From positions 45,899,885-45,963,884 of the forward strand of contig CAIIXF020000001.1 in assembly GCA_903813345.2 (NCBI GenBank): a stretch of 64,000 nucleotides of DNA, written 5' to 3'. Positions 1-64,000 of this stretch are shown one piece after another (position 1 is the stretch's first letter; the number at the start of each line of letters is the position of its first letter). The position numbers were made by a program, and so were the translations under genes. The stretch comes from Owenia fusiformis. Taxonomy: Eukaryota > Annelida > Polychaeta > Sabellida > Oweniidae. The notes below the pieces were generated by a model. That model searched no databases and was not told where the DNA came from. It was given only the letters and a program-made list of their open reading frames with translations.

Positions 1-835
1 ATCATACTTTCTCTTCAATATCATTTTATGATTAACTTAAAATGTCAAATTTCTTTAATTCTCGAAAAAAGCTGATGGCATATAATATTACAATATCATG
101 GTTTCTAATAGGTACTCGTAATAAAAATCACTCTCAATCTTTGATAATTATATTGATTTCATAACAAGATAAATTATATAGAAATTGATTTCCTTCGTTT
201 AAGTATGAAAAGATTCATTATTTTATATGTAATATGCTGTAATGCACAAAATCTCAAATTAATAATATCAGAGGGAGAAAATATCATTGAGGCTATTTTG
301 CAAATTTCTCCATGGTTACAGCAAATAGCATAACGAAAAAAACAGAAATAGGAGAAGAAGCACATCTTGTGGTTTTGCATAAAATTGTCAGATATATATA
401 CAGAACTGATATACTTGAATAAGAAATATGGAAATAAAAAAGAAAAATGATGTTACATTTATGGGGAGTGTTCACCACTAACAAATGTACGTCCTTACTC
501 ATCAGTATCCATCAGAAAGATGTTTTAATCACGCTTTCACAAGATTACATGCATACCTAATGAGATATGGCCTTACACTGTCTCGTCAAATAACAATAAA
601 ATGAAAGATGTACCATCTATTTCCCCTGTTGGTGGCGTCAGTATATTCCGAAGCACTCCTAGTTTATAGGGAGTTAATCAATACATACAATGTAATGAAA
701 GATGATCTTCTGATCTGAATAGCAAGCTTGATTTTATTTGGAAAATAATTTGTCTTGGAAAGTTTTGTAACGTGTAAGGTCATATTTCATACAATTACTC
801 TCTGAAATAAAATCTACTCATTTTACCAATGCTAG

Positions 836-888
836 CAAGGCATTATCATGCAAAATGTCACTTCTGGCGGTGACATAAAAACATATGA
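836..888 (-). repeat. Minimal copy of the TGTCACCACC-ended inverted-repeat family
   Basis: Only the two ends remain: CAAGGCATTATCATGCAAAA, then TGTCAC, about seven bases, then GGTGACATAAAAA. The same end words bound the longer copies at 19.23, 24.19, 37.73 and 55.71 kb, so this looks like an internally deleted element. Confidence 0.6.
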
Positions 889-1097
889 GTGGGGTAATGA
901 TTTAAACTCGTCTCATTAATGACCATTGCTCATATGTTTTAATAAACAAGGGAAAAATTGCAACTTTTTGACCCACAGCCTCTCAAACAAAATTGTAATG
1001 TTTTCATCAGAGCAAAATCATTCTTGTAAGTATTTTTTTACGATTTTTTACGTACGATTCAATTCATATTCTTAAAAAACATGTAAAAGATTCTCAC

Positions 1098-2063
1098 CTA
1101 GCTGCTACGCCACCTGGTTGAATCTCTTGTACAAAAATGCCAAGTTCCCCACGATTTTCACTTTTCAAGCCGACAACACTGAAGCCAAGACTCTGTGCCT
1201 CTGATTTGTACAACTGAATAATATGTGTGGGACGTTCTTGAGCCGCAGCCTCTATGTTTGCCATGAAGTCCTTATCATAGTGAGGCGTAGTTTGCGCATC
1301 TTGTTGAACCTCTACAGTTGTAACATTTTGTGCCAATCGTTCTTTGATGTCTTCATTCAGTACAAGCTCTCCAGAGTTATTAATATCGAAATCATCAAGT
1401 TTTAAAGGTGTTATTTGTTGAGTTCTGTTAAGCTCGTCTATAGAGTCTTGTATCTTGAGTAACTGGGTGAGGATGGGGTTGTCAAGGGAACAGATGAGGT
1501 TGGCTAAGTCATCTTCAAGACTGCTATCCCCCTGCTCAAGCATCAACTGTTGTATTTGTTGCAATGCCTCCACCGCACCCTGTGATTCTGGAAACAAGAC
1601 ACACAGTGGTAAATACATAGTCTTTTTTATTGAAAAATTCAAAGTAATTTACAGAGCATGCCTCAATATAATCAGATTTTGGCACCAGTCTGCTCTTGCA
1701 ATTGTAAAAAATTCAAGCTGCATGGGTGAGTGGTTTTCCTGGAATGTTGATGACACAATTCATGAAGTGCCCTCCCACCTGCCTCTCCACTCACCCAGGC
1801 ACCCATCCAGACAGATGTACAATGTACGCTCAACAGTACAAGATAATGACAATATAGCAAAAAGTGTAATAAAAAGTTTATAAAAGAGGCTACATTTTAT
1901 GAAATGCAAACAGAAAAGAAATCAGGTGGGGCATCGGAGACCTATTTACCTAAGGAAGGAAAACTTTTTAAATTCTAGTCACGTGGTGTTAAGATTGACC
2001 AATGAGGGAATATCACCATATAGGAAATGATATTTAGAATCACTTACCTGCGTAAACAGACAT
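1098..2063 (-). CDS. PATJ: PATJ/MPDZ-type multi-PDZ polarity scaffold, N-terminal exons (partial)
   Basis: Two coding exons are visible on the minus strand. The first (2048-2118) holds 5' UTR and the start ATG at 2063-2061. It is spliced with GT-AG signals to 1098-1587, and the phases join exactly (GCA G|AA TCA) to give MSVYAESQGAVEALQQIQQ. Residues about 5-65 form an L27 domain (EALQQIQQLMLEQGD, then LTQLLKIQDSIDELNR). A linker with DDFDINNSGELVL follows. From about residue 148 the first PDZ domain begins with LGFSVVGLKSENRGELGIFV, almost the family consensus. The exon ends inside PDZ1 at AG|gtgaga, and the rest of the gene lies beyond position 1. In animals this scaffold binds PALS1 through L27 and organises Crumbs/tight-junction polarity complexes. 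MPDZ is the close paralogue. I chose PATJ because of the TM2D1 neighbour. The family call is firm and the symbol less so. Confidence 0.85.
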
Positions 2064-3654
2064 AGCAGTGTCACATATAGTAATCTGTCACCAAAGCTGC
2101 ACTACTTGAAGCCGAAATCTGAAAGTATAGAACAAATATACATGTACATTTGTACTAAGAAAATATCACAAATATAGCATGTAATCTGTGTTTCTGATTG
2201 TTGCCTCTCATGTACTTTTTACTGAAAGATGTACTCACACATTTTTTTGAGCTGACTCGTGGTAATTTCCAATGACATCTTAAAACATGGAGAAATGCAC
2301 ATACTTAAATCATATCATAATTCCTTGAGCATGTATTTTATTACCTTGGCACTTATTATTTCCTAGACCAAATAAATCATTTAGAAATAACATATGTCTA
2401 ATAGCATTCTAATTAGGCAATCTAAAGTCTGCCTCTGTTCAAACAGACCTATAAGTGATTCTGAGTAGGCATAAAGGAGCATACTTTAGGTGTGCAGTTT
2501 ATACATTTATTATATTGATCCGATTGGTCTTTGTATATGGGGACAGTCGACCAGTCTTCATGCCCATAGCCAGCTTTCATAAGGAGGGGTCCTAATTTTT
2601 CAGAAGGGCTCTTACTTTTCAGGCAAGGCAATCTAATTTTTCAGCAGAACTCAAAATTGCTGATTTAAAAATGCTAATTATACTCTAACAATTTCTGTAC
2701 ATGCCCACTGGGCTCCCTAGATACAGGCATGATGTTAAACAAATATATGTAAAATCATTATTCTATGGGTAACTACATGTATTCACATCATATAGTCACT
2801 AGTCTTTAACACAAGCCAGAAAAACAATTAACATTTTCGCTGTAGGTTTCCTGCTGTAGGTTTAGTGCCTAGATGTAGTTTATGTAGATTTGTATGTTAT
2901 TACTGGCTGGTAATAAGACTGATATAACATATTTGGAATTGTTTAGCTTTAAAAACCAGTTTCACTATGCTATCTCAATAATGCTACAGTATATTTTAGC
3001 ATGCACATTTTAAACTTGTAAATTCAACTTGAGATCTGATTGGGACATAAGTATATTTTCACGCTGGGTGAAAAGAACACTCCGACACATATGTATAATA
3101 TACCTGCTTTCATATATAAAATAAACATTGTTTCACTTCAAATCCATTCAAAGCACCAAATATGAGAAATATAATTGAATAAAAACAATATTCAAAGATA
3201 TCTATTTTCAAAGAGCATATTTATGCCCTCTAAAAATGCCTGTAACTCAAAATACTTTTGTGTATAATATTTTCAGTATTCTACTTAAAACAGATCCATG
3301 ATCTTAAGAACAATCAAGTTAACCTGACTTGAGATACTTAGCAAAGTATAACCTATAAGCTATTATACCCCCTTTTAAGAACAATCCAAAAACAGACATA
3401 ACTGTTATAAAGATAAATGAAGTTGTTCAAACTTACAGTTCCTGAGAAATTATGAAATTGCTTATTTACTGAACATATTTTCAAGTACATAAGGCATATA
3501 GCACAAATAGGCATAACAAAGAAAACAAGGAATGATATGAGGCACAGATGATTCTCAAACTTTTCAAAAATGTTACTTTTGAAGCTAACGCTATATACCT
3601 TTCACAACAACTTCTATAGATTTAGTCTCAAAGAGTAAATGATTAATAGTCCAC

Positions 3655-3985
3655 CCGCTATGGCTCGATGGCAGAGCCATTAAGGTTTCTACTATTGCTT
3701 GGCCCTGGGTTTGATTTCCAGTGTCAGACCAAGTTTGTTTGTGTGTTATGTAATTCTAGGTGTTTGACTGAGTGCCACAACTTGTATTTAAAGGCTGTGT
3801 ACTATGTACTAGTAGGTCTGTGTACTGGTGCACATAAAATAACACAGGGCTCCTCTAAGGAGGGGTGTCACTCTTGGTCTTCGAGACCAGAGTGTAAAAT
3901 ATGTAAAATACAAAAAATACAATTGTGGTATTGCTCACCAAAATATGGTGGTTTAACCAAAAACCATTTACATAACAGTAAGTGA
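3655..3985 (+). repeat. tRNA-derived SINE
   Basis: The head has a pol III A-box-like word (TGGCTCGATGG at about 3661). About 45 bases later comes a B-box-like word (GGTTTGATTTC at about 3709), the spacing of a tRNA promoter. The body holds short hairpins (GGGCTCCTCTAAGGAGGGG and TGGTCTTCGAGACCA). The open frame through it is incidental. No intact tRNA fold with an anticodon was found. Confidence 0.55.
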
Positions 3986-6510
3986 TAAAGGTAGGATCTG
4001 AATCTACACTAATGAAATGTTGCTTTCATATGTTGTTTGATGAAACCACTTGTGATGTTATCATCAGCATTATTAATATTTCATAGTATTACCTACAACC
4101 GGTTTTCGCTAGGGGCTATATATTCTATCATTAAGAATTAATTAACATGGTACATAGTATAGAGATGGAGTATTCATAATGATACCTCATTTTAAACTGA
4201 CGTGGGAATGAACTAGAGGAATTGTTCAGTCAGTTTTGTATTGAGCCCCTCTAATGCCTCTATTCAGAAAATGTTCAGATTGTTAGAAAAAAGCAGTCAA
4301 AAATCGCTAAGAATATGAAATATCCAAATACTTCAAATTTTCAACGTACTTCAAATTTCTCCCCCCCCCTCCCAAGTAATTAAACCTGAAAAGAGAATGG
4401 GGGAGGTGCAGTGGCCACAGATACAAGACTGTTATCTATTTGTTGTTATTAGTTTTCATATATATATTTTGGTGACTAGCATCAGATACTTAATCAAAAT
4501 ACATGTACTTGTTTTGTTCATTCGTACACATAATGAGTTTGACCCCTATCTTCAGTAGATTAAATAAACTCCAAAACTTGAAAAACTACCAAAACTACAA
4601 GACTGGTATTGTGATAAAATGGATCGAAGGAAATTAATGGATGGTGTCTAATTGTCCAACTTTTAATGTGGAAGAATGGGAAATCAATATTTTTAAATTG
4701 CATAACATGACATCTAGGAGATTAAACCACAATGCAATTACCTTCATTTTTCTACAACTTGGACGTCATCTTTCATTTATGATTATTTTTTGGAAGCAAG
4801 TTCACTGGTCCCCACCTGGAGCGTCTTTATATCAAAATGGATGAACTTTCATCGGAGGAAATTTTAATTTTTGTCATTTTCGCCAAGAAGGAGGTTGATC
4901 TGTATCCAAATGTTTTACCTAATAACTCTGGTTACTGAATAGCGAATCAGTCACAAGTATATAGCAATCCAAGATGTTCAGATATTAAGCTTAATTATTC
5001 AGGAATTTTCTAATTAAAGTTTTTCAACAACATTAGACCCTACAATTTTACCTAAAATGAGGTGCCACAAGGTTTCTTTCCAAACAAAAACTTATGTGAT
5101 AGTCTCATTCTTTCATGTACAAATTTGGTCCGATACTGAAGTTTTTGATAAAAATGACTCTGGGAAGATCTACCCTAACTTCACACCCTTAATCTCCATA
5201 TCTCCTGTACCCCAATGTGGGATCAAAATATTTTCTAGTTTTCAAGTAAAACAAAAAAAAAACAATCATATATCAGATACCTAATTTTTGTACATTTGAG
5301 AAAGTTAATTTTATGTTCAGAAATGCTGTTACAGTAGCATCTTGTTATTTAGGGTGGTTAATAGCGGTGTCAAGGATACCCGATTTTGTTCCGTTCCATG
5401 GAATCAGGCTCTCGGGTCTGAGCACGGAACAATTATTCAACATTTTGGTTCGGATTCGGAACAAGAAAAGTATACCTTTACACAGCTTTTAGCCCTCAAA
5501 TCCCTGCAAAATGGCATTTTTCTTTGCATCGAAAGAAGTCCATTTTTACACTCCTTCTCATCGAAGAGTTTTCAAGAGGTTTTTGCTACCAACTTATTTC
5601 ATACATACTAAATATGCTAAGGGTTTATCTTTCTTGAGTAAACCCGAAAAACAATGTATTGAAGACACTTTGAAGGATGGGAAAATCCTTGTTTGGAAAT
5701 ATTGCGGTAATCCCATGATTAGGTTCAGCAGGACCAGAGTGCTTTCAAAGATGTGAGATCCTAATAACAGACACTCAAGCCAAATGGTCCGAACCGACCT
5801 GTTCCAACTTTATTTTGTTTTGTGACACTCCTAGTGGTTAAGCCATGTTTAATATTGAGGCCATGCTTCAAAAAGCAGTGGAGCAGAGTAGCATCAAAAT
5901 ACAAGAGCAGTAGCAAATTTGCCACCTGATATGTGATAAGTTTTGTATACATCATTGATCAAACCAATTCCATCATGTAAAAGAACTCATGGAATCAATG
6001 AAAAACTATCTGTTTTCCCCAAATTGCTTAATTCATCATATATACGACAAGAGAGTTACGATAGCGATAAACAACCTTATTAACGCTGATTGGTTAAAAG
6101 AGATCAACCAACCCAAATTGCACTTTAGCTCACATCTGATTGACCATCCGTTCGGCATGTTTGAGAGAGCAGTTTCAAGATTCCAGTGTGGAAGTTCAAA
6201 CCTGATGTATTGATAGGTCGTCACATGCAATGTGGAAAATCACTCTACTTCATAAAAGTGAAAGACCATGAACAAAACTAAATGCTTGTTTTGTTGGCAA
6301 AGCAACATATTAATGATGTCACATATTAATTCAGAATCAACAGTACCTTGTGAAGTTTAGATTTTTGTATGTTTAAAGTTGCTGATGAGGTAATGTGTGT
6401 CTGATGTCAAAGATTATGTAAAATACCATAACTTCGAATCACAACATCATATGACGACTTGATATAGGTTGCATTGAAGACCTGGTATGATATAAGCTAC
6501 AGTAATCTCT

Positions 6511-6720
6511 CTGGAGCATTAAAGCAAGTAGGCGCAGCACCTACCTGATATTTTGAAAACAGGCTTGCACCCACATGAAAATATATTTGCACCTACTTGA
6601 AAATGATAAAAATCATGAAAAATTGGCACATTTTGTTTAACTTTGGTCTGAATTATAAAAATGAGAATTTTGCAACCACTTGAGAAGAAAATTCTGTGGA
6701 GAACACTGAGCTAATAAGGA
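6511..6720. repeat. Interspersed repeat, copy 1 of 2
   Basis: A 210-base segment containing AAAACAGGCTTGCACCCAC and AATGAGAATTTTGCA matches 13688-13893 along its length at roughly 80 percent by eye. It ends in GGAGAACACTGAG; the other copy ends GGAGATCACTGAG. It is probably a non-autonomous DNA transposon. Confidence 0.6.
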
Positions 6721-7507
6721 TGGACCTAAAGCTACATCAATAATGCAAATTTTCACAACCGGTCTGAGCCCTAATGCAAACCCATCAATAGAGGTCCGCC
6801 CACATTGTGGGGGGGGAGCTTCGTCAAAATACTGTGAGACTCAGGTGGTCATGTAGTCTAGTCTTTACTCGAGTCTCTACATAACTTCATCGATTTCGTA
6901 TGTGATCTAGAAAAAGTGTCACACGCACATAGAACTCCTATTTAATAAATCTCAAACTCAACAGATCCACCATTTATACAGCTCACTCAGCAGAAAAATG
7001 GAGGCCATTTCGAAATGAAATTCCACTTAGCTAAATCGAAATATATAAAACAATCGATTAGAACGGGGATATGAACAGATATTCTGCAAATGTATGCAAA
7101 ATATGTTTCATATAATTATGGCATAACAACTGTGTGTGTGTGTCACCGTGATTTACAAATATTGAGTATCAGGGCGGCTGTAAACAATCACTCAAAGCCG
7201 GAAATATTGAGAAGGCTTTGGACCTAAGTAATCTCATAGAGCTGCATCAGTCTTTATGTCTCATTCCATAAACAAATCCATGAATAAGTAATATTAGATG
7301 CACCTCATATAAAACAATCAGTAACATATATCATGAATGTTCATCAACACACCCCTTTTCCAAAGTTAAAAAAAATATCAAAATATTTTGTTGTTACTTT
7401 TAAAAAGCATAATTTAATTATGAATCCTTAACTATGCACTACTAAGAATATATTACTGGGAAGCAAAAATTACAATTGTGAAACACAGGATCCCAACAGA
7501 GGCTTAC

Positions 7508-7605
7508 CTTATGCTTCGAAGACAGATATTCCGAAATATTTATTAAGTTTTAAACTTTTCACGAAGTGACGAAAAATGGCAGCACTTCCTGTTCCTGAAA
7601 GTAGA
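7508..7605 (-). other. PATJ: Candidate untranslated first exon and TSS region of the PATJ gene
   Basis: Read on the minus strand, this stretch ends in a good splice donor (CATAAG|gtaagcc, gt at 7507-7506). It begins near an ETS-like AACAGGAAGTG word. It would be a leader exon joined to 2048-2118 across a 5.4 kb intron. This is inference from the donor, the promoter-like motif and the head-to-head position relative to TM2D1. Confidence 0.35.
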
Positions 7606-7841
7606 ACAAATTACTCCGCGTTAAATTCTTGACATATTTTTGTTGAAACTGCTATTCATTCACAAAACACATGTATTTTCAAAACCAAAAGATATATTTG
7701 AACATTTAATATATAATTTAGTAGTGAAATATTGAATCAGATGGTACACAAACAGATATTTTTCTCATAGCGGATGTTTGTCATTTAGATGTTCTTCGGT
7801 CAGCTAAAACTTTTGAAAAAAAATAAAATGAAAACAAGAAA
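7606..7841. promoter_or_regulatory. Probable divergent promoter region between PATJ and TM2D1
   Basis: The stretch between the candidate PATJ leader exon and the TM2D1 start codon is only about 235 bases and has no coding potential. Divergent transcription follows from the orientation of the two genes. No TATA box or CpG island is convincing, so the exact start sites are not visible. Confidence 0.35.
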
Positions 7842-10800
7842 ATGATTCTGAAGAAATCGGTGTTTTATTGGACAATTCGACTTCACATCGTGACTTTAAG
7901 TTTACAATTTATTTATGTTGTGGCTGAGAATGTGCTCAAAACACAGCGGTCATGTTCTCAATTACAACCAGGGCAGTATCCTTTCAAAAATGAATTTCAT
8001 ACAGTGGGGATCATAAAGAATTGCAAAAGCTATGAAAATTACATGCTGTCGCACATGTAATAATTTCTTACCCAGTGTATTCAGTGCTCTATTTTCTCCG
8101 TCTTAGTAAGTCCAAATAAAGTGGAATTTGTGTCCCTAATGACAAATAAGAACTTCAAAAGTTGAATTGGATATTCACATGTTATGCCGACTCTTCAAAT
8201 GTTGAGGTGATTTTGTCGCCCGATTGCGCTGGAACGGAGGATTGGCTCTCAGAATGCAACATGACATGTGCCAGCTTTCAAAAAACTGTTCCGCCATTTT
8301 GAAACCTGTCATGAGTAAATACGGTTAACTGATGTTGCATTCTGGGAGTCAACCGTCCTTGGATAACAAACATGGCGATTCATGAAAACATTCATTCGAT
8401 TTGGTAGGGATTTATCCATTATTTGCAGGTATGAAGCTTTGGATTCATTTATTGTGCTACTTTAGTGAACGGGAATTATTTTTCTACCGCTTGGGAGAGT
8501 TCGAGACACGAAACTTGGAAATAAGCTCATTGTGACAACTTGTGAACGTTGAGTTTTATTTTTGTCCCCCACTGTAGCAAGGCCTACTCGACTGGTGGAA
8601 TGCACCTTTTAAAAATGTCCTTATACAAAATGGTACCTGCTTCCCCATGACAGATTTTGCACTTATTTTATAGCTGAGATCTTCATCTTTCTATTTCTAC
8701 TTGATTGGTTCGAGTAAATTATCTATGGATGCAGTTATTTGACTTTTAATACGGCAAATATTTTTCATGAGATCCGGACGTGTGTCCAAATATCATTGTA
8801 ATGATGACGTCACATTTCCGGAACCACGGGAGCACCATTCAGATTTGGACAGACAAGAGTCCGGTGATAAATTATCACTGTTTTGGCCTCTTATCAACGC
8901 AGCATTGCTTGAATAACGGTCATTGATGATAAAAAAGTTAAGAAATAACAAGATGCTTCGAATGAGGTATGATTTGTCTCATATTTTTCAGAAATGGCTC
9001 CATAATCGTCATTTTAAAATTTGAAATTTTCTGAGGTGTCTCATCTTGAGGAATATTTATTGAGCTACTGATCCTACTACAAAAGAATCTGGCCGGGATC
9101 TATGATAGTAGATCTATCTACTTCCTGTGAAAGCTATTTGGATTTTGATATAATAGCTTTCCCACGGAGCATTTGGACAGCTGAATGATAGTGACCTTTG
9201 AGATCGAATTAAGTCGATCCGCGGCTTACATTTGGTCTCTAACTGTGTCTTACATCAGTATCATCAATCTGTGTAAGTATTAGAGTGCTGAAATACTTCT
9301 TTTTCGATCAAGACTTGTAAATTATTCATCAAGTGAATGTTTTTTAGACCTGTTTCCAATATGGCAGTTTGCTAGATGCGAGATACGCAACGAAGGAAAT
9401 GAATTTTGAGAATTAGTTAGGTACGGACAACCTCCGGAGATTTACGAAAATGTCCAAGCAGAAAACGCCATATTGGAATTTGGCAGTAAAAACATTCACT
9501 CCACAAACAAGAGACCAAAAGTAAGCCGCGTATCGACTTAATTCGATTTCAAAGGTCACTATTAATCAGCTGTTCACTTCCCCGTTTGAGAGCCATAAGT
9601 TTCAAAATCTAACATTGGCTCTCGAAGTGAGTAAGTTGATACGTTGAGACTGTCCTCTCAACTTTCACAGATCCGGAGCCAGATCCAGCCCCTATTGGTA
9701 GTAGGCTAAAAGGATAAATGAGAAGATGAAACACAAGCTAAAAATGCTACATCAAACAAATGACCACCCAAAAATATGACCCTCGTACTGACCTTTTATT
9801 TTTTCCATCTGTCAGACATTGATTGATCAATATTTACCCTGTTAGCTCTTCTTTATGTAATTAGTTTGAATGGTTGCATGATATCAATTATTGACGCTGT
9901 AAATCGAATTTTCCCGGGACATTTCTTTCAAATTTTCAGAGTGTAAAGATAATGGAGTGTTTCGGTGATTTCCGGCAATGTCCGATGTTGTTCTTCTCTC
10001 AAATTACATCACATTGCAACAAACAACCAATGAAAGTAAAGATCGTGTAGCCTAACAACAATTTAAGGTATTACATGTGATATTTATTGATAAACTGACT
10101 CCAAAATCAAGGAAATATAGATTTTCCGAAGATTTCATGTCTTGTCCTTGAGTATATTTATTGAGCCTAGACACAACTGAAGAAGAGGTAATCTGGCAGA
10201 GGTCCGTGTCAACTTTCATATGTCAATTTTTAATTCAGCCAACTTTGCCCCAGAACAACTTGAAAAATGCTAAGAACGGTGAAAAATACATGATTTTCAA
10301 AAAAATATATCAGTATCTGGCCATGGGGGGGGGGTTTGCTTGACCAGTAGTAAGTGCCAAGCTTAATCTTAAATGCATCTTGCGATGTATCAAGATCGCG
10401 ATATACATCGATGTTTACTGTTGAGAATTGCCGCTGCATTTATGTACAATTATGGCACATCGTGACAATGCTAACTGCCGCTACTACAGGGTGGGCCAAA
10501 AAAAACAATACCCAACTTCAAATCAGGATAAAAAATATTTACATGTACATTCAATATGGTTCATTGACTTACATATCATTTTAAAGGTAATACATTTTCA
10601 AACAATTTGGTATATTACACTATGTCATATAATCAATAGTAAAGGTATATTATACTTATATGGGAGACCGGGTTGCTATTTAGCGTTTCTAGCTTTTAGG
10701 GAGAAAATAGTAAATCTGCGGGATTATGATTGTTAATTTTCTATTTATAGAATATCATTTTGTTAGGTGAATACATGCTTTTACATTTGCATCATTGTGT

Positions 10801-13800
10801 GACTAAACTTATTGTTTATGAATTTCAGTGTTGTTTGATAGCATTTACACTTTATAACAATTTTAACAATTGCTCAATATGCCCTCCCCCTCTATGTCAA
10901 CAATAAGCTTCAAGCGGTAGCGCCATCTATCAATAGCCTTATTGACAGATTTCTGTTGCAATTCATTTCAGCACTTTGAGATTCTGTGTTTCACCTCATC
11001 AATACTGTTTATTGGATGCTTGTGATTGTACCATTTCCCTGAGATGACTCCATGTATGGTAATCCACCACATTAGCATCGGGGCTGTTGGGTGACTGAAG
11101 CATCTAGATCAATCAAATTGACACCTTGTTCGCAAAGGAATGCTAATGTCTCCTTTGTTCTATGGTACGAGGCAAGCAATGTCTTGTTGAAAAATAAAAT
11201 CCTCACCACATATACGTTTTATGTCTTTTAACAGACCCCTTTTGAGTACAGAAATACATGATATAGCTTAGCTTATGAAGTAAACAGAAAGTGTTTTTGG
11301 GCTTCATACTTGATCTTCTCTACAGGCCCAACTTGGGTCTGTGGCTATATTCAATGTTCCGAAAAATCTGTTTTTTGTATGGCGAGTATTAGAGAGATTA
11401 AGCTATTGATATACCAGTTCAGGGTGCCTATAGAGTTCATGATAGCTGAGAAAGAGATGGAGGGGGGGGGGAGATTTGTATCAGCTAGGATCAATGAGGG
11501 GAGGATTTATTGACAAAAGTTGTGCATCATTTGTTTTCCTTAACAGTTTACTAGATACAGGTGTGATTCTCCTCCTATGAACAAAGAGACACAACAGGTG
11601 GATTGTAGAGAAGATGGGAGAGTTGCAGGTATGGAACATTATTATTGACCTTGGATTATAACATGTTGGCAGTACACTGAATTTATCTCATATTACCTAT
11701 TTGTTTCATAGTTCAAAGGAAATATAAAGTATCATGCTGCCTTGTGCCTTAATTTCTACAACAAATGAAAATTCCATCATTTTAGAAAATTGGCTCTTTT
11801 ATGTCACCACCACATAATTATGTCACCACCACCACCACCACCACCACCACATATTTTACTTGAATCAGGAATGATGGAGGCATCTTCGCACCAAAACTGT
11901 AATTTTTGGAATAGATGCATTACTTGGAATTAATCTCATGCTGTTCGAAATATTCAATAGTTCATTGATTATCACAAAACCAATATGGCATAACTTTGAA
12001 AATATGTATTCTTGAATCATGAGTGAGTGATCTTGAACCAAAACTGTATCTAAACCTGTTTGATAAAATGAGGACCACTAAAAGTACTACTATATGTCAT
12101 TATGTATCATTTAATCTTGTGAAGCCCAAATTTGCTCTATGGCTAAGTGATAAATATTATTTTGTTTAAACCCGTTTTAGAGTAATTTGATCAACAGTGA
12201 ATCATTTACTTTCAAATAATTTATTCTTGAGTGTCAATATTCTTTCAACGTCATAAAGTTGTCGAAACTATGAAGTATAGGCTATTTTGGGGTTTCTGTC
12301 AAGTATCTTGTTACAAATGTGAAGTTTTGCTCCATGTCACGTAATAAACCTCATATTTTCAAAACAACCAATCTTTGCTATTGAAGCACCATTTGCAACA
12401 GTCAGCTCTTTACTAGGATTTTACAAGTGACATCATATCTTTTCTGAATTCTTCATCTTAAGTACATGGTAACAGTAACAAAAAAAATATTGAAATATGA
12501 AATATGATTAAATATTGCTGCACCCTTCCTCTACTCTCCCCCTTCTTGATGTGTCACTAATATTCATGATATTTTCAGTAAAATGTTACCCAGTAGAAGG
12601 ACTGATATGTGAGGGAGATGAAACAAATGGAAGCAATATAACATTCACAAAATATGAGCAATGTAAATACAGGTAAATAAAAAACAATATTTATTTTATT
12701 ATTCCAATTTATTCTATTATACATATACAAAATACAGAAATATGCCTCAAGATTTGAATAAATAACCCAAATATACAAGGTAGTCAAAAACGGAAACCGT
12801 GCCGCTATTTTCTTCATATCTTTGCCATTCTAGGAAATTACTCAATTTCCTACCAGCCTAACCTTTTATGACCATCAAACTCACACTTTGAACAACATTA
12901 AGAAATTATAAGCTGGTAGGAAATTGAATGATGTACAGATGTCATAAATCAGGGAGTAATTTCCGAGAATGACAAAGATATGAAGAAATTGCAGTTTCCT
13001 TTTAGACCACCCTGTATATGTTATTCCCTGTTGTGTTATGTACAATGATGTTGAAAGAGCAATTGTCACAATTGAGTATGTTGCACTACACCTTGCAATA
13101 CTGTGGATACACTTAATTTGGCGGATTGGCGGATTTAAAAAATCCGCCAAATTAAAAATCTGTCAAATTTCAGTTTGGAATTTCAGTCAGTACTGTATAG
13201 CCACCATAGGCTTAGGCTATAAATCAAACATACTTTTCCTTACATGTTATGCAAGTTTGAATATACATCTTTTGAGTAATAACTACATGTACCTTATATT
13301 ACTGTAGATATTAATGATAAATATGATACTGGAGCATTCTTATTAATACATGTATATTCAAGCTTTTATTTGTACATATGCATGAATACAGTTATTAATT
13401 CACATGATAATTCAAAAGCATTGTGGCATACATTAATTGCAGTATTTACAGAAATGGAACAGAAACTCCAGAAAAGCTCATCTCACCTTACCGCTTTCAG
13501 TGGCTAATTTGTGGTTAATCCTGTTATAAGTTGAAATAAAGTTTTTTCCTGGAGTTATGAAACAATTATTATATCTAATATAGTTTTGCTTCAAGACCCT
13601 GGACCGCTTTTTATCTGCTTTAACAACAGGTTGTAAAGTAGATAGGGGAGGGGAGTCCAGGGTCTTGAAACAAGACAACAGTATCAGTTATCTCCCAAGC
13701 ATTGAAGCAAATGGGTGCAGCACCCACCTCAGATTTTGAAAACAGGCTTGCACCCACCTGAAAATCCATTTGCACCCACTTAAACATTAGAAAAATCATG

Positions 13801-16800
13801 ATTAATTGGCACATTTTGACAATTTGTAGTTTGAATTGTGAAAATGAGAATTTTGCACCCACCTGAGAAAAAATCCTGGGGAGATCACTGAGTATAGTAC
13901 TTAATAATCAGATGTTTAGCTGATTTTTTATATAATAATAGGTAACTCTGATCACTGACCCAGTTGTTAAATTGTTGGAGTTTCCAGTCTATTTTGCAGG
14001 TCCATTGCATTATAAGCAATACAAAAGGCAAGCTGTGAGGTAGTTGGTGTGAGGCAATATTTAGTCTCTCCTCATCTAATTGAATTTGCCTCGCCTACTT
14101 TAAGATCTTGACAAAGCCCCTGAATACATAGTTACAAAAAATCATATATTGATATTGTACATCATATTATAGAAATCAGTCTCCCTTTAGTAAAGTAATT
14201 CACTCTCAAAAGTACTTCTATTCTCACCATTAACTCCATCCATTATCATTATACTATTTTGTCCATTGCTAGCATTATCTATAACATATTCCCCAATTCC
14301 AAAAGTCATCTCATCTATACCAGCATCCTCTGGATGTCTTTTAGCAATAAATGTACCATTTGTTTTCCAAGTTGCATGTGTATTATATGATCTCAAGCTT
14401 GTTTTCCTGTTGCGTGATGGAGCTGCATTGGAGTCCTTATTTGACCATTTGACAGCGCTGAGTTTACCTGTTAGAGTTTTGTCCTGACGTCCAAACATTG
14501 AGCCTCCAATACTATCTCCTGTGTATCTGCTTAATGGTCTTGAAGTACTAGAGAACTCTGATGAGATATCCATCTGGTTCACGTACGTTGGCATAGGGGT
14601 TCGATGTGGAGGTACGGGTGGTGGGGGAGGTGGAGCACGCTTGTTATGACCATGTGCTCGGAATTGTGATAATTCTTCAAAATCAGGTTCGGTTGAAATG
14701 GCCGTCACCGTGTCATCATCATTGTCTATTTCAGGTTTGGAGTTAGGAAGATAGCGATGTGGCAGATAATTAGATTTTCCAGGAGGGACAAAGTTATCTG
14801 AGGGGTTTGAAGGCTGAATTATGGGTGGGGTATTTACATAGGCAATTTGATTTCTCGAGGGAAAGGAATTCTGTGGTATGTTAACATACAGAGGTTGTTG
14901 AACTCTAGCGAATGGTACTACGTTTGGCGTGATATTGTAAAGTAATCGATCTCTTTCTCCCAAGGTGGTTGGAGCTTCACTTGATGTATTAACATAGAGT
15001 TGAGCATCTCTAGGGATACCTGATGCAGTCACTGGGGATAGCACCTCATTATTATATCTATACCCATCCATTTTCCCACCATCTACATAATCTTTGTGTT
15101 TCTTTTTCTTTCTGGGTTTCGGTATTGGAGTTGGATCATCGTCAGTCTCATTCCAGTATTTCCTTTCCAGTTGTTTTGTTTGTTTCATTCTCGTGTGTTG
15201 CTTTGCTATTCCAACCTGGCTGTTGTTGTTCATATCTGATCCCATTTGTGACTCACTTGGAGCCAGTTGTGCCCTGGGGATACCAAACTCTACAAATGTC
15301 TCTGCCATTAAAGTGGGCTTCAACTTTCTTCCCTCGAGGTACTCCTCGGTGGCTTGATCCAGGACAAAATGACACATATTTTTATCAGCACGAAAAAATG
15401 GCACTGCACCTTTATCAATCCGTTTCTTCAGTCTCGGGTTGTTGATCATTTCAATCAAACCTTTGTTCATCTTCATTCTGAAGTTTGTCCACTTGTCGAA
15501 ATATTTCTCTTTCGTGGTTGGATCTAATTTACGTGTCTTTTGAGATTGTTGATCTCTGAGCGGCATTGCCATAGATCTGTCATATCCTCTTGGAAATGAT
15601 TGAACATTATGAGTTGCTGTATTAGATGATGCCATGCTGAAATTTAAAAAAAACAATTTTACTAAAGACTATGAAATAGGAAATGTATGCAATTATAATC
15701 ACCTTTTAAATATTTGTGAGTGCATTTATTTAAGAACAACTAGTTGTGCTAAGGACTATTTTCACTACTTATGTCATACCAATTCTAATAGTTTATGTAA
15801 TATAATTTGAAGAGATAATAAGGAAAAACACTGTTCATTTGTATTTATACAATGTTATACAGTTAAACCTGTTCAAAACCTGTTAAACCTGGATGACTAC
15901 TTTGTCATAAACACCTTTGTACAAACAAGGATCAGTTAAATATTTTTCAATTGATTCACATGTTAATGGATTCTCTGTTAAGGAACCTGAACATTTTCAG
16001 CCAGTACAAAGTATGTTCCATGCAGGCAGGTTTTACTGTAGTAACAGTAATGTGTTATATAATTCAGTTTTGAATTGAAATGCATCAAATATAAATGTTT
16101 CAAACAAATAAGATATTTTTTTAAGGATAACACTATGGAAAAGCTAATGGCACAATTGCCAAAATATTGTACTAATATGTCCCATAATGTCAAACCTTTC
16201 TTTGTCTGTGTTCTATCATGAAATGTACCAGGAGTCGCTTATGTATTGAAAAATGGCCCTTTTACTTTCAACTTATAATTTGAAATCATCCTGCTCTTTT
16301 GAAATTCCACTTGGAATATGATCAAAAGTAATTATGATTTGGTTATAATTTGGCATAATATCTTGCGAGGTACACAATCTTAAAGTAATCATTGTATGTA
16401 CGATATATGATAAAACCAGTTATAAATCATGAAAAACATTAATAACACAAACATAAGTTTAAACTTGATAAGGATTTCAAGCATGTCATGACTTTTAAGA
16501 CACATTTTTTCTCATGAATGTTTTAACTTAATCTGTTCCATCAGCCATTTATATAAAACCTTCTAGAAGTTCAATATGATTTCATGTCCAGTAGTATTTA
16601 AGTTGTTTTCACTTGGATCTGAGTGGTTTGCTCAAGCTTGAAATTCTTTTTTCGTTCAGCCTAAAAATGAACCTTCCAAAAAAGGCCTCCTGTTTAGAAA
16701 ATATGGCTGAAGTTTTAAAAAAGTAATGCTCAATTTTTCCTCCGCTTTGACTTGAAAAACCCTTTGCCCATCCCCTTTTTAATTCCAAGTCGCACCTAGT

Positions 16801-19800
16801 TTGAGGCTATTTTCTGTCAGTGTCAACATGATAAGTATCAACATCATGTTGACATTTCCCTTAGCATTTTATGGTCATATATATCCCCTGGTCTATTAAA
16901 GATATGCTTGCTATTCTCCATTGCTATCACTATCAGGTCAACTTTTATGTGCATCTTTTAAACCAAATGAAATGTTCTGCTCTGTTACTTTTAAACATAC
17001 ATTTCATCTCTTTGAATGAGTGTTAAAAATATCAGGAGATACGAAAACATAAACATAGTGCAACACCCATTTTACCTCCAACTGTTAGCTATGTAACTGA
17101 AATTGATGTGTTTAACAAGGACTATTGTTGCTGATAATTTGTTCATGTAATAGTTAAAGAAAATGCATAAAGAAGGCATAATTTGAAAGAACCAAAATGA
17201 GACTACTGTATTAATAGGTAGCAGTGGCAGATCCCGAAATTAACAAGGGGGCCAACAAATTCCGCGAGTTTAATTGGGCCCCTATAACAGAAAATTGGGC
17301 CCTAATTTTGATAAATTAAGGCCCATTTTTGATATATTGGCCAAAAAAGGCCTACAAAGGCTAAATGCTCCAAAAGGCCCATTTTTTGAGGCCCTATAAA
17401 TATTTTTGGGCCCTAAAACTAAATTTTTTTTCTGGGCCCACTAAAGTATTGTGCCCCATGCCTCTCCCCCAGATCTGCCACTGTGTAGGGTAATTAATTA
17501 TAGTTACAAACAATTCTTCAAACATTCATCCTCTTTCTTTTTAACTTTCTTCTTAGAAATGTAAACAGTTGAATTTGGTTTCAGTTTTTTAAACTTAATT
17601 GTAAACAATGTTTAAACATATAATATAACTAAAAAACCTACACTCCATATTAAACAATTTGCAACAGGAAGTTCCATTTTGACTACTTGTGAAGTCTAGC
17701 TGTTAATATTTGGCAGTTGTAACAAAACCATTAACACCCCGACATTTGAACTCGGAATCCTACAAATACTCGGACTTCAGCAAACATGAGGTTTGGGCAA
17801 ATTGGGTTCAATTCTTATGCCGGGCATAAGAACAGATCTTCTCTTATGCCGGGCATAAGAACAGATCTTCTCTTATGCCGGGCATAAGAACAGATCTTCT
17901 CTTATGCCGGGCATAATAACAGATCTTCTCTTATGCCGGGCATAAGAACAGATCTTCTCTTATGTCGGGCATAAGAACAGATCTTCTGTTATGCCCGGCA
18001 TAAGAACAGATCTACTCTTATGCCCGGCATAAGAATTGAACCTAATTTGCCCAAACCTCATGTTTGCTGAAGTCCGAGTATTTGTAGGATTCCGAGTTCA
18101 AATGTCGGGGTGTTCATTGTTTAAAATGTCCATGCTATGTAATTGAGGGATAAAACCAAGATTTAAATAGATACATTTAAATAGGCAATTATATGTTGTC
18201 CAATTGGTCATTTTCATGTTTTAGAGGGAGTGTACAATGAGGATTAGTCTAATTTTGTCTTAAAAAATTTATTACATTGGCAACAATATTCATTCATGAA
18301 CAATATACAAATTAATCAAGTATTTCAGTTTTTCCTTGTAAAAAAAGAAATAGAAGCATACAGCTCGCAATTCAAAATAAAGTTTAGATTTTTAACTCAT
18401 TTTGTTGCTCAGGTAATTCTATGTAACCCTCAATTAATTGCAACTCACCCTCTGTGTCTCCTGTTTGGGTCTTCTCTGGGTAGAGAAGACAATCCTTCGG
18501 GTCTCTCTGGTGGTCTATTCCCCCACACCATCTTGTTTATGCATTAGAAGCCTCTTACTTTAAGGTTCTTTTATATCATCTCAGTTAAAGTTACTTGAAA
18601 CAAGTTTTATACAGTTAAATTGGATGTCTCATAAAAATAGCTGTTTGCCAAATAGTTTTACCTACATGGGGCTTCGCATATTGACAATTTTTTATGGTTA
18701 GTACAGTGTATAATGGCATCCTCGTTTTGTGTGTTGCGGTTGTTTCGCTTGGCCAGCCTCATGAAGTAATATATAGTAGATTTAAGCTCTATGCATTTAT
18801 CTTCTTTTATATAGAGGCTATAAATAATGAAAATAATGTGGACAGGTTATATGAAGTTTATATGAAGGTCTGGCTGGCCTGTGTACAATAAACCAAGTTA
18901 TATCATATTTGGATTCACTACAATTAAAGTTCAATGATTTGTATCAAATTAAATCCTCCTGTGTAATGTCGAAAAATAACAGTTTACATCCTGTCAAGTA
19001 ACGGATATGATCTATTATTTATTATATCAGAAATCTCATGATTTTTAGATACTTAAACTTTAAAGGCTATAGCTTTATAAACATCAACAATAAGTATTAC
19101 AGGAAGACTTAAAAATCTGTTTGTATTAACTAATTTACATTAATTATAAATTGTCTTGCTTGACAAGGTCAGCCTTTAAGATCCTTCTTAGATTTAGTTA
19201 AATTTGTTTATTTTAGAATTATCTTCTGTTGTTTTTTATGTCACCACCAAAAGTGGTGACATATTGTTATGGTCTCCGTTTTTTTGCGACGGCGGTTGGT
19301 GGTTGGCGTCCGGCGGTTGGTGGTTGGCGTCCGGCGGTTGGCGTCCGGCGTCTGTAACAATTTCTTACAACTTCCTATAACTTAACAAATACTGTTTAGA
19401 CTGACTTCAATTTTTTGTCTAAATCATCTACATGTTCTCAGAAGTTCAAATCTGACTTTAGATTTGACATTTGACCTTCAATGACCTTCTCAAGGTCAAA
19501 AAGGTCTTTTTTCAACTTGCTTCACATTGACTAAATATTTTTTCAAAATCATCTACATGTTCTCAGAAATTCAAATCTGACTTTAGATTTGACATTTGAC
19601 CTTCAAATCTGACTTTAGATTTGACATTTGACCTTCAATGACCTTCTCAAGGTCAAAAAAGGTCAAAAAGGTCTGTTTTCAACTTGCTTCAAATTGACTA
19701 AAAAAATTTTTCAAAATCATCTACGTGTTCTCAGAAATTCAAATCTGACTTAAGATTTGACTTAAGATTTGACATTTGACCTTCAATGACCTTCTCAAGG

Positions 19801-22800
19801 TCAAAAAAGGTCAAAAAGGTCTGTTTTCAACTTGCTTCAAATTGACTAAAAAAAATTTTCAAAATCATCTACGTGTTCTCAGAAATTCAAATCTGACTTT
19901 AGATTTGACTTAAGATTTGACATTTGACCTTCAATGACCTTCTCGAAGTCAAAAAAGGTCAAAAAGGTCTGTTTTCAACTTGCTTCAAATTGACTAAATT
20001 TTTTTTTTCAAAATCATCTACATGTTCTCAGAAATTCAAATCTGACTTTAGATTTGACATTTGACCTTCAATGACCTTCTCAAGGTCAAAAAAGGTCTGT
20101 TTTCAACTTGCTTCAAATTGACTAAATTTTTTTTTCAAAATCATCTACGTGTTCTCAGAAATTCAAATCTGACTTCAGATTTGACTTAAGATTTGACATT
20201 TGACCTTCAATGACCTTCTCAAGGTCAAATAAGGTCAAAAAGGTCTGTTTTCAACTTGCTTCAAATTGACTAAAAAAAAATTTCAAAATCATCTACGTGT
20301 TCTCAGAAATTCAAATCTGACTTTAGATTTGACTTAAGATTTGATATTTGACCTTCAATGACCTTCTCAAAGTCAAAAAAGGTCAAAAAGGTCTTTTTTC
20401 AACTTGCTTCAAATTGACTAAATTTTTTTTTCAAAATCATCTACATGTTCTCAGAAATTCAAATCTGACTTTAGATTTGACATTTGACCTTCAATGACCT
20501 TCTCAATGTCAAAAAAGGTCAAAAAGGTATTTTTTCATCTTGCTTCAAATTGACTAAATTTTTTTTCAAAATCATCTACATGTTCTCAGAAATTCAAATA
20601 TGACTTTAGATTTGACATTTGACCTTCTCAAGGTCAAAAAAGGTCAAAAAGGTCTTTTTTCAACTTGCTTCAAATTGACTAATTTTTTTTTTCAAAATCA
20701 TCTACATGTTCTCAGAAATTCAAATTTGACTTTACAAGTTCTCAGAAATTCAAATCTGACTTATATTAAGTTTGAACTCATAATATTGTGAGCAACTAGG
20801 TGGTGACATTTTGTCATGTTAATGCCTTGTTCCTCTATTTTGATAGTCTCCAACTTTTTTGTACCTAATGACAATCCATTACTTAAGTTCCAAATTGTCT
20901 TAAAATCGCTGGCATTGCTAGCTTACATGGGAAAAATTACAATTTAGTTGCTCAAAATTTTCAATAATTGGTGAAATCACAAAAAATTATAGCCTCATGT
21001 TAATTTTTTGTTTCAGCAATGGAAAATCATTTGAGACAGCCCTGCTTCTATCAGTATTTCTTGGAATGTTTGGAATAGATAGAATGTACCTTGGATATCC
21101 CGCTATAGGTTTGTATAGATATCTATAAGATTTATATGTTAATTTTGGCCATTGACTTTTAAATATTTCATAATTTCATCATTATTATCCTACCAAACAT
21201 AGTTTGTGAGGGATATAGAAAAACCATTCACCCTTCTGTCTATTTGTCCTGCTGATAACTCCTATAGTCACACAGATTTGGCTCAAATTTTGTAGTCTGC
21301 AGGCCTGTCAACTGTCCCGCAATTTGCGTATTTGTCACGTATTTGCTGAAGAATCTGAAGTCACGCCAGTTTTTTTTGCGTGACAGAAAATGTCACGCAA
21401 ATACGCATTTTACCTGTTAATTGTCAAGCAAAAATATTTCTGTAGAAAATTTTTCAAAATATGTTTACGATACGGTAAAAATACGAACGTCGGAAAAAAA
21501 CCGAACGCAATTTGTTTGGATTTGTCACGCGAATCCTGTATATGTCACGCATGTTAAATGCGAAAAATTTGAGGTGATCAAAGTTTGGCAAAGGTGCTCA
21601 AACTTTGGCCAAAGGTGTTTAAAAGTTGGCCAAAGGTGTTCAAAATTTGGACAAAAGTGTTCAGATTTGGACTTAGGTGTCCAACATTTGTAAGTCACTC
21701 ATATTAGGTGGTCCCAAGTTGACAGCCCTGAGTCTGATACTTCTGCTTGAGAAGTAATTTTCAAAATGGCCACTCAATTCAAAATGGCTACCATTTTTTG
21801 TAAAAAATATAGGCTTTGCTTGCTCATAAAAAATGTGCTCATATACCTGTTGTCCAATTTGTTTCAAATTGTATAGGCTGATACCTAAGGACATAGAATA
21901 TCTGTCAAAGGGAGAATTTTGAAGATGGCTGCCAAATTTAAAATGGCCGCCATATTTTGAGAAATAATGTAATTTTTCATATCATAGATATAGTTGATCA
22001 GATTTGGTCATCAAAATGGTTGTCACATTTTTAGAAGAAATGTAATTCAAGATAACTCCCTATGTTCAAAGCAACCACAAATAGCAATGAAATATAAATT
22101 GAATTAGTGAAAATGAAAAAAATCGGGTGTAAGGGAATATAAAAAATATATCTAAAATTTGGAAAGGTTGATCATTATGATTCTGGTGCCACAGTTAACC
22201 TAACCATTATGGAACATGCACAAAAATTGACTAAATCGATTTTCAAGAAATAAAGCATGTTGGAAAGAGAATTCAATCTGTTAAATGAGTACTATCTACC
22301 CAACAGAGTAATAATGATTAATCATTTTCTACAGTTTGAGAAACAATGTGACTATAAATATTCAACAATTTTCATTTTTTTGGCTTAAACTTCCGATTGT
22401 CATAACTTTGCCCCTATACCCCAAAATCACTTTGATTTTTAAGCCAAAAAAGTGCCATTTATCCGTGGCTGAAGCTAGAAAAATTATAGAGGCACAATTT
22501 GCACAAATATTCAAAATGATGAGTGTTTTGTAGGCTAAAATGTAATTTGTTTAGGATCTGCTACTTCGTTTAGTTACTGTTTTTCAAGTTTCATTCCTTG
22601 TTTATCTTTGTCTTCTGATTGGCTGTAATTTGATATATCTTACCCAGGTATGTGTGAATTCTGATTGCACTGCATGCATCAACATGCAAATCAATGTGAT
22701 TTGATTACATGTATGTTACTCTTGAGCTTCACTCCATTTTTGAACAAGTGAGACATATTTAATTGACAGTTTCAAAGCTTTTCCACTGTACATATACATG

Positions 22801-23516
22801 TACTCAATAATCAAGTAGACAATCCTGCCAAAATGCTTCATTTCTTACAAAATTATATGACATAACATTCATTGATTTTCTATTTCAGGACTTTTAAAGT
22901 TTTGCACATTGGGGTTTATGTTCCTTGGTCAGCTGGTAGATGTGATTCTGATTGCGACACAGGTAAGATTCTAAAAAGAGATTCTCGCGATGAGATCCAT
23001 GGTTTAAGGTGAAAGTAGGTCATAGAAAAAGCATTTTATTCTCTTATTTACACCCATATTAAACTGAAGTATGCATGGCCATTAAACAGAATGGGTTTCA
23101 TTACGAGAATGTTTGTCTATTGGATGTTCTTCAATATCAATAGATTTGCTGTAAATTATCACAAAGATTAGCAGTTTCTTTTCTCATTTATTTATAATAT
23201 TCACCGGTGTTCAACTTACAGCATTTTTAGTTTATCACTCATGGTCACTAAAATGGGTAGGTATTATTGCAAGAACATCTGGTACAATATCAAAAAGTGC
23301 TCTAACCTAAAAACTTGCATCAGGGAAACATACAAAAATACTCCCTTTGGTGTTGGGGATATATTTCCCTTGGATTAAATCATTTCATTATCTTCATACT
23401 TGTAGGTGGTGACACCTGCTGATGGCTCAAGTTACGAGATAGACTACTATGGGGCTGGACTAGAGAGAGTTGGGATCAACAATGAGACCTACTTTAAGCC
23501 ACAACAATGGGACTGA
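7842..23516 (+). CDS. TM2D1: TM2 domain-containing protein 1
   Basis: Six coding exons join in phase: 7842-7975, 11555-11628, 12579-12672, 21018-21108, 22889-22962 and 23406-23516, with stop TGA at 23514. The product is about 190 residues. Residues 1-28 look like a signal peptide, followed by CSQLQPGQYRCDSPPMNKET and two more extracellular exons with conserved cysteines (VDC, VKCYPVEGLIC, YEQCKYR). The C-terminal TM2 domain has two membrane helices (TALLLSVFLGMFG and LLKFCTLGFMFLGQLVDVIL) around DRMYLGYPAIG. It ends with the family signature VVTPADGSSYEIDYYGAGL. The usual DRF tripeptide is DRM here. Animal TM2D proteins are linked to Notch signalling and, for TM2D1, to amyloid-peptide binding. 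Introns 1 and 3 are large and repeat-filled, and intron 3 hosts an antisense gene. The exon 1 donor (GGGCA|gtatcc) is weak but is required by phase and homology. Confidence 0.92.
8231..8362. repeat. Short inverted-repeat element
   Basis: Arms of about 30 bases face each other: GGCTCTCAGAATGCAACAT on the left and ATGTTGCATTCTGGGAGTCA on the right, with about 65 bases between. It lies in TM2D1 intron 1. It is probably a small fold-back element. Confidence 0.5.
9121..9634. repeat. Long inverted-repeat element, copy 1 (right arm partly deleted)
   Basis: The element runs from CTTCCTGTGAAAGCTATTTG to CTCGAAGTGAGTAA and matches 57831-58424. The left arm (about 9189-9330) has its mirror in a shortened right arm (about 9508-9560). 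The central 9354-9477 segment lies in the opposite orientation to the same segment in the 58 kb copy. Confidence 0.75.
10487..11260 (-). pseudogene. Decayed Tc1/mariner-type transposase remnant
   Basis: A mariner-like terminal word (CAGGGTGGGCCAAAAAAAAC) at 10487 marks one end. Reading the minus strand from about 11205 to 10900 gives broken pieces: EDFIFQQDIA resembles the FQQDGAPAH block with the second catalytic Asp. PNSPDANVVDYHTWSHLRE resembles the PDLNPLDYHIW block with the third acidic site (N in place of the Asp/Glu). Several stops and shifts separate the blocks, so it cannot be active. The far end was not located. Confidence 0.6.
11796..11855 (+). repeat. CAC microsatellite within a TGTCACCACC fragment
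   Basis: TTTTATGTCACCACCACATA is followed by a second ATGTCACC that runs into about ten CAC/ACC triplets. The flanking word is the end of the TGTCACCACC repeat family, so the microsatellite probably grew from such an end. Confidence 0.6.
12773..13017. repeat. Mariner-like MITE
   Basis: The ends are TATACAAGGTAGTCAAAAA and TTTTAGACCACCCTGTATA. Inside are long inverted arms (CTTCATATCTTTGCCATTCT against AGAATGACAAAGATATGAAG). It lies just after TM2D1 exon 3 and is flanked by TA, as Tc1/mariner elements are. No coding sequence is visible. Confidence 0.65.
13591..13668. repeat. Hairpin repeat
   Basis: TCAAGACCCTGGAC on the left pairs with GTCCAGGGTCTTGA on the right around about 50 bases. A related half (CACTGGACCCCCATCC) occurs near 49220. 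Confidence 0.5.
13688..13893. repeat. Interspersed repeat, copy 2 of 2
   Basis: This matches 6511-6720, with variants of the same ends and the shared core GAAAACAGGCTTGCACCCAC. It lies in TM2D1 intron 3, beside a hairpin at 13591-13668. Confidence 0.6.
14187..15635 (-). CDS. Unrecognised proline-rich docking-type protein with repeated YxN motifs
   Basis: This is a 482-residue open frame with no intron, antisense within TM2D1 intron 3. The upstream sequence reads TTTTTTTTAAATTTCAG directly before C-ATG-G at 15635, a splice acceptor, so a leader exon should lie upstream and the upstream in-frame ATG is probably intronic. Residues 38-120 look like a compact, charged, helical domain (KEKYFDKWTNFRMKMN, GAVPFFRADKNMCHFVLDQA) that I cannot name. 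The remainder is low-complexity. Four YVN motifs (Tyr 214, 250, 266, 351) and YNN at Tyr 194 fit the pYxN ligand of GRB2-type SH2 domains. PIPKPRKKKK (about 170-179) and RAPPPPPPVPPHR (about 333-345) fit SH3 ligands. The inferred role is a phosphotyrosine-dependent adaptor or docking protein. There is no signal peptide or membrane segment. Confidence 0.75.
   Translation of the reverse strand: MASSNTATHNVQSFPRGYDRSMAMPLRDQQSQKTRKLDPTTKEKYFDKWTNFRMKMNKGLIEMINNPRLKKRIDKGAVPFFRADKNMCHFVLDQATEEYLEGRKLKPTLMAETFVEFGIPRAQLAPSESQMGSDMNNNSQVGIAKQHTRMKQTKQLERKYWNETDDDPTPIPKPRKKKKHKDYVDGGKMDGYRYNNEVLSPVTASGIPRDAQLYVNTSSEAPTTLGERDRLLYNITPNVVPFARVQQPLYVNIPQNSFPSRNQIAYVNTPPIIQPSNPSDNFVPPGKSNYLPHRYLPNSKPEIDNDDDTVTAISTEPDFEELSQFRAHGHNKRAPPPPPPVPPHRTPMPTYVNQMDISSEFSSTSRPLSRYTGDSIGGSMFGRQDKTLTGKLSAVKWSNKDSNAAPSRNRKTSLRSYNTHATWKTNGTFIAKRHPEDAGIDEMTFGIGEYVIDNASNGQNSIMIMDGVNGENRSTFESELLY
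17222..17483. repeat. hAT-like terminal-inverted-repeat element
   Basis: The left end CAGTGGCAGATC is matched by GATCTGCCACTG at the right end. The interior is built of GGGCCC/AATTGGGCCCTA-type words without coding capacity. Terminal words of the form CAGNGGCNGATC are typical of hAT-type non-autonomous elements. Confidence 0.6.
17733..18114. repeat. Long-TIR element with internal 29-bp palindromic tandem array
   Basis: Arms of about 100 bases (left from AACACCCCGACATTTGAACT, right ending AGTTCAAATGTCGGGGTGTT) are nearly perfect reverse complements. Between them are eight units of 29 bases starting at 17814, 17843, 17872, 17901, 17930, 17959, 17988 and 18017. Each unit contains the near-palindrome TTATGCCGGGCATAA. 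The last two units carry the reverse-complement version TTATGCCCGGCATAA. The flanks show CATT at the left and right ends, a possible target duplication. Confidence 0.8.
19231..20830 (+). repeat. TGTCACCACC-family element with an expanded internal minisatellite
   Basis: The left end reads TTTTTATGTCACCACCAAAA with an adjacent mirror GTGGTGACAT. The right end reads TAGGTGGTGACATTTTGTCA then ATGCCTTGTT. Between about 19420 and 20750 lie roughly ten imperfect units of 125-170 bases. Each unit carries TCAAAATCATCTAC, TGTTCTCAGAAATTCAAATC, TTGACATTTGACCTTCAATG and AAGGTCAAAAAGGTCT. Length differs by short internal duplications (for example of GACTTTAGATTT). It lies in TM2D1 intron 3. Confidence 0.8.
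21296..21715 (+). repeat. Degenerate TGTCACGCA-word repeat
   Basis: The words TTGTCACG, TGTCACGCAAATACGC and AAGGTGTTCAAA/AAAGGTGTTTAAA recur many times. CCTGTCAACTGTCCCGCAATT resembles, in reverse complement, the sequence near 56820-56835. The open frame through it is incidental. Confidence 0.4.
21755..22045 (+). repeat. Degenerate ATGGCCGCCATTTT-word repeat in TM2D1 intron 4
   Basis: CAAAATGGCTACCATTTTTT and AAAATGGCCGCCATATTTTG occur about 150 bases apart with related spacer sequence. The style is the same as the arrays at 33.6 and 48.2 kb. Confidence 0.4.
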
Positions 23517-23557
23517 AGCCATGGAGATATAAGTGACTCTCATGAGATGTTGGTTGA

Positions 23558-23570
23558 AATAAAAATAAAT
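23558..23570 (+). terminator. TM2D1: Candidate poly(A) signals of TM2D1
   Basis: Two overlapping AATAAA hexamers (GAAATAAAAATAAATCC) lie about 42 bases after the stop codon. Another AATAAA occurs near 24070. The 3' end actually used cannot be decided from sequence alone. Confidence 0.4.
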
Positions 23571-24191
23571 CCTATGTGCACAATATTTATCTCAGACGAA
23601 TTTCTAAGATCGAGGAAAATATTGCATAATATGGGAGTTTTCAATTCTGAATCAGCTAGCAATTTGTGAAGACATCTTGGGGTCAATGAGATAGCCATGA
23701 TTGGGGACAATACACCCCCTCTGTCCTGAAATGGCCATCCTGAGTAGTCACATGACTGAAATTGTCCAATGAGATTAAGGGATTTGATAGAAGATGATAT
23801 GAAAAGTGGTACTGACAGGTCTCTCTTAGCTGCCCTGGGATCCAATCCACTCCTTCAACAGGTTGAAGTGAACACTTTACAGCTATAATTGACACTAATA
23901 ATTGACTGGACCTGATTTTATGATGAATCAATGTCATCAGTGTTTATTGAAGGAGAGCACTTTAGAGAACTAAAATGGACTAAGACACTGGTTTATTTAG
24001 AAGTTTTATATCTAGAGATGCAACAGAAAATAAGATGCAATATTTAAAATGTTTAATAATCTATTTTGGAAATAAATTTTTGAAAACAAAAATACAGTTT
24101 GGTAATATTTTATAGTGTCTGGAGTCACACACTCATTTATAAACAGGTAAAATGTAACTGGTTCCCTTCAAAAATTACCTATCTTCCCGCT

Positions 24192-24329
24192 TTTTATGTC
24201 ACCACTACAAGTGGTGACATACTGTTATAGTATCCAAGTTTTTGTGTTAGCAGTTAGTGTTCGGTGGTTGATGTCCGGCATGTGTAAAAAATGGCAGGTG
24301 GTGACATTTTGCATGTAAATGCCTTGTTA
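24192..24329 (+). repeat. TGTCACCACC-family MITE, short copy
   Basis: TTTTTATGTCACCACTACAA is followed by GTGGTGACATACTGTTATAG. The right end is GGTGGTGACATTTTGCATGT then AAATGCCTTGTTA. The layout is the same as at 37.73 kb and, reversed, at 55.71 kb. Confidence 0.75.
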
Positions 24330-25790
24330 CTTCATGAAGCGGGATTTTACCAGAACTCCCATTAGCAGTCACATCTTATATTATGCGTAGAATGCAAAAT
24401 ATAAGCTGCTTAAGTTCATCATCTCCATCACTGACCATTTATACAAGAGTACCTCTTCAAAGATTTTTAAAGTGGTAATAAGCTCACAAAATAAGGATAA
24501 TTCATTAAAATATTAAGTATATTATTAAAAAGATTGGTTGGGTTACATATGTCCTCGATAGATGCATGAACAAACATATTCATTTCAATTTGGACAAATA
24601 TGCACATTAATTTTTATAAAAAAATTTAAATTGGTAGCCATTCATCAATGCTGTATAAGATGACCAACTTAAATCTTCATTGTAAACCATCTTGCAATGT
24701 TATTTTATGGCACTTTAATGAACTTCTTTTAAATTTCCAGAATAGTTGCCAATATCCATATACTTGTGAAAATGCCAAAATACATGTATAATGTACCAAA
24801 TTACCTCAATTTAAAGTACAGTATATAGTGATTCTTAAGTGAAACATAATGTAAAATTTAACAATCATATGACCTGTGCACTGTCACCAATAGGAGAATT
24901 TGCTATTATGGATCAGACACAGAATAGTTCACAAAGGTTCAGCTTACTTTTTGTGATCAAGACACTTTTAATTCATATGTAATTTGGCTCTTTGATTTAG
25001 CACTCTCATTAATTTTTAACTGTAGTAACCAAACAATTCTAAAGACCGTTCATTAAGGTTTTATGTCTTGCTGCAGAATGCCTAGTTGCAAATACTTTGA
25101 AACAGTTATATAGACAATCCTTGATTTATTTCTACTTATGAGCCAAAAATACATTGGAGTTTTATTCAGCTGAACTGTTATAGCAGAATTAAATAGGGGT
25201 CCATTTATGAGAATAGCTCTAAACAAAAATCCAATTTATAAATTCACTGACATATATTCGTTATTTATTGATTTATTTTGGCCATAATCAGGCCAATCGA
25301 TTTTAGTATATGAAAGTTATTGATGGCGTAAGCAAGGGTCATTAGGCCTTTTAAAAATATTCTTAAATAATTCTTTAAATTCGCCCTTTGTTGAAATCCT
25401 CTATAACTTCAAGTGATTTGCTTTAAAAACAGAAATCAGTAGAGCAGTACTACTACTAAAGGTGAAGGTTCAAAGTGATAACAATTATGGTTCTTCAACA
25501 GGACATATATCTGGATTTTCTTGGGTTTTGTTCAATTATGAATATACTAGGTGCAATTTCTGACTGAACATACAAAAAGTACCATAGAGTAAAAGTTTTG
25601 CCTGAGATTTATATTGGTGTACGTTTACAGAACTAGAGAATTACAGAATTAAATCAATATAATTTTTAATTCATTCCTGCAAACTTCTCATCACATACTG
25701 TAAGTCTCAGTCACATACAAATATATTTTTTCTCTGAATATGTGCATGTAGATATTACATGGAACAAAAGTTTTATGGGGTTACTCATAA

Positions 25791-26025
25791 GCCAAGGGAA
25801 AAGTAATAGTAAGCCGGTGTAAAAGGGTAGAAGGTCCCATTAATTTATGGTCCTACTCTCCATTGATTTATATGGTGACCTCTTTGTGTTCTTTCCCTTA
25901 TTATCTTATACACAATCAGGGCCAGTAAGGGCCTTTAAAAGGGGGGACCATAATCCCTGGGGTACCATAATTTCTTTCACACCGTCTCTTCTATATACGC
26001 GGCTTACTATTACTTTACCCTTGGC
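25791..26025. repeat. TIR element, 235 bp
   Basis: GCCAAGGGAAAAGTAATAGT opens the left arm and TACTATTACTTTACCCTTGG closes the right arm. The arms are about 30 bases and mirror each other with one or two differences. Inside, GGTCCCATTAATTTATGGT and ACCATAATTTCTTTC are also partly mirrored. Confidence 0.65.
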
Positions 26026-26611
26026 CTATGGGGATACTGTCTGTCAAAAACACTCACAATTAATTACCAGTTATATTTGTTACATGTTTGGAAGATATAA
26101 AGGTGTTAATGAAAATTCTGATAGTATGGCAATTAGTCATATGGAGTGTGAGTGGGCGTGGCACATCAATAATCAACTGTCACATTCTGACACATTCCAA
26201 AAAAATCTTGGGGAAAATAGAATGAAAAAGAATTCATAGTATGCTATTGTACTCAGATCGATAAGATTATTTTACCATCTATACTCGTCGTGCTATCAAC
26301 AATTATACTTTGGAATGGTTAATTAAAAAGTGAAAGAATGAAATTAAAATAGAATGTGTTTCAGTAGGATAGGAAGACAATGTGCTCAAATTAATTATAT
26401 ATTTCTTTATTCCAAAATAACCAAACATCCTGACTACATCCAAATCAAACAAAAGACAGGCAACAATTTATATGTGATTCCTCCAATCTCATATATTTTA
26501 GCAATTTTATATCGCTAAATTTATAATACACATTTTACGAGTACACAAGCGATTTCCTGATTTAGTAAAATCTAATAGGGGATTCCCCTAAAGTTGGATT
26601 TCCCCGAAGCC

Positions 26612-26637
26612 AAGATGGCAGATCCATGATGAGTTGG
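26612..26637 (+). promoter_or_regulatory. Candidate transcription start/first exon with splice donor
   Basis: GAAGCCAAGATGGCAGATCC resembles the YY1-type AAGATGGC element often found at animal transcription starts. TTG|gtaagttt at 26638 is a strong donor. It could be the leader exon of the downstream STAND gene or of another gene. Using its ATGs with the Death-domain exon would create a stop, so it would have to be non-coding or lead to an unseen exon. Confidence 0.25.
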
Positions 26638-27033
26638 TAAGTTTTTTTAGGCGTTTTTTATCAAATAGGCCTACCTGACATTAGATTAAATTTGTTATTG
26701 GTAGGAAGTGGTGGTCCTTGTGGTTGGATCAGATATATTGAGAATTAACCTTCAAGGAAGTTGAATAAAACCCAGTTCTATTCCAGCAACAGAAAGAAAC
26801 CGAAACGCCTAAATTTACCGTGGAAAAACCAGATTTTGTCACTCGTCGCTCAGTCTGTATGCAGTTTATATAAGCCAAACTCATGATCTATATTACAGAC
26901 TAATGTTACGTGCCAGCGCCAAATTAGAACTGCATACTGACTGAGTGACTGTGACTCGTAGTGTGTCGCGAAACCCTTCCAATAATCACAAGTTCTCATT
27001 TTGTCAAACCTTAGAGGAGTTAGACCCTATCTG

Positions 27034-28141
27034 TTGCAAGACTTATGCCTGGCACAACCGTCACCATGTTATTAAGTGTTTTTAAGATTCGCGAGGATCC
27101 TACCATGACCTTGGTAGTCATGAAAGCCTGGTATAATCTAGCCTTTAATCGTGACTGGTAATGTTAGGTACAGCTGGAAAGTAACATTTTGGTAAAAAAT
27201 TGCTATACCAGCACATGTTATTTTCTGGTACAAAATAAAGTATGAAGACATGTGTCAATTGCCTTGCTTTTTTCAGGAAAGTATCATTACACTGTCTTCT
27301 TTAAGAATATCTAGTAGGGGTTCAATGGGAACTCCAATTCTGATATTTCACAATTTCTTTTTTTCCAAATTTTCTTTCAAAGTTTCCAGATAACACAGGA
27401 GCTACCATTGACCTGTTTCCAGGTTTACTAAAAGTAGACAGTGTAATGATACTTTCCTGAAAAAAGCAAGGAAATACACACATGCCTTCATACTAAATTT
27501 TGTACCAGAAAATAACATGTGCAGGTATAGCAATTTTTTACCAAAATGTTACTTTCCAGCTGAACCTTAAAGCCTGATATGACCGTAACAATGGTTGCAA
27601 GGCCTATCATGACTGTGGTAATGTTAAAGCCTGATATGACCGTGACAATGGTTGCAAGGCCTGTCATGACTGTGGTAATGTTAAAGCACAATATGACTTC
27701 ATGACAATGGTTTAAATTAAATGACATTTAGTAGCATGAGAATACTGTAATGAAAAATGTCATCGTTTGTCTACCTTAAATATGTAAATCTACACTACTA
27801 CTACTTCGTTCAAAAACATGAATATTGTCAGGGCCATATGAGGCTTTAACATTACCACGGTCATGACAGGCCTTACAACCATTGCCACAGTCATATAAGG
27901 CTTTAACATTACCACGGTCCTGACAGGCCTTACAACCATTGCCACAGTCATATAAGGCTTTAACATTACCACGGTCATGACAGGCCTTACAACCATTGCC
28001 ACAGTCATATAAGGCGTTAACATTACCACGGTCATGGCAGGCCTTGCAATATAATATAGCATTGTCACGGTCATATCAGGCTTTAATATTACCATAGTCA
28101 AGACAAGGAGACGGTTGTGCCAGGCAAGTCTTGTCTTGCAA
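27034..28141. mobile_element. Composite terminal-inverted-repeat element with a two-way 57-bp minisatellite
   Basis: The left end TTGCAAGACTTATGCCTGGC then ACAACCGTC is mirrored at 28109-28141. Inside, a 57-base unit (core TTAACATTACCACGGTCATG) is repeated in one orientation at about 27571-27716 and in the other at about 27833-28105. The period is exactly 57 at 27841, 27898 and 27955. A separate TTAA fold-back (27164-27570) sits in the left half. Confidence 0.7.
27164..27570. repeat. TTAA-type fold-back element, copy 1
   Basis: The left end GGTACAGCTGGAAAGTAACA is mirrored at the right end (TGTTACTTTCCAGCTGAACC). Mirroring continues inward through TTTTGGTAAAAAATTGCTAT and AGGAAAGTATCATTACACTG. 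Nearly the whole 407 bases can fold on itself. The second copy is at 37299-37710. Confidence 0.8.
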
Positions 28142-28563
28142 TAGATAGCATGTGCATTACAGATACATTATGTGTTCAAGCATGGTGCTTGTCTCCAGAC
28201 TTACACAGTAAACTCAGTAATTTGGTAATAGTTTCGCTTAGTGAGATTTTGTACTCCTTTCAAATATTTCTAGAATTTGACATTCTTAGAAAAGACCCAT
28301 TTTCATTTTAGTTTAGTCTAATAATAGTTTATTTATGTCAATATGTGTTATATTGTTTTACCAAAATATAACAGGTAAAATCCAAGTGTTAAAAAAACAT
28401 CAGCCAACATTGGTTTAAGAGACACCATATAAATTTTCATAGATAATCAGTAGAAAATAGTAAGTTCAGTCAACTGAACTGAATTTCAAGTGTGTTGCAA
28501 AATATAATACATAGTCTATTGTAATAACAATCTTGCCTCTTTGGTTACTACTAACAAATACAG

Positions 28564-28805
28564 ATTTTTGGACTTCATTTTGGATTTGGATTTGGTGAGA
28601 GAGAATGCTTATTGAACAACTTATCTACAAAAGAAAATCCAAGAAGATTCCACTTTGCAAAAGTTATATGAAAATTAAAGGCTTATGTTATGTATATGCT
28701 TATCTCATGTATATTTTAATCGACAATGTTTTTATTTTAAATTTTCAGGAACAAGATACAAATTCATATAAAGCTGTTGATGACTTCAAGCCTAGAGGAT
28801 TCTAG
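28564..28805 (+). other. Possible last two coding exons of an unknown gene
   Basis: An exon-like 31-base piece (28564-28594) has AAATACAG before it and gtgaga after it. It joins in phase to 28749-28805, which follows ATTTTCAG and ends in a stop. Together they read FLDFILDLDLEQDTNSYKAV and then DDFKPRGF. I recognise no family and no upstream exon was found, so this may be coincidence. Confidence 0.2.
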
Positions 28806-28879
28806 TGGATGATTTAATCTATAAAGAGCCTTGGACAAAGCAATATGAATTTAGAAGGTACTGTACACTGCCCAGGGGG

Positions 28880-29960
28880 TTCACTGTATGTAAACCTTGA
28901 CGGGGATCCTCGGCGCACATGGGGTACCTTTTTTTGACATTTGGTATGGCAATGGAGCCAAATTTTAGGATCTGGTATGAGAATGTCCCCAAAATTATGA
29001 CTTTTGAGGTATGGCAATGGTTGGATTTTTCCACTTTCTGGTATGAGAATGGTCATGGAAAATATGTTACATCTCACTTGTGGTGTGGCATTGGTCTAGT
29101 AGTTACACAAACCCTTAATTTGAGGTTGTTTTGGATCGTTTTCCTCAAAGATCTGCCTTCTTGTTGGGGCTTTAGGCATTTTGAATGGCCTTAGTCTTAT
29201 ATCTGGATATTTGGTATGCATTGGTTAAGGAATAAATAATGATAGGCCATTCAATATGGTGAAATTCAGCACGAGTTGGACAGAATGTTGTACAAAGCAC
29301 GAACCGAAGGTGAGTGCATTTGTACTAACATTCTGTCCAACGAGTGCTGAATTTCACCATATTGAATGGCCTATCATTATTTATTCCGATTCAAACATAA
29401 AAATTAGTAAAAGCCGTGTCTGTGGAACGGGCATGAAGGAAGAATACGCATGCTGTCAAGATTCTGAAGTCGGCCGGAAAAATTTTAGAATTTGTTTGGG
29501 CTGTTCTATTTTACTCCCCGTTTTAGATTTTATACGGTGTATGCAAACATGGGGTGTTGATAAAACAGGGAGTAAAAAAGAACAGCTATCCCCGGACAGA
29601 GCCCCAGATGTGCAGCTGAGATGTGACGTCACTCAAAACAATGCAAATTGCAGATTGAATAGAGTATGGTCGTGCATCTATGGAGAATTAGAGAACGTTC
29701 TATATTGGCTATGCTGCATTCTGATTGGTTGAGAAATTCGAATAGAGCACGGTCATGTTTGAATCCTATATTTGGTATGGCATTGGTCTTATAATTGGAC
29801 ATTTGGTATGGCTTTCCTGGGCGTTATTTGGCTGGTATGGGAACACATTGAAATTTGACAGATTGGTATGGAAATATATTGATACATGAGGGTTTAGCCT
29901 AGGACCCCCGCCAAACTTTGTATTCAGTGAACCCCCGGGATACACTGTAACATTTGCTAC
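28880..29960 (+). repeat. GGTATGGCAATGG-word repeat, interrupted by a hairpin element
   Basis: The words TTTGGTATGGCAATGG, TCTGGTATGAGAATG and GGTATGGCATTGGTCTTATA recur at irregular spacing. The end includes GTGAACCCCCGGGATACACT. A clearly related copy lies in reverse at 60895-61310 (for example ACCAATGCCATACCCCCGGG). The segment 29229-29757 is an insertion into it. Confidence 0.6.
29229..29757. mobile_element. Inserted element headed by a 67-bp perfect-style hairpin
   Basis: 29229-29295 (GGAATAAATAATGATAGGCC then ATTCAATATGGTGAAATTC) is mirrored almost perfectly by 29320-29387. About 370 bases of richer sequence follow, including GATGTGACGTCACTC, up to GAGCACGGTCATGTTTGAAT. The surrounding GGTATGG repeat resumes on the other side, which marks this as an insertion. 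Confidence 0.6.
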
Positions 29961-30471
29961 CTGTGGCAATGCATCATGTTGTATATAACATCTAACCTGA
30001 GGGGGTTTTACTTTATACACAGTTTGGTGGGGGTCCTTGGCTGAACCATCAGATATCAGCATGTACCAACACCAAACATAATTACTACACATACAATATT
30101 GCACATGCATGCATGATGCACCAAGTATAATACCACACCTACGGTACTATATACATAGGTGTCAAATGCAACAGCATGTGTTTCACTGATCAGGTCTAAA
30201 ACTGCACGATCATCAGGTGTAACGATACCCATTTACATTCATGTATTTTATACACATATATACATTTAGCATATCACATGATATATTACATGGCATTGCA
30301 ACAAACTAAAAAAGTATGTGCATTTGTGTTTGTTAATATTTTACTTTGTGCCCTTTGTTCAATCAATAACAGATCAATTGCTATTCACGTACAGACATAT
30401 TTTAAATATGCATATAAATCACTTAGAAGTTCAATGGTCAAATTTAAGTACTTGTTGATTTATCATTCTAG

Positions 30472-33400
30472 ATACTGAACACAGCGACCCGCCTGAATGG
30501 TTGAGAGTTGCTGCAAATCAATTGGGGAATAAAAAGAGAGATGTTGCAAGAGCATTGAACTTGCCCAATGCAACAATTGAGGATATAGAGCAAGACTGCC
30601 GTGGAAATGCTCAGGAATGCAGTTACAAACTTTTGGAAGCATGGTACAAGAACTGTTCTATTGATGATAAACTAAATGCCTTCAGGAGAGCCCTCTGCAA
30701 ATGTGATCTAAAAGATCTCGCAAACCGTCTTTCGCCAAGACAGAGAATGCGTATGTATTGTATATTTGAATATGTTTTTGGTCATTTTTGGTTTTAAATC
30801 CATCTAAGTTAACAATAGTTTAGAAAGAGTCTTTTGGTACTGTACCCTATGGTATTATGTTTATGAACCTCTGGAATAATTGGCAGGGGCCTAAGGTGTT
30901 CCACTTATATAGGTTTTACTGCATTCACATGTGCTGACCAAATTATGAAAAACTAGACATGGACATTAGACTACAAATAGAAGTCAATGTTTGAAAATAG
31001 TATTGGAGTTTTATTCCAATAATCATGATAGATACTGAAATAGGACAGACTTAAATGAGATCTAAAAAGTTTATATTTTATTCGAAAACTATTTTTTATA
31101 TAAAATTACAGCCTCAGTAAACGTTTAGCATAGTCAGTAAAAAATACATGTTATTTTTACCATTTTAACTCTTGATGACCCGGAGTGACGAGATATCTTG
31201 TCACCTCAAATGTGACCTTGAAACCCAGCGAGTGACCAGAAAAGCTGTCACAATTTTTTTCACTAAAATTGCTCTTATTTCAACAATTTTTTATCCAATT
31301 TACACAAAAAATGTTTTAAAATGTGTAGAAAAGATCTCTGTCATCTAATTTTACTAAAATGAGCATCATCTGTTGTATATGTATGATGTACATAGTCAAA
31401 AGCTGGCAAAAATGAAAAATTCTCTGGTTTCAACCAATTTTAGATCCTGGGATTCAAGAGGTTAAATCAACTTACTTTTCCTTACAGCATCAGGTTCCAT
31501 AAAACCCATCTCTAACATTACCCCTAATGTAAAGGACTACAAGGATACACAGGACCTGAAACGATGCATGGAGCACATGGAACAGACAAAGTTTGTGGCT
31601 CTAACAGGTAGACGTACATTTTTCTGCCAGATATACGTATCTACTTATTGTATATTGCTCTCACATATGTATGCACAGTGTACAATAAAGCCAAAAATGT
31701 TTGGATTAGCAGGTGTTCACATTCAAGGTTTTTCAGCATGTAGGTCAATGAAAGGTAACAAAGGGATTGAGAAAAAAATGTTCTTATTGAGAAGTGTTCG
31801 GATTAGAGAGGTGTTCGAATATCAGTTTCACTGTATATAATCAGTAAAACCTGCATTATTAAATACAGGGCTACAAGTGTGACAGAACATTCACATTCAA
31901 AGAAAACTAAGGCCTGTTCTGGAAAAGTCAGTATCAAAGAACAATATCTTACAATGCTCTGATAACAGCTCATTTAACATTCATGTTAAACATATAAAAC
32001 ACATTTAGATGGATTAGAAAGGTGTTTTGATATACAGGTTTAAGGTTTTACTCTATTTTCATATTTTTATGTCAGGTCTGTCTGTATTATAATGAAGCCA
32101 AATTGTCATTTACATACAGTAGAACCTGTATATCTAAACACCTGGCTAATCCGAACACTTCCCAATCTGAACTTTTTTTCGGTCCCATTTTTTCCTCCCA
32201 TTGACTCCCATGTTAAAAAACCTTGAAATGTGAACACCTCCCAATTTGAATAGTGAACAGTCATATTTGAAAAATTCACCTGTCTAATCTGAACACTTTT
32301 CATAAAATTTCTGATGTTTTATACAAAATTGCTCAAATTTTGTCATGATATCAAAACTTTGGGAAATAATCTTGAATGGTCTCATTCATAATGGGCCTTT
32401 CGTCTCATTCATAATGGGCCTTTCCAGCATGATTAGATTCATTTGGATCAAATTTTCAAATTTCTGGAATGCCATAAAGTTATGTGGTTAAAAGAACTAT
32501 AAATATTTACCAAGAATGTGTTCAAATTTCTTCAGAATCCGGATTATTACGGATGCAAAAACCTCGAAATGTGAACACCTCCTAATCTGAATGCTTTTAT
32601 CTGGTCCCAATGGCGTTCGGATTAGACAGGTTTTACTGTATATGGTAAATTTTCTTCAAAACTTTGGTGGTTTGCTAATTCATGTAATTCTGTTCTAGAT
32701 ATAGTTCATCAGTTTAAATATTTATGTAAAAAATGAATATTTTGAAGAGCATATCAACTTAAAATCACCAAATTGAATAAGTAGCTGACAATATTCTAAT
32801 AAGGTTAAGTCTACCAAATTGAAATTAAATAGCTCTTAGTCAGTCCACATTTTAGTAGCCCTATATTATTGCATGATTTTGTTTTTGAATGAGTGATTTT
32901 ATAATCTGAATTGTATTTCCAGGTTTAAGTGGAAGTGGAAAAACAGAAATAGCTAAAGCTTATTGGAATAGGAAAAAAGACCTGTATGACGTTGGCTGGT
33001 TAATTCCTAGTGAATCAGACCAAGAATTACGGAACTCGCTTCTGTTATTTCAAGAACGTTTGAAATCATTCACTGTTGATCCAAACCAGGATCTACCGGA
33101 CATGTTATCGCAGGTCAATTCAGAGATCAAACGTGATGCTAATAGAAAGTTTTTATTGATCTTTGATGATGTTACAGACTCTACTCAATATGTGATCCAA
33201 CAAGGCTTTCCACCTTCTGAGAACATCTCTGTTATCATAACGACTCAAACGTCACATCCGTATGCCATCAAGGAATCCATACAACCAATTAATGGCTTCA
33301 CTGAGGATGAGGTATTGCAGTTTCTGGAAGAACTCCAAGATAGAAGAGAGATGAAGATAAAATTATGGGAGGAGATGAGTCACCTTCCTAGTGCCCTAGC

Positions 33401-36400
33401 CTGTGCCAAATTCGACATCAATAAACTGAAAAGGGACATTGATCATTATCTTAAAGGCATCAAGCATAAGCAGGTCAATATAATTAAATATTTATAATTC
33501 AATGTTATATTCATGTTTTTTTATTGTACCTAAAAAGGTATGATAATGTCATCAGCTTTGGGGGCGTTGGCAGCATCTTTACTTTCTTGTCATCATGATT
33601 CCAGGAAAACCACTGAACGGAATTGCTTCAAATTTTTAAACCTGTTACAGGGTAAGAAGTTCTAGAGCTAAATAACTTTTCGGTGGCCACCTTGATTTCT
33701 GGTGGTCAATTTGGAAGATTTTAGATAAATATTCAGTTGTCTTCACAATTTCAAGGAAAACCGCTTAACGAAACCACTTCAAATTTTTACACATGTTACA
33801 TGGTAAGAAGTTAACTTTTCAGTTGCCATCTTGCTTTTTGGTGGCCATTTTGGAAGTTTTTCGATAAATATTGTCATCACGATTACAAGTAAACCACTTG
33901 ATGGATTTACTTCAATTTTTTACACATGTTACATGGTAAGTTCTATGCTTGATTAACTTTTCAGAGGCCATCTTGCTTTAGGTACAATATTGTTTACCCT
34001 GTGCCTTGTTCCACTCCAGCATTCTTTTACTTTATAACAGTGAGCTCTTACATTGAAATAAGTGAGCTGGTCCCAAATGAGTGAATGAAAATATTCGTTC
34101 ACCCTCCTGAAAATTTGAATTGAGAACTTCGCAACAACATCCAAGGGAGAAAACTACATTGTATTCAAATGAAGCATTGTCTTTCATATTTCTGCTGGAT
34201 GTTCTAGCATGGACATTTTGAAATGAGGAATCTTTTGAAAGTTGCCCAAAATAATTTGGTGAGATACTAACTTACTAGAATGATGAATACAAATTATAAC
34301 AAAAAAACAATATTTTGCAATGGTTGAATGTTGTTTATTTTACAAATATTTTAAATCAAAAAGTTTTGATCTCACGATATTCATGGTTACAAAATGTCTG
34401 GTAAATGTAAATATACACTAAAATCTCAACTTTACTTCTGTTTGGTTCATTGTAGGTGTATCGAATGATGGAAAGAAGAGACAGAGGCATACTTGGTAAC
34501 AGCTATAAGAAAACACCTATTGAAGCCCATGTCCAGAATGTTCGAACAATGTTAGATGAACTGAAAGCTGATGGTTTGCCCAAACTCTGTATGGTATTCA
34601 AAGCGATGGCATTCTTTGACTCTAAAGCCATACCTGTCTTCATCTTGGAGGATATATTGAGGCTCGTTGATCCCGATGCAGATATGCCAGTTGAAAGTAT
34701 GATAGATGAACTTCTTAACAAGATGATAAATCGTTCCTATGTGACCATATTCCTTGAGGATGGTGATATGAAACATCGCTTAGTGGACACCCATGATCTA
34801 GTACAGCTTGCAACACGCTTCGAAGTTCAAGAGACATCAGACCACCTAAAGTCCCTTGAGATCTTGATGAGAGTCCTACTATGCTACTTCGCCAAGGATA
34901 CAAGATATATGTCATACTTCAAGATTAACACACTGCTGATGCCTCACGTGGAAATGGTGTTGGAGCATGTGCACAAGCTGGACCTTTCATTCGAGATGAA
35001 AATAATGGAGATTGCAATGTTCGACATACTGGGATATTCACACACTCAAAGTGGGTCAAGAGAGGTAGCAGAACAGAAGTTACAGACTGGTGTGGATCTG
35101 GTCTATAAGTCTCTGAACATGGAGGAGGCAGATGTGGATAGAGACATCTCAATCAAATTGAGACGTAGAAGTACAGGCATGCAATCAGAGATGCGGGTGG
35201 ACGACAACCAAGTGACAGACCCAGATGAATTTGCTCATGAAAAGGCATTATTCATGTACGAGAAACTTGAAACTGTATGTGATAGAGTTAGTAACAAATT
35301 TGTGGCCAATACAGTCTTAAATGCAGATGATGTCGCTCAGATGAAACAGAAAATTTCGAAAGATAAGAAATTCCCAAAGCTTCTATCACAGGACAGAATT
35401 GATAGGAAAATCTATGATGAACTCGTGCAGTTGGGGTGTTGCGTACCAGAAGAAAAGATCAAGAGTATCTACCTTCCAGAGCTCTATGCATCAGTATTCT
35501 ACACATATGGGCGTATGTACTTCTACAACAAGGATAAATACCAGAGAAATACAATGAATACCAACATGCTGATATCTGCAATACGTCTCTCTTCAGCCTT
35601 ATGCAAGGTCATTGAGGAAAAAACTGGAGTTGTAGTGTTCCATAGCATTCTTACTAAGCGCAATGCTCTCTTCTACCTGTTATCAGAAAACAAAAATGAA
35701 ATGGGCAAAGAAAAATCTTCTGAGGAAATGCTGAGAAATTTGTATCAGGGCCAAAGGGAATATGAAAATCTTAGTAAACTTACAGATAACAATGACTGGT
35801 ACCAGCATGGCATCCTGAAAGTCACTAAGAATGACCGACACCATAAGTGTGTGTGCACAGAAAAGGTTGTTTTCATAAGTACTCGTATTTTGAAAATGGA
35901 GAAAGATCCCACTAAAAGGGAAGAGGTTATAAAGAAAGGTCTCGGAAAGATCAAGATTTTACAAGATGAAGTGGACCTTCAAGAGCAGGGTTCTGGGCCA
36001 GGACGTACACTTCACAGAGGATCTGACTTCTATGTCGTGAGTGCCGAGTTTTATGAAGCAGCTGGTGAAAAGTATATGCAGGAGGCACATGATAATTACA
36101 AGAAAGCCACTGGGAGGTTTAAGGTATTTTTTGTATTTCATATTTTTCAATTTATTTTAAGATTTTGTACATGGTAAGTATTTACACTGACATGAAAGAG
36201 ACACCCCAGTCATGGGATGTATAGGTTCCATGTTATGAAATCTAAAATATCATATACATAAAGTTTGAACAGTTGGATTAAATGAAAACAAATAACAAAG
36301 CATGAAAATTATGATAATTGGAGTGGTGAGAAGCATAGCTTTAGTCATAATAGACCTAATTTTGCCAAAGCAAATCAAACTTAAACTTTTTTCATAGACG

Positions 36401-37131
36401 TTTGTTAGATGTTTGTTTGGTAACTGATTATTTGTTTGTTGTTAACGGATCTTTCTAGCATGGTGCACCATAGCATATGATTTTTGTAACAATGATTTCA
36501 TTTCTGATGAACCCAATGAAGTACATGTAGTATGTGCCCAAGCCCAAAGCTAAAGTCAAGCCAAGACTTCATTTTGAGCAATGCATATATCTATCAGTAG
36601 AAGATATTCAACCCTCCCCATTTCTTTATAACTCATATCAATATTAGTGGAAATAAAAGTTGTCATTCCTGGAAGTCTGGTTGCAAATAACTACTTTATT
36701 CATGCCCTGAAGACTTGATCAATATCTCCTTTCCTTTGATCTTATCTACACAAATATAGAATTGTCCATCATCAGTAATGGCTGACTCATATTAGAACTC
36801 TATTTTTGTTCATGTTGCAGGAATTTAAAATTGGAGAATATTTAAGAAAACTATGCAGTTCAAATGTATTCATATTGCTCTATGCTGATTATAGGCCACA
36901 AACTGTAGCCAGTGGAAGAAATATGGGAAGGCATGCGAAGGCCAAATGAGAACAGCAAAAGCTCTGAATATGAAGGATGTCCTGAAAAAGGCGAAAGAAG
37001 AGGGTGACACTTACAATCTTAAAGCTCCGGCAGATGCACCATACAAACAAAACATTAGTACTCTAACTGCTGAACTTGAAGCGCAAATGAAATCACTGAG
37101 TATAGACTCTAGCGAACTTGACATGGAGTGA
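30472..37131 (+). CDS. Death-domain NB-ARC STAND protein (APAF-1/NLR-like)
   Basis: Five exons join in phase: 30472-30750, 31488-31607, 32923-33473, 34456-36123 and 36895-37131 (stop). They encode about 950 residues. The first encodes a Death domain (WLRVAANQLGNKKRDVARAL to LKDLANRLSP). The third carries the NB-ARC ATPase: Walker A GLSGSGKTE at the exon start, Walker B KFLLIFDD near 33155, sensor region VIITTQT at 33231, and GxP-like HLPSAL near 33385. Exon four begins with a winged-helix-like region (LCMVFKAMAFFDSKAIPVFI) that ends in an MHD-like VDTHDLVQLATR. A long alpha-helical tail follows, perhaps TPR-like, with KKLSKD-type basic stretches. No WD40 or LRR repeats are seen. By family this is a nucleotide-switched oligomerising platform in cell death or innate immunity. 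The 5' end is missing, because the Death-domain exon needs one base from an unseen exon. Confidence 0.85.
31676..31838. repeat. Tigger/pogo-like fragment
   Basis: CACAGTGTACAATAAAGCC opens it, and GTGTTCGGATTAGAGAGGTG with TTTCACTGTA closes it. It shares GGATTAG and GTGTTCACATTCAAGG-type words with the fuller copy at 32117-32638. It lies in an intron of the STAND gene. Confidence 0.5.
32117..32638. mobile_element. Tigger/pogo-like non-autonomous DNA transposon
   Basis: The left end is CAGTAGAACCTGTATATCTA and the right end is GATTAGACAGGTTTTACTG, each flanked by TA. CCTAATCTGAA/GTTCGGATTAG words occur through the element. The ends fit the pogo/Tigger pattern (CAGT...AACCTG), and the 522 bases have no transposase frame. 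A more decayed relative lies at about 31845-32050. Confidence 0.7.
33570..33985 (+). repeat. Three-unit imperfect tandem repeat in the NB-ARC/winged-helix intron
   Basis: Units near 33678, 33813 and 33957 share TTAACTTTTCAG, GCCATCTTGCTTT and GGTGGCCATTTTGGAAG. The linking words are ACACATGTTACATGGTAAG and GATAAATATT. Periods are about 135 and 144 bases. Confidence 0.6.
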
Positions 37132-37298
37132 TTTGTTAAATGAACATGTATATAAGATATAAATATATATGCAAAGTTTGACTGATATGTAAACAGTGAT
37201 GGGTGCCTCGGTTTAACAGCTTAGTGAGCACCCTACAGTGTACATGTATACATACTCTGATTATATCTAATGCTACACTATAAATCTAATGTTACCAG
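37132..37298. other. 3' region of the STAND gene
   Basis: The stop codon is followed by AT-rich sequence without a clear AATAAA before the TTAA fold-back begins. The 3' end may lie inside the repeats (AAATAAAG occurs near 37370). Confidence 0.3.
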
Positions 37299-37710
37299 TT
37301 AAGGTACAGCTGGAAAGTAACATTTTGGTAAAAAATTGCTATACCTGCACATGTTATTTTCTGGTACTAAATAAAGTATGAAGGCATGTGTCAATTTCCT
37401 TGCTTTTTTCAGGAAAGTATCATTACATTGTCTTCTTTTAGAATATCTGGTAGGAGTTCAATGGGAACTCCAGGAAATTCTGATATTTCACACTTTCTAT
37501 TTTTCCAAATTTTCTTTCAAAGTGTCCAGACAACACAGAAGCTTCCATTGAACTGTTTCCAGATATTCTAAAAGTAAACAGTGTAATGATACTTTCCTGA
37601 AAAAAGCAAGGAAATACACACATGCCTTCATACTTAATTTTGTACCAGAAAATAACATGTGCAGGTATAGCAATTTTTTACCAAAATGTTACTTTCCAGC
37701 TGAACCTTAA
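37299..37710. repeat. TTAA-type fold-back element, copy 2
   Basis: The element is bounded by TTAA at 37299-37302 and 37707-37710, with ends GGTACAGCTGGAAAGTAACA and its mirror. It matches the copy at 27164-27570 almost base for base across some 400 bases. TTAA flanks are the target signature of piggyBac-type elements. Confidence 0.8.
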
Positions 37711-37730
37711 GTAAAATATCATGAACAGTT

Positions 37731-37870
37731 TTACTGTGTCACCACCACAAATGGTGACATATTGTTATAGCCTAAAACTTTTCTGGAAAGGGTTTGTGGT
37801 TTGGTTTAAGGAGGTTGGTCGGAGGTCTGTGTCTGTAACAAATGGCAGTTGGTGACATTTTGCATGTTAA
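37731..37870 (+). repeat. TGTCACCACC-family MITE, short copy
   Basis: GTGTCACCACCACAAATGGT opens it, and CAGTTGGTGACATTTTGCAT closes it. It lies 20 bases after the TTAA fold-back copy. Confidence 0.7.
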
Positions 37871-38023
37871 GTTTACACTCTTCAAAAGTTTTGTCGAGCA
37901 ATGTGTGTATATTTAGAAATATATAAGCACAAGTGCCAACGGGAAAAAAGGGTAGGGTGCTTCCTCTGGTGTGTCTGAGCGTTAACATCAGCTGCCTCTA
38001 GTCATATCCACTAACAAAACAAC

Positions 38024-38140
38024 ATTTTTGGGGTTGCCGAGTTGGCCGAGAGGGCTTGAGCACCAGCACGTTTAGGCTAGGCGATTGGGGCTGTAACCAC
38101 GAGGTTGCAAGTACGAGACGCGTGTGCTCCTTGCGTTTAT
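38024..38140 (+). repeat. tRNA-Ser/Leu-like SINE head
   Basis: GTTGCCGAGTTGGCCGAGAG fits the A-box of a class II (Ser/Leu) tRNA. The block GAGGTTGCAAGTACGAGAC is a degraded B-box at the expected distance. The sequence does not close into a good tRNA acceptor stem, so it is scored as a SINE and not as a tRNA gene. Confidence 0.4.
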
Positions 38141-38461
38141 TCATTTTTGTATTACTGACTAATTACTTGTAATTAAAGCCCATGATTTTCCAAACTTTAG
38201 AAAGGGGATGTCCTGTACAGAATATGAGAGAACATAATCTGTCCTCGAGCAAGATTTTTTAATAAAATCAATTTCAGAAAGCAAATTGAATGTTCAGATA
38301 TGTTTATCACTATGTATCATAAATCATATGTTTCAACTAGGAGCCAAGACTGTCCAGTCATGGAACTCATTAATTCAGTAGACTGTATGAATTAACACAT
38401 AAATACTGGCTTTGTATAAAAAACCTCCTACCTCATACCCACCTACCCACGTACGTGGGAC

Positions 38462-38822
38462 ATGATACAGTCTTTGAAGGGTTCAATTTTAAAGATCTTA
38501 GTTTATTAAATCTTAGTTTATGATGTATTATAGATGCATTTGTAACGACCCTTGATAGCAAGTTGCTACTACATCCAAGCTGGGTTCGATTCCCACTCGG
38601 GGCATCGAATTTAGGACACTTTCTCTCATGTCTTTATCTGGCTTGTTGGACCTATGCTCGCGGTCGTTAGTTATTTATTCCCCTGGGGCGCCCTCGGGTC
38701 ATTTATTTATGAATCTGTTGAGTCATAAAATAAAGCTGGAAATGTGGAAATGTTAATAATTTGAGCTATTTTGAGATTTAATAATCTTTAAAATTGAACC
38801 CTTCAATAACTGTGTCATGTTC
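38462..38822. repeat. Hairpin element containing a second tRNA-like block
   Basis: GAAGGGTTCAATTTTAAAGAT near 38475 is mirrored by ATCTTTAAAATTGAACCCTTC near 38783, and outward by CATGATACAG and CTGTGTCATG. Inside, TAACGACC (about 38542) and GGTCGTTA (about 38663) form a second pair around GGGTTCGATTCCCACTC, a good pol III B-box. Confidence 0.55.
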
Positions 38823-39149
38823 AGTGTAGATGGTCATGAGGTAGGTTTTTTTATACAAAGTAAAAGTACTAAGAGACATAAATTACATTTTCAAAAATCT
38901 TTCAAATCAAATCAGAAAGTATTAATACTAGATGCACAACATTCAGGTTATCATATTTTGCTAGAGAAATTGAATTTGTCATATTCAAAATCTAGATTTC
39001 AATCTAATCAGTTTTACTGAGTTATTTCATCAATATGTGTGGAGAATGTAGTTAAATGCTTGAAATAAAAAACAATGAGCAAAATACATATATTTTCCTT
39101 GCATTATTTTTGTGGCAATTGGTACAATTATCAACAACACATAAACAAT

Positions 39150-39255
39150 TTGTCACCACCAGGTTGAAATTGTTAGTGTAAAAACACCAACACCTAAAGT
39201 CAGCCACAAAAAAATGGCGGCTCTAACATTATTTTATCACTTGATGGTGACATTA
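39150..39255. repeat. Decayed TGTCACCACC-family copy
   Basis: TTTGTCACCACCAGGTTG on the left and CTTGATGGTGACATTAAC on the right bound about 105 bases. The central part (AAAATGGCGGCTCTAAC) differs from the other copies. Confidence 0.4.
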
Positions 39256-39702
39256 ACACCCTTGGTATATGTAGCTACCGATAAAGTCCTTGAGGGAAAA
39301 AGTGTTACTTTGTTAAAGATCTATAGAAAATGTTACAGCTTCTGAACACTCCAATGTATCATACGGTCGTGTAGATGTAAAAGACATGGAAAAGCAGATC
39401 AGTTTATATTTACAGGATATAACTATAACATATTCCCATTACCCATATGCAAAATTGTACTGATCCTGTAACTGGGTGCTCTGGAAACTCATTCAGATGG
39501 GTTAAAGTTCGCATTTTACTTAAATTTTATATAATAATGAATTTTAGAAATGTCACTCAAAGGCAATTATAACAGATTATTGATTCATAGTACTGACTTA
39601 AAAATCTTTCTGGGTCCCTTGTTGATTATATTAGAAAAATATTTAGCTTGTACAGCTTTTACATGAAATGTACTAATGCCCCATTGCTATTTATTGTATA
39701 CA

Positions 39703-39869
39703 TGCACCAGCGGATCTAGACGGGGCGTGCCCCCCCCCCCCCCCCTAAAAAAGTCGGAAAATTCGTCTTTTTCCTTAATCGCTTTTTACAAAATTTGACT
39801 CTTCGGTCACAGTTATTATCACACGCCCCCCCCCCCCCCTAACACAAAATCCTGGATCCGCCCGTGCAC
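39703..39869. repeat. hAT-like short element with poly-C tracts
   Basis: TGCACCAGCGGATCTAGACG at the left is mirrored by TGGATCCGCCCGTGCACA at the right. Poly-C runs of 17 and 14 bases follow each end word. Confidence 0.5.
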
Positions 39870-40949
39870 ATGTGTGTATGTATGTTGTTCACTCACCCTT
39901 TTGAAAATAATGGGGAGTCAAAGGCACAGTGTCAAATCATTTTATTTAACAATATCTTTCACTGGAAATGTATGATACGGTAATGGTCATGTTCCAAAAT
40001 CCCAGTAACCATCCCAAGCGGTGGAAGATATCATTGAATTGTGGCACCTACGCACAATATATGAAGAATTGATCGACATGTAATCTAGAGTTTCCATGTC
40101 ATATACGCTTGGTTTAGTTCAAATATTAACGCAATACGTCAACTATAAATTAGTTTAATTCCTTGAAAACTAAAAAATAACGAAATCGACACTTCCCGTC
40201 CATCTTGAATGCGAAGGTGACTGCCCTTAGCCTTCCCTTGATACTGACAAGTGAGTTAGTATATCGTCCCCGGGGTATCTTCCAACAGTGGACCAGTGCC
40301 TTAATTTTTAGGAGGCCCCTTTGAATATACTGTGCTCAAAAATCAATACTATCACACTGGAACACCCTCACAACGGTTAAGTCAGATACCGTTGTCACAA
40401 ATGGCGGACGCAACCGGCGCTTCAACTCTCTTCAATCACTTGGTTCTCATTCCATAAAACCTCGTCGCTAATTGTGTGCATGTATTAAGCTCTTGTGATG
40501 GTGTATCATATGAAATCCCAATTTCAATGAAATGTGGTTGTGAATCGCCACAATACGCCGTCTCCCATATATCGTCAATGACAACGGAATCTAAATTTGA
40601 AATAATCAACAGAGACAAAGGCACATGGTAAGATGTGACAACGGACTGTGGTGGATGTATTGCAGTAAGACATAGGAGAAATAACAACGTGAACAAGACC
40701 CTTTGTCTTGAACACGAATCTGTGGCCACCATTTGTGACAACGATATCTGACTTTACCGTAGTTGTCAGGCTGTTCCGGTGTGACTAAATTAACATTTTC
40801 ATGTACTCTTCGAAATAACACACTGAACATCAATATTAATGGACTTATGTTTATTGCAAATCAAAGATGGAAAATCGAAAATACAGCTAACTGTAAAAAA
40901 GTTTGAAGTTAAGTCATATTCTTTTCTTTCACTTCATACATGTGCATCA
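39870..40949. other. Intergenic stretch downstream of the vWA gene (no gene assigned)
   Basis: This stretch is slightly richer in G+C than its surroundings near 40200-40800. ATGGCGGACGCAACCGG at 40400 opens an 18-codon frame. A 101-codon minus-strand frame (40436-40741) has a hydrophobic start but no recognisable domain or splice context. I cannot support a gene here. Confidence 0.3.
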
Positions 40950-43900
40950 CTAAACGCGGTTAACAGGCTGACACGTCTTTCTTGCAATGTTATTGATGTT
41001 TTCTTCCAGTTCATCAAATGACGTAAGGTCAATCCTCATCTCTTTGTCCGGTTGTATCTTTGAAAACTCCTCTTCACGCAATTTCTCTCTTTGTTTCTCA
41101 GACATTTCCTTTTCTTCTTCTGGACTATTTGGCAAAGTAACCAGAATTAAAGCACATATTTTGCGTATGTTATTAGCTTCTCGAATAGTCTCAGATTTCT
41201 TGATTTGAGGATGAGTATATCCATCAGTCATCAACAATACAGCACACTAAAATCAGATAATTACTGTATTTATCTGATATTTGAAGATGGATAACCCCTT
41301 TAATCCTGCCGTTAAGTACTCATTACTCAAGCAATAGCTCAGTATCGGCAGTAAGGCTGACGCTGGAAATTTTCAGATATTGAATTCTTAAAAGATCAGG
41401 TATGGTATTGAGTATGATTTTAAAAAAGAAGAAAATGTATTCACGGTGGGAAAATAGTCATGACCAAAGATACATAGAAAATAAAATACTTCTAATCAAC
41501 AAATTAAAGTCTTGGAACGTGGGGACAAATTGTAGAATAATGATGTGCTTGTTAAGATTGATAGTCAATAAAGTTTTTTTAACTAATGTTGCAACTAAAA
41601 CTAATGAACTGTTGAAGTTTAGAGGTTGAACGAGACTTTTCAAAAACAAAAAATCTACAAAAAACTGTACATCACGTATATCTGCGCCTTTATTACGTCT
41701 TCCATTTTCTTCAGTCAAATGAACCTCTCTTGCATGACGAAGAGCTTCAAATGTGTGGGTAGCACATGGTTTAGCATCAAGTGGCATTTCATCAATTGCC
41801 TTTCGTACCTGTTATATGAATAAACGATGTCATTCATAAATCAGTGTAAAAAGTCATTAAACATTTTGCTTGCGTTTTAAAACATTGATATTATCTATAT
41901 GATCACAAAGATTCACTAACCATCCTCGCACTATTGTAGGTGTTGAAGTAGAGAAAGTCTCTGACAATACTGCCATATACAGAAGCTGCAATTTGGGTGA
42001 ATGCTGGTCCAATAGGAAAGTTGGAAGCTACAGGAAACATCTATTACACAGACCAAGTCGATTCCACAGACAGTTGTCGAAGTCTCGGCTAAGGATTAGA
42101 ATATAAACATTATTCATGATTGAAGAAGTTGTTCACTGGCATAAGAAGGTTCTATGCCGTTCTGTTCATGATATATATTGATACCAAAGAATCTGTCAAT
42201 ATGCATTTCAAAAGACTTTTAAATTGAAGTCACTGGTCCCATCTGGTTATAAAGACATTTGCGTTGTTCATTCTCCAGTTAATTGGTTGCTTAAGTGAGG
42301 GAATTCTCACTTGTTTGGTGGAGCTGTTGGGTATATTTGCTCTTGACTGACTAGCTTTTCAGAAACCAGATGAAACGGCTGAAATATGTGGATACAAATC
42401 AACGTCACGTGTTTGTTGGAGAAAATGATGAAAATAAACATGATAAATAAGCTTCAATATTTTCCCCAACGGAAGTTCATCCATTTTGTTATAAAGACGT
42501 CTTTATAACCAGATGGGGACCAGTGAATGTTTTATTGTTATCCAGCTTACCCACTCCTCTTTCTGACAGAGTTGATAAACATTTATTCGATGGCTTCACA
42601 CATGGGAAGCTATTCGTTCTGCCCTCTTCGTTAAACCGATCCTCTAATACGCCCAACTTGTCCTGACACACTTTTCGTTTCCATTCATTACCCAAACATT
42701 CATAGTAAACGCATTCATCAATTTCATTTGGTTTACCAGGGACTTCAGCTACTTTGTATCGGCCTTCGGATATCCTGCACCCTTAATTAAGGAAAACACA
42801 CGATATGAAAGGCAGTTTGAAAGGAAGTGTAAGAGGAAACATTCAATGAAAGATAAAACCCATATTGATTTGGACTATATTAATAGATCAATAATTAATA
42901 AATAAGGGTTATGTACTGGGAGGTTTTGGATATGGGGTTTATCCAGAGGGAGATATGCATATCTACCTGAGGGACCGTACATTCGTACTAGGCTTGATCA
43001 AAAAGTTCTTTATCCTATACCAAGTAGAGTTTTCAGGGGCATATGGCCATTTCAATAGTACAAGGTGTAAAAATAAACAAATCGTTCATATGCAAAGTCA
43101 TTTTATTGCATTTCCACTTTTATTGGGAAGCGGGAAGATATGCACCGAAGCGGGGGATATGGCGGGAGATATGGAGGTTCTGGATATGGAAACCTCAAAA
43201 TCCGGATACGGGATATATCTTACCAACTTAATTATCTCCCTAAAACTCTACTTGGCATAGGATAAAAATGCATACGTACTAGGCTTGATCAAAAAGTTCT
43301 CATAATATCTTTCTAATTTCTTTATTTTTCAATATATTCTGGCATTTTCAAAGAATATGCAGCAGAGAATGTCTTATTAATTCAGCAAAAATAGAATTTT
43401 TGAATAATATCAAACAACGATGGGGAAAAGAACCATATTTGGATTTAATAAAGAACGCTGAACATAGGAAATCTATGACGCGATTAAGAATAAGTGCACA
43501 CAATTTAGAAATAGAGCGAGGAAGATATATAAGACCAATAATTCCGAGAGATCAAAGAAAATGCAAATTATGTAAAATCAACACTGGTACGGAAACTCAT
43601 TTTATTATTGAATGCCAAAAATTGGAAAAATGAATACTTTGATACGTTTAACTCAATTTGCCCAAATCTAACTGTATTGACTCCCGAAGAAAAGGCTTAT
43701 TATATGTTTAATGCTGAGGGTAACATGTGTATCACCTTTGCAAAATACCTTTATGAAATAATTGAAAAGAGATCAACTATATTAACATTATAAATATATA
43801 CATGTAGGCTAATAGTAGTGGTTGATATATATCTAATTCTCCCTTTCGCGGTTCGCCCTTTGAATCAGAACGTTCGCAAATATGCACTGAAAAAGCACTC

Positions 43901-46900
43901 AAAAAGGACAAAATTTGATTGGTCAATATATTCCCATGATGCATTTCGCGTAGCTATTTGCGTGACCCGGAAGTTCTAAATCAAACTAATTACGCAATTT
44001 TGTTTTTACACCCGCACGCTAAATAAAACAATGTCACCATCGGAAGTGTTCTTCTTTGTCATTGCTTCAATAGTCAGTATACCGAATTAAATCAATAAAA
44101 AATTGTACAATGAACAACAAAATTCGGAAACGAGTACTATAGATTTGCTTTCGGACCACTGAACAGATTGACCTAGATAATAGCGACGCGTCTTCTTTGG
44201 TCTACTGCTCAGTTGTTTGTGGTTTTTCAACGTAACTCTATAATGTAATTTGAAGATGATTACTTTTATTCAGTTGTTGCATCGATGTTGCAGTTTGTAG
44301 TGCGGTAAGATTGGCATGAAAGTATTGAAAGTCGAATGGAATTGTTTTTTCCAATATGGCGACTAGTCAACTGATCACGTGACCTTCTCTTCCGGAATAT
44401 TTTCTCACTTTTCAATCATCGTTTTCACCACGCCATGAATCAATACAATGAAAAAAATAGCTGTTATACTAAGATTAATAAGAGATCAATCGTTTCTCAT
44501 AATTTTTTCTGTACTCTCGTACGGGAATATGAACGAATATATCGATTGAAAAATAGGTGTGAAAATCCCCATGTTAAACCTATGAGGGAAAACAAGGAAG
44601 TATAAATTTGTTCCTCCGCGAACTGCATCATGGGAAATATTTTGACCTTATAAGGAAAGATTTTTGCGTCTCCTCTTTTGAAGAGGGAACAACGATTTCA
44701 AGAATTATGATCAGTCAATTGCATTATATTGTCATTGTATGCCATGTAAAATTTTCATTTTATGTTATTGTAATTGTATGTATAGTTTTAGTTTTTATTT
44801 TATCATGTTTATTTGCTGTACATTTACCCGAAAGTGATTTTTAGTACAACAAAGCATTGAATAATATTAATTTTTACAGATATATTGAATAAGAAATGGT
44901 TGCCATAGTAACGGGAAATCAAGGCACCCGTGGCATATAAAAGAAATTGAGAGAATGGCTCTTATTATGCATGTTAACATAAATTACCAAAATGTCGACT
45001 TGAATAATATGTTATTAAGTGCTTTTACTATTAAAGAATTGATCAGAGGATTTATGATATCATAGGGGATGGTTTCATGCTTCATTAGATATGATACCAG
45101 AGTCTGAGACTCGAAACTAATCATCAGAAATGACTGAGTAATAAGAGAATGTAATAGATACAGAGATCTTCTGAAATACTTATAAAATTCATAGTGATAA
45201 AAAGTTGCTAAGATATCAACAAAATTACATCGTGTGTGTGGTCTGAACATATTAAAAATGAACAAAATGGGCAAAATCAATTTCCCTCGGATATTTGACA
45301 AAACAGTCATTGGGTCTAAAATTAACTTCTAGTGAAGCATAACAATCATCCATTATGAAATAACGCAATTCACATGTATGACCATCTATGTAATAGTTCA
45401 AAACAGTCAAGAACCCATACTATTTGACAATTCAATGTGTTTGATAGCTTATTTGACAACTTATTATTTATTTAAACATGGTTAATGGGGGCTATTCTAA
45501 TTAGTTTTTTATTTGCTCCGGATGCCTTTATGTCATGTTAATATGACAACCATTTCTTATCTAATATTTCTGTTATTCTAAATATGTTTTGCTGGATTAA
45601 TAAAACATTCCATGCTGCACATTCTGTGAAATTTCATAAAAAAATACTGAAAAATAAAGAAATTAGAGCTTTATGATCAATCCTCGTATATATCACTTTC
45701 TGTTGAAAACCCATTTAAATTAGAAAATTTTAAAAGCAAAGTGTACGTACTTACCCTTGAAGTCAGGGTGAGGCTCAACCCTACCACGTTTAGGCACTTT
45801 TACACCTCTGTTCTCCGCTAAACAGATATGTCAAATTATCACATGTAAGTACATCAAATCAATTATAAAAATGTGGGGTTAACACAGATTTTTTCAAAAT
45901 CAAGGTATTTCTCTTTGATTTAACCCACATTCTAGAAAAACTAGATGGATTGCTGTCAATTTATAACAATTGAATGCTCCTCGATGGACGGGAAACTGGA
46001 TGAGCAGTTACGAAACGACCACCATGCAAAATTACACCTACCTGCTCTTCGAACGAAAATACTTTACACACCTTTGGAAAGCTGTCGTAGTCATTATTGA
46101 CAATTTAAAATTTCACAGGATTGACTACCACCAAATAATTTGTAATAAAATTCATTTAATAAACAAGGCATAACATGCAAAATGTCAGCATTGCCATACG
46201 TAACAGACGCTGAATGCCGTTACAGACGCCGAAGCCGAACACCTGTACCTGCTAAAAATTGAGACTATACAGGGTGTCCACAAAAAAGTATACCCAACTT
46301 CAAATCCAAATCACTGGAATCCTAGGCAGTTTTCTTTTAAAATACAAAGGTGGTAGTAAAATGCCTGATTTATTCTCCATCAAATGGTACCAAGATCATA
46401 ATGTAACTGTCATGTATGACTGAGTAATCTTGACCATTATGAGAGGTGGTAAAATTAGCACTATGCCAAGTTACCTTCCTGTGTGGCAATTGATGTGTAA
46501 TTGGCTAAGCATCTTTTTCTGTTACATTAAGTTAGAGGACAGGCCTTCCATACAGAACTGAACTTGGGACTGAGCAACTCTCTAATGAAAAAAAGTTTGG
46601 CCAAAAGCTTAACTTACTCTAAAATAGGCCTGCAAAAATGGTTCAATTGATACCTGAGCAGTAGAGCCAACAAAAAGTTCTAGAAGGCAATATAGAACCC
46701 CTATTCTTACTATTGAAATGGTTTCTAGCAATACTGCCCCACATTATTATGCAAAAGTGTGAAGAACATAAAACAAGTGTCAATTTGAACATTAATAATG
46801 TTTTGAACACAAAAAAATCATTCACTGTGTCATTCCTACTTGAATGCCAACTTGGCACAGTGCTGATTTTACCACCTTTCATAAAAGTCATGATTGCTCA

Positions 46901-47263
46901 GTCATCCATGACAGTTACATAATGATCTAGGTACCATTGGATGGAAGACAAACTAGGCCTTTTACTGCTACCTTTGTATTTTTTTTAAAATCGCTCAGAA
47001 TTCTAGAAACCTGGCATTGAAGATGGGTATACTTTTTTTGTGGACGCCCTGCATAGCAATATGTCATCAATTCTAAGGTGACGGCATAAAATGACAAAAT
47101 GCTTTTATATTCCGACAACTAGTTTGGCAAAAATACATCATTTTTAGAGGTAGCCAAAATGATAAACGGTAGGGATCATATAGTTACCCCAATCGCCAAG
47201 ACCTCCTGCATGTGCCACAGCCCACATCCCAAACAGGACTATTACTGTATGCACCAACATCAT
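40950..47263 (-). CDS. Secreted von Willebrand factor A domain protein
   Basis: Six exons on the minus strand: 47188-47263, 45755-45817, 42551-42781, 41921-42088, 41671-41808 and 40950-41246 (stop). Exon 1 follows TTTTTAG directly and encodes a clear signal peptide (MMLVHTVIVLFGMWAVAHA). Exon 2 is a basic linker (ENRGVKVPKRGRVEPHPDFKG). Exon 3 is a cysteine-rich module (GCRISEGRYKV, CVYYECLGNEWKRKVCQDKL), perhaps vWC-like. Exons 4-6 form a vWA domain: DLVCVIDVSCS (MIDAS DxSxS), PCATHTFEALRHA (MIDAS Thr) and AVLLMTDGYTHP (MIDAS Asp), ending LDELEENIN-style with NIARKTC. All junction phases agree except within exon 4, which is one base out of frame after DVSCS. The product is probably extracellular and metal-dependent in adhesion; its partner is unknown. 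Confidence 0.8.
42984..43300. mobile_element. Hairpin-ended insertion flanked by 26-bp direct repeats
   Basis: CGTACTAGGCTTGATCAAAA then AGTTCT occurs at 42984-43009 and again at 43275-43300. Just inside, TTATCCTATACCAAGTAGAG is mirrored by CTCTACTTGGCATAGGATAA. The middle is rich in GGATATGG words. It lies in intron 2 of the vWA gene. Confidence 0.6.
43385..43792 (+). pseudogene. LINE reverse-transcriptase tail fragment, frameshifted
   Basis: The frame reads MTRLRISAHNLEIERGRYIR, then IPRDQRKCKLCKINTGTETH and FIIEC. This is the C-terminal cysteine motif of many animal non-LTR retrotransposon polymerases. At about 43622, in an A-run, the frame changes and continues as NEYFDTFNSICPN up to a stop at 43792. 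No reverse transcriptase core or endonuclease remains upstream. Confidence 0.65.
43793..45754. other. vWA gene intron 2, remainder (no gene)
   Basis: Promoter-like words occur between 43.9 and 44.6 kb (TTTCGCGTAGC, CCGGAAGTTC, CAATATGGCGACTAG, TGATCACGTGACC, TCATGGGAAA), but no coding exon could be attached. The rest is AT-rich and featureless. Confidence 0.3.
46165..46240 (-). repeat. End fragment of the TGTCACCACC family
   Basis: ACAAGGCATAACATGCAAAA followed by TGTCAGCATTGCC is the right-hand end of the family in reverse. GTAACAGACGC...GCCG words follow, as in the interior of the longer copies. The opposite end is missing. Confidence 0.45.
46270..47051. mobile_element. Mariner-like long-inverted-repeat element
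   Basis: CAGGGTGTCCACAAAAAAGT at the left is matched by CTTTTTTTGTGGACGCCCTG at the right. Further inside, GAGAGGTGGTAAAATTAGCA pairs with TGCTGATTTTACCACCTTTC, and TGTCATGTATGACTGAG pairs with CTCAGTCATCCATGACA. Most of the 780 bases can fold. No transposase frame is visible. It lies in intron 1 of the vWA gene. Confidence 0.7.
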
Positions 47264-48184
47264 CTAAAAACATAAGTGCAATGAATCCTGAGAAAGTTCC
47301 CTGAAATGTATTCCGAGCCTCATATTTGGCAGAAGCCGGTTGAGAAGAACATTTTAAAGATGTAAGTAATATCGGATTTATTTGTACTGATGCCCTACTA
47401 AGGTCAAACGTGCATCCAACAATAAAATATTACAATCACGATAAAAATAGTAATAAAGTAGAAGTAATAAAATAAAATAAAACTACATTCGTCACATTAT
47501 GTGTAACGTTACTTTGATATAGGGCCTAAGGATCTTATCTCTACCGATTATTAGATAAAGAATCATGTCTGCCATTTCTTTAAGACCCCCTCCCTCGTCA
47601 ATAGAACAATAACTGTCTTTTGGTGGTAAGTCATGTTTTTTACATCGTTGCCTGGTTTCGATTTTTTAATGTGAGATTGTCTGATAACCTCTTATTGTTT
47701 ACATTTGAATAAAAAAGTGTGTTTCATCTTCTACTACCGGATCCTTGCATGTTTGTAATTTGCATGTGTGAGTAATAATTGTATGTAACTCGAGAACTAT
47801 TATATTCGAAATTCTCGTGGCTAGAAGATGGTTTTCAGATATAACCCCTGGGAATTTGTAGATGACTTATTTAATCGACCCAATATGGTGCAGGCTGAAA
47901 ATTGACTTTTTGTAAATCTTTTAAATTGAAAAAATCTAAATTGTTGAAGAATTTCTGATTAAAACAAATTCTGACAAGACTAGCCAGTTTACAAAGAGGA
48001 GCATATAGTTTACAATTAAAACCTAGCTGAAAGTAGAAGTGCTCAGAAGAATTCATAAATAAATGTCAACGAGAAAAACAGCATCTCCACAGAGTAGCAA
48101 ATCCCAACGAACAAAACATATCTTGAAAATTTTTTCTTGAGCAGACCTCCTTTATCTCTAACTAAGCATCATTTTATTAACCGA

Positions 48185-48540
48185 GTCCATCCACTAGATA
48201 GTATTGGCATTTGAGTTATCAAACATTGCCTTTTTTAACGAAAAATGGCGGCCATTTTTTTAACAGAGCCCCGTTGTCCCAAGGCATCGGCATATAAAAT
48301 TTTAACCAAATCTGGTTGTTTGTATTTGAAATATCAAAGATTACGTTTTTATGAAAAATGGCGGCCATTTTGAAATTCAGCCACCATTTTGTAAATTCTT
48401 TCTTTAACAGCTTATTGTGTCTCTAGGCATCAGCATATGAAATTTGAACCAACTCCGTTCACTGGTATTTGAATTATTAAATATCATGTTTTTTACGAAA
48501 AATGGCGGCCATTTTTGAATTTAGTGTTCACCTTGCAAAT
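48185..48540 (+). repeat. Three-unit tandem repeat with GAAAAATGGCGGCCATTTT
   Basis: Each unit has a TATTTGA-TTATCAAA-type word (48209, 48323, 48466) followed by AAAAATGGCGGCCATTTT and a GGCATC-GCATA word. The third unit carries an extra 29-base stretch (CAGCCACCATTTTGTAAATT). Confidence 0.6.
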
Positions 48541-49474
48541 ATCTTCTTCAGCAAAGTCTTTCTTTCTTGGTCTTTCTCTTTATTATTTTTCTCTTTGGTC
48601 TTCTTTGGAAGACGGAGTAATAAAAAATTGTGCTTTTACTTATGATTATCTGTTATATAAATACTATTTAAGCATAGTTTCTTATGCTACAACTTCTATG
48701 TGATAAACGTACAAATGGGGAACTTACTTTTTTCATCTATTAAGAACAACTTTTTGTTCTTTCGTCTACCTTCAAATGAAAATTCTAAGAATTCCATTAT
48801 TTACTTACCTTATTGAATCTTCACAAGTTCTGGTTACTGAATGAAATTGTTGTAGCCAATGTATCTATTTACAGGAATTACTTGTTAATTATAGTGCATA
48901 ATAAGAGAGATAAGCATAACCATTAAAACTGACATAAATTGTATGCTCGATTCAATCCTGATTAAAGATAAGGTGTTAATACATTATGCTTAAATAACAA
49001 TTTAGGTGCAGTATATACCTTTTATTAATGAACCATTTGCCATATAGATGAATATATAGATGGCAGCATGTGTGCTGGTAGGGCTAGATAATATCTAGTA
49101 TCTAGTAGATATACGATTTACAACATTGGAAAAACTGAATTTTTTAACTTCTTGAATATTTCATGAAAACCCGATTGACTAACAACTTGATGATATCGTA
49201 GATTAGTCTTTCTTCACGACACTGGACCCCCATCCTTATCTACTTTAACATTGTAATGACAGAGCTGATATTAATTATTCATGCTAGATGTCCATCATCT
49301 ATTTACATACAACACATTGCCAAGGTTACTAAGGTTTGCCAAAACTTGTAGACATTTTGATAACCTATGGTTTAAGGTACCGGTGAAGTTATGACCAAAA
49401 ATAGCTGACAACTTGATTTTCCCATGGTAAACATGGCCGCCATTTTGAAACAAGGTGAGCTTTTGAGACGCCAC

Positions 49475-49740
49475 CATGGAACAATTGACGACTTTAAGTA
49501 GACATATTTCAAAGGTGAATACCATGGAGGCTGGAAAATTAGCAACTAAAAGTGACATTCCGCACCAAACTAAGGGGGAGGATCATGTGACTAAGGTAAA
49601 GATGTCAATCAGTTGTATGCTGAGTTTGAAGTGTTCATGCCTGTCTTCATCGTGGAAAGCCACGCCCTCTCCATCTCTATCCTTCTGGATGCAACAGAGA
49701 GAGATGCTATGAGTATCAGAAAAGCCTGTCTCTACAAGTA
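49475..49740 (+). pseudogene. Coding-like fragment with a broken frame, family unknown
   Basis: One frame reads MEAGKLATKSDIPHQTKGED then HVTK. Shortly after, a second frame reads LYAEFEVFMPVFIVESHALS then ISILLDATERDAMSIRKACLYK. The composition looks protein-like and unlike the surrounding AT-rich DNA, but I recognise no family and no splice site explains the frame change. It may be a gene relic or a repeat fragment. Confidence 0.25.
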
Positions 49741-50781
49741 TACATTTTTACTTAGTTCTTTGTACAATATGTATCAGGCCCATAGCAACGGGGGCTCGGG
49801 ACCAAGTTCTTTTCAAAATCACATAGTTTTTCACCATTCCGAGTACTTTTCAAATGACTTTGGCCATTTTGGGCCAAAGTTATCAAAAGTGAACCCCCTG
49901 ACCTCCCCCTTTAGCAAACCCTGGCTACGGGCTTGTGTAAATACACCTGTTTTGCATACGATGAAAAGATATTAACTTACAATGAGTGTTTGTTGGTGAT
50001 TAACAGATGCGTTGGACCACAGGTGTATGCGGACAATATTCATGCTTGATAAATTAGTGTGATATTAGAAATTATGAAATAAATTAGTATGTATGAGAAT
50101 AACAACACAATTTGTGTTATCTATTGTAAATATTTATGCCTGTCTAAAAGGTTTTGCCAAGATAATATTTAAATTTAATGCTAAAACCACTGGGGGGGGG
50201 GGTATCGTGATGCAAAAGCACGGTGTTTTTGAATCAAGATGGATTGCCTTCCCGTGATAGATTTTCGAAAAATATTTTGTTTTCCCAATTAATTTAAACC
50301 CATTTCTTGGAAGAGTTTCTCAATAATCGTACACGTGCAGTTAGGGCACGATCTATAATTTTAAAAAATGGTCCTATTAATATCCATCTACATGGAACAT
50401 CATCAAGAACCGATAAATTCAAGGAGTTAGTTCCTCACTTTTGATGCAAAAACACCACTCTGTTTATTATCAATGATGCAAAAACACCAACGTTCTGATG
50501 CAAAAACGCCAATATAATGTGTTATTGAATTACATTAGAAACATTCATGTTTACACGTGTAAGTGCAACATGAATGAAATGCGCGAGTTAGTGACATATT
50601 AATGTTGTATGATTATTGCCCTTAGCATTCGTTCGACTACACTTCTTAGAAGAGAGCTTCGTCTTAGTCAATAACTAGACTCTGCGTCCAGGGTGAATCA
50701 TTATAGCCTAGTCAGATAATCACTGTTCCACAGCTGGATGACTCTAACTGCAGTTAGCGTCATTCAAGATGGTTGCCGAAA

Positions 50782-51160
50782 TTCTTTCATTTTCGACAAA
50801 CCTCCGATTTCAGCTGAATAAAGTTAAATCTTGATTCCAAAAGTTTCGCCATGCAAACGTACGAAGCTACGATTGTAAACAACCACAGATAAATGCTCTA
50901 ACAACCGCGATATGGGTGGATTTTAGAGAAAACAGCGTCACTTAGAATGACTCTAACTGAAGCTGTCAGTGTCATCATCAACTTCAGTAAGAGTCATTCT
51001 AATTGAAGCCGTTTTATTTCAATTCTCTAACATTGAGGCTGTCTGGGCATTTAATTGGTTTTTTTACAATCATAGTTTTTTTAGTTTGCATGGCGAAACT
51101 TTTGGAGTCAAGATTCAGCTTAGTTTAGCTGATATCGGAGGTTTGTCGAAAACGAAAGAA
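50782..51160. repeat. Inverted-repeat element with 77-bp arms
   Basis: TTCTTTCATTTTCGACAAAC at 50782 is mirrored by GTTTGTCGAAAACGAAAGAA ending at 51160. CCAAAAGTTTCGCCATGCAA is mirrored by TTGCATGGCGAAACTTTTGG. The loop of about 225 bases holds a smaller mirror (AGAATGACTCTAACTGAAG against CTTCAGTAAGAGTCATTCT). Confidence 0.7.
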
Positions 51161-51962
51161 TGGTGTATGTTGGGCTTAATTGGGGAGCTCTTATAGCCGA
51201 ATTGAAATCATGCTTATTATTGTTGATCCAGTTTCCCCTTAATTTGAAGGGTCAATCAGCCACGAACATTTATATATAAAACTCCCCGTCTTTTCATCTA
51301 GTATCCATTTCTGATTGCTCGGGTTCTCTGAGCCATGATTGCCCAAAAGTTGTTGAATGATATTTATTGACTCAGATGACCAAGTGTACATTAATAGCAT
51401 TTAAAAATCTGTTCCTTCGGAGATTAACGGTCTTCTGAAAGTATACGATTAATTAATCAATAGTCTATGAACGCCAAGATGCAAAATGTGGTGACTTAAC
51501 TCTTTAAAAGTTGAGGAAATGAGGGACTTGTTCTCTCCAGGCTACAATATATTATTTGTATCATCAGGGAAAATTGCAGGTGCATGTTTCACATCTACAC
51601 TACAAACAAAAGTTTGATTTCACAGATGTTTCAGCAACACATTTGTTAACATTCAAATGAGCTTCCATATTGAAGATAGAGAATACAGATAAAAAGTATT
51701 GTTAATACATCCGTGGAAGCAGTTTATATTTGTCTTCAATCACGCCAGTAAAACGGTAGATTAGATTGTACTTATTACATCATGTTATTAATAAATAATG
51801 TCCATTATAAGTCGGGCCAGAATACAAATCTGGGGTATGGGTTGTGTTCCTTCCTTAATCCCAGACTTACTGCATACAGATTCATGAATACAGCTGACAT
51901 GCTGCATTACTTTTCACATAAATTATCATTGATTAAGAAATGATTCAAAAATAATCTGAGTA

Positions 51963-54900
51963 TTATTTACTCTTTTTCTTTGAGGTTTTAGTCTTTTTGG
52001 GGGGTTGTGCGTATTTGGCTTCTAACTGTGAGAAAAAGTCATCCATGCCTTGTTGTCTTGAATTTTGTTTACTTTGTATTAGGGCCTGAAGTGAGTCCAT
52101 TCCATTGACCCCAAGTTCAGCAGCTGCTGCTTCAGCTTCTTTGGCCTCTTTAGTAGCCTGAAAAATAAAATACATGGAAATATAAAGTGATGTTGCACTT
52201 ATATACAATTATCATATCAAGTAGTAATATAGTGCAGGAAACATTTTTGTCAAATGTAACAAATGCCGGAACCGAAAATACAAAATTCTGGGATTCAAAC
52301 GGTTGAAAACATGACTGGCACAATTCACTTCATACATGTAATCATTCAGTCCACTTAATTATGAACCCTGTTTAAGCCTCATCAAAGTTGTCAATAATAA
52401 CTACCCAATAAAATAAAATAAATCAAAAGTTTAACAGAGAATCTAATTATTGTAGCCTCATCACCTTCTTTTTCCTCTGAGTCTGTGCAGTTTTCTTTTC
52501 CTTAGTAAATGCTTTATAAGCTGGAATCTCCTTAGCTTGAATTAAATCTTTCAATATTTTCCTAAAGCGAGTTTCATCATCTACTGTGGCACACATCACA
52601 CTGTCTAATATCATGTCCATATCTCCTTCATAGTCACAATAAGCAGCTTTCAGATCATCTTTTTCTTCATCAGATCCTATAATGAAAACAATTCAGTATT
52701 TAAGAGAGCATGTCTTTTGACATCAGAATATTAAGTCCAATTTGTTGAGCTAGTAGTTCAGCTAATCTGACACTGATTTGTTCAAACCTGGGATTTCTGC
52801 ATTGTTTGTCCATTTGTGCACTTTTTGTTTAGTGAACACTTCAGCAGTCATTCTGATTTCAAAATACACTACCTTTATATTTTTCTTCAAATTCTTCTAT
52901 GTCTTTGACAGAGACCTTAGAAAACATTAGTCTCCAGTAATCGTACCAGTCTCTGTCTTGGGGGACATCATTTTCGTCATCAATTTCACCTGGAAACCAT
53001 TCACAAATTATAGTGGTTGAAAATTTGAATATACAAGGGAAGGAAAGAATGGATATAAAGGTACCTTTATTACTAGTATTGCACTTAAAGTCTCTGTCTT
53101 GGTGTTTTGGGGATGTCATTCTCATTATCAATTTCCAATGGAAACACAAGCAACTGGATGTTTATTGCTATACATGCTGCAAGAACCATTATTTTTAATT
53201 TGAATTTCCAGATGTTTGAAAATCAAGAATTGTTGAGCTCATGCTGTACCATTTTCCCATATTGTTTTGTCTTTCACTTTTTCATATTGTTTTGATACTG
53301 TTTTAACGAGGTCATACTGACCTGTATATATTCCAGTGATGTTTATCAATAAACAGTTCAAATGGAAACAAGTGAAATTTTTAATCTTTATATTTCAAGT
53401 CAAGTTCTGTGATAAAACTACATCTAAAATAGTAACAAGCACATCTGACCAACAATCAAGAAAATAAGTTCCAGAATATTTGATTGACAGCTCTATTTTT
53501 GCACCTTCCATATTTGGAAGTGAAATTGATGGCCTGTGTTATAATACCAAGGTCAACTGGTCACTCTATAAGACAATTAAAAAATGCAGCAAAACTCCTC
53601 GAGTCGAGGTCTCCAAGTCAAAAAAATGCCCGACCCTCTTATCTGTTGATTATCCTGTTTATAACTGATTCAAGAGCGTTGCACTGAACGAACCTATATG
53701 CCAATTTGTTATTTGTTTAGTTGTTGGTTGGGTAACATGTTTATGACGTCACAAATGATGCGAAGAATCTTTAAACCAATCAGTGAAGTCTATGTTAATT
53801 GTTTGTTTAGTTGTTGATGCGGCAATACGTGTCTGACGTCACAGGTGATTGCATCATATTCCAGTCACGCCATTTTACGACATTGCATAATTTTAGCTGA
53901 TTTTGGCTTCATTTCACTTTATTTGAAAGACTTTTAAAAATATAATAATGAGTCAGTATTTTTTCTAATAAATATTAATATTTGAATTTGAGGTCAAAGT
54001 TCGCAAATTTGATCAACTGATTGAAATCACATTTTAAAGAGGTGAAGAAGTGAATAATTACAGGAGCAAACGTGATCAATGGTTCGAGGTCTCCCGCAAA
54101 GTAGTCGCTACGCTCCTACTTCGCGCTGCCTTCGGCAGAGGAGACCTCGAAAAAACAGAATTTTTACTAAAATTGATTGATTGTATGTTCATATTTCTCA
54201 GGTAAAACATATCTATAGAGAAATTGACCTTTCAAATCATTTTAAGCTATCTAATATCAATTTACTTGAGAGGATTTTTCATAATCATTTTTAAGTGAAA
54301 GGGTGTTTTAGCAGTATTTTACAGGCCTGTTTTGTTAAAGAATTTTGAATAACAAATTCACAATCTTCACAAGTTCAGGGTTTCATTCTAATTTTAGTTT
54401 CACAAAAAGGAGTCTAATGGATCAAGTAGATTTGTAGAGGAGGTGGCATAATTTGGAAGATGGAATATGAGGAGGAAATAGAGTTCAAGGATAGAATGTT
54501 AAATATTGAAAAGTGTAAAAAGATAAATATTGAGGATTGGATCCAATCTGAGGGATGCCGATGTGATGTCGATAGAGAATAAGATGGTGGGAATGATGGT
54601 TGGGGGGGGGGGGGGGGCGAGAACTACATATAGGTAGGGATAAAAGGAAGACTAAGTACATGACATCAAGGGATCCTATAATTTTTGTAAGAAAATAAAA
54701 TTATAATGAAAAATCTCATAGTATGGTAAACCAAGTATGCCAGGCCTTGTATGAATCTTTTTTATTTCTCTGCTCAAACTTACATAAAGTAAAGATTTAA
54801 TACTAGACATGGCAATAAATATTATTCAGATATCTTTGCAACATTAACATCCTGGTATCTGTTTGTTATGAATTGAATCTAAATAAATCAATAAAAAAGT

Positions 54901-55532
54901 CACAATGATGATGAAATATGGGTATACAGATTATGGTTCTAGTGAGATGTGAAAAGAATAATGAATGAAATATTGAAAATTGAAGAGTTTTATCTAAGTA
55001 ATAGAAAATGAACAAATATTCTACAATTGCAATAGCAAAAAGGTAAAGAAAATATGCATCATTTTTGATATACATCAAGAAAGATTAAAACATTAAGGCC
55101 TACTCATTTATTAATTTTCATGGCATATGGTTCATATATACACTTTTGTAAACTGAATATAGTTTTTTGGCCTACCCTGTATGTTTATTATATAATGAGG
55201 TCTGATTTACTCAACTTCTCCATGCAGCTCCATTTCAAACAGCTGCCGTAATTTCATTGTCAAATATTTCAAATTGTGAAGGATATACATTACTAGTAAG
55301 TACTAAAATTGGGCATTTACATCCTTTGACTATTCATTGTAAATTTGGTGCTCCGTATTCGCAGTGGCAATTTTCATACCTGATTCATCATAGAGGGCTC
55401 TCTTGTCTTTATCAGACAGTATAGAGTAAATTTTGCCAAGTGTTTGGAATTTTTTGGTTGCCTCTTCTTTCTCATCTTCTGGGACTCTATCTGGATGCAC
55501 ACTGAGTGATAGTCTGTGGTAGCCCCTCTTCA
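51963..55532 (-). CDS. DNAJC9: DnaJ homolog subfamily C member 9 (histone chaperone), first exon not found
   Basis: Four exons on the minus strand: 55380-55532, 52873-52989, 52465-52676 and 51963-52157 (stop TAA at 51965-51963). Phases agree at every junction. The first visible exon holds most of the J domain ([20 protein letters not shown] with the HPD tripeptide, then [20 protein letters not shown]). The second continues [20 protein letters not shown], a family hallmark. The third is the acidic/helical middle ([14 protein letters not shown]). The fourth is the C-terminal helix and lysine tail ([18 protein letters not shown] to KKKSK). The protein binds H3-H4 through its C-terminal region and recruits HSP70 through the J domain, mostly in the nucleus. 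The first exon, which should encode about 30 residues before VKRGYH, was searched for up to 58 kb without success and may be beyond a large intron. Confidence 0.9.
53088..53146 (-). pseudogene. Fossil duplicate of part of DNAJC9 exon 52873-52989
   Basis: The plus-strand sequence AGTCTCTGTCTTGGTGTTTT then GGGGATGTCATTCTCATTAT and CAATTTCC parallels the real exon and its acceptor (GTCTCTGTCTTGGGGGACAT, CATTTTCGTCATCAATTTC). The copy carries an inserted stretch that breaks the frame and lies about 110 bases upstream of the true exon, in the intron. Confidence 0.6.
53606..54149. repeat. Segment bounded by TCGAGGTCTCC / GGAGACCTCGA with duplicated CRE words
   Basis: TCGAGGTCTCC at 53606 is mirrored by GGAGACCTCGA at 54149, and a second TCGAGGTCTCC lies at 54084. 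Near the right end is a GC-rich hairpin (CTGCCTTCGGCAG). Within it, GTTTAGTTGTTG...TGACGTCACA occurs twice (about 53710-53755 and 53808-53845), each with a perfect TGACGTCA CRE site. Confidence 0.5.
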
Positions 55533-55705
55533 CTGGAATACACACAATGGAATAATGTTGTCATAAAATATATATATGTAGGTACATGTATGTAAATTGG
55601 CAAAACTGTGATAGTCTTGGGTTTAAGAATATAAAGACTCACTTGACTGCTTTGAGTTTTCAACAGATACATGTAGCCTTATGATAGGGCTAGAGGAAAC
55701 ATACA

Positions 55706-55825
55706 AACAAGGCATTTAAATGCAAAATGTCACCACCTGCCATTTGTTGATGCAAAACACAGACCGCTAAATGCCGATTATGAAACATCATCTCTAAGAG
55801 ACTATAACAATATGGCACCACCAAA
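55706..55825 (-). repeat. TGTCACCACC-family MITE, reverse copy
   Basis: ACAAGGCATTTAAATGCAAA then ATGTCACCACCTGCC opens it. CTATAACAATATGGCACCAC closes it. This is the reverse of the layout at 24.19 kb. Confidence 0.7.
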
Positions 55826-56539
55826 AAACTAGCAATATGTGAAAAAGGCTGACCATTTGTGTAACCAGTTACCTTAAATTATCTATATAATTTGAAGTTG
55901 AATACATGTCAATCATATTCAATGTATTTTTCAACACCAATTTTGTTCCACTTTAATAGACTAGATGACTTGACTTGATTTACGTCATTAAATATTCAAA
56001 ATTTAATGTCATATTTGAAATCTGCATGTAAAAGTACATGTAGAAGTATGGTTTCGAAAATTGTCTATCAACTTTGAAAATTTAATTTTCTTTGAAAATG
56101 TGACTTCTCGTTCGGGTTGATTCCCCATAGACCCCATGTTACAAAATCACAAAAAGTGAATTATCTTTTCTTGTATTGGACAGATAACATTTTCTTTTAC
56201 TAAACATATTTTAATTTGGATAACTATTAGATACATAAGGGTTATATGAAAATTGAACCACGCAAATAGATGTAATTTAAGTTAAAGGGCCGGGAACTTT
56301 CTACTTTACCCGCCATGCTATCTGACCCGAACGAGCCACCTGGTGGTGAATCTGGAAACTACCTACCTGTACTCGACTCGCATCTGCGTTATTACCTTAA
56401 AATGGTCTGAATGAAAAACGAACAAACAAATTGGGCAGAAATGATTTCCAGACTCAATACTGTCCTTAACCTGTAAACCTTAATTTAATTAGCAAATCAT
56501 GATTGTTTTCAAGTCTAAACTTGACTGGGGGTGGGGGGG

Positions 56540-56835
56540 GTGGGAGGTGTTAATTTTTTCGAAACAAATGCGTGATATATGCACATACTTTGTACAAAAT
56601 GTGTGACATAAACGGCAATCGCGTGCAAAGACGGAACGGAATGCGTTCGCTTTTTCTCGCCGTTCGGTATATTACCGCCCATTACCGTATTGGCATTTCA
56701 CAAAAAACGATCTTGAAAAATATCAACAAAATGCGTGATATTTGATCATACACGCTAAATTGATGCGTGATTTCTATTTTTCCTGCAAATGCGTGACAAT
56801 CACGCCTAATGCGTGAGGGTTGACAGGGCAGGGTT
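56540..56835 (-). repeat. AATGCGTGA-word repeat
   Basis: The word ATGCGTGA occurs six or more times (AAATGCGTGATAT, AAAATGCGTGATATTTG, TTGATGCGTGATTTC, AAATGCGTGACAAT, CTAATGCGTGAGGG). In reverse it resembles the TCACGCAAAT words at 21.3 kb, including the CTGTCAAC-type end. Confidence 0.45.
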
Positions 56836-57830
56836 AGGCTATAGAGAATTACAAACAGGGGGGTATCTGTTCCCCATGATCTCAGAAACAACAAACCATA
56901 CTATCACAGATAGTGGGAAGTCCTCCATATATTACTTATCCGTGCATACTGTATATGAGGGTGTATCAAGCATCATTTGAAAAGTAATTCAATTTCCACT
57001 TCCCAGTATTTTGAGCTTACTTATAAATACTATAATATATTGAGCCATTATTAATGATGAAATTCACATTCTAAGAACCTCCACATCTATCTAAATCCTT
57101 AGTACGGTCCTTAATTTTTAGACACCACACATTTTGGAGGTTAGGCGTCTTGTCCAAGCGCATTTTAAAAAGTGTTTAAATCAGGTGACGTATTTGTACA
57201 GTTAAAAATGGGTTAAAACAAAACAGAAACTTCGTCTGTATGTCTCTGTGATGGGATTCATCTCCATGAAGTGTCTTTTTCTTCTGATGCTTCTGGTGCT
57301 TCTGGTGGCTGTCTCTATGTAGTGGTAAAAAACTAAATAACTGAGTCTAAGAATTTTTTTTATGCAGTTGATTCTCCAATCATATACTGTAGGTTAATCG
57401 GCAGAAAAAGGAAATTTTCATTTTTAATTGCAAAATTCCTCCATTGAGAGACTATTGGTATATAAAGGGGGTTCCTCTTCCCCTTTTGGGCCATCCCAAC
57501 CAAGGAGTTTCCTTTCAATTTTAAAATAAGTTGTAAACCATAGATCTATTCTTTAGATGTTAAGGTTTATATTATATTCTATTCAAATTCTATCACTTTT
57601 AAACTACATGTATACATCTGCTTAAATGGGCTTATTAGCCATTTACAGATTATTGATGTAGATCTTGAAAAGTGCGGGGATATTTCCGATGTCAAACGAA
57701 AATCTCTTCTTTCTGCCGATAAACCCATATAATTGGTGATTTATTTAACTGCATAAATAGAATCCTAAAATACTCAGGAATGTATCGAGGTAGGTATTTT
57801 TAAGTGTGCAATGCGTAGTACTTTCTCTTA

Positions 57831-58424
57831 CTTCCTGCGAAAGCTATTTGGATTTTGATATAATAGCTTTCCCACGGAGCATTTGGACAGCTCAATGATC
57901 GTGACCTTTGAAATCGAATTAAGTCGATCCGCGGCTTACTTTTGGTCTCTAACTGTGTCTTACATCAGTATCATCAATCCGTGTAAGTATTGGAGCGCTA
58001 GAGTACTTCTTTTTCGATCAAGACTTGTAATTGTTAGTCGAGTGAATCGTTTTACTGCCAAATTTCAATATGGCGGTTTCTGCTCGGACATTTTCGTAAA
58101 TCTCCCGAGGTTGTCCGAACCTAACTTATTCTCAAAATTCATTTCGTTCGTTGCGTATCTCGCACCTAGCAAACCGCCATATTGGAAATAGGTCTGTAAA
58201 ACTTTAACTCGATGAACAATTTACAAGTCTTGATCGAAAAAGAAGTACTCCAGCGCTCCAATACTTACACGGATTGATGATACTGATGTAAGACACAGTT
58301 AGAGACCAAAAGTAAGCCGCGGATCGACTTAATTCAATTTCAAAGGTCACTATTGATCAGCTGTTCACTTCTCCGTTAGAGAGCCATAAGTTTCAAAATC
58401 TAACATGGCTCTCGAAGTGAGTAA
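57831..58424. repeat. Long inverted-repeat element, copy 2 (both arms intact)
   Basis: The left arm (about 57899-58030: GTGACCTTTGAAATCGAATT, TGTCTTACATCAGTATCATC, TTTTTCGATCAAGACTTGTA) is mirrored by the right arm (about 58220-58354). The centre 58065-58188 begins CAATATGGCGGTTTCTGCTC and ends GCAAACCGCCATATTGGAA. The 102-codon frame through it is incidental. Confidence 0.8.
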
Positions 58425-58844
58425 ACTTTCTCCAATGTTGTAGAAACACTGCCTGAACAATTGTTGGGTCATACGACCACATCCTCCGATCACAGAGCTT
58501 CAAAATCCATAATATCTTCTTTCTTTTTACACCCTGCTATAAGCAGTTAGCATTTCCCCGATAAAGAACTCGCAATCTGATTGGCTGTCGCAACACTGCG
58601 ACACAAATCATATATAAGTCATTGCGCATAACTAGATCATGTGATTCAGTTTAATTGGGCGCTTCGATTCTGGATACCTGCTTAGGAGGATGTACGACCA
58701 CAACGTAAGTGGGTCCATTCCTTTATGTAACCTAAGTGTTGTAACCCGATGGAAAAATGTCAATAGATATGTTCATACATACATACAAACATACTTCTTA
58801 TCAACTAATTCAAGCACTGCGTGAAATATGGGATTCCAACTCTT

Positions 58845-59050
58845 GACACGTCTAGAAACTGGTCTTTACACGCCGGGTTTCTAGACGTGCCAATTATTTA
58901 CACCTCTTGACACGCGATGAATTCAACTCTTTACACCTCTTTGCACTTCTTGGCACATGCAGTGCAAAGACGTGTAAAGACCATGTCAAAAAGTCTTTAC
59001 ACGCCCTGTGACAATTAATGGAATCTCTTGACACGCTCTTGGCACACTGA
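58845..59050. repeat. Cluster of TTGACACG / TTTACACG words
   Basis: About a dozen occurrences of CTTGACACG, CTTTACACG, CTTTACACC and CTTGGCACA fill 200 bases in both orientations, with a mirror GTCTAGAAAC...GTTTCTAGAC at the start. It has no open frame or promoter layout that I recognise. Confidence 0.5.
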
Positions 59051-60894
59051 ACAACATAATTATGTGTAAATAAACAACTAACCTAATTACCAATAGCAAT
59101 ACATACAGTATTTTAACGATTGCAAGTATTTTCTCTGATACTTTTAATTAATATATTTTTTTATCATTCATTCGCAGACTGTTTGGAACAAGTACATGTA
59201 GCAAATATTAAACAGACTATTTTGTATGTACGCTGACACATTGACTTATTTAAACATTTTGGCAATTTCATGCCGCCTTTTGAAAATATAAATCAGTTAC
59301 AGGCAATGCTAATCGACGCATTGATCCTAAGTGAAGGAAATACATATCATGATAAGAAAAAGAAAGGCGTTTCAAGGATAAAACGTGCAATAAACTTTGA
59401 AAACACTGATACATCAGGCCTATTTATATATTTATTTTGTATTAGCTTAATATAAAGATAACCTTACTTTTCGATGAGTATTTGGATTTCGGAGTAATTT
59501 GTTTCAAGTTAAGTCAATACAAATTATCGCCGACTTAACTTGTGACCATACATATGATAAATGAGGGGCATTTTAATTCACAATTGGGCAAAACAAGCAT
59601 ATTCAATCGAATGTACCATTCTCTCTGCTGTTCTTTCCCAGCCTATCCATAAACAGACAGGTACAAAGTTCCCATAGTTTTCGCAACATCTAATTCTATG
59701 ATCAATTGCTAGACACAGCAAATATACTAATTAATTGTCTGATTGTGATTCGGGAACGTAGGGTTTTTACATAAACAGGATACTTGGCTGTACATAGCCT
59801 GAGAACACCGGATTGACCCCCCCCCCCATCGACGCCTAGGCGCTGCTTATGTTTTAATAAGAAACATTCCCTTGTAAAGAATTATCGGGATATGAATTGA
59901 TACAAGGTCAAGTATTCTGCCCCTTTTGTGTGATAAAAATATGTATTTAATTGGTGCTTTAACTTTTTAAACAAAGAAATGAAATAATCGCACTGAATGT
60001 CTCAACATGAATCAGTGATGTTTAATTAATAAATGACACTATTATGTCAGTCTACGCACTTCATGGACATGGACGGGGGGGGGGGGGGTGAGTTACCCAT
60101 TCTAAAATGGTTAAATTTTGTATTAAAGAGTAATCAATAGGTCGTGAACTCCGATTGATAACCAACTGTAGCATACTACTTAATTTGTTTGACTATTGAT
60201 ATTAAAAAGGAGTGAATTTATGATATTCATAGAGGTACATTGTATTGGTATTAATATAATAATGATATTGGGGACCATAAACCACTTTGTTTCGCAAGTA
60301 GCTTTAGGATCGCGGTTTTATCTTCACATGTTGCCCTTTGTGCAATTCGAAAATGAAATATTTTAATCTATAATTTATATATCATTTGCAAAATAAATGT
60401 AATTAAGAGACATGGGGGAGGGGGGGGGGGTTAACGGCCAGAATTTGGAATGAATTTGGGAATTTCAAGGATTGATTCACTTAATGTTGTTCACTGGAGT
60501 CAATACACACACCTGCATAACAATCGGAGACAAAACTGACTTAATCTGATATGATAACAAAAGATTAATAACTTAGTCTATGTTTTTGTTTTTATAATTG
60601 CGGAAGTGTACCAAAACCACCTTGATTACAGAAGATATCGTCTAGGCTTTAGATTTAATGAATAGATTTTTTGCCCTAGTCTCATTTAATAAAACAGGCT
60701 ATTTGCGTATTTAATTAATATTTGTGACAAAATATTTCAGTTAGACTCAAAATCAAAACGAATTTCTCCATTATAGCCCCCCTTGCAACTGTCCCGAGTC
60801 TGCATCTGTTTTTCATGCTTCCGATCCACCTTTGGGATAGAGAGAATAGATGTAGATTTGTAATTTGGGGGGGGGGGGGGTGGCATTAAATGTG

Positions 60895-61310
60895 TTCTCA
60901 TACAAACTAAAATAAACCCCAAAAAGCCATATCAAATGTCCAAACACAAGACCAATGCCATGTCAAACATCCAAATATAGAACCAATGCCATACCCCCGG
61001 GTACCAAATATCCAGAATATAAGACCAAGGCCATTCGAAATATCGAATGCCCCGAGAAGAAGGCAGATCTTTGAGTAAAATGATCATAAACAACCTCAAA
61101 TGAAGGATATGTGTAACAACTAGACCAATGCCCCGGGACCAATGCCGTACCACAATTGAGGGGTAACATATTTTCCACACCGATTCTTATACCAGAAAAT
61201 GGAAAAATCTGTCTTAAAATGTGGGTCCATTGGCTTGACATACCAAATGTAAAAAAGGTACCCCACCTGAGCCGAGTGTGAACCCCCGGGGTGAATGGTG
61301 AACACACGGG
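60895..61310 (-). repeat. GGTATGGCAATGG-word repeat, reverse copy
   Basis: AGACCAATGCCATGTCAAAC, GAACCAATGCCATACCCCCG and TGAACCCCCGGGGTGAATGG mirror the copy at 28.88-29.96 kb. Overlapping minus-strand frames here share no domain and are shadows of the repeat. Confidence 0.6.
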
Positions 61311-62773
61311 GCAAGGAATTCTTCGATTTTGATTCAAGTATTTTTTTTTATAAAATTCATACTCATGTTAATAGCGGACGCCTTGGCCAAATAATCTTTC
61401 AAATCATGCACTTTCCAAGTGATTTTGTAGCAAAATTGTGATAATATATGAACCCCTTGGAATTATTCAAAGACGGACCCCCGCCAGCCCATCCCCCATT
61501 CTTACCTATGCTAAACACTAAGATAAACATATAGAATGGTATCTTACACTTTTTTCTAAATGTTGATATCCAAAAAACATATCTTTTTGGTTTATCAACA
61601 CATACCGCTCACAATATAACAAGTATACAGATTGTAACATAGATAAGCGAATTGGGGAAAATTACAATCCCTTTGATCAAATTATTATAAGATTTAATCT
61701 CCAGCTGAGGTGCAATCAAAATGTTGATACACATAATTAGCAGTCAGAAAGATGCTCTTACCACTGTAGTTTTCAATATTCCCTTTGTTGTAACATCTTA
61801 TTTCAAAAGAATGGATATTGATGGTTGTATGGAAGTATTCATATCAAACATTCACATTATAGTTTACAGTGGAATTCCCTCAATAAATGCAACCAATATA
61901 CTACAATTACAATTTAAGATTTCATATTGGACTTTCCGCATAATGATAAAATGTTGACGATATAGTTTTCGATAAAACCCCAGGGCCGTAGCCAGCTTTC
62001 AGTCGGGGGGAGGGGTGATGCAATCACCAAAATATTTTAGGTTTTCAGTCGGGGGGTGCGATCGTGACATAAATGAGGCAAAAAATATTTGTTTTGAATT
62101 TTTACGAAAATGATGCAACTTCCTTCAAACCTGAGCTAGAAGCTTCAAACAAAAAATCAATTTAATGCTCTTTTCTTTCTCTACCTTATGGTACCTTTTA
62201 TTGCTTGTAGGAGGGGGTGCGAACCCACCGCTTCTCCTCGTTACGCTTACCCAATAACGTATTCCCAAGGAATCGACTTTATTAATTTATATGTGAAAAA
62301 TGAGCTTGCATGTACAAATTGCATCGTATGCAAACCTTCCCCTGACCGACCCGGTCATGTTTATGTCTTTTGAATGATGTCTACCCCTTGATGCATGCAT
62401 CCTTTAATAAGTGGTGTTAAGAATATTGGTGTAGGCCCTGGTGAAGGGATATGTCATAAAGATTTCACGTTATCGCGATATACATGTAGCCGCGTCCCCT
62501 TTGTCTTTATCCTTCCAAACGCAAAGGGCGGATAAGAGGGGTTCTTAGTGATTGATCTGATGCTTAATAAGCCACTTACAAGATACAGTTTTAAATATTG
62601 ATATTGTGTTAACACATAGGCGTAACCAGGGGGGGGGCGCGATTCGTGAATGATCGCATCCCCCCCCCCACCTGCTTAATCCAATAGAGAAGGAAGAAGA
62701 AAGGAGCTTTGAATGGCTTTCATTTTAAACTTCTAGTTCAATTTTGAAGGAATTTGCAATGTCTGGTTCACAA

Positions 62774-62878
62774 TTTGCTCAAATTCATCGTCCGGCCGAT
62801 TGAGTATTTTGTTTAAAATTGTTTTCATGTTTGAAAAAACACTCAATCGGCCGGTCCCCGGCCGATGAATCGGAGCAA
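62774..62878. repeat. Hairpin element, 105 bp
   Basis: TTGCTCAAATTCATCG and CCGGCCGATTGAGT on the left are mirrored by ACTCAATCGGCCGG and GATGAATCGGAGCAA on the right, with an AAAATTGTTTTCATGTTTGA loop. Confidence 0.65.
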
Positions 62879-64000
62879 ATATGACCCAGGCATATGAGGG
62901 GCAACATTTTAGATATAGTATTGTTTGAAATCCTGGGAAAATGCACTCCCCCAATTTTGCAAATCTGGTCTGCGGTGCTAATGAACCCTCTAATTTGTTT
63001 TCGTTTACATGAGCAACTAACAGATATGTTTATTCTCATTCTGTCTCAGCTTGATTTTAATTAAATTTTACCCCTACCCTTCGAACGTCTTTGTCTCCCT
63101 CATTTTTGCAACCCTACATTCAGTTTCTTTTTAAACCAAATCAAGAAATATCCGTCCACATATCAGATATTAAACCAATAGTTGTTCATTATAAGAACAA
63201 CCATATATTATATTTATAGATCACAAGCTATTTTTAATTTCAGCTATAAAATTAGCCCTCTCTCCCCTCCTCTATCTCTAGATACGCAGAGTTTCTAGAC
63301 CGGCTAAGTACGTCTAAAAATTACTAGAAATTCCACAATTTATACAGTGATATGGATTTCATGTTTCTATTGAATCCCTTATTTTGAAGTCTAGCTAAAT
63401 AATCGAGTTTGATTTTAAACGTTTTCGGGGATCCGGGCAGAACTCAGGATATAGTACTTGAGTACATTTGCATTCAAAATAATTCAAAATTCAAAATTGC
63501 AAATATCATGGAAGTTGATTGCAATTATGTTCGATGATCGTCAACATGAAAGAACAATATGTCTGAATAATTAGCTATTAAACATCTTTATCAAAACTTT
63601 CCTACACTTTTAAATGTTGATCTTGTCAAAGAGTACTCTCCATCTGAGATTCAGATGTAGATCGAAAATCAAATTGATTTCAAAGGTATTTATAGATGGT
63701 TTACATGAGGGGTTCTGTCCATGTGGGTGGTGTATTCCTTTCATAACAAAGAGTTGTTTTGCTTCCGGGGTCCTAAATTATTCAATTTTAAATAGTAACT
63801 AATAAGATTAAACAGATCAAAAGGACTCGGGGCACTGCCGTCGCCCCATCATGATCAATACAGGTGACAATAAGCGACACATGTTTCAGCGTCATGATAG
63901 TAAACCATGACATCTCAAATCTTCCCAGCCCTTGATTTTTGAGATCTTTCATCCCAGCTCATATTTCATCTAATTGGGGTCATAAAACGTGTGTAACTGT

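Follow-up and report, generated by a model that had tools for sequence, protein, structure and literature searches.

Death domains in place of CARDs in front of an NB-ARC ATPase were reported in 2007 for CED-4/APAF-1 homologues of amphioxus and sea urchin, in which the WD40 repeats are occasionally absent or replaced by TPR (PMC2246300). The placozoan NB-ARC/NACHT proteins covered in one report combine WD40 or TPR with CARD, Death-like or (twice) Death domains (PMC6321704), and TPR-type NACHT/NB-ARC proteins have been described from Hydra (PMC7642931). As described in these two reports, the Hydra and placozoan proteins have TPR or WD40 and death-fold N termini and no LRR (PMC7642931, PMC6321704). 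Corals couple Death, DED or CARD with TPR, WD40, LRR or ankyrin and show lineage-specific expansions of their NACHT/NB-ARC genes (PMC4083563), while a TIR-NB-ARC-WD40 architecture was described from amphioxus (PMC2575513). APAF-1-like proteins which bind DNA, one of them with an undefined C-terminal part, have also been described (PMC11747288), as have bacterial AP-ATPases fused to TPR (PMC8195603).

The general design of the protein described below is thus already known from other invertebrates, which leaves the family to which the tail belongs and the change in sensor 1 to be explained. To our knowledge, invertebrate Death-NB-ARC proteins are mostly without an assigned trigger or output. We analysed a stretch of 64,000 nucleotides from the annelid Owenia fusiformis (contig CAIIXF020000001.1, positions 45,899,885 to 45,963,884), in the following called the window. 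It holds a genuine animal gene, predicted from its sequence to encode a switch of the cell-death or immunity type that consists of a Death domain, an NB-ARC motor and a long helical tail. As the tail, which belongs to no named family, and the modified nucleotide pocket are common to 13 genes, these would form a set of paralogs in which sensing and signalling without WD40 or LRR repeats can be tested. The features of the window gene are as follows.

28749..28857, + strand: candidate 5' exon with 5' UTR and ATG at 28845 (MNLE), from AG acceptor, GT donor and frame
30472..30750, + strand: Death domain exon, PF00531 above cut-off, family profile of this exon matching the PDB
31488..31607, + strand: linker exon leading into the presumed first NB-ARC strand (ITPNV...KFVALTG), with counterparts next to 8 of the 12 close paralogs
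32923..33473, + strand: NB-ARC core exon with Walker A at its start, from Pfam, PDB profile and alignment motifs
33153-33173, + strand: Walker B LLIFDDV, in the NB-ARC core exon
33231-33251, + strand: sensor-1 segment VIITTQT, in the NB-ARC core exon
33474..34455, + strand: intron with a dispersed tandem repeat, missing in the 15 aligned paralogs
34456..36123, + strand: large exon with putative winged-helix region, MHD-like motif and then the tail from about 34852, from the family alignment
34783-34812, + strand: MHD-like VDTHDLVQLA, in the large exon
35029..35100, + strand: TPR-like motif 1 (LGYSHTQSGSREVAEQKLQTGVDL), aligned to a TPR profile by hhalign with a score of 24.5 and a probability of 7.0%
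35482..35856, + strand: family-specific conserved tail stretch (YGRMYFY, LTKRNALFY, GILK..HxxxC), from the family alignment
36052..36114, + strand: TPR-like motif 2, at the large exon's end, with an hhalign score of 21.4 and a probability of 2.7%
36895..37131, + strand: last coding exon with stop, with counterparts next to 5 of the 12 close paralogs

The original prediction had joined five exons between 30472 and 37131 in phase, and this join holds, with AG/GT borders and compatible phases throughout and a TGA stop at 37129-37131. Once the candidate first exon is added, the predicted protein has 955 amino acids. Judged by splice signals and frame alone, 28749-28857 is the probable 5' exon; two in-frame stops precede its ATG, and it ends one base into a codon of which the Death exon supplies the remainder.

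With the large exon as query we obtained 25 matches in the genome at E up to 0.001. Fifteen rows at E 3.7e-40 or better make up the close family, which amounts to 13 genes including that of the window because two genes occupy two rows each, and the remaining ten rows belong to a more distant group. Several family members are clustered on C2, C10 and C12. We aligned the window gene with 12 close and three distant paralogs, and in all 15 of these paralogs Walker A and the tail are read in a single frame, which in L011 is ended by an internal TGA. L011 itself (C12:31742900-31746500) is a close copy of L009 with this one internal TGA and is possibly decayed. All 15 also read through the site of the intron at 33474-34455, which is therefore peculiar to the window gene among the aligned members; this join of exons 3 and 4 is the one at which exact exon borders were checked in paralogs. 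Within the intron a tandem unit of 139 bp occurs twice (33673-33940), and a genome search in which 40 of 910 candidates were scored gave at least 144 matches to it.

Every one of the five exons has counterparts beside paralogs elsewhere in the genome, and the exons are for this reason real beyond chance. A Death exon is found upstream and on the same strand in 9 of the 12 close paralogs, the one on C6 having two. Its distance to the matched tail exon is about 16-21 kb in three of the nine (C369, C12:31744736 and C10:18734165) and about 10 kb at C10:18814104, so that an intervening gene is possible in these four. When the roughly 9 kb preceding L002, L003 and L004 were searched with a profile, no Death exon was detected at E up to 1, and these three genes may thus be without one, begin with a different N terminus or contain a longer intron. 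In the distant subfamily, the matches listed within 100 kb include neither Death nor CARD at E up to 0.001, and by eye we noticed no Death domain in the + strand open reading frames 6 kb upstream of L020. The linker exon lies beside eight close paralogs; at three of the other four (L011, L013 and L014) the search covered a short stretch before the NB-ARC exon. For the last exon one of the five matches has an E of 1.9e-10, and the other four (0.006-0.06) are supported by their position.

The predicted Death domain passes the curated Pfam cut-off on the joined protein (PF00531, E 2.1e-6, 28.2 bits against 22.6). We built a profile from 10 Death exons of nine genes, namely the window gene and 8 of the 9 Death-bearing paralogs (C369 left out), and it matched RIPK1 (5.4e-14), PIDD (8.1e-12) and FADD (about 1e-11) in the PDB. 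The single-sequence model of the window's own Death exon shows six helices at a pLDDT of 62.6. Its first Foldseek matches are Death domains, the best at E 0.021 and none below 0.001. VIA aligned the model with ankyrin-B (Z 8.9, rmsd 2.3, 69 residues), a score in a range that is common for helical bundles, and with FADD (Z 8.4, rmsd 3.1, 75 residues), CARDs reaching 5.5. As the model is a helical bundle, its structural resemblance to Death domains is suggestive only.

The NB-ARC domain is likewise above its Pfam cut-off on the joined protein (PF00931, E 1.3e-7, 31.6 bits against 23.5), and of the three kinds of profile that the original prediction had proposed for a search, NB-ARC and Death were thus recovered and TPR was not, no TPR family matching the protein at E up to 1. 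From Walker A onward, without the linker exon, the NB-ARC score drops to 20.7 bits and below the cut-off, and without this exon 7 of the 16 family members match at E up to 1. A genome search with PF00931 listed nine matches, four of them in this family and the window gene not among them. Walker A GLSGSGKTE, Walker B LLIFDD and the MHD-like THDLV, all named in the original prediction, were located in the joined exons, and together with the two Pfam domains they support its reading as a Death-NB-ARC STAND switch. In the alignment the Walker A pattern GxxGxGKT is kept in 16 of 16 members, the first Walker B aspartate in 15 (Glu in L013) and the MHD-like His also in 15 (Gln in L016). In sensor 1 of APAF-1 and plant NLRs two threonines are normally followed by an arginine (TTR). 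This arginine is found in none of the 16 members, which have Q, E, N or other residues there, so that their nucleotide cycle may differ; TTR with the arginine is present in L025 and L026, two NB-ARC genes of the same genome.

A single-sequence PDB search with the window protein gave nothing below E 0.001 (best NRC1, 0.043). Using the profile of the window protein and 15 paralogs, the NB-ARC part matched NRC1 at 1.7e-8 and other plant NLRs too, CED-4 being marginal at 0.67. The strongest match of the NOD is the bacterial NB-ARC-TPR model NF040586 (NCBIfam FxSxx_TPR), which covers residues 120-469 at E 6.8e-28 with 97.6 bits, under the equivalog cut-off of 300. All eight other family members scanned match it as well (E 4e-26 to 2.1e-7), and with the exon-4 fragment alone NCBIfam gave no match at E up to 0.1. 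The earlier label "APAF-1/NLR-like" is fair as an analogy; the bacterial model is the strongest match in a comparison that had full-length animal NB-ARC models outside its scope, and either group may be the nearer one. Between the window protein and the TPR protein of the bacterial FxSxx-COOH system there is homology that begins with NB-ARC and reaches the beginning of the tail, into which the match extends no further. The presumed winged-helix region lies within this aligned stretch; DUF7779, which may represent the wing, is weak in 3 of the 16 members and missing from the row of the window gene. For L025 and L026 the match to this model is far stronger (2.8e-56 and 2.7e-56), which suggests that the window family is a divergent branch of the NOD class in question. 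L025 (C4:22722000-22727500) encodes a large single-frame protein with Pfam matches to NB-ARC, DUF7779, TPR, a right-handed beta helix and a MYND finger, and L026 (C10:33499500-33504500) a large single-frame protein that is similar to it by NCBIfam and by eye. Among prokaryote genome contigs the family alignment gave 590 pattern matches of which none was confirmed, and a tblastn search of plasmids with the residues from linker to early tail found five records (best E 6e-14); in three of these the matched region carries the annotation of a TPR or NB-ARC protein.

The original prediction had given the tail some 450 helical residues without WD40 or LRR repeats. A long tail does follow the MHD-like motif, its length being about 500 residues from 34852. 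On the joined protein Pfam gave no tail family above cut-off, and neither WD40, LRR nor NACHT at E up to 1, in agreement with the predicted absence of the first two. When the 16-sequence profile was compared with the PDB, the 12 distinct sequences found at E up to 1 all matched best in the NB-ARC part (profile positions 1-193). The large exon alone, folded without an alignment, reached a mean pLDDT of 34.4, and with so poor a model the winged helix and the helical tail are read from sequence only.

Weak similarity suggests that the ends of the tail may carry TPR-like motifs. Their hhalign scores of 24.5 and 21.4 were obtained with a TPR template of 16 double repeats and exceed the controls, in which the reversed tail reached 13.1 and the highest-scoring of 50 column shuffles 16.5. 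With a one-repeat TPR template there was no separation, the tail scoring 18.7 against 18.6 for one of 10 shuffles. Tail profiles contained 15 of the 16 rows (L011 left out), and columns filled in less than half of the rows were removed. At the position of motif 1 the paralog L008 has a TPR_12 match (E 0.0038) and at that of motif 2 L002 and L003 have weak TPR matches, all under cut-off. TPR_12 is common in this genome, with at least 111 matches (113 of 1218 candidates scored), and L027-L029 are TPR-repeat frames that follow a stretch which may be nucleotidyltransferase-like. Between the two ends the motifs YGRMYFY, RNxxxY and GxLK..HxxxC are conserved in close and distant subfamilies, and this middle part would be a degenerate helical repeat. 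In L022, from the distant subfamily, the tail-type frame continues into what appears by eye to be a retroelement endonuclease and reverse transcriptase. In comparison to the Hydra and placozoan types as they are described, TPR in the window protein is faint and located at the two ends of the tail only (PMC7642931, PMC6321704). We did not find this tail described in the literature searched, which was covered in part and had eukaryote protein databases outside its scope, and the family may be named elsewhere.

Taking these data together, we favour, as reasonably probable, a cytosolic Death-NB-ARC-(TPR-like) STAND switch that would act as a putative ligand-gated oligomer and cluster its Death domains for signalling. 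The tail and the winged helix would keep the NB-ARC closed until a ligand or partner protein binds to the tail and opens it, followed by nucleotide exchange and formation of a ring. The clustered Death domains might then nucleate a complex with an adaptor or kinase that also has a Death domain (FADD-, RIPK- or PIDD/RAIDD-like), which could lead to caspase or NF-kB-type signalling. As claimed earlier, Death-NB-ARC proteins occur in several invertebrates, with amphioxus and sea urchin as examples in the source cited (PMC2246300). There Death takes the place of CARD before NB-ARC as in the window gene, a likeness drawn from the description and not from sequence (PMC2246300).

More tentatively, and with perhaps one chance among several, the family might represent a distinct, lineage-expanded class of Death-domain STAND proteins. 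Its members would have a tail domain of their own (about 400 residues with the YGRMYFY / RNxxxY / GxLK..HxxxC core) and a nucleotide pocket able to function with no arginine in sensor 1, and their opening would be set by the tail rather than by APAF-1-like sensing of the gamma-phosphate.

An APAF-1 orthologue was ruled out, as the joined protein shows neither CARD, APAF1_C nor WD40 in Pfam at E up to 1 and a separate APAF1_C-WD40 gene is present elsewhere. This gene (C5, locus L030) is a STAND relative of APAF-1 as judged by its APAF1_C-WD40 part alone, and it differs from the window gene in having these two domains. The same findings make it unlikely that the protein is part of an APAF-1-like apoptosome, in which Death would replace CARD and a mitochondrial signal would lead to activation of an initiator caspase. 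The NB-ARC family and the grouping of Death-NB-ARC proteins with CED-4/APAF-1 homologues in the cited source (PMC2246300) would fit such a role, but all three apoptosome domains are missing, the C5 gene has two of them, and CED-4 is a marginal match to the family profile.

A similarly small chance is given to a nucleic-acid sensor, whose NB-ARC and tail would bind DNA by analogy to the lancelet protein BbeApaf-J. According to its description, this two-CARD protein with an undefined C-terminal region binds dsDNA via its NB-ARC and C-terminal parts (PMC11747288); however, it carries CARDs, and its likeness to the window protein is one of description (PMC11747288).

Besides the preferred signalling switch, the selection data bear on whether the copies are working genes. 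We calculated dN/dS for 12 pairs, of which eight were saturated at synonymous sites; among these are all six pairs with the window gene, for which there is therefore no value. The other four gave 0.11 (L009/L011), 0.15 (L008/L014), 0.15 (L004/L005) and 0.21 (L003/L006), which speaks for working genes. For tail and NB part separately, dN/dS was 0.12 and 0.06 in L009/L011, 0.18 and 0.18 in L008/L014, and 0.16 and 0.10 in L004/L005. The tail, in which the original prediction had placed the putative sensor, is thus constrained; its value equals that of the NB part in one pair, and in the two others, where constraint is less tight, it is about 1.6 to 2 times as high. Its dN/dS shows no sign of a fast-changing sensor, four pairs being few. 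Such values (0.11-0.21 in four pairs, 0.12-0.18 for the tail in three) would suit a housekeeping scaffold or regulator with old and conserved copies instead of an immune sensor, but the 13 close members and their clusters on C2, C10 and C12 resemble the expansions of coral NACHT/NB-ARC genes as reported (PMC4083563), and we regard this role as improbable too. That the gene is a decayed copy or that its exons are joined by chance, for which one could cite the repeats within introns, has a negligible probability in view of 955 codons without stop or frame shift and of exons matched beside paralogs.

Apart from the gene, the window contains two open frames on the - strand, one at 14187-15668 (493 amino acids, unmatched by Pfam at E up to 0.001) and one at 1094-1648 with a weak L27_2 match under cut-off. 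The stretch at 19395-20761 is repeated, with many translated matches, and recurs upstream of the paralog L002 (locus L032). Directly downstream of the gene lies an inverted repeat (37299-37469 / 37540-37710), the 171-nt arms of which are 92% complementary and 70 nt apart.
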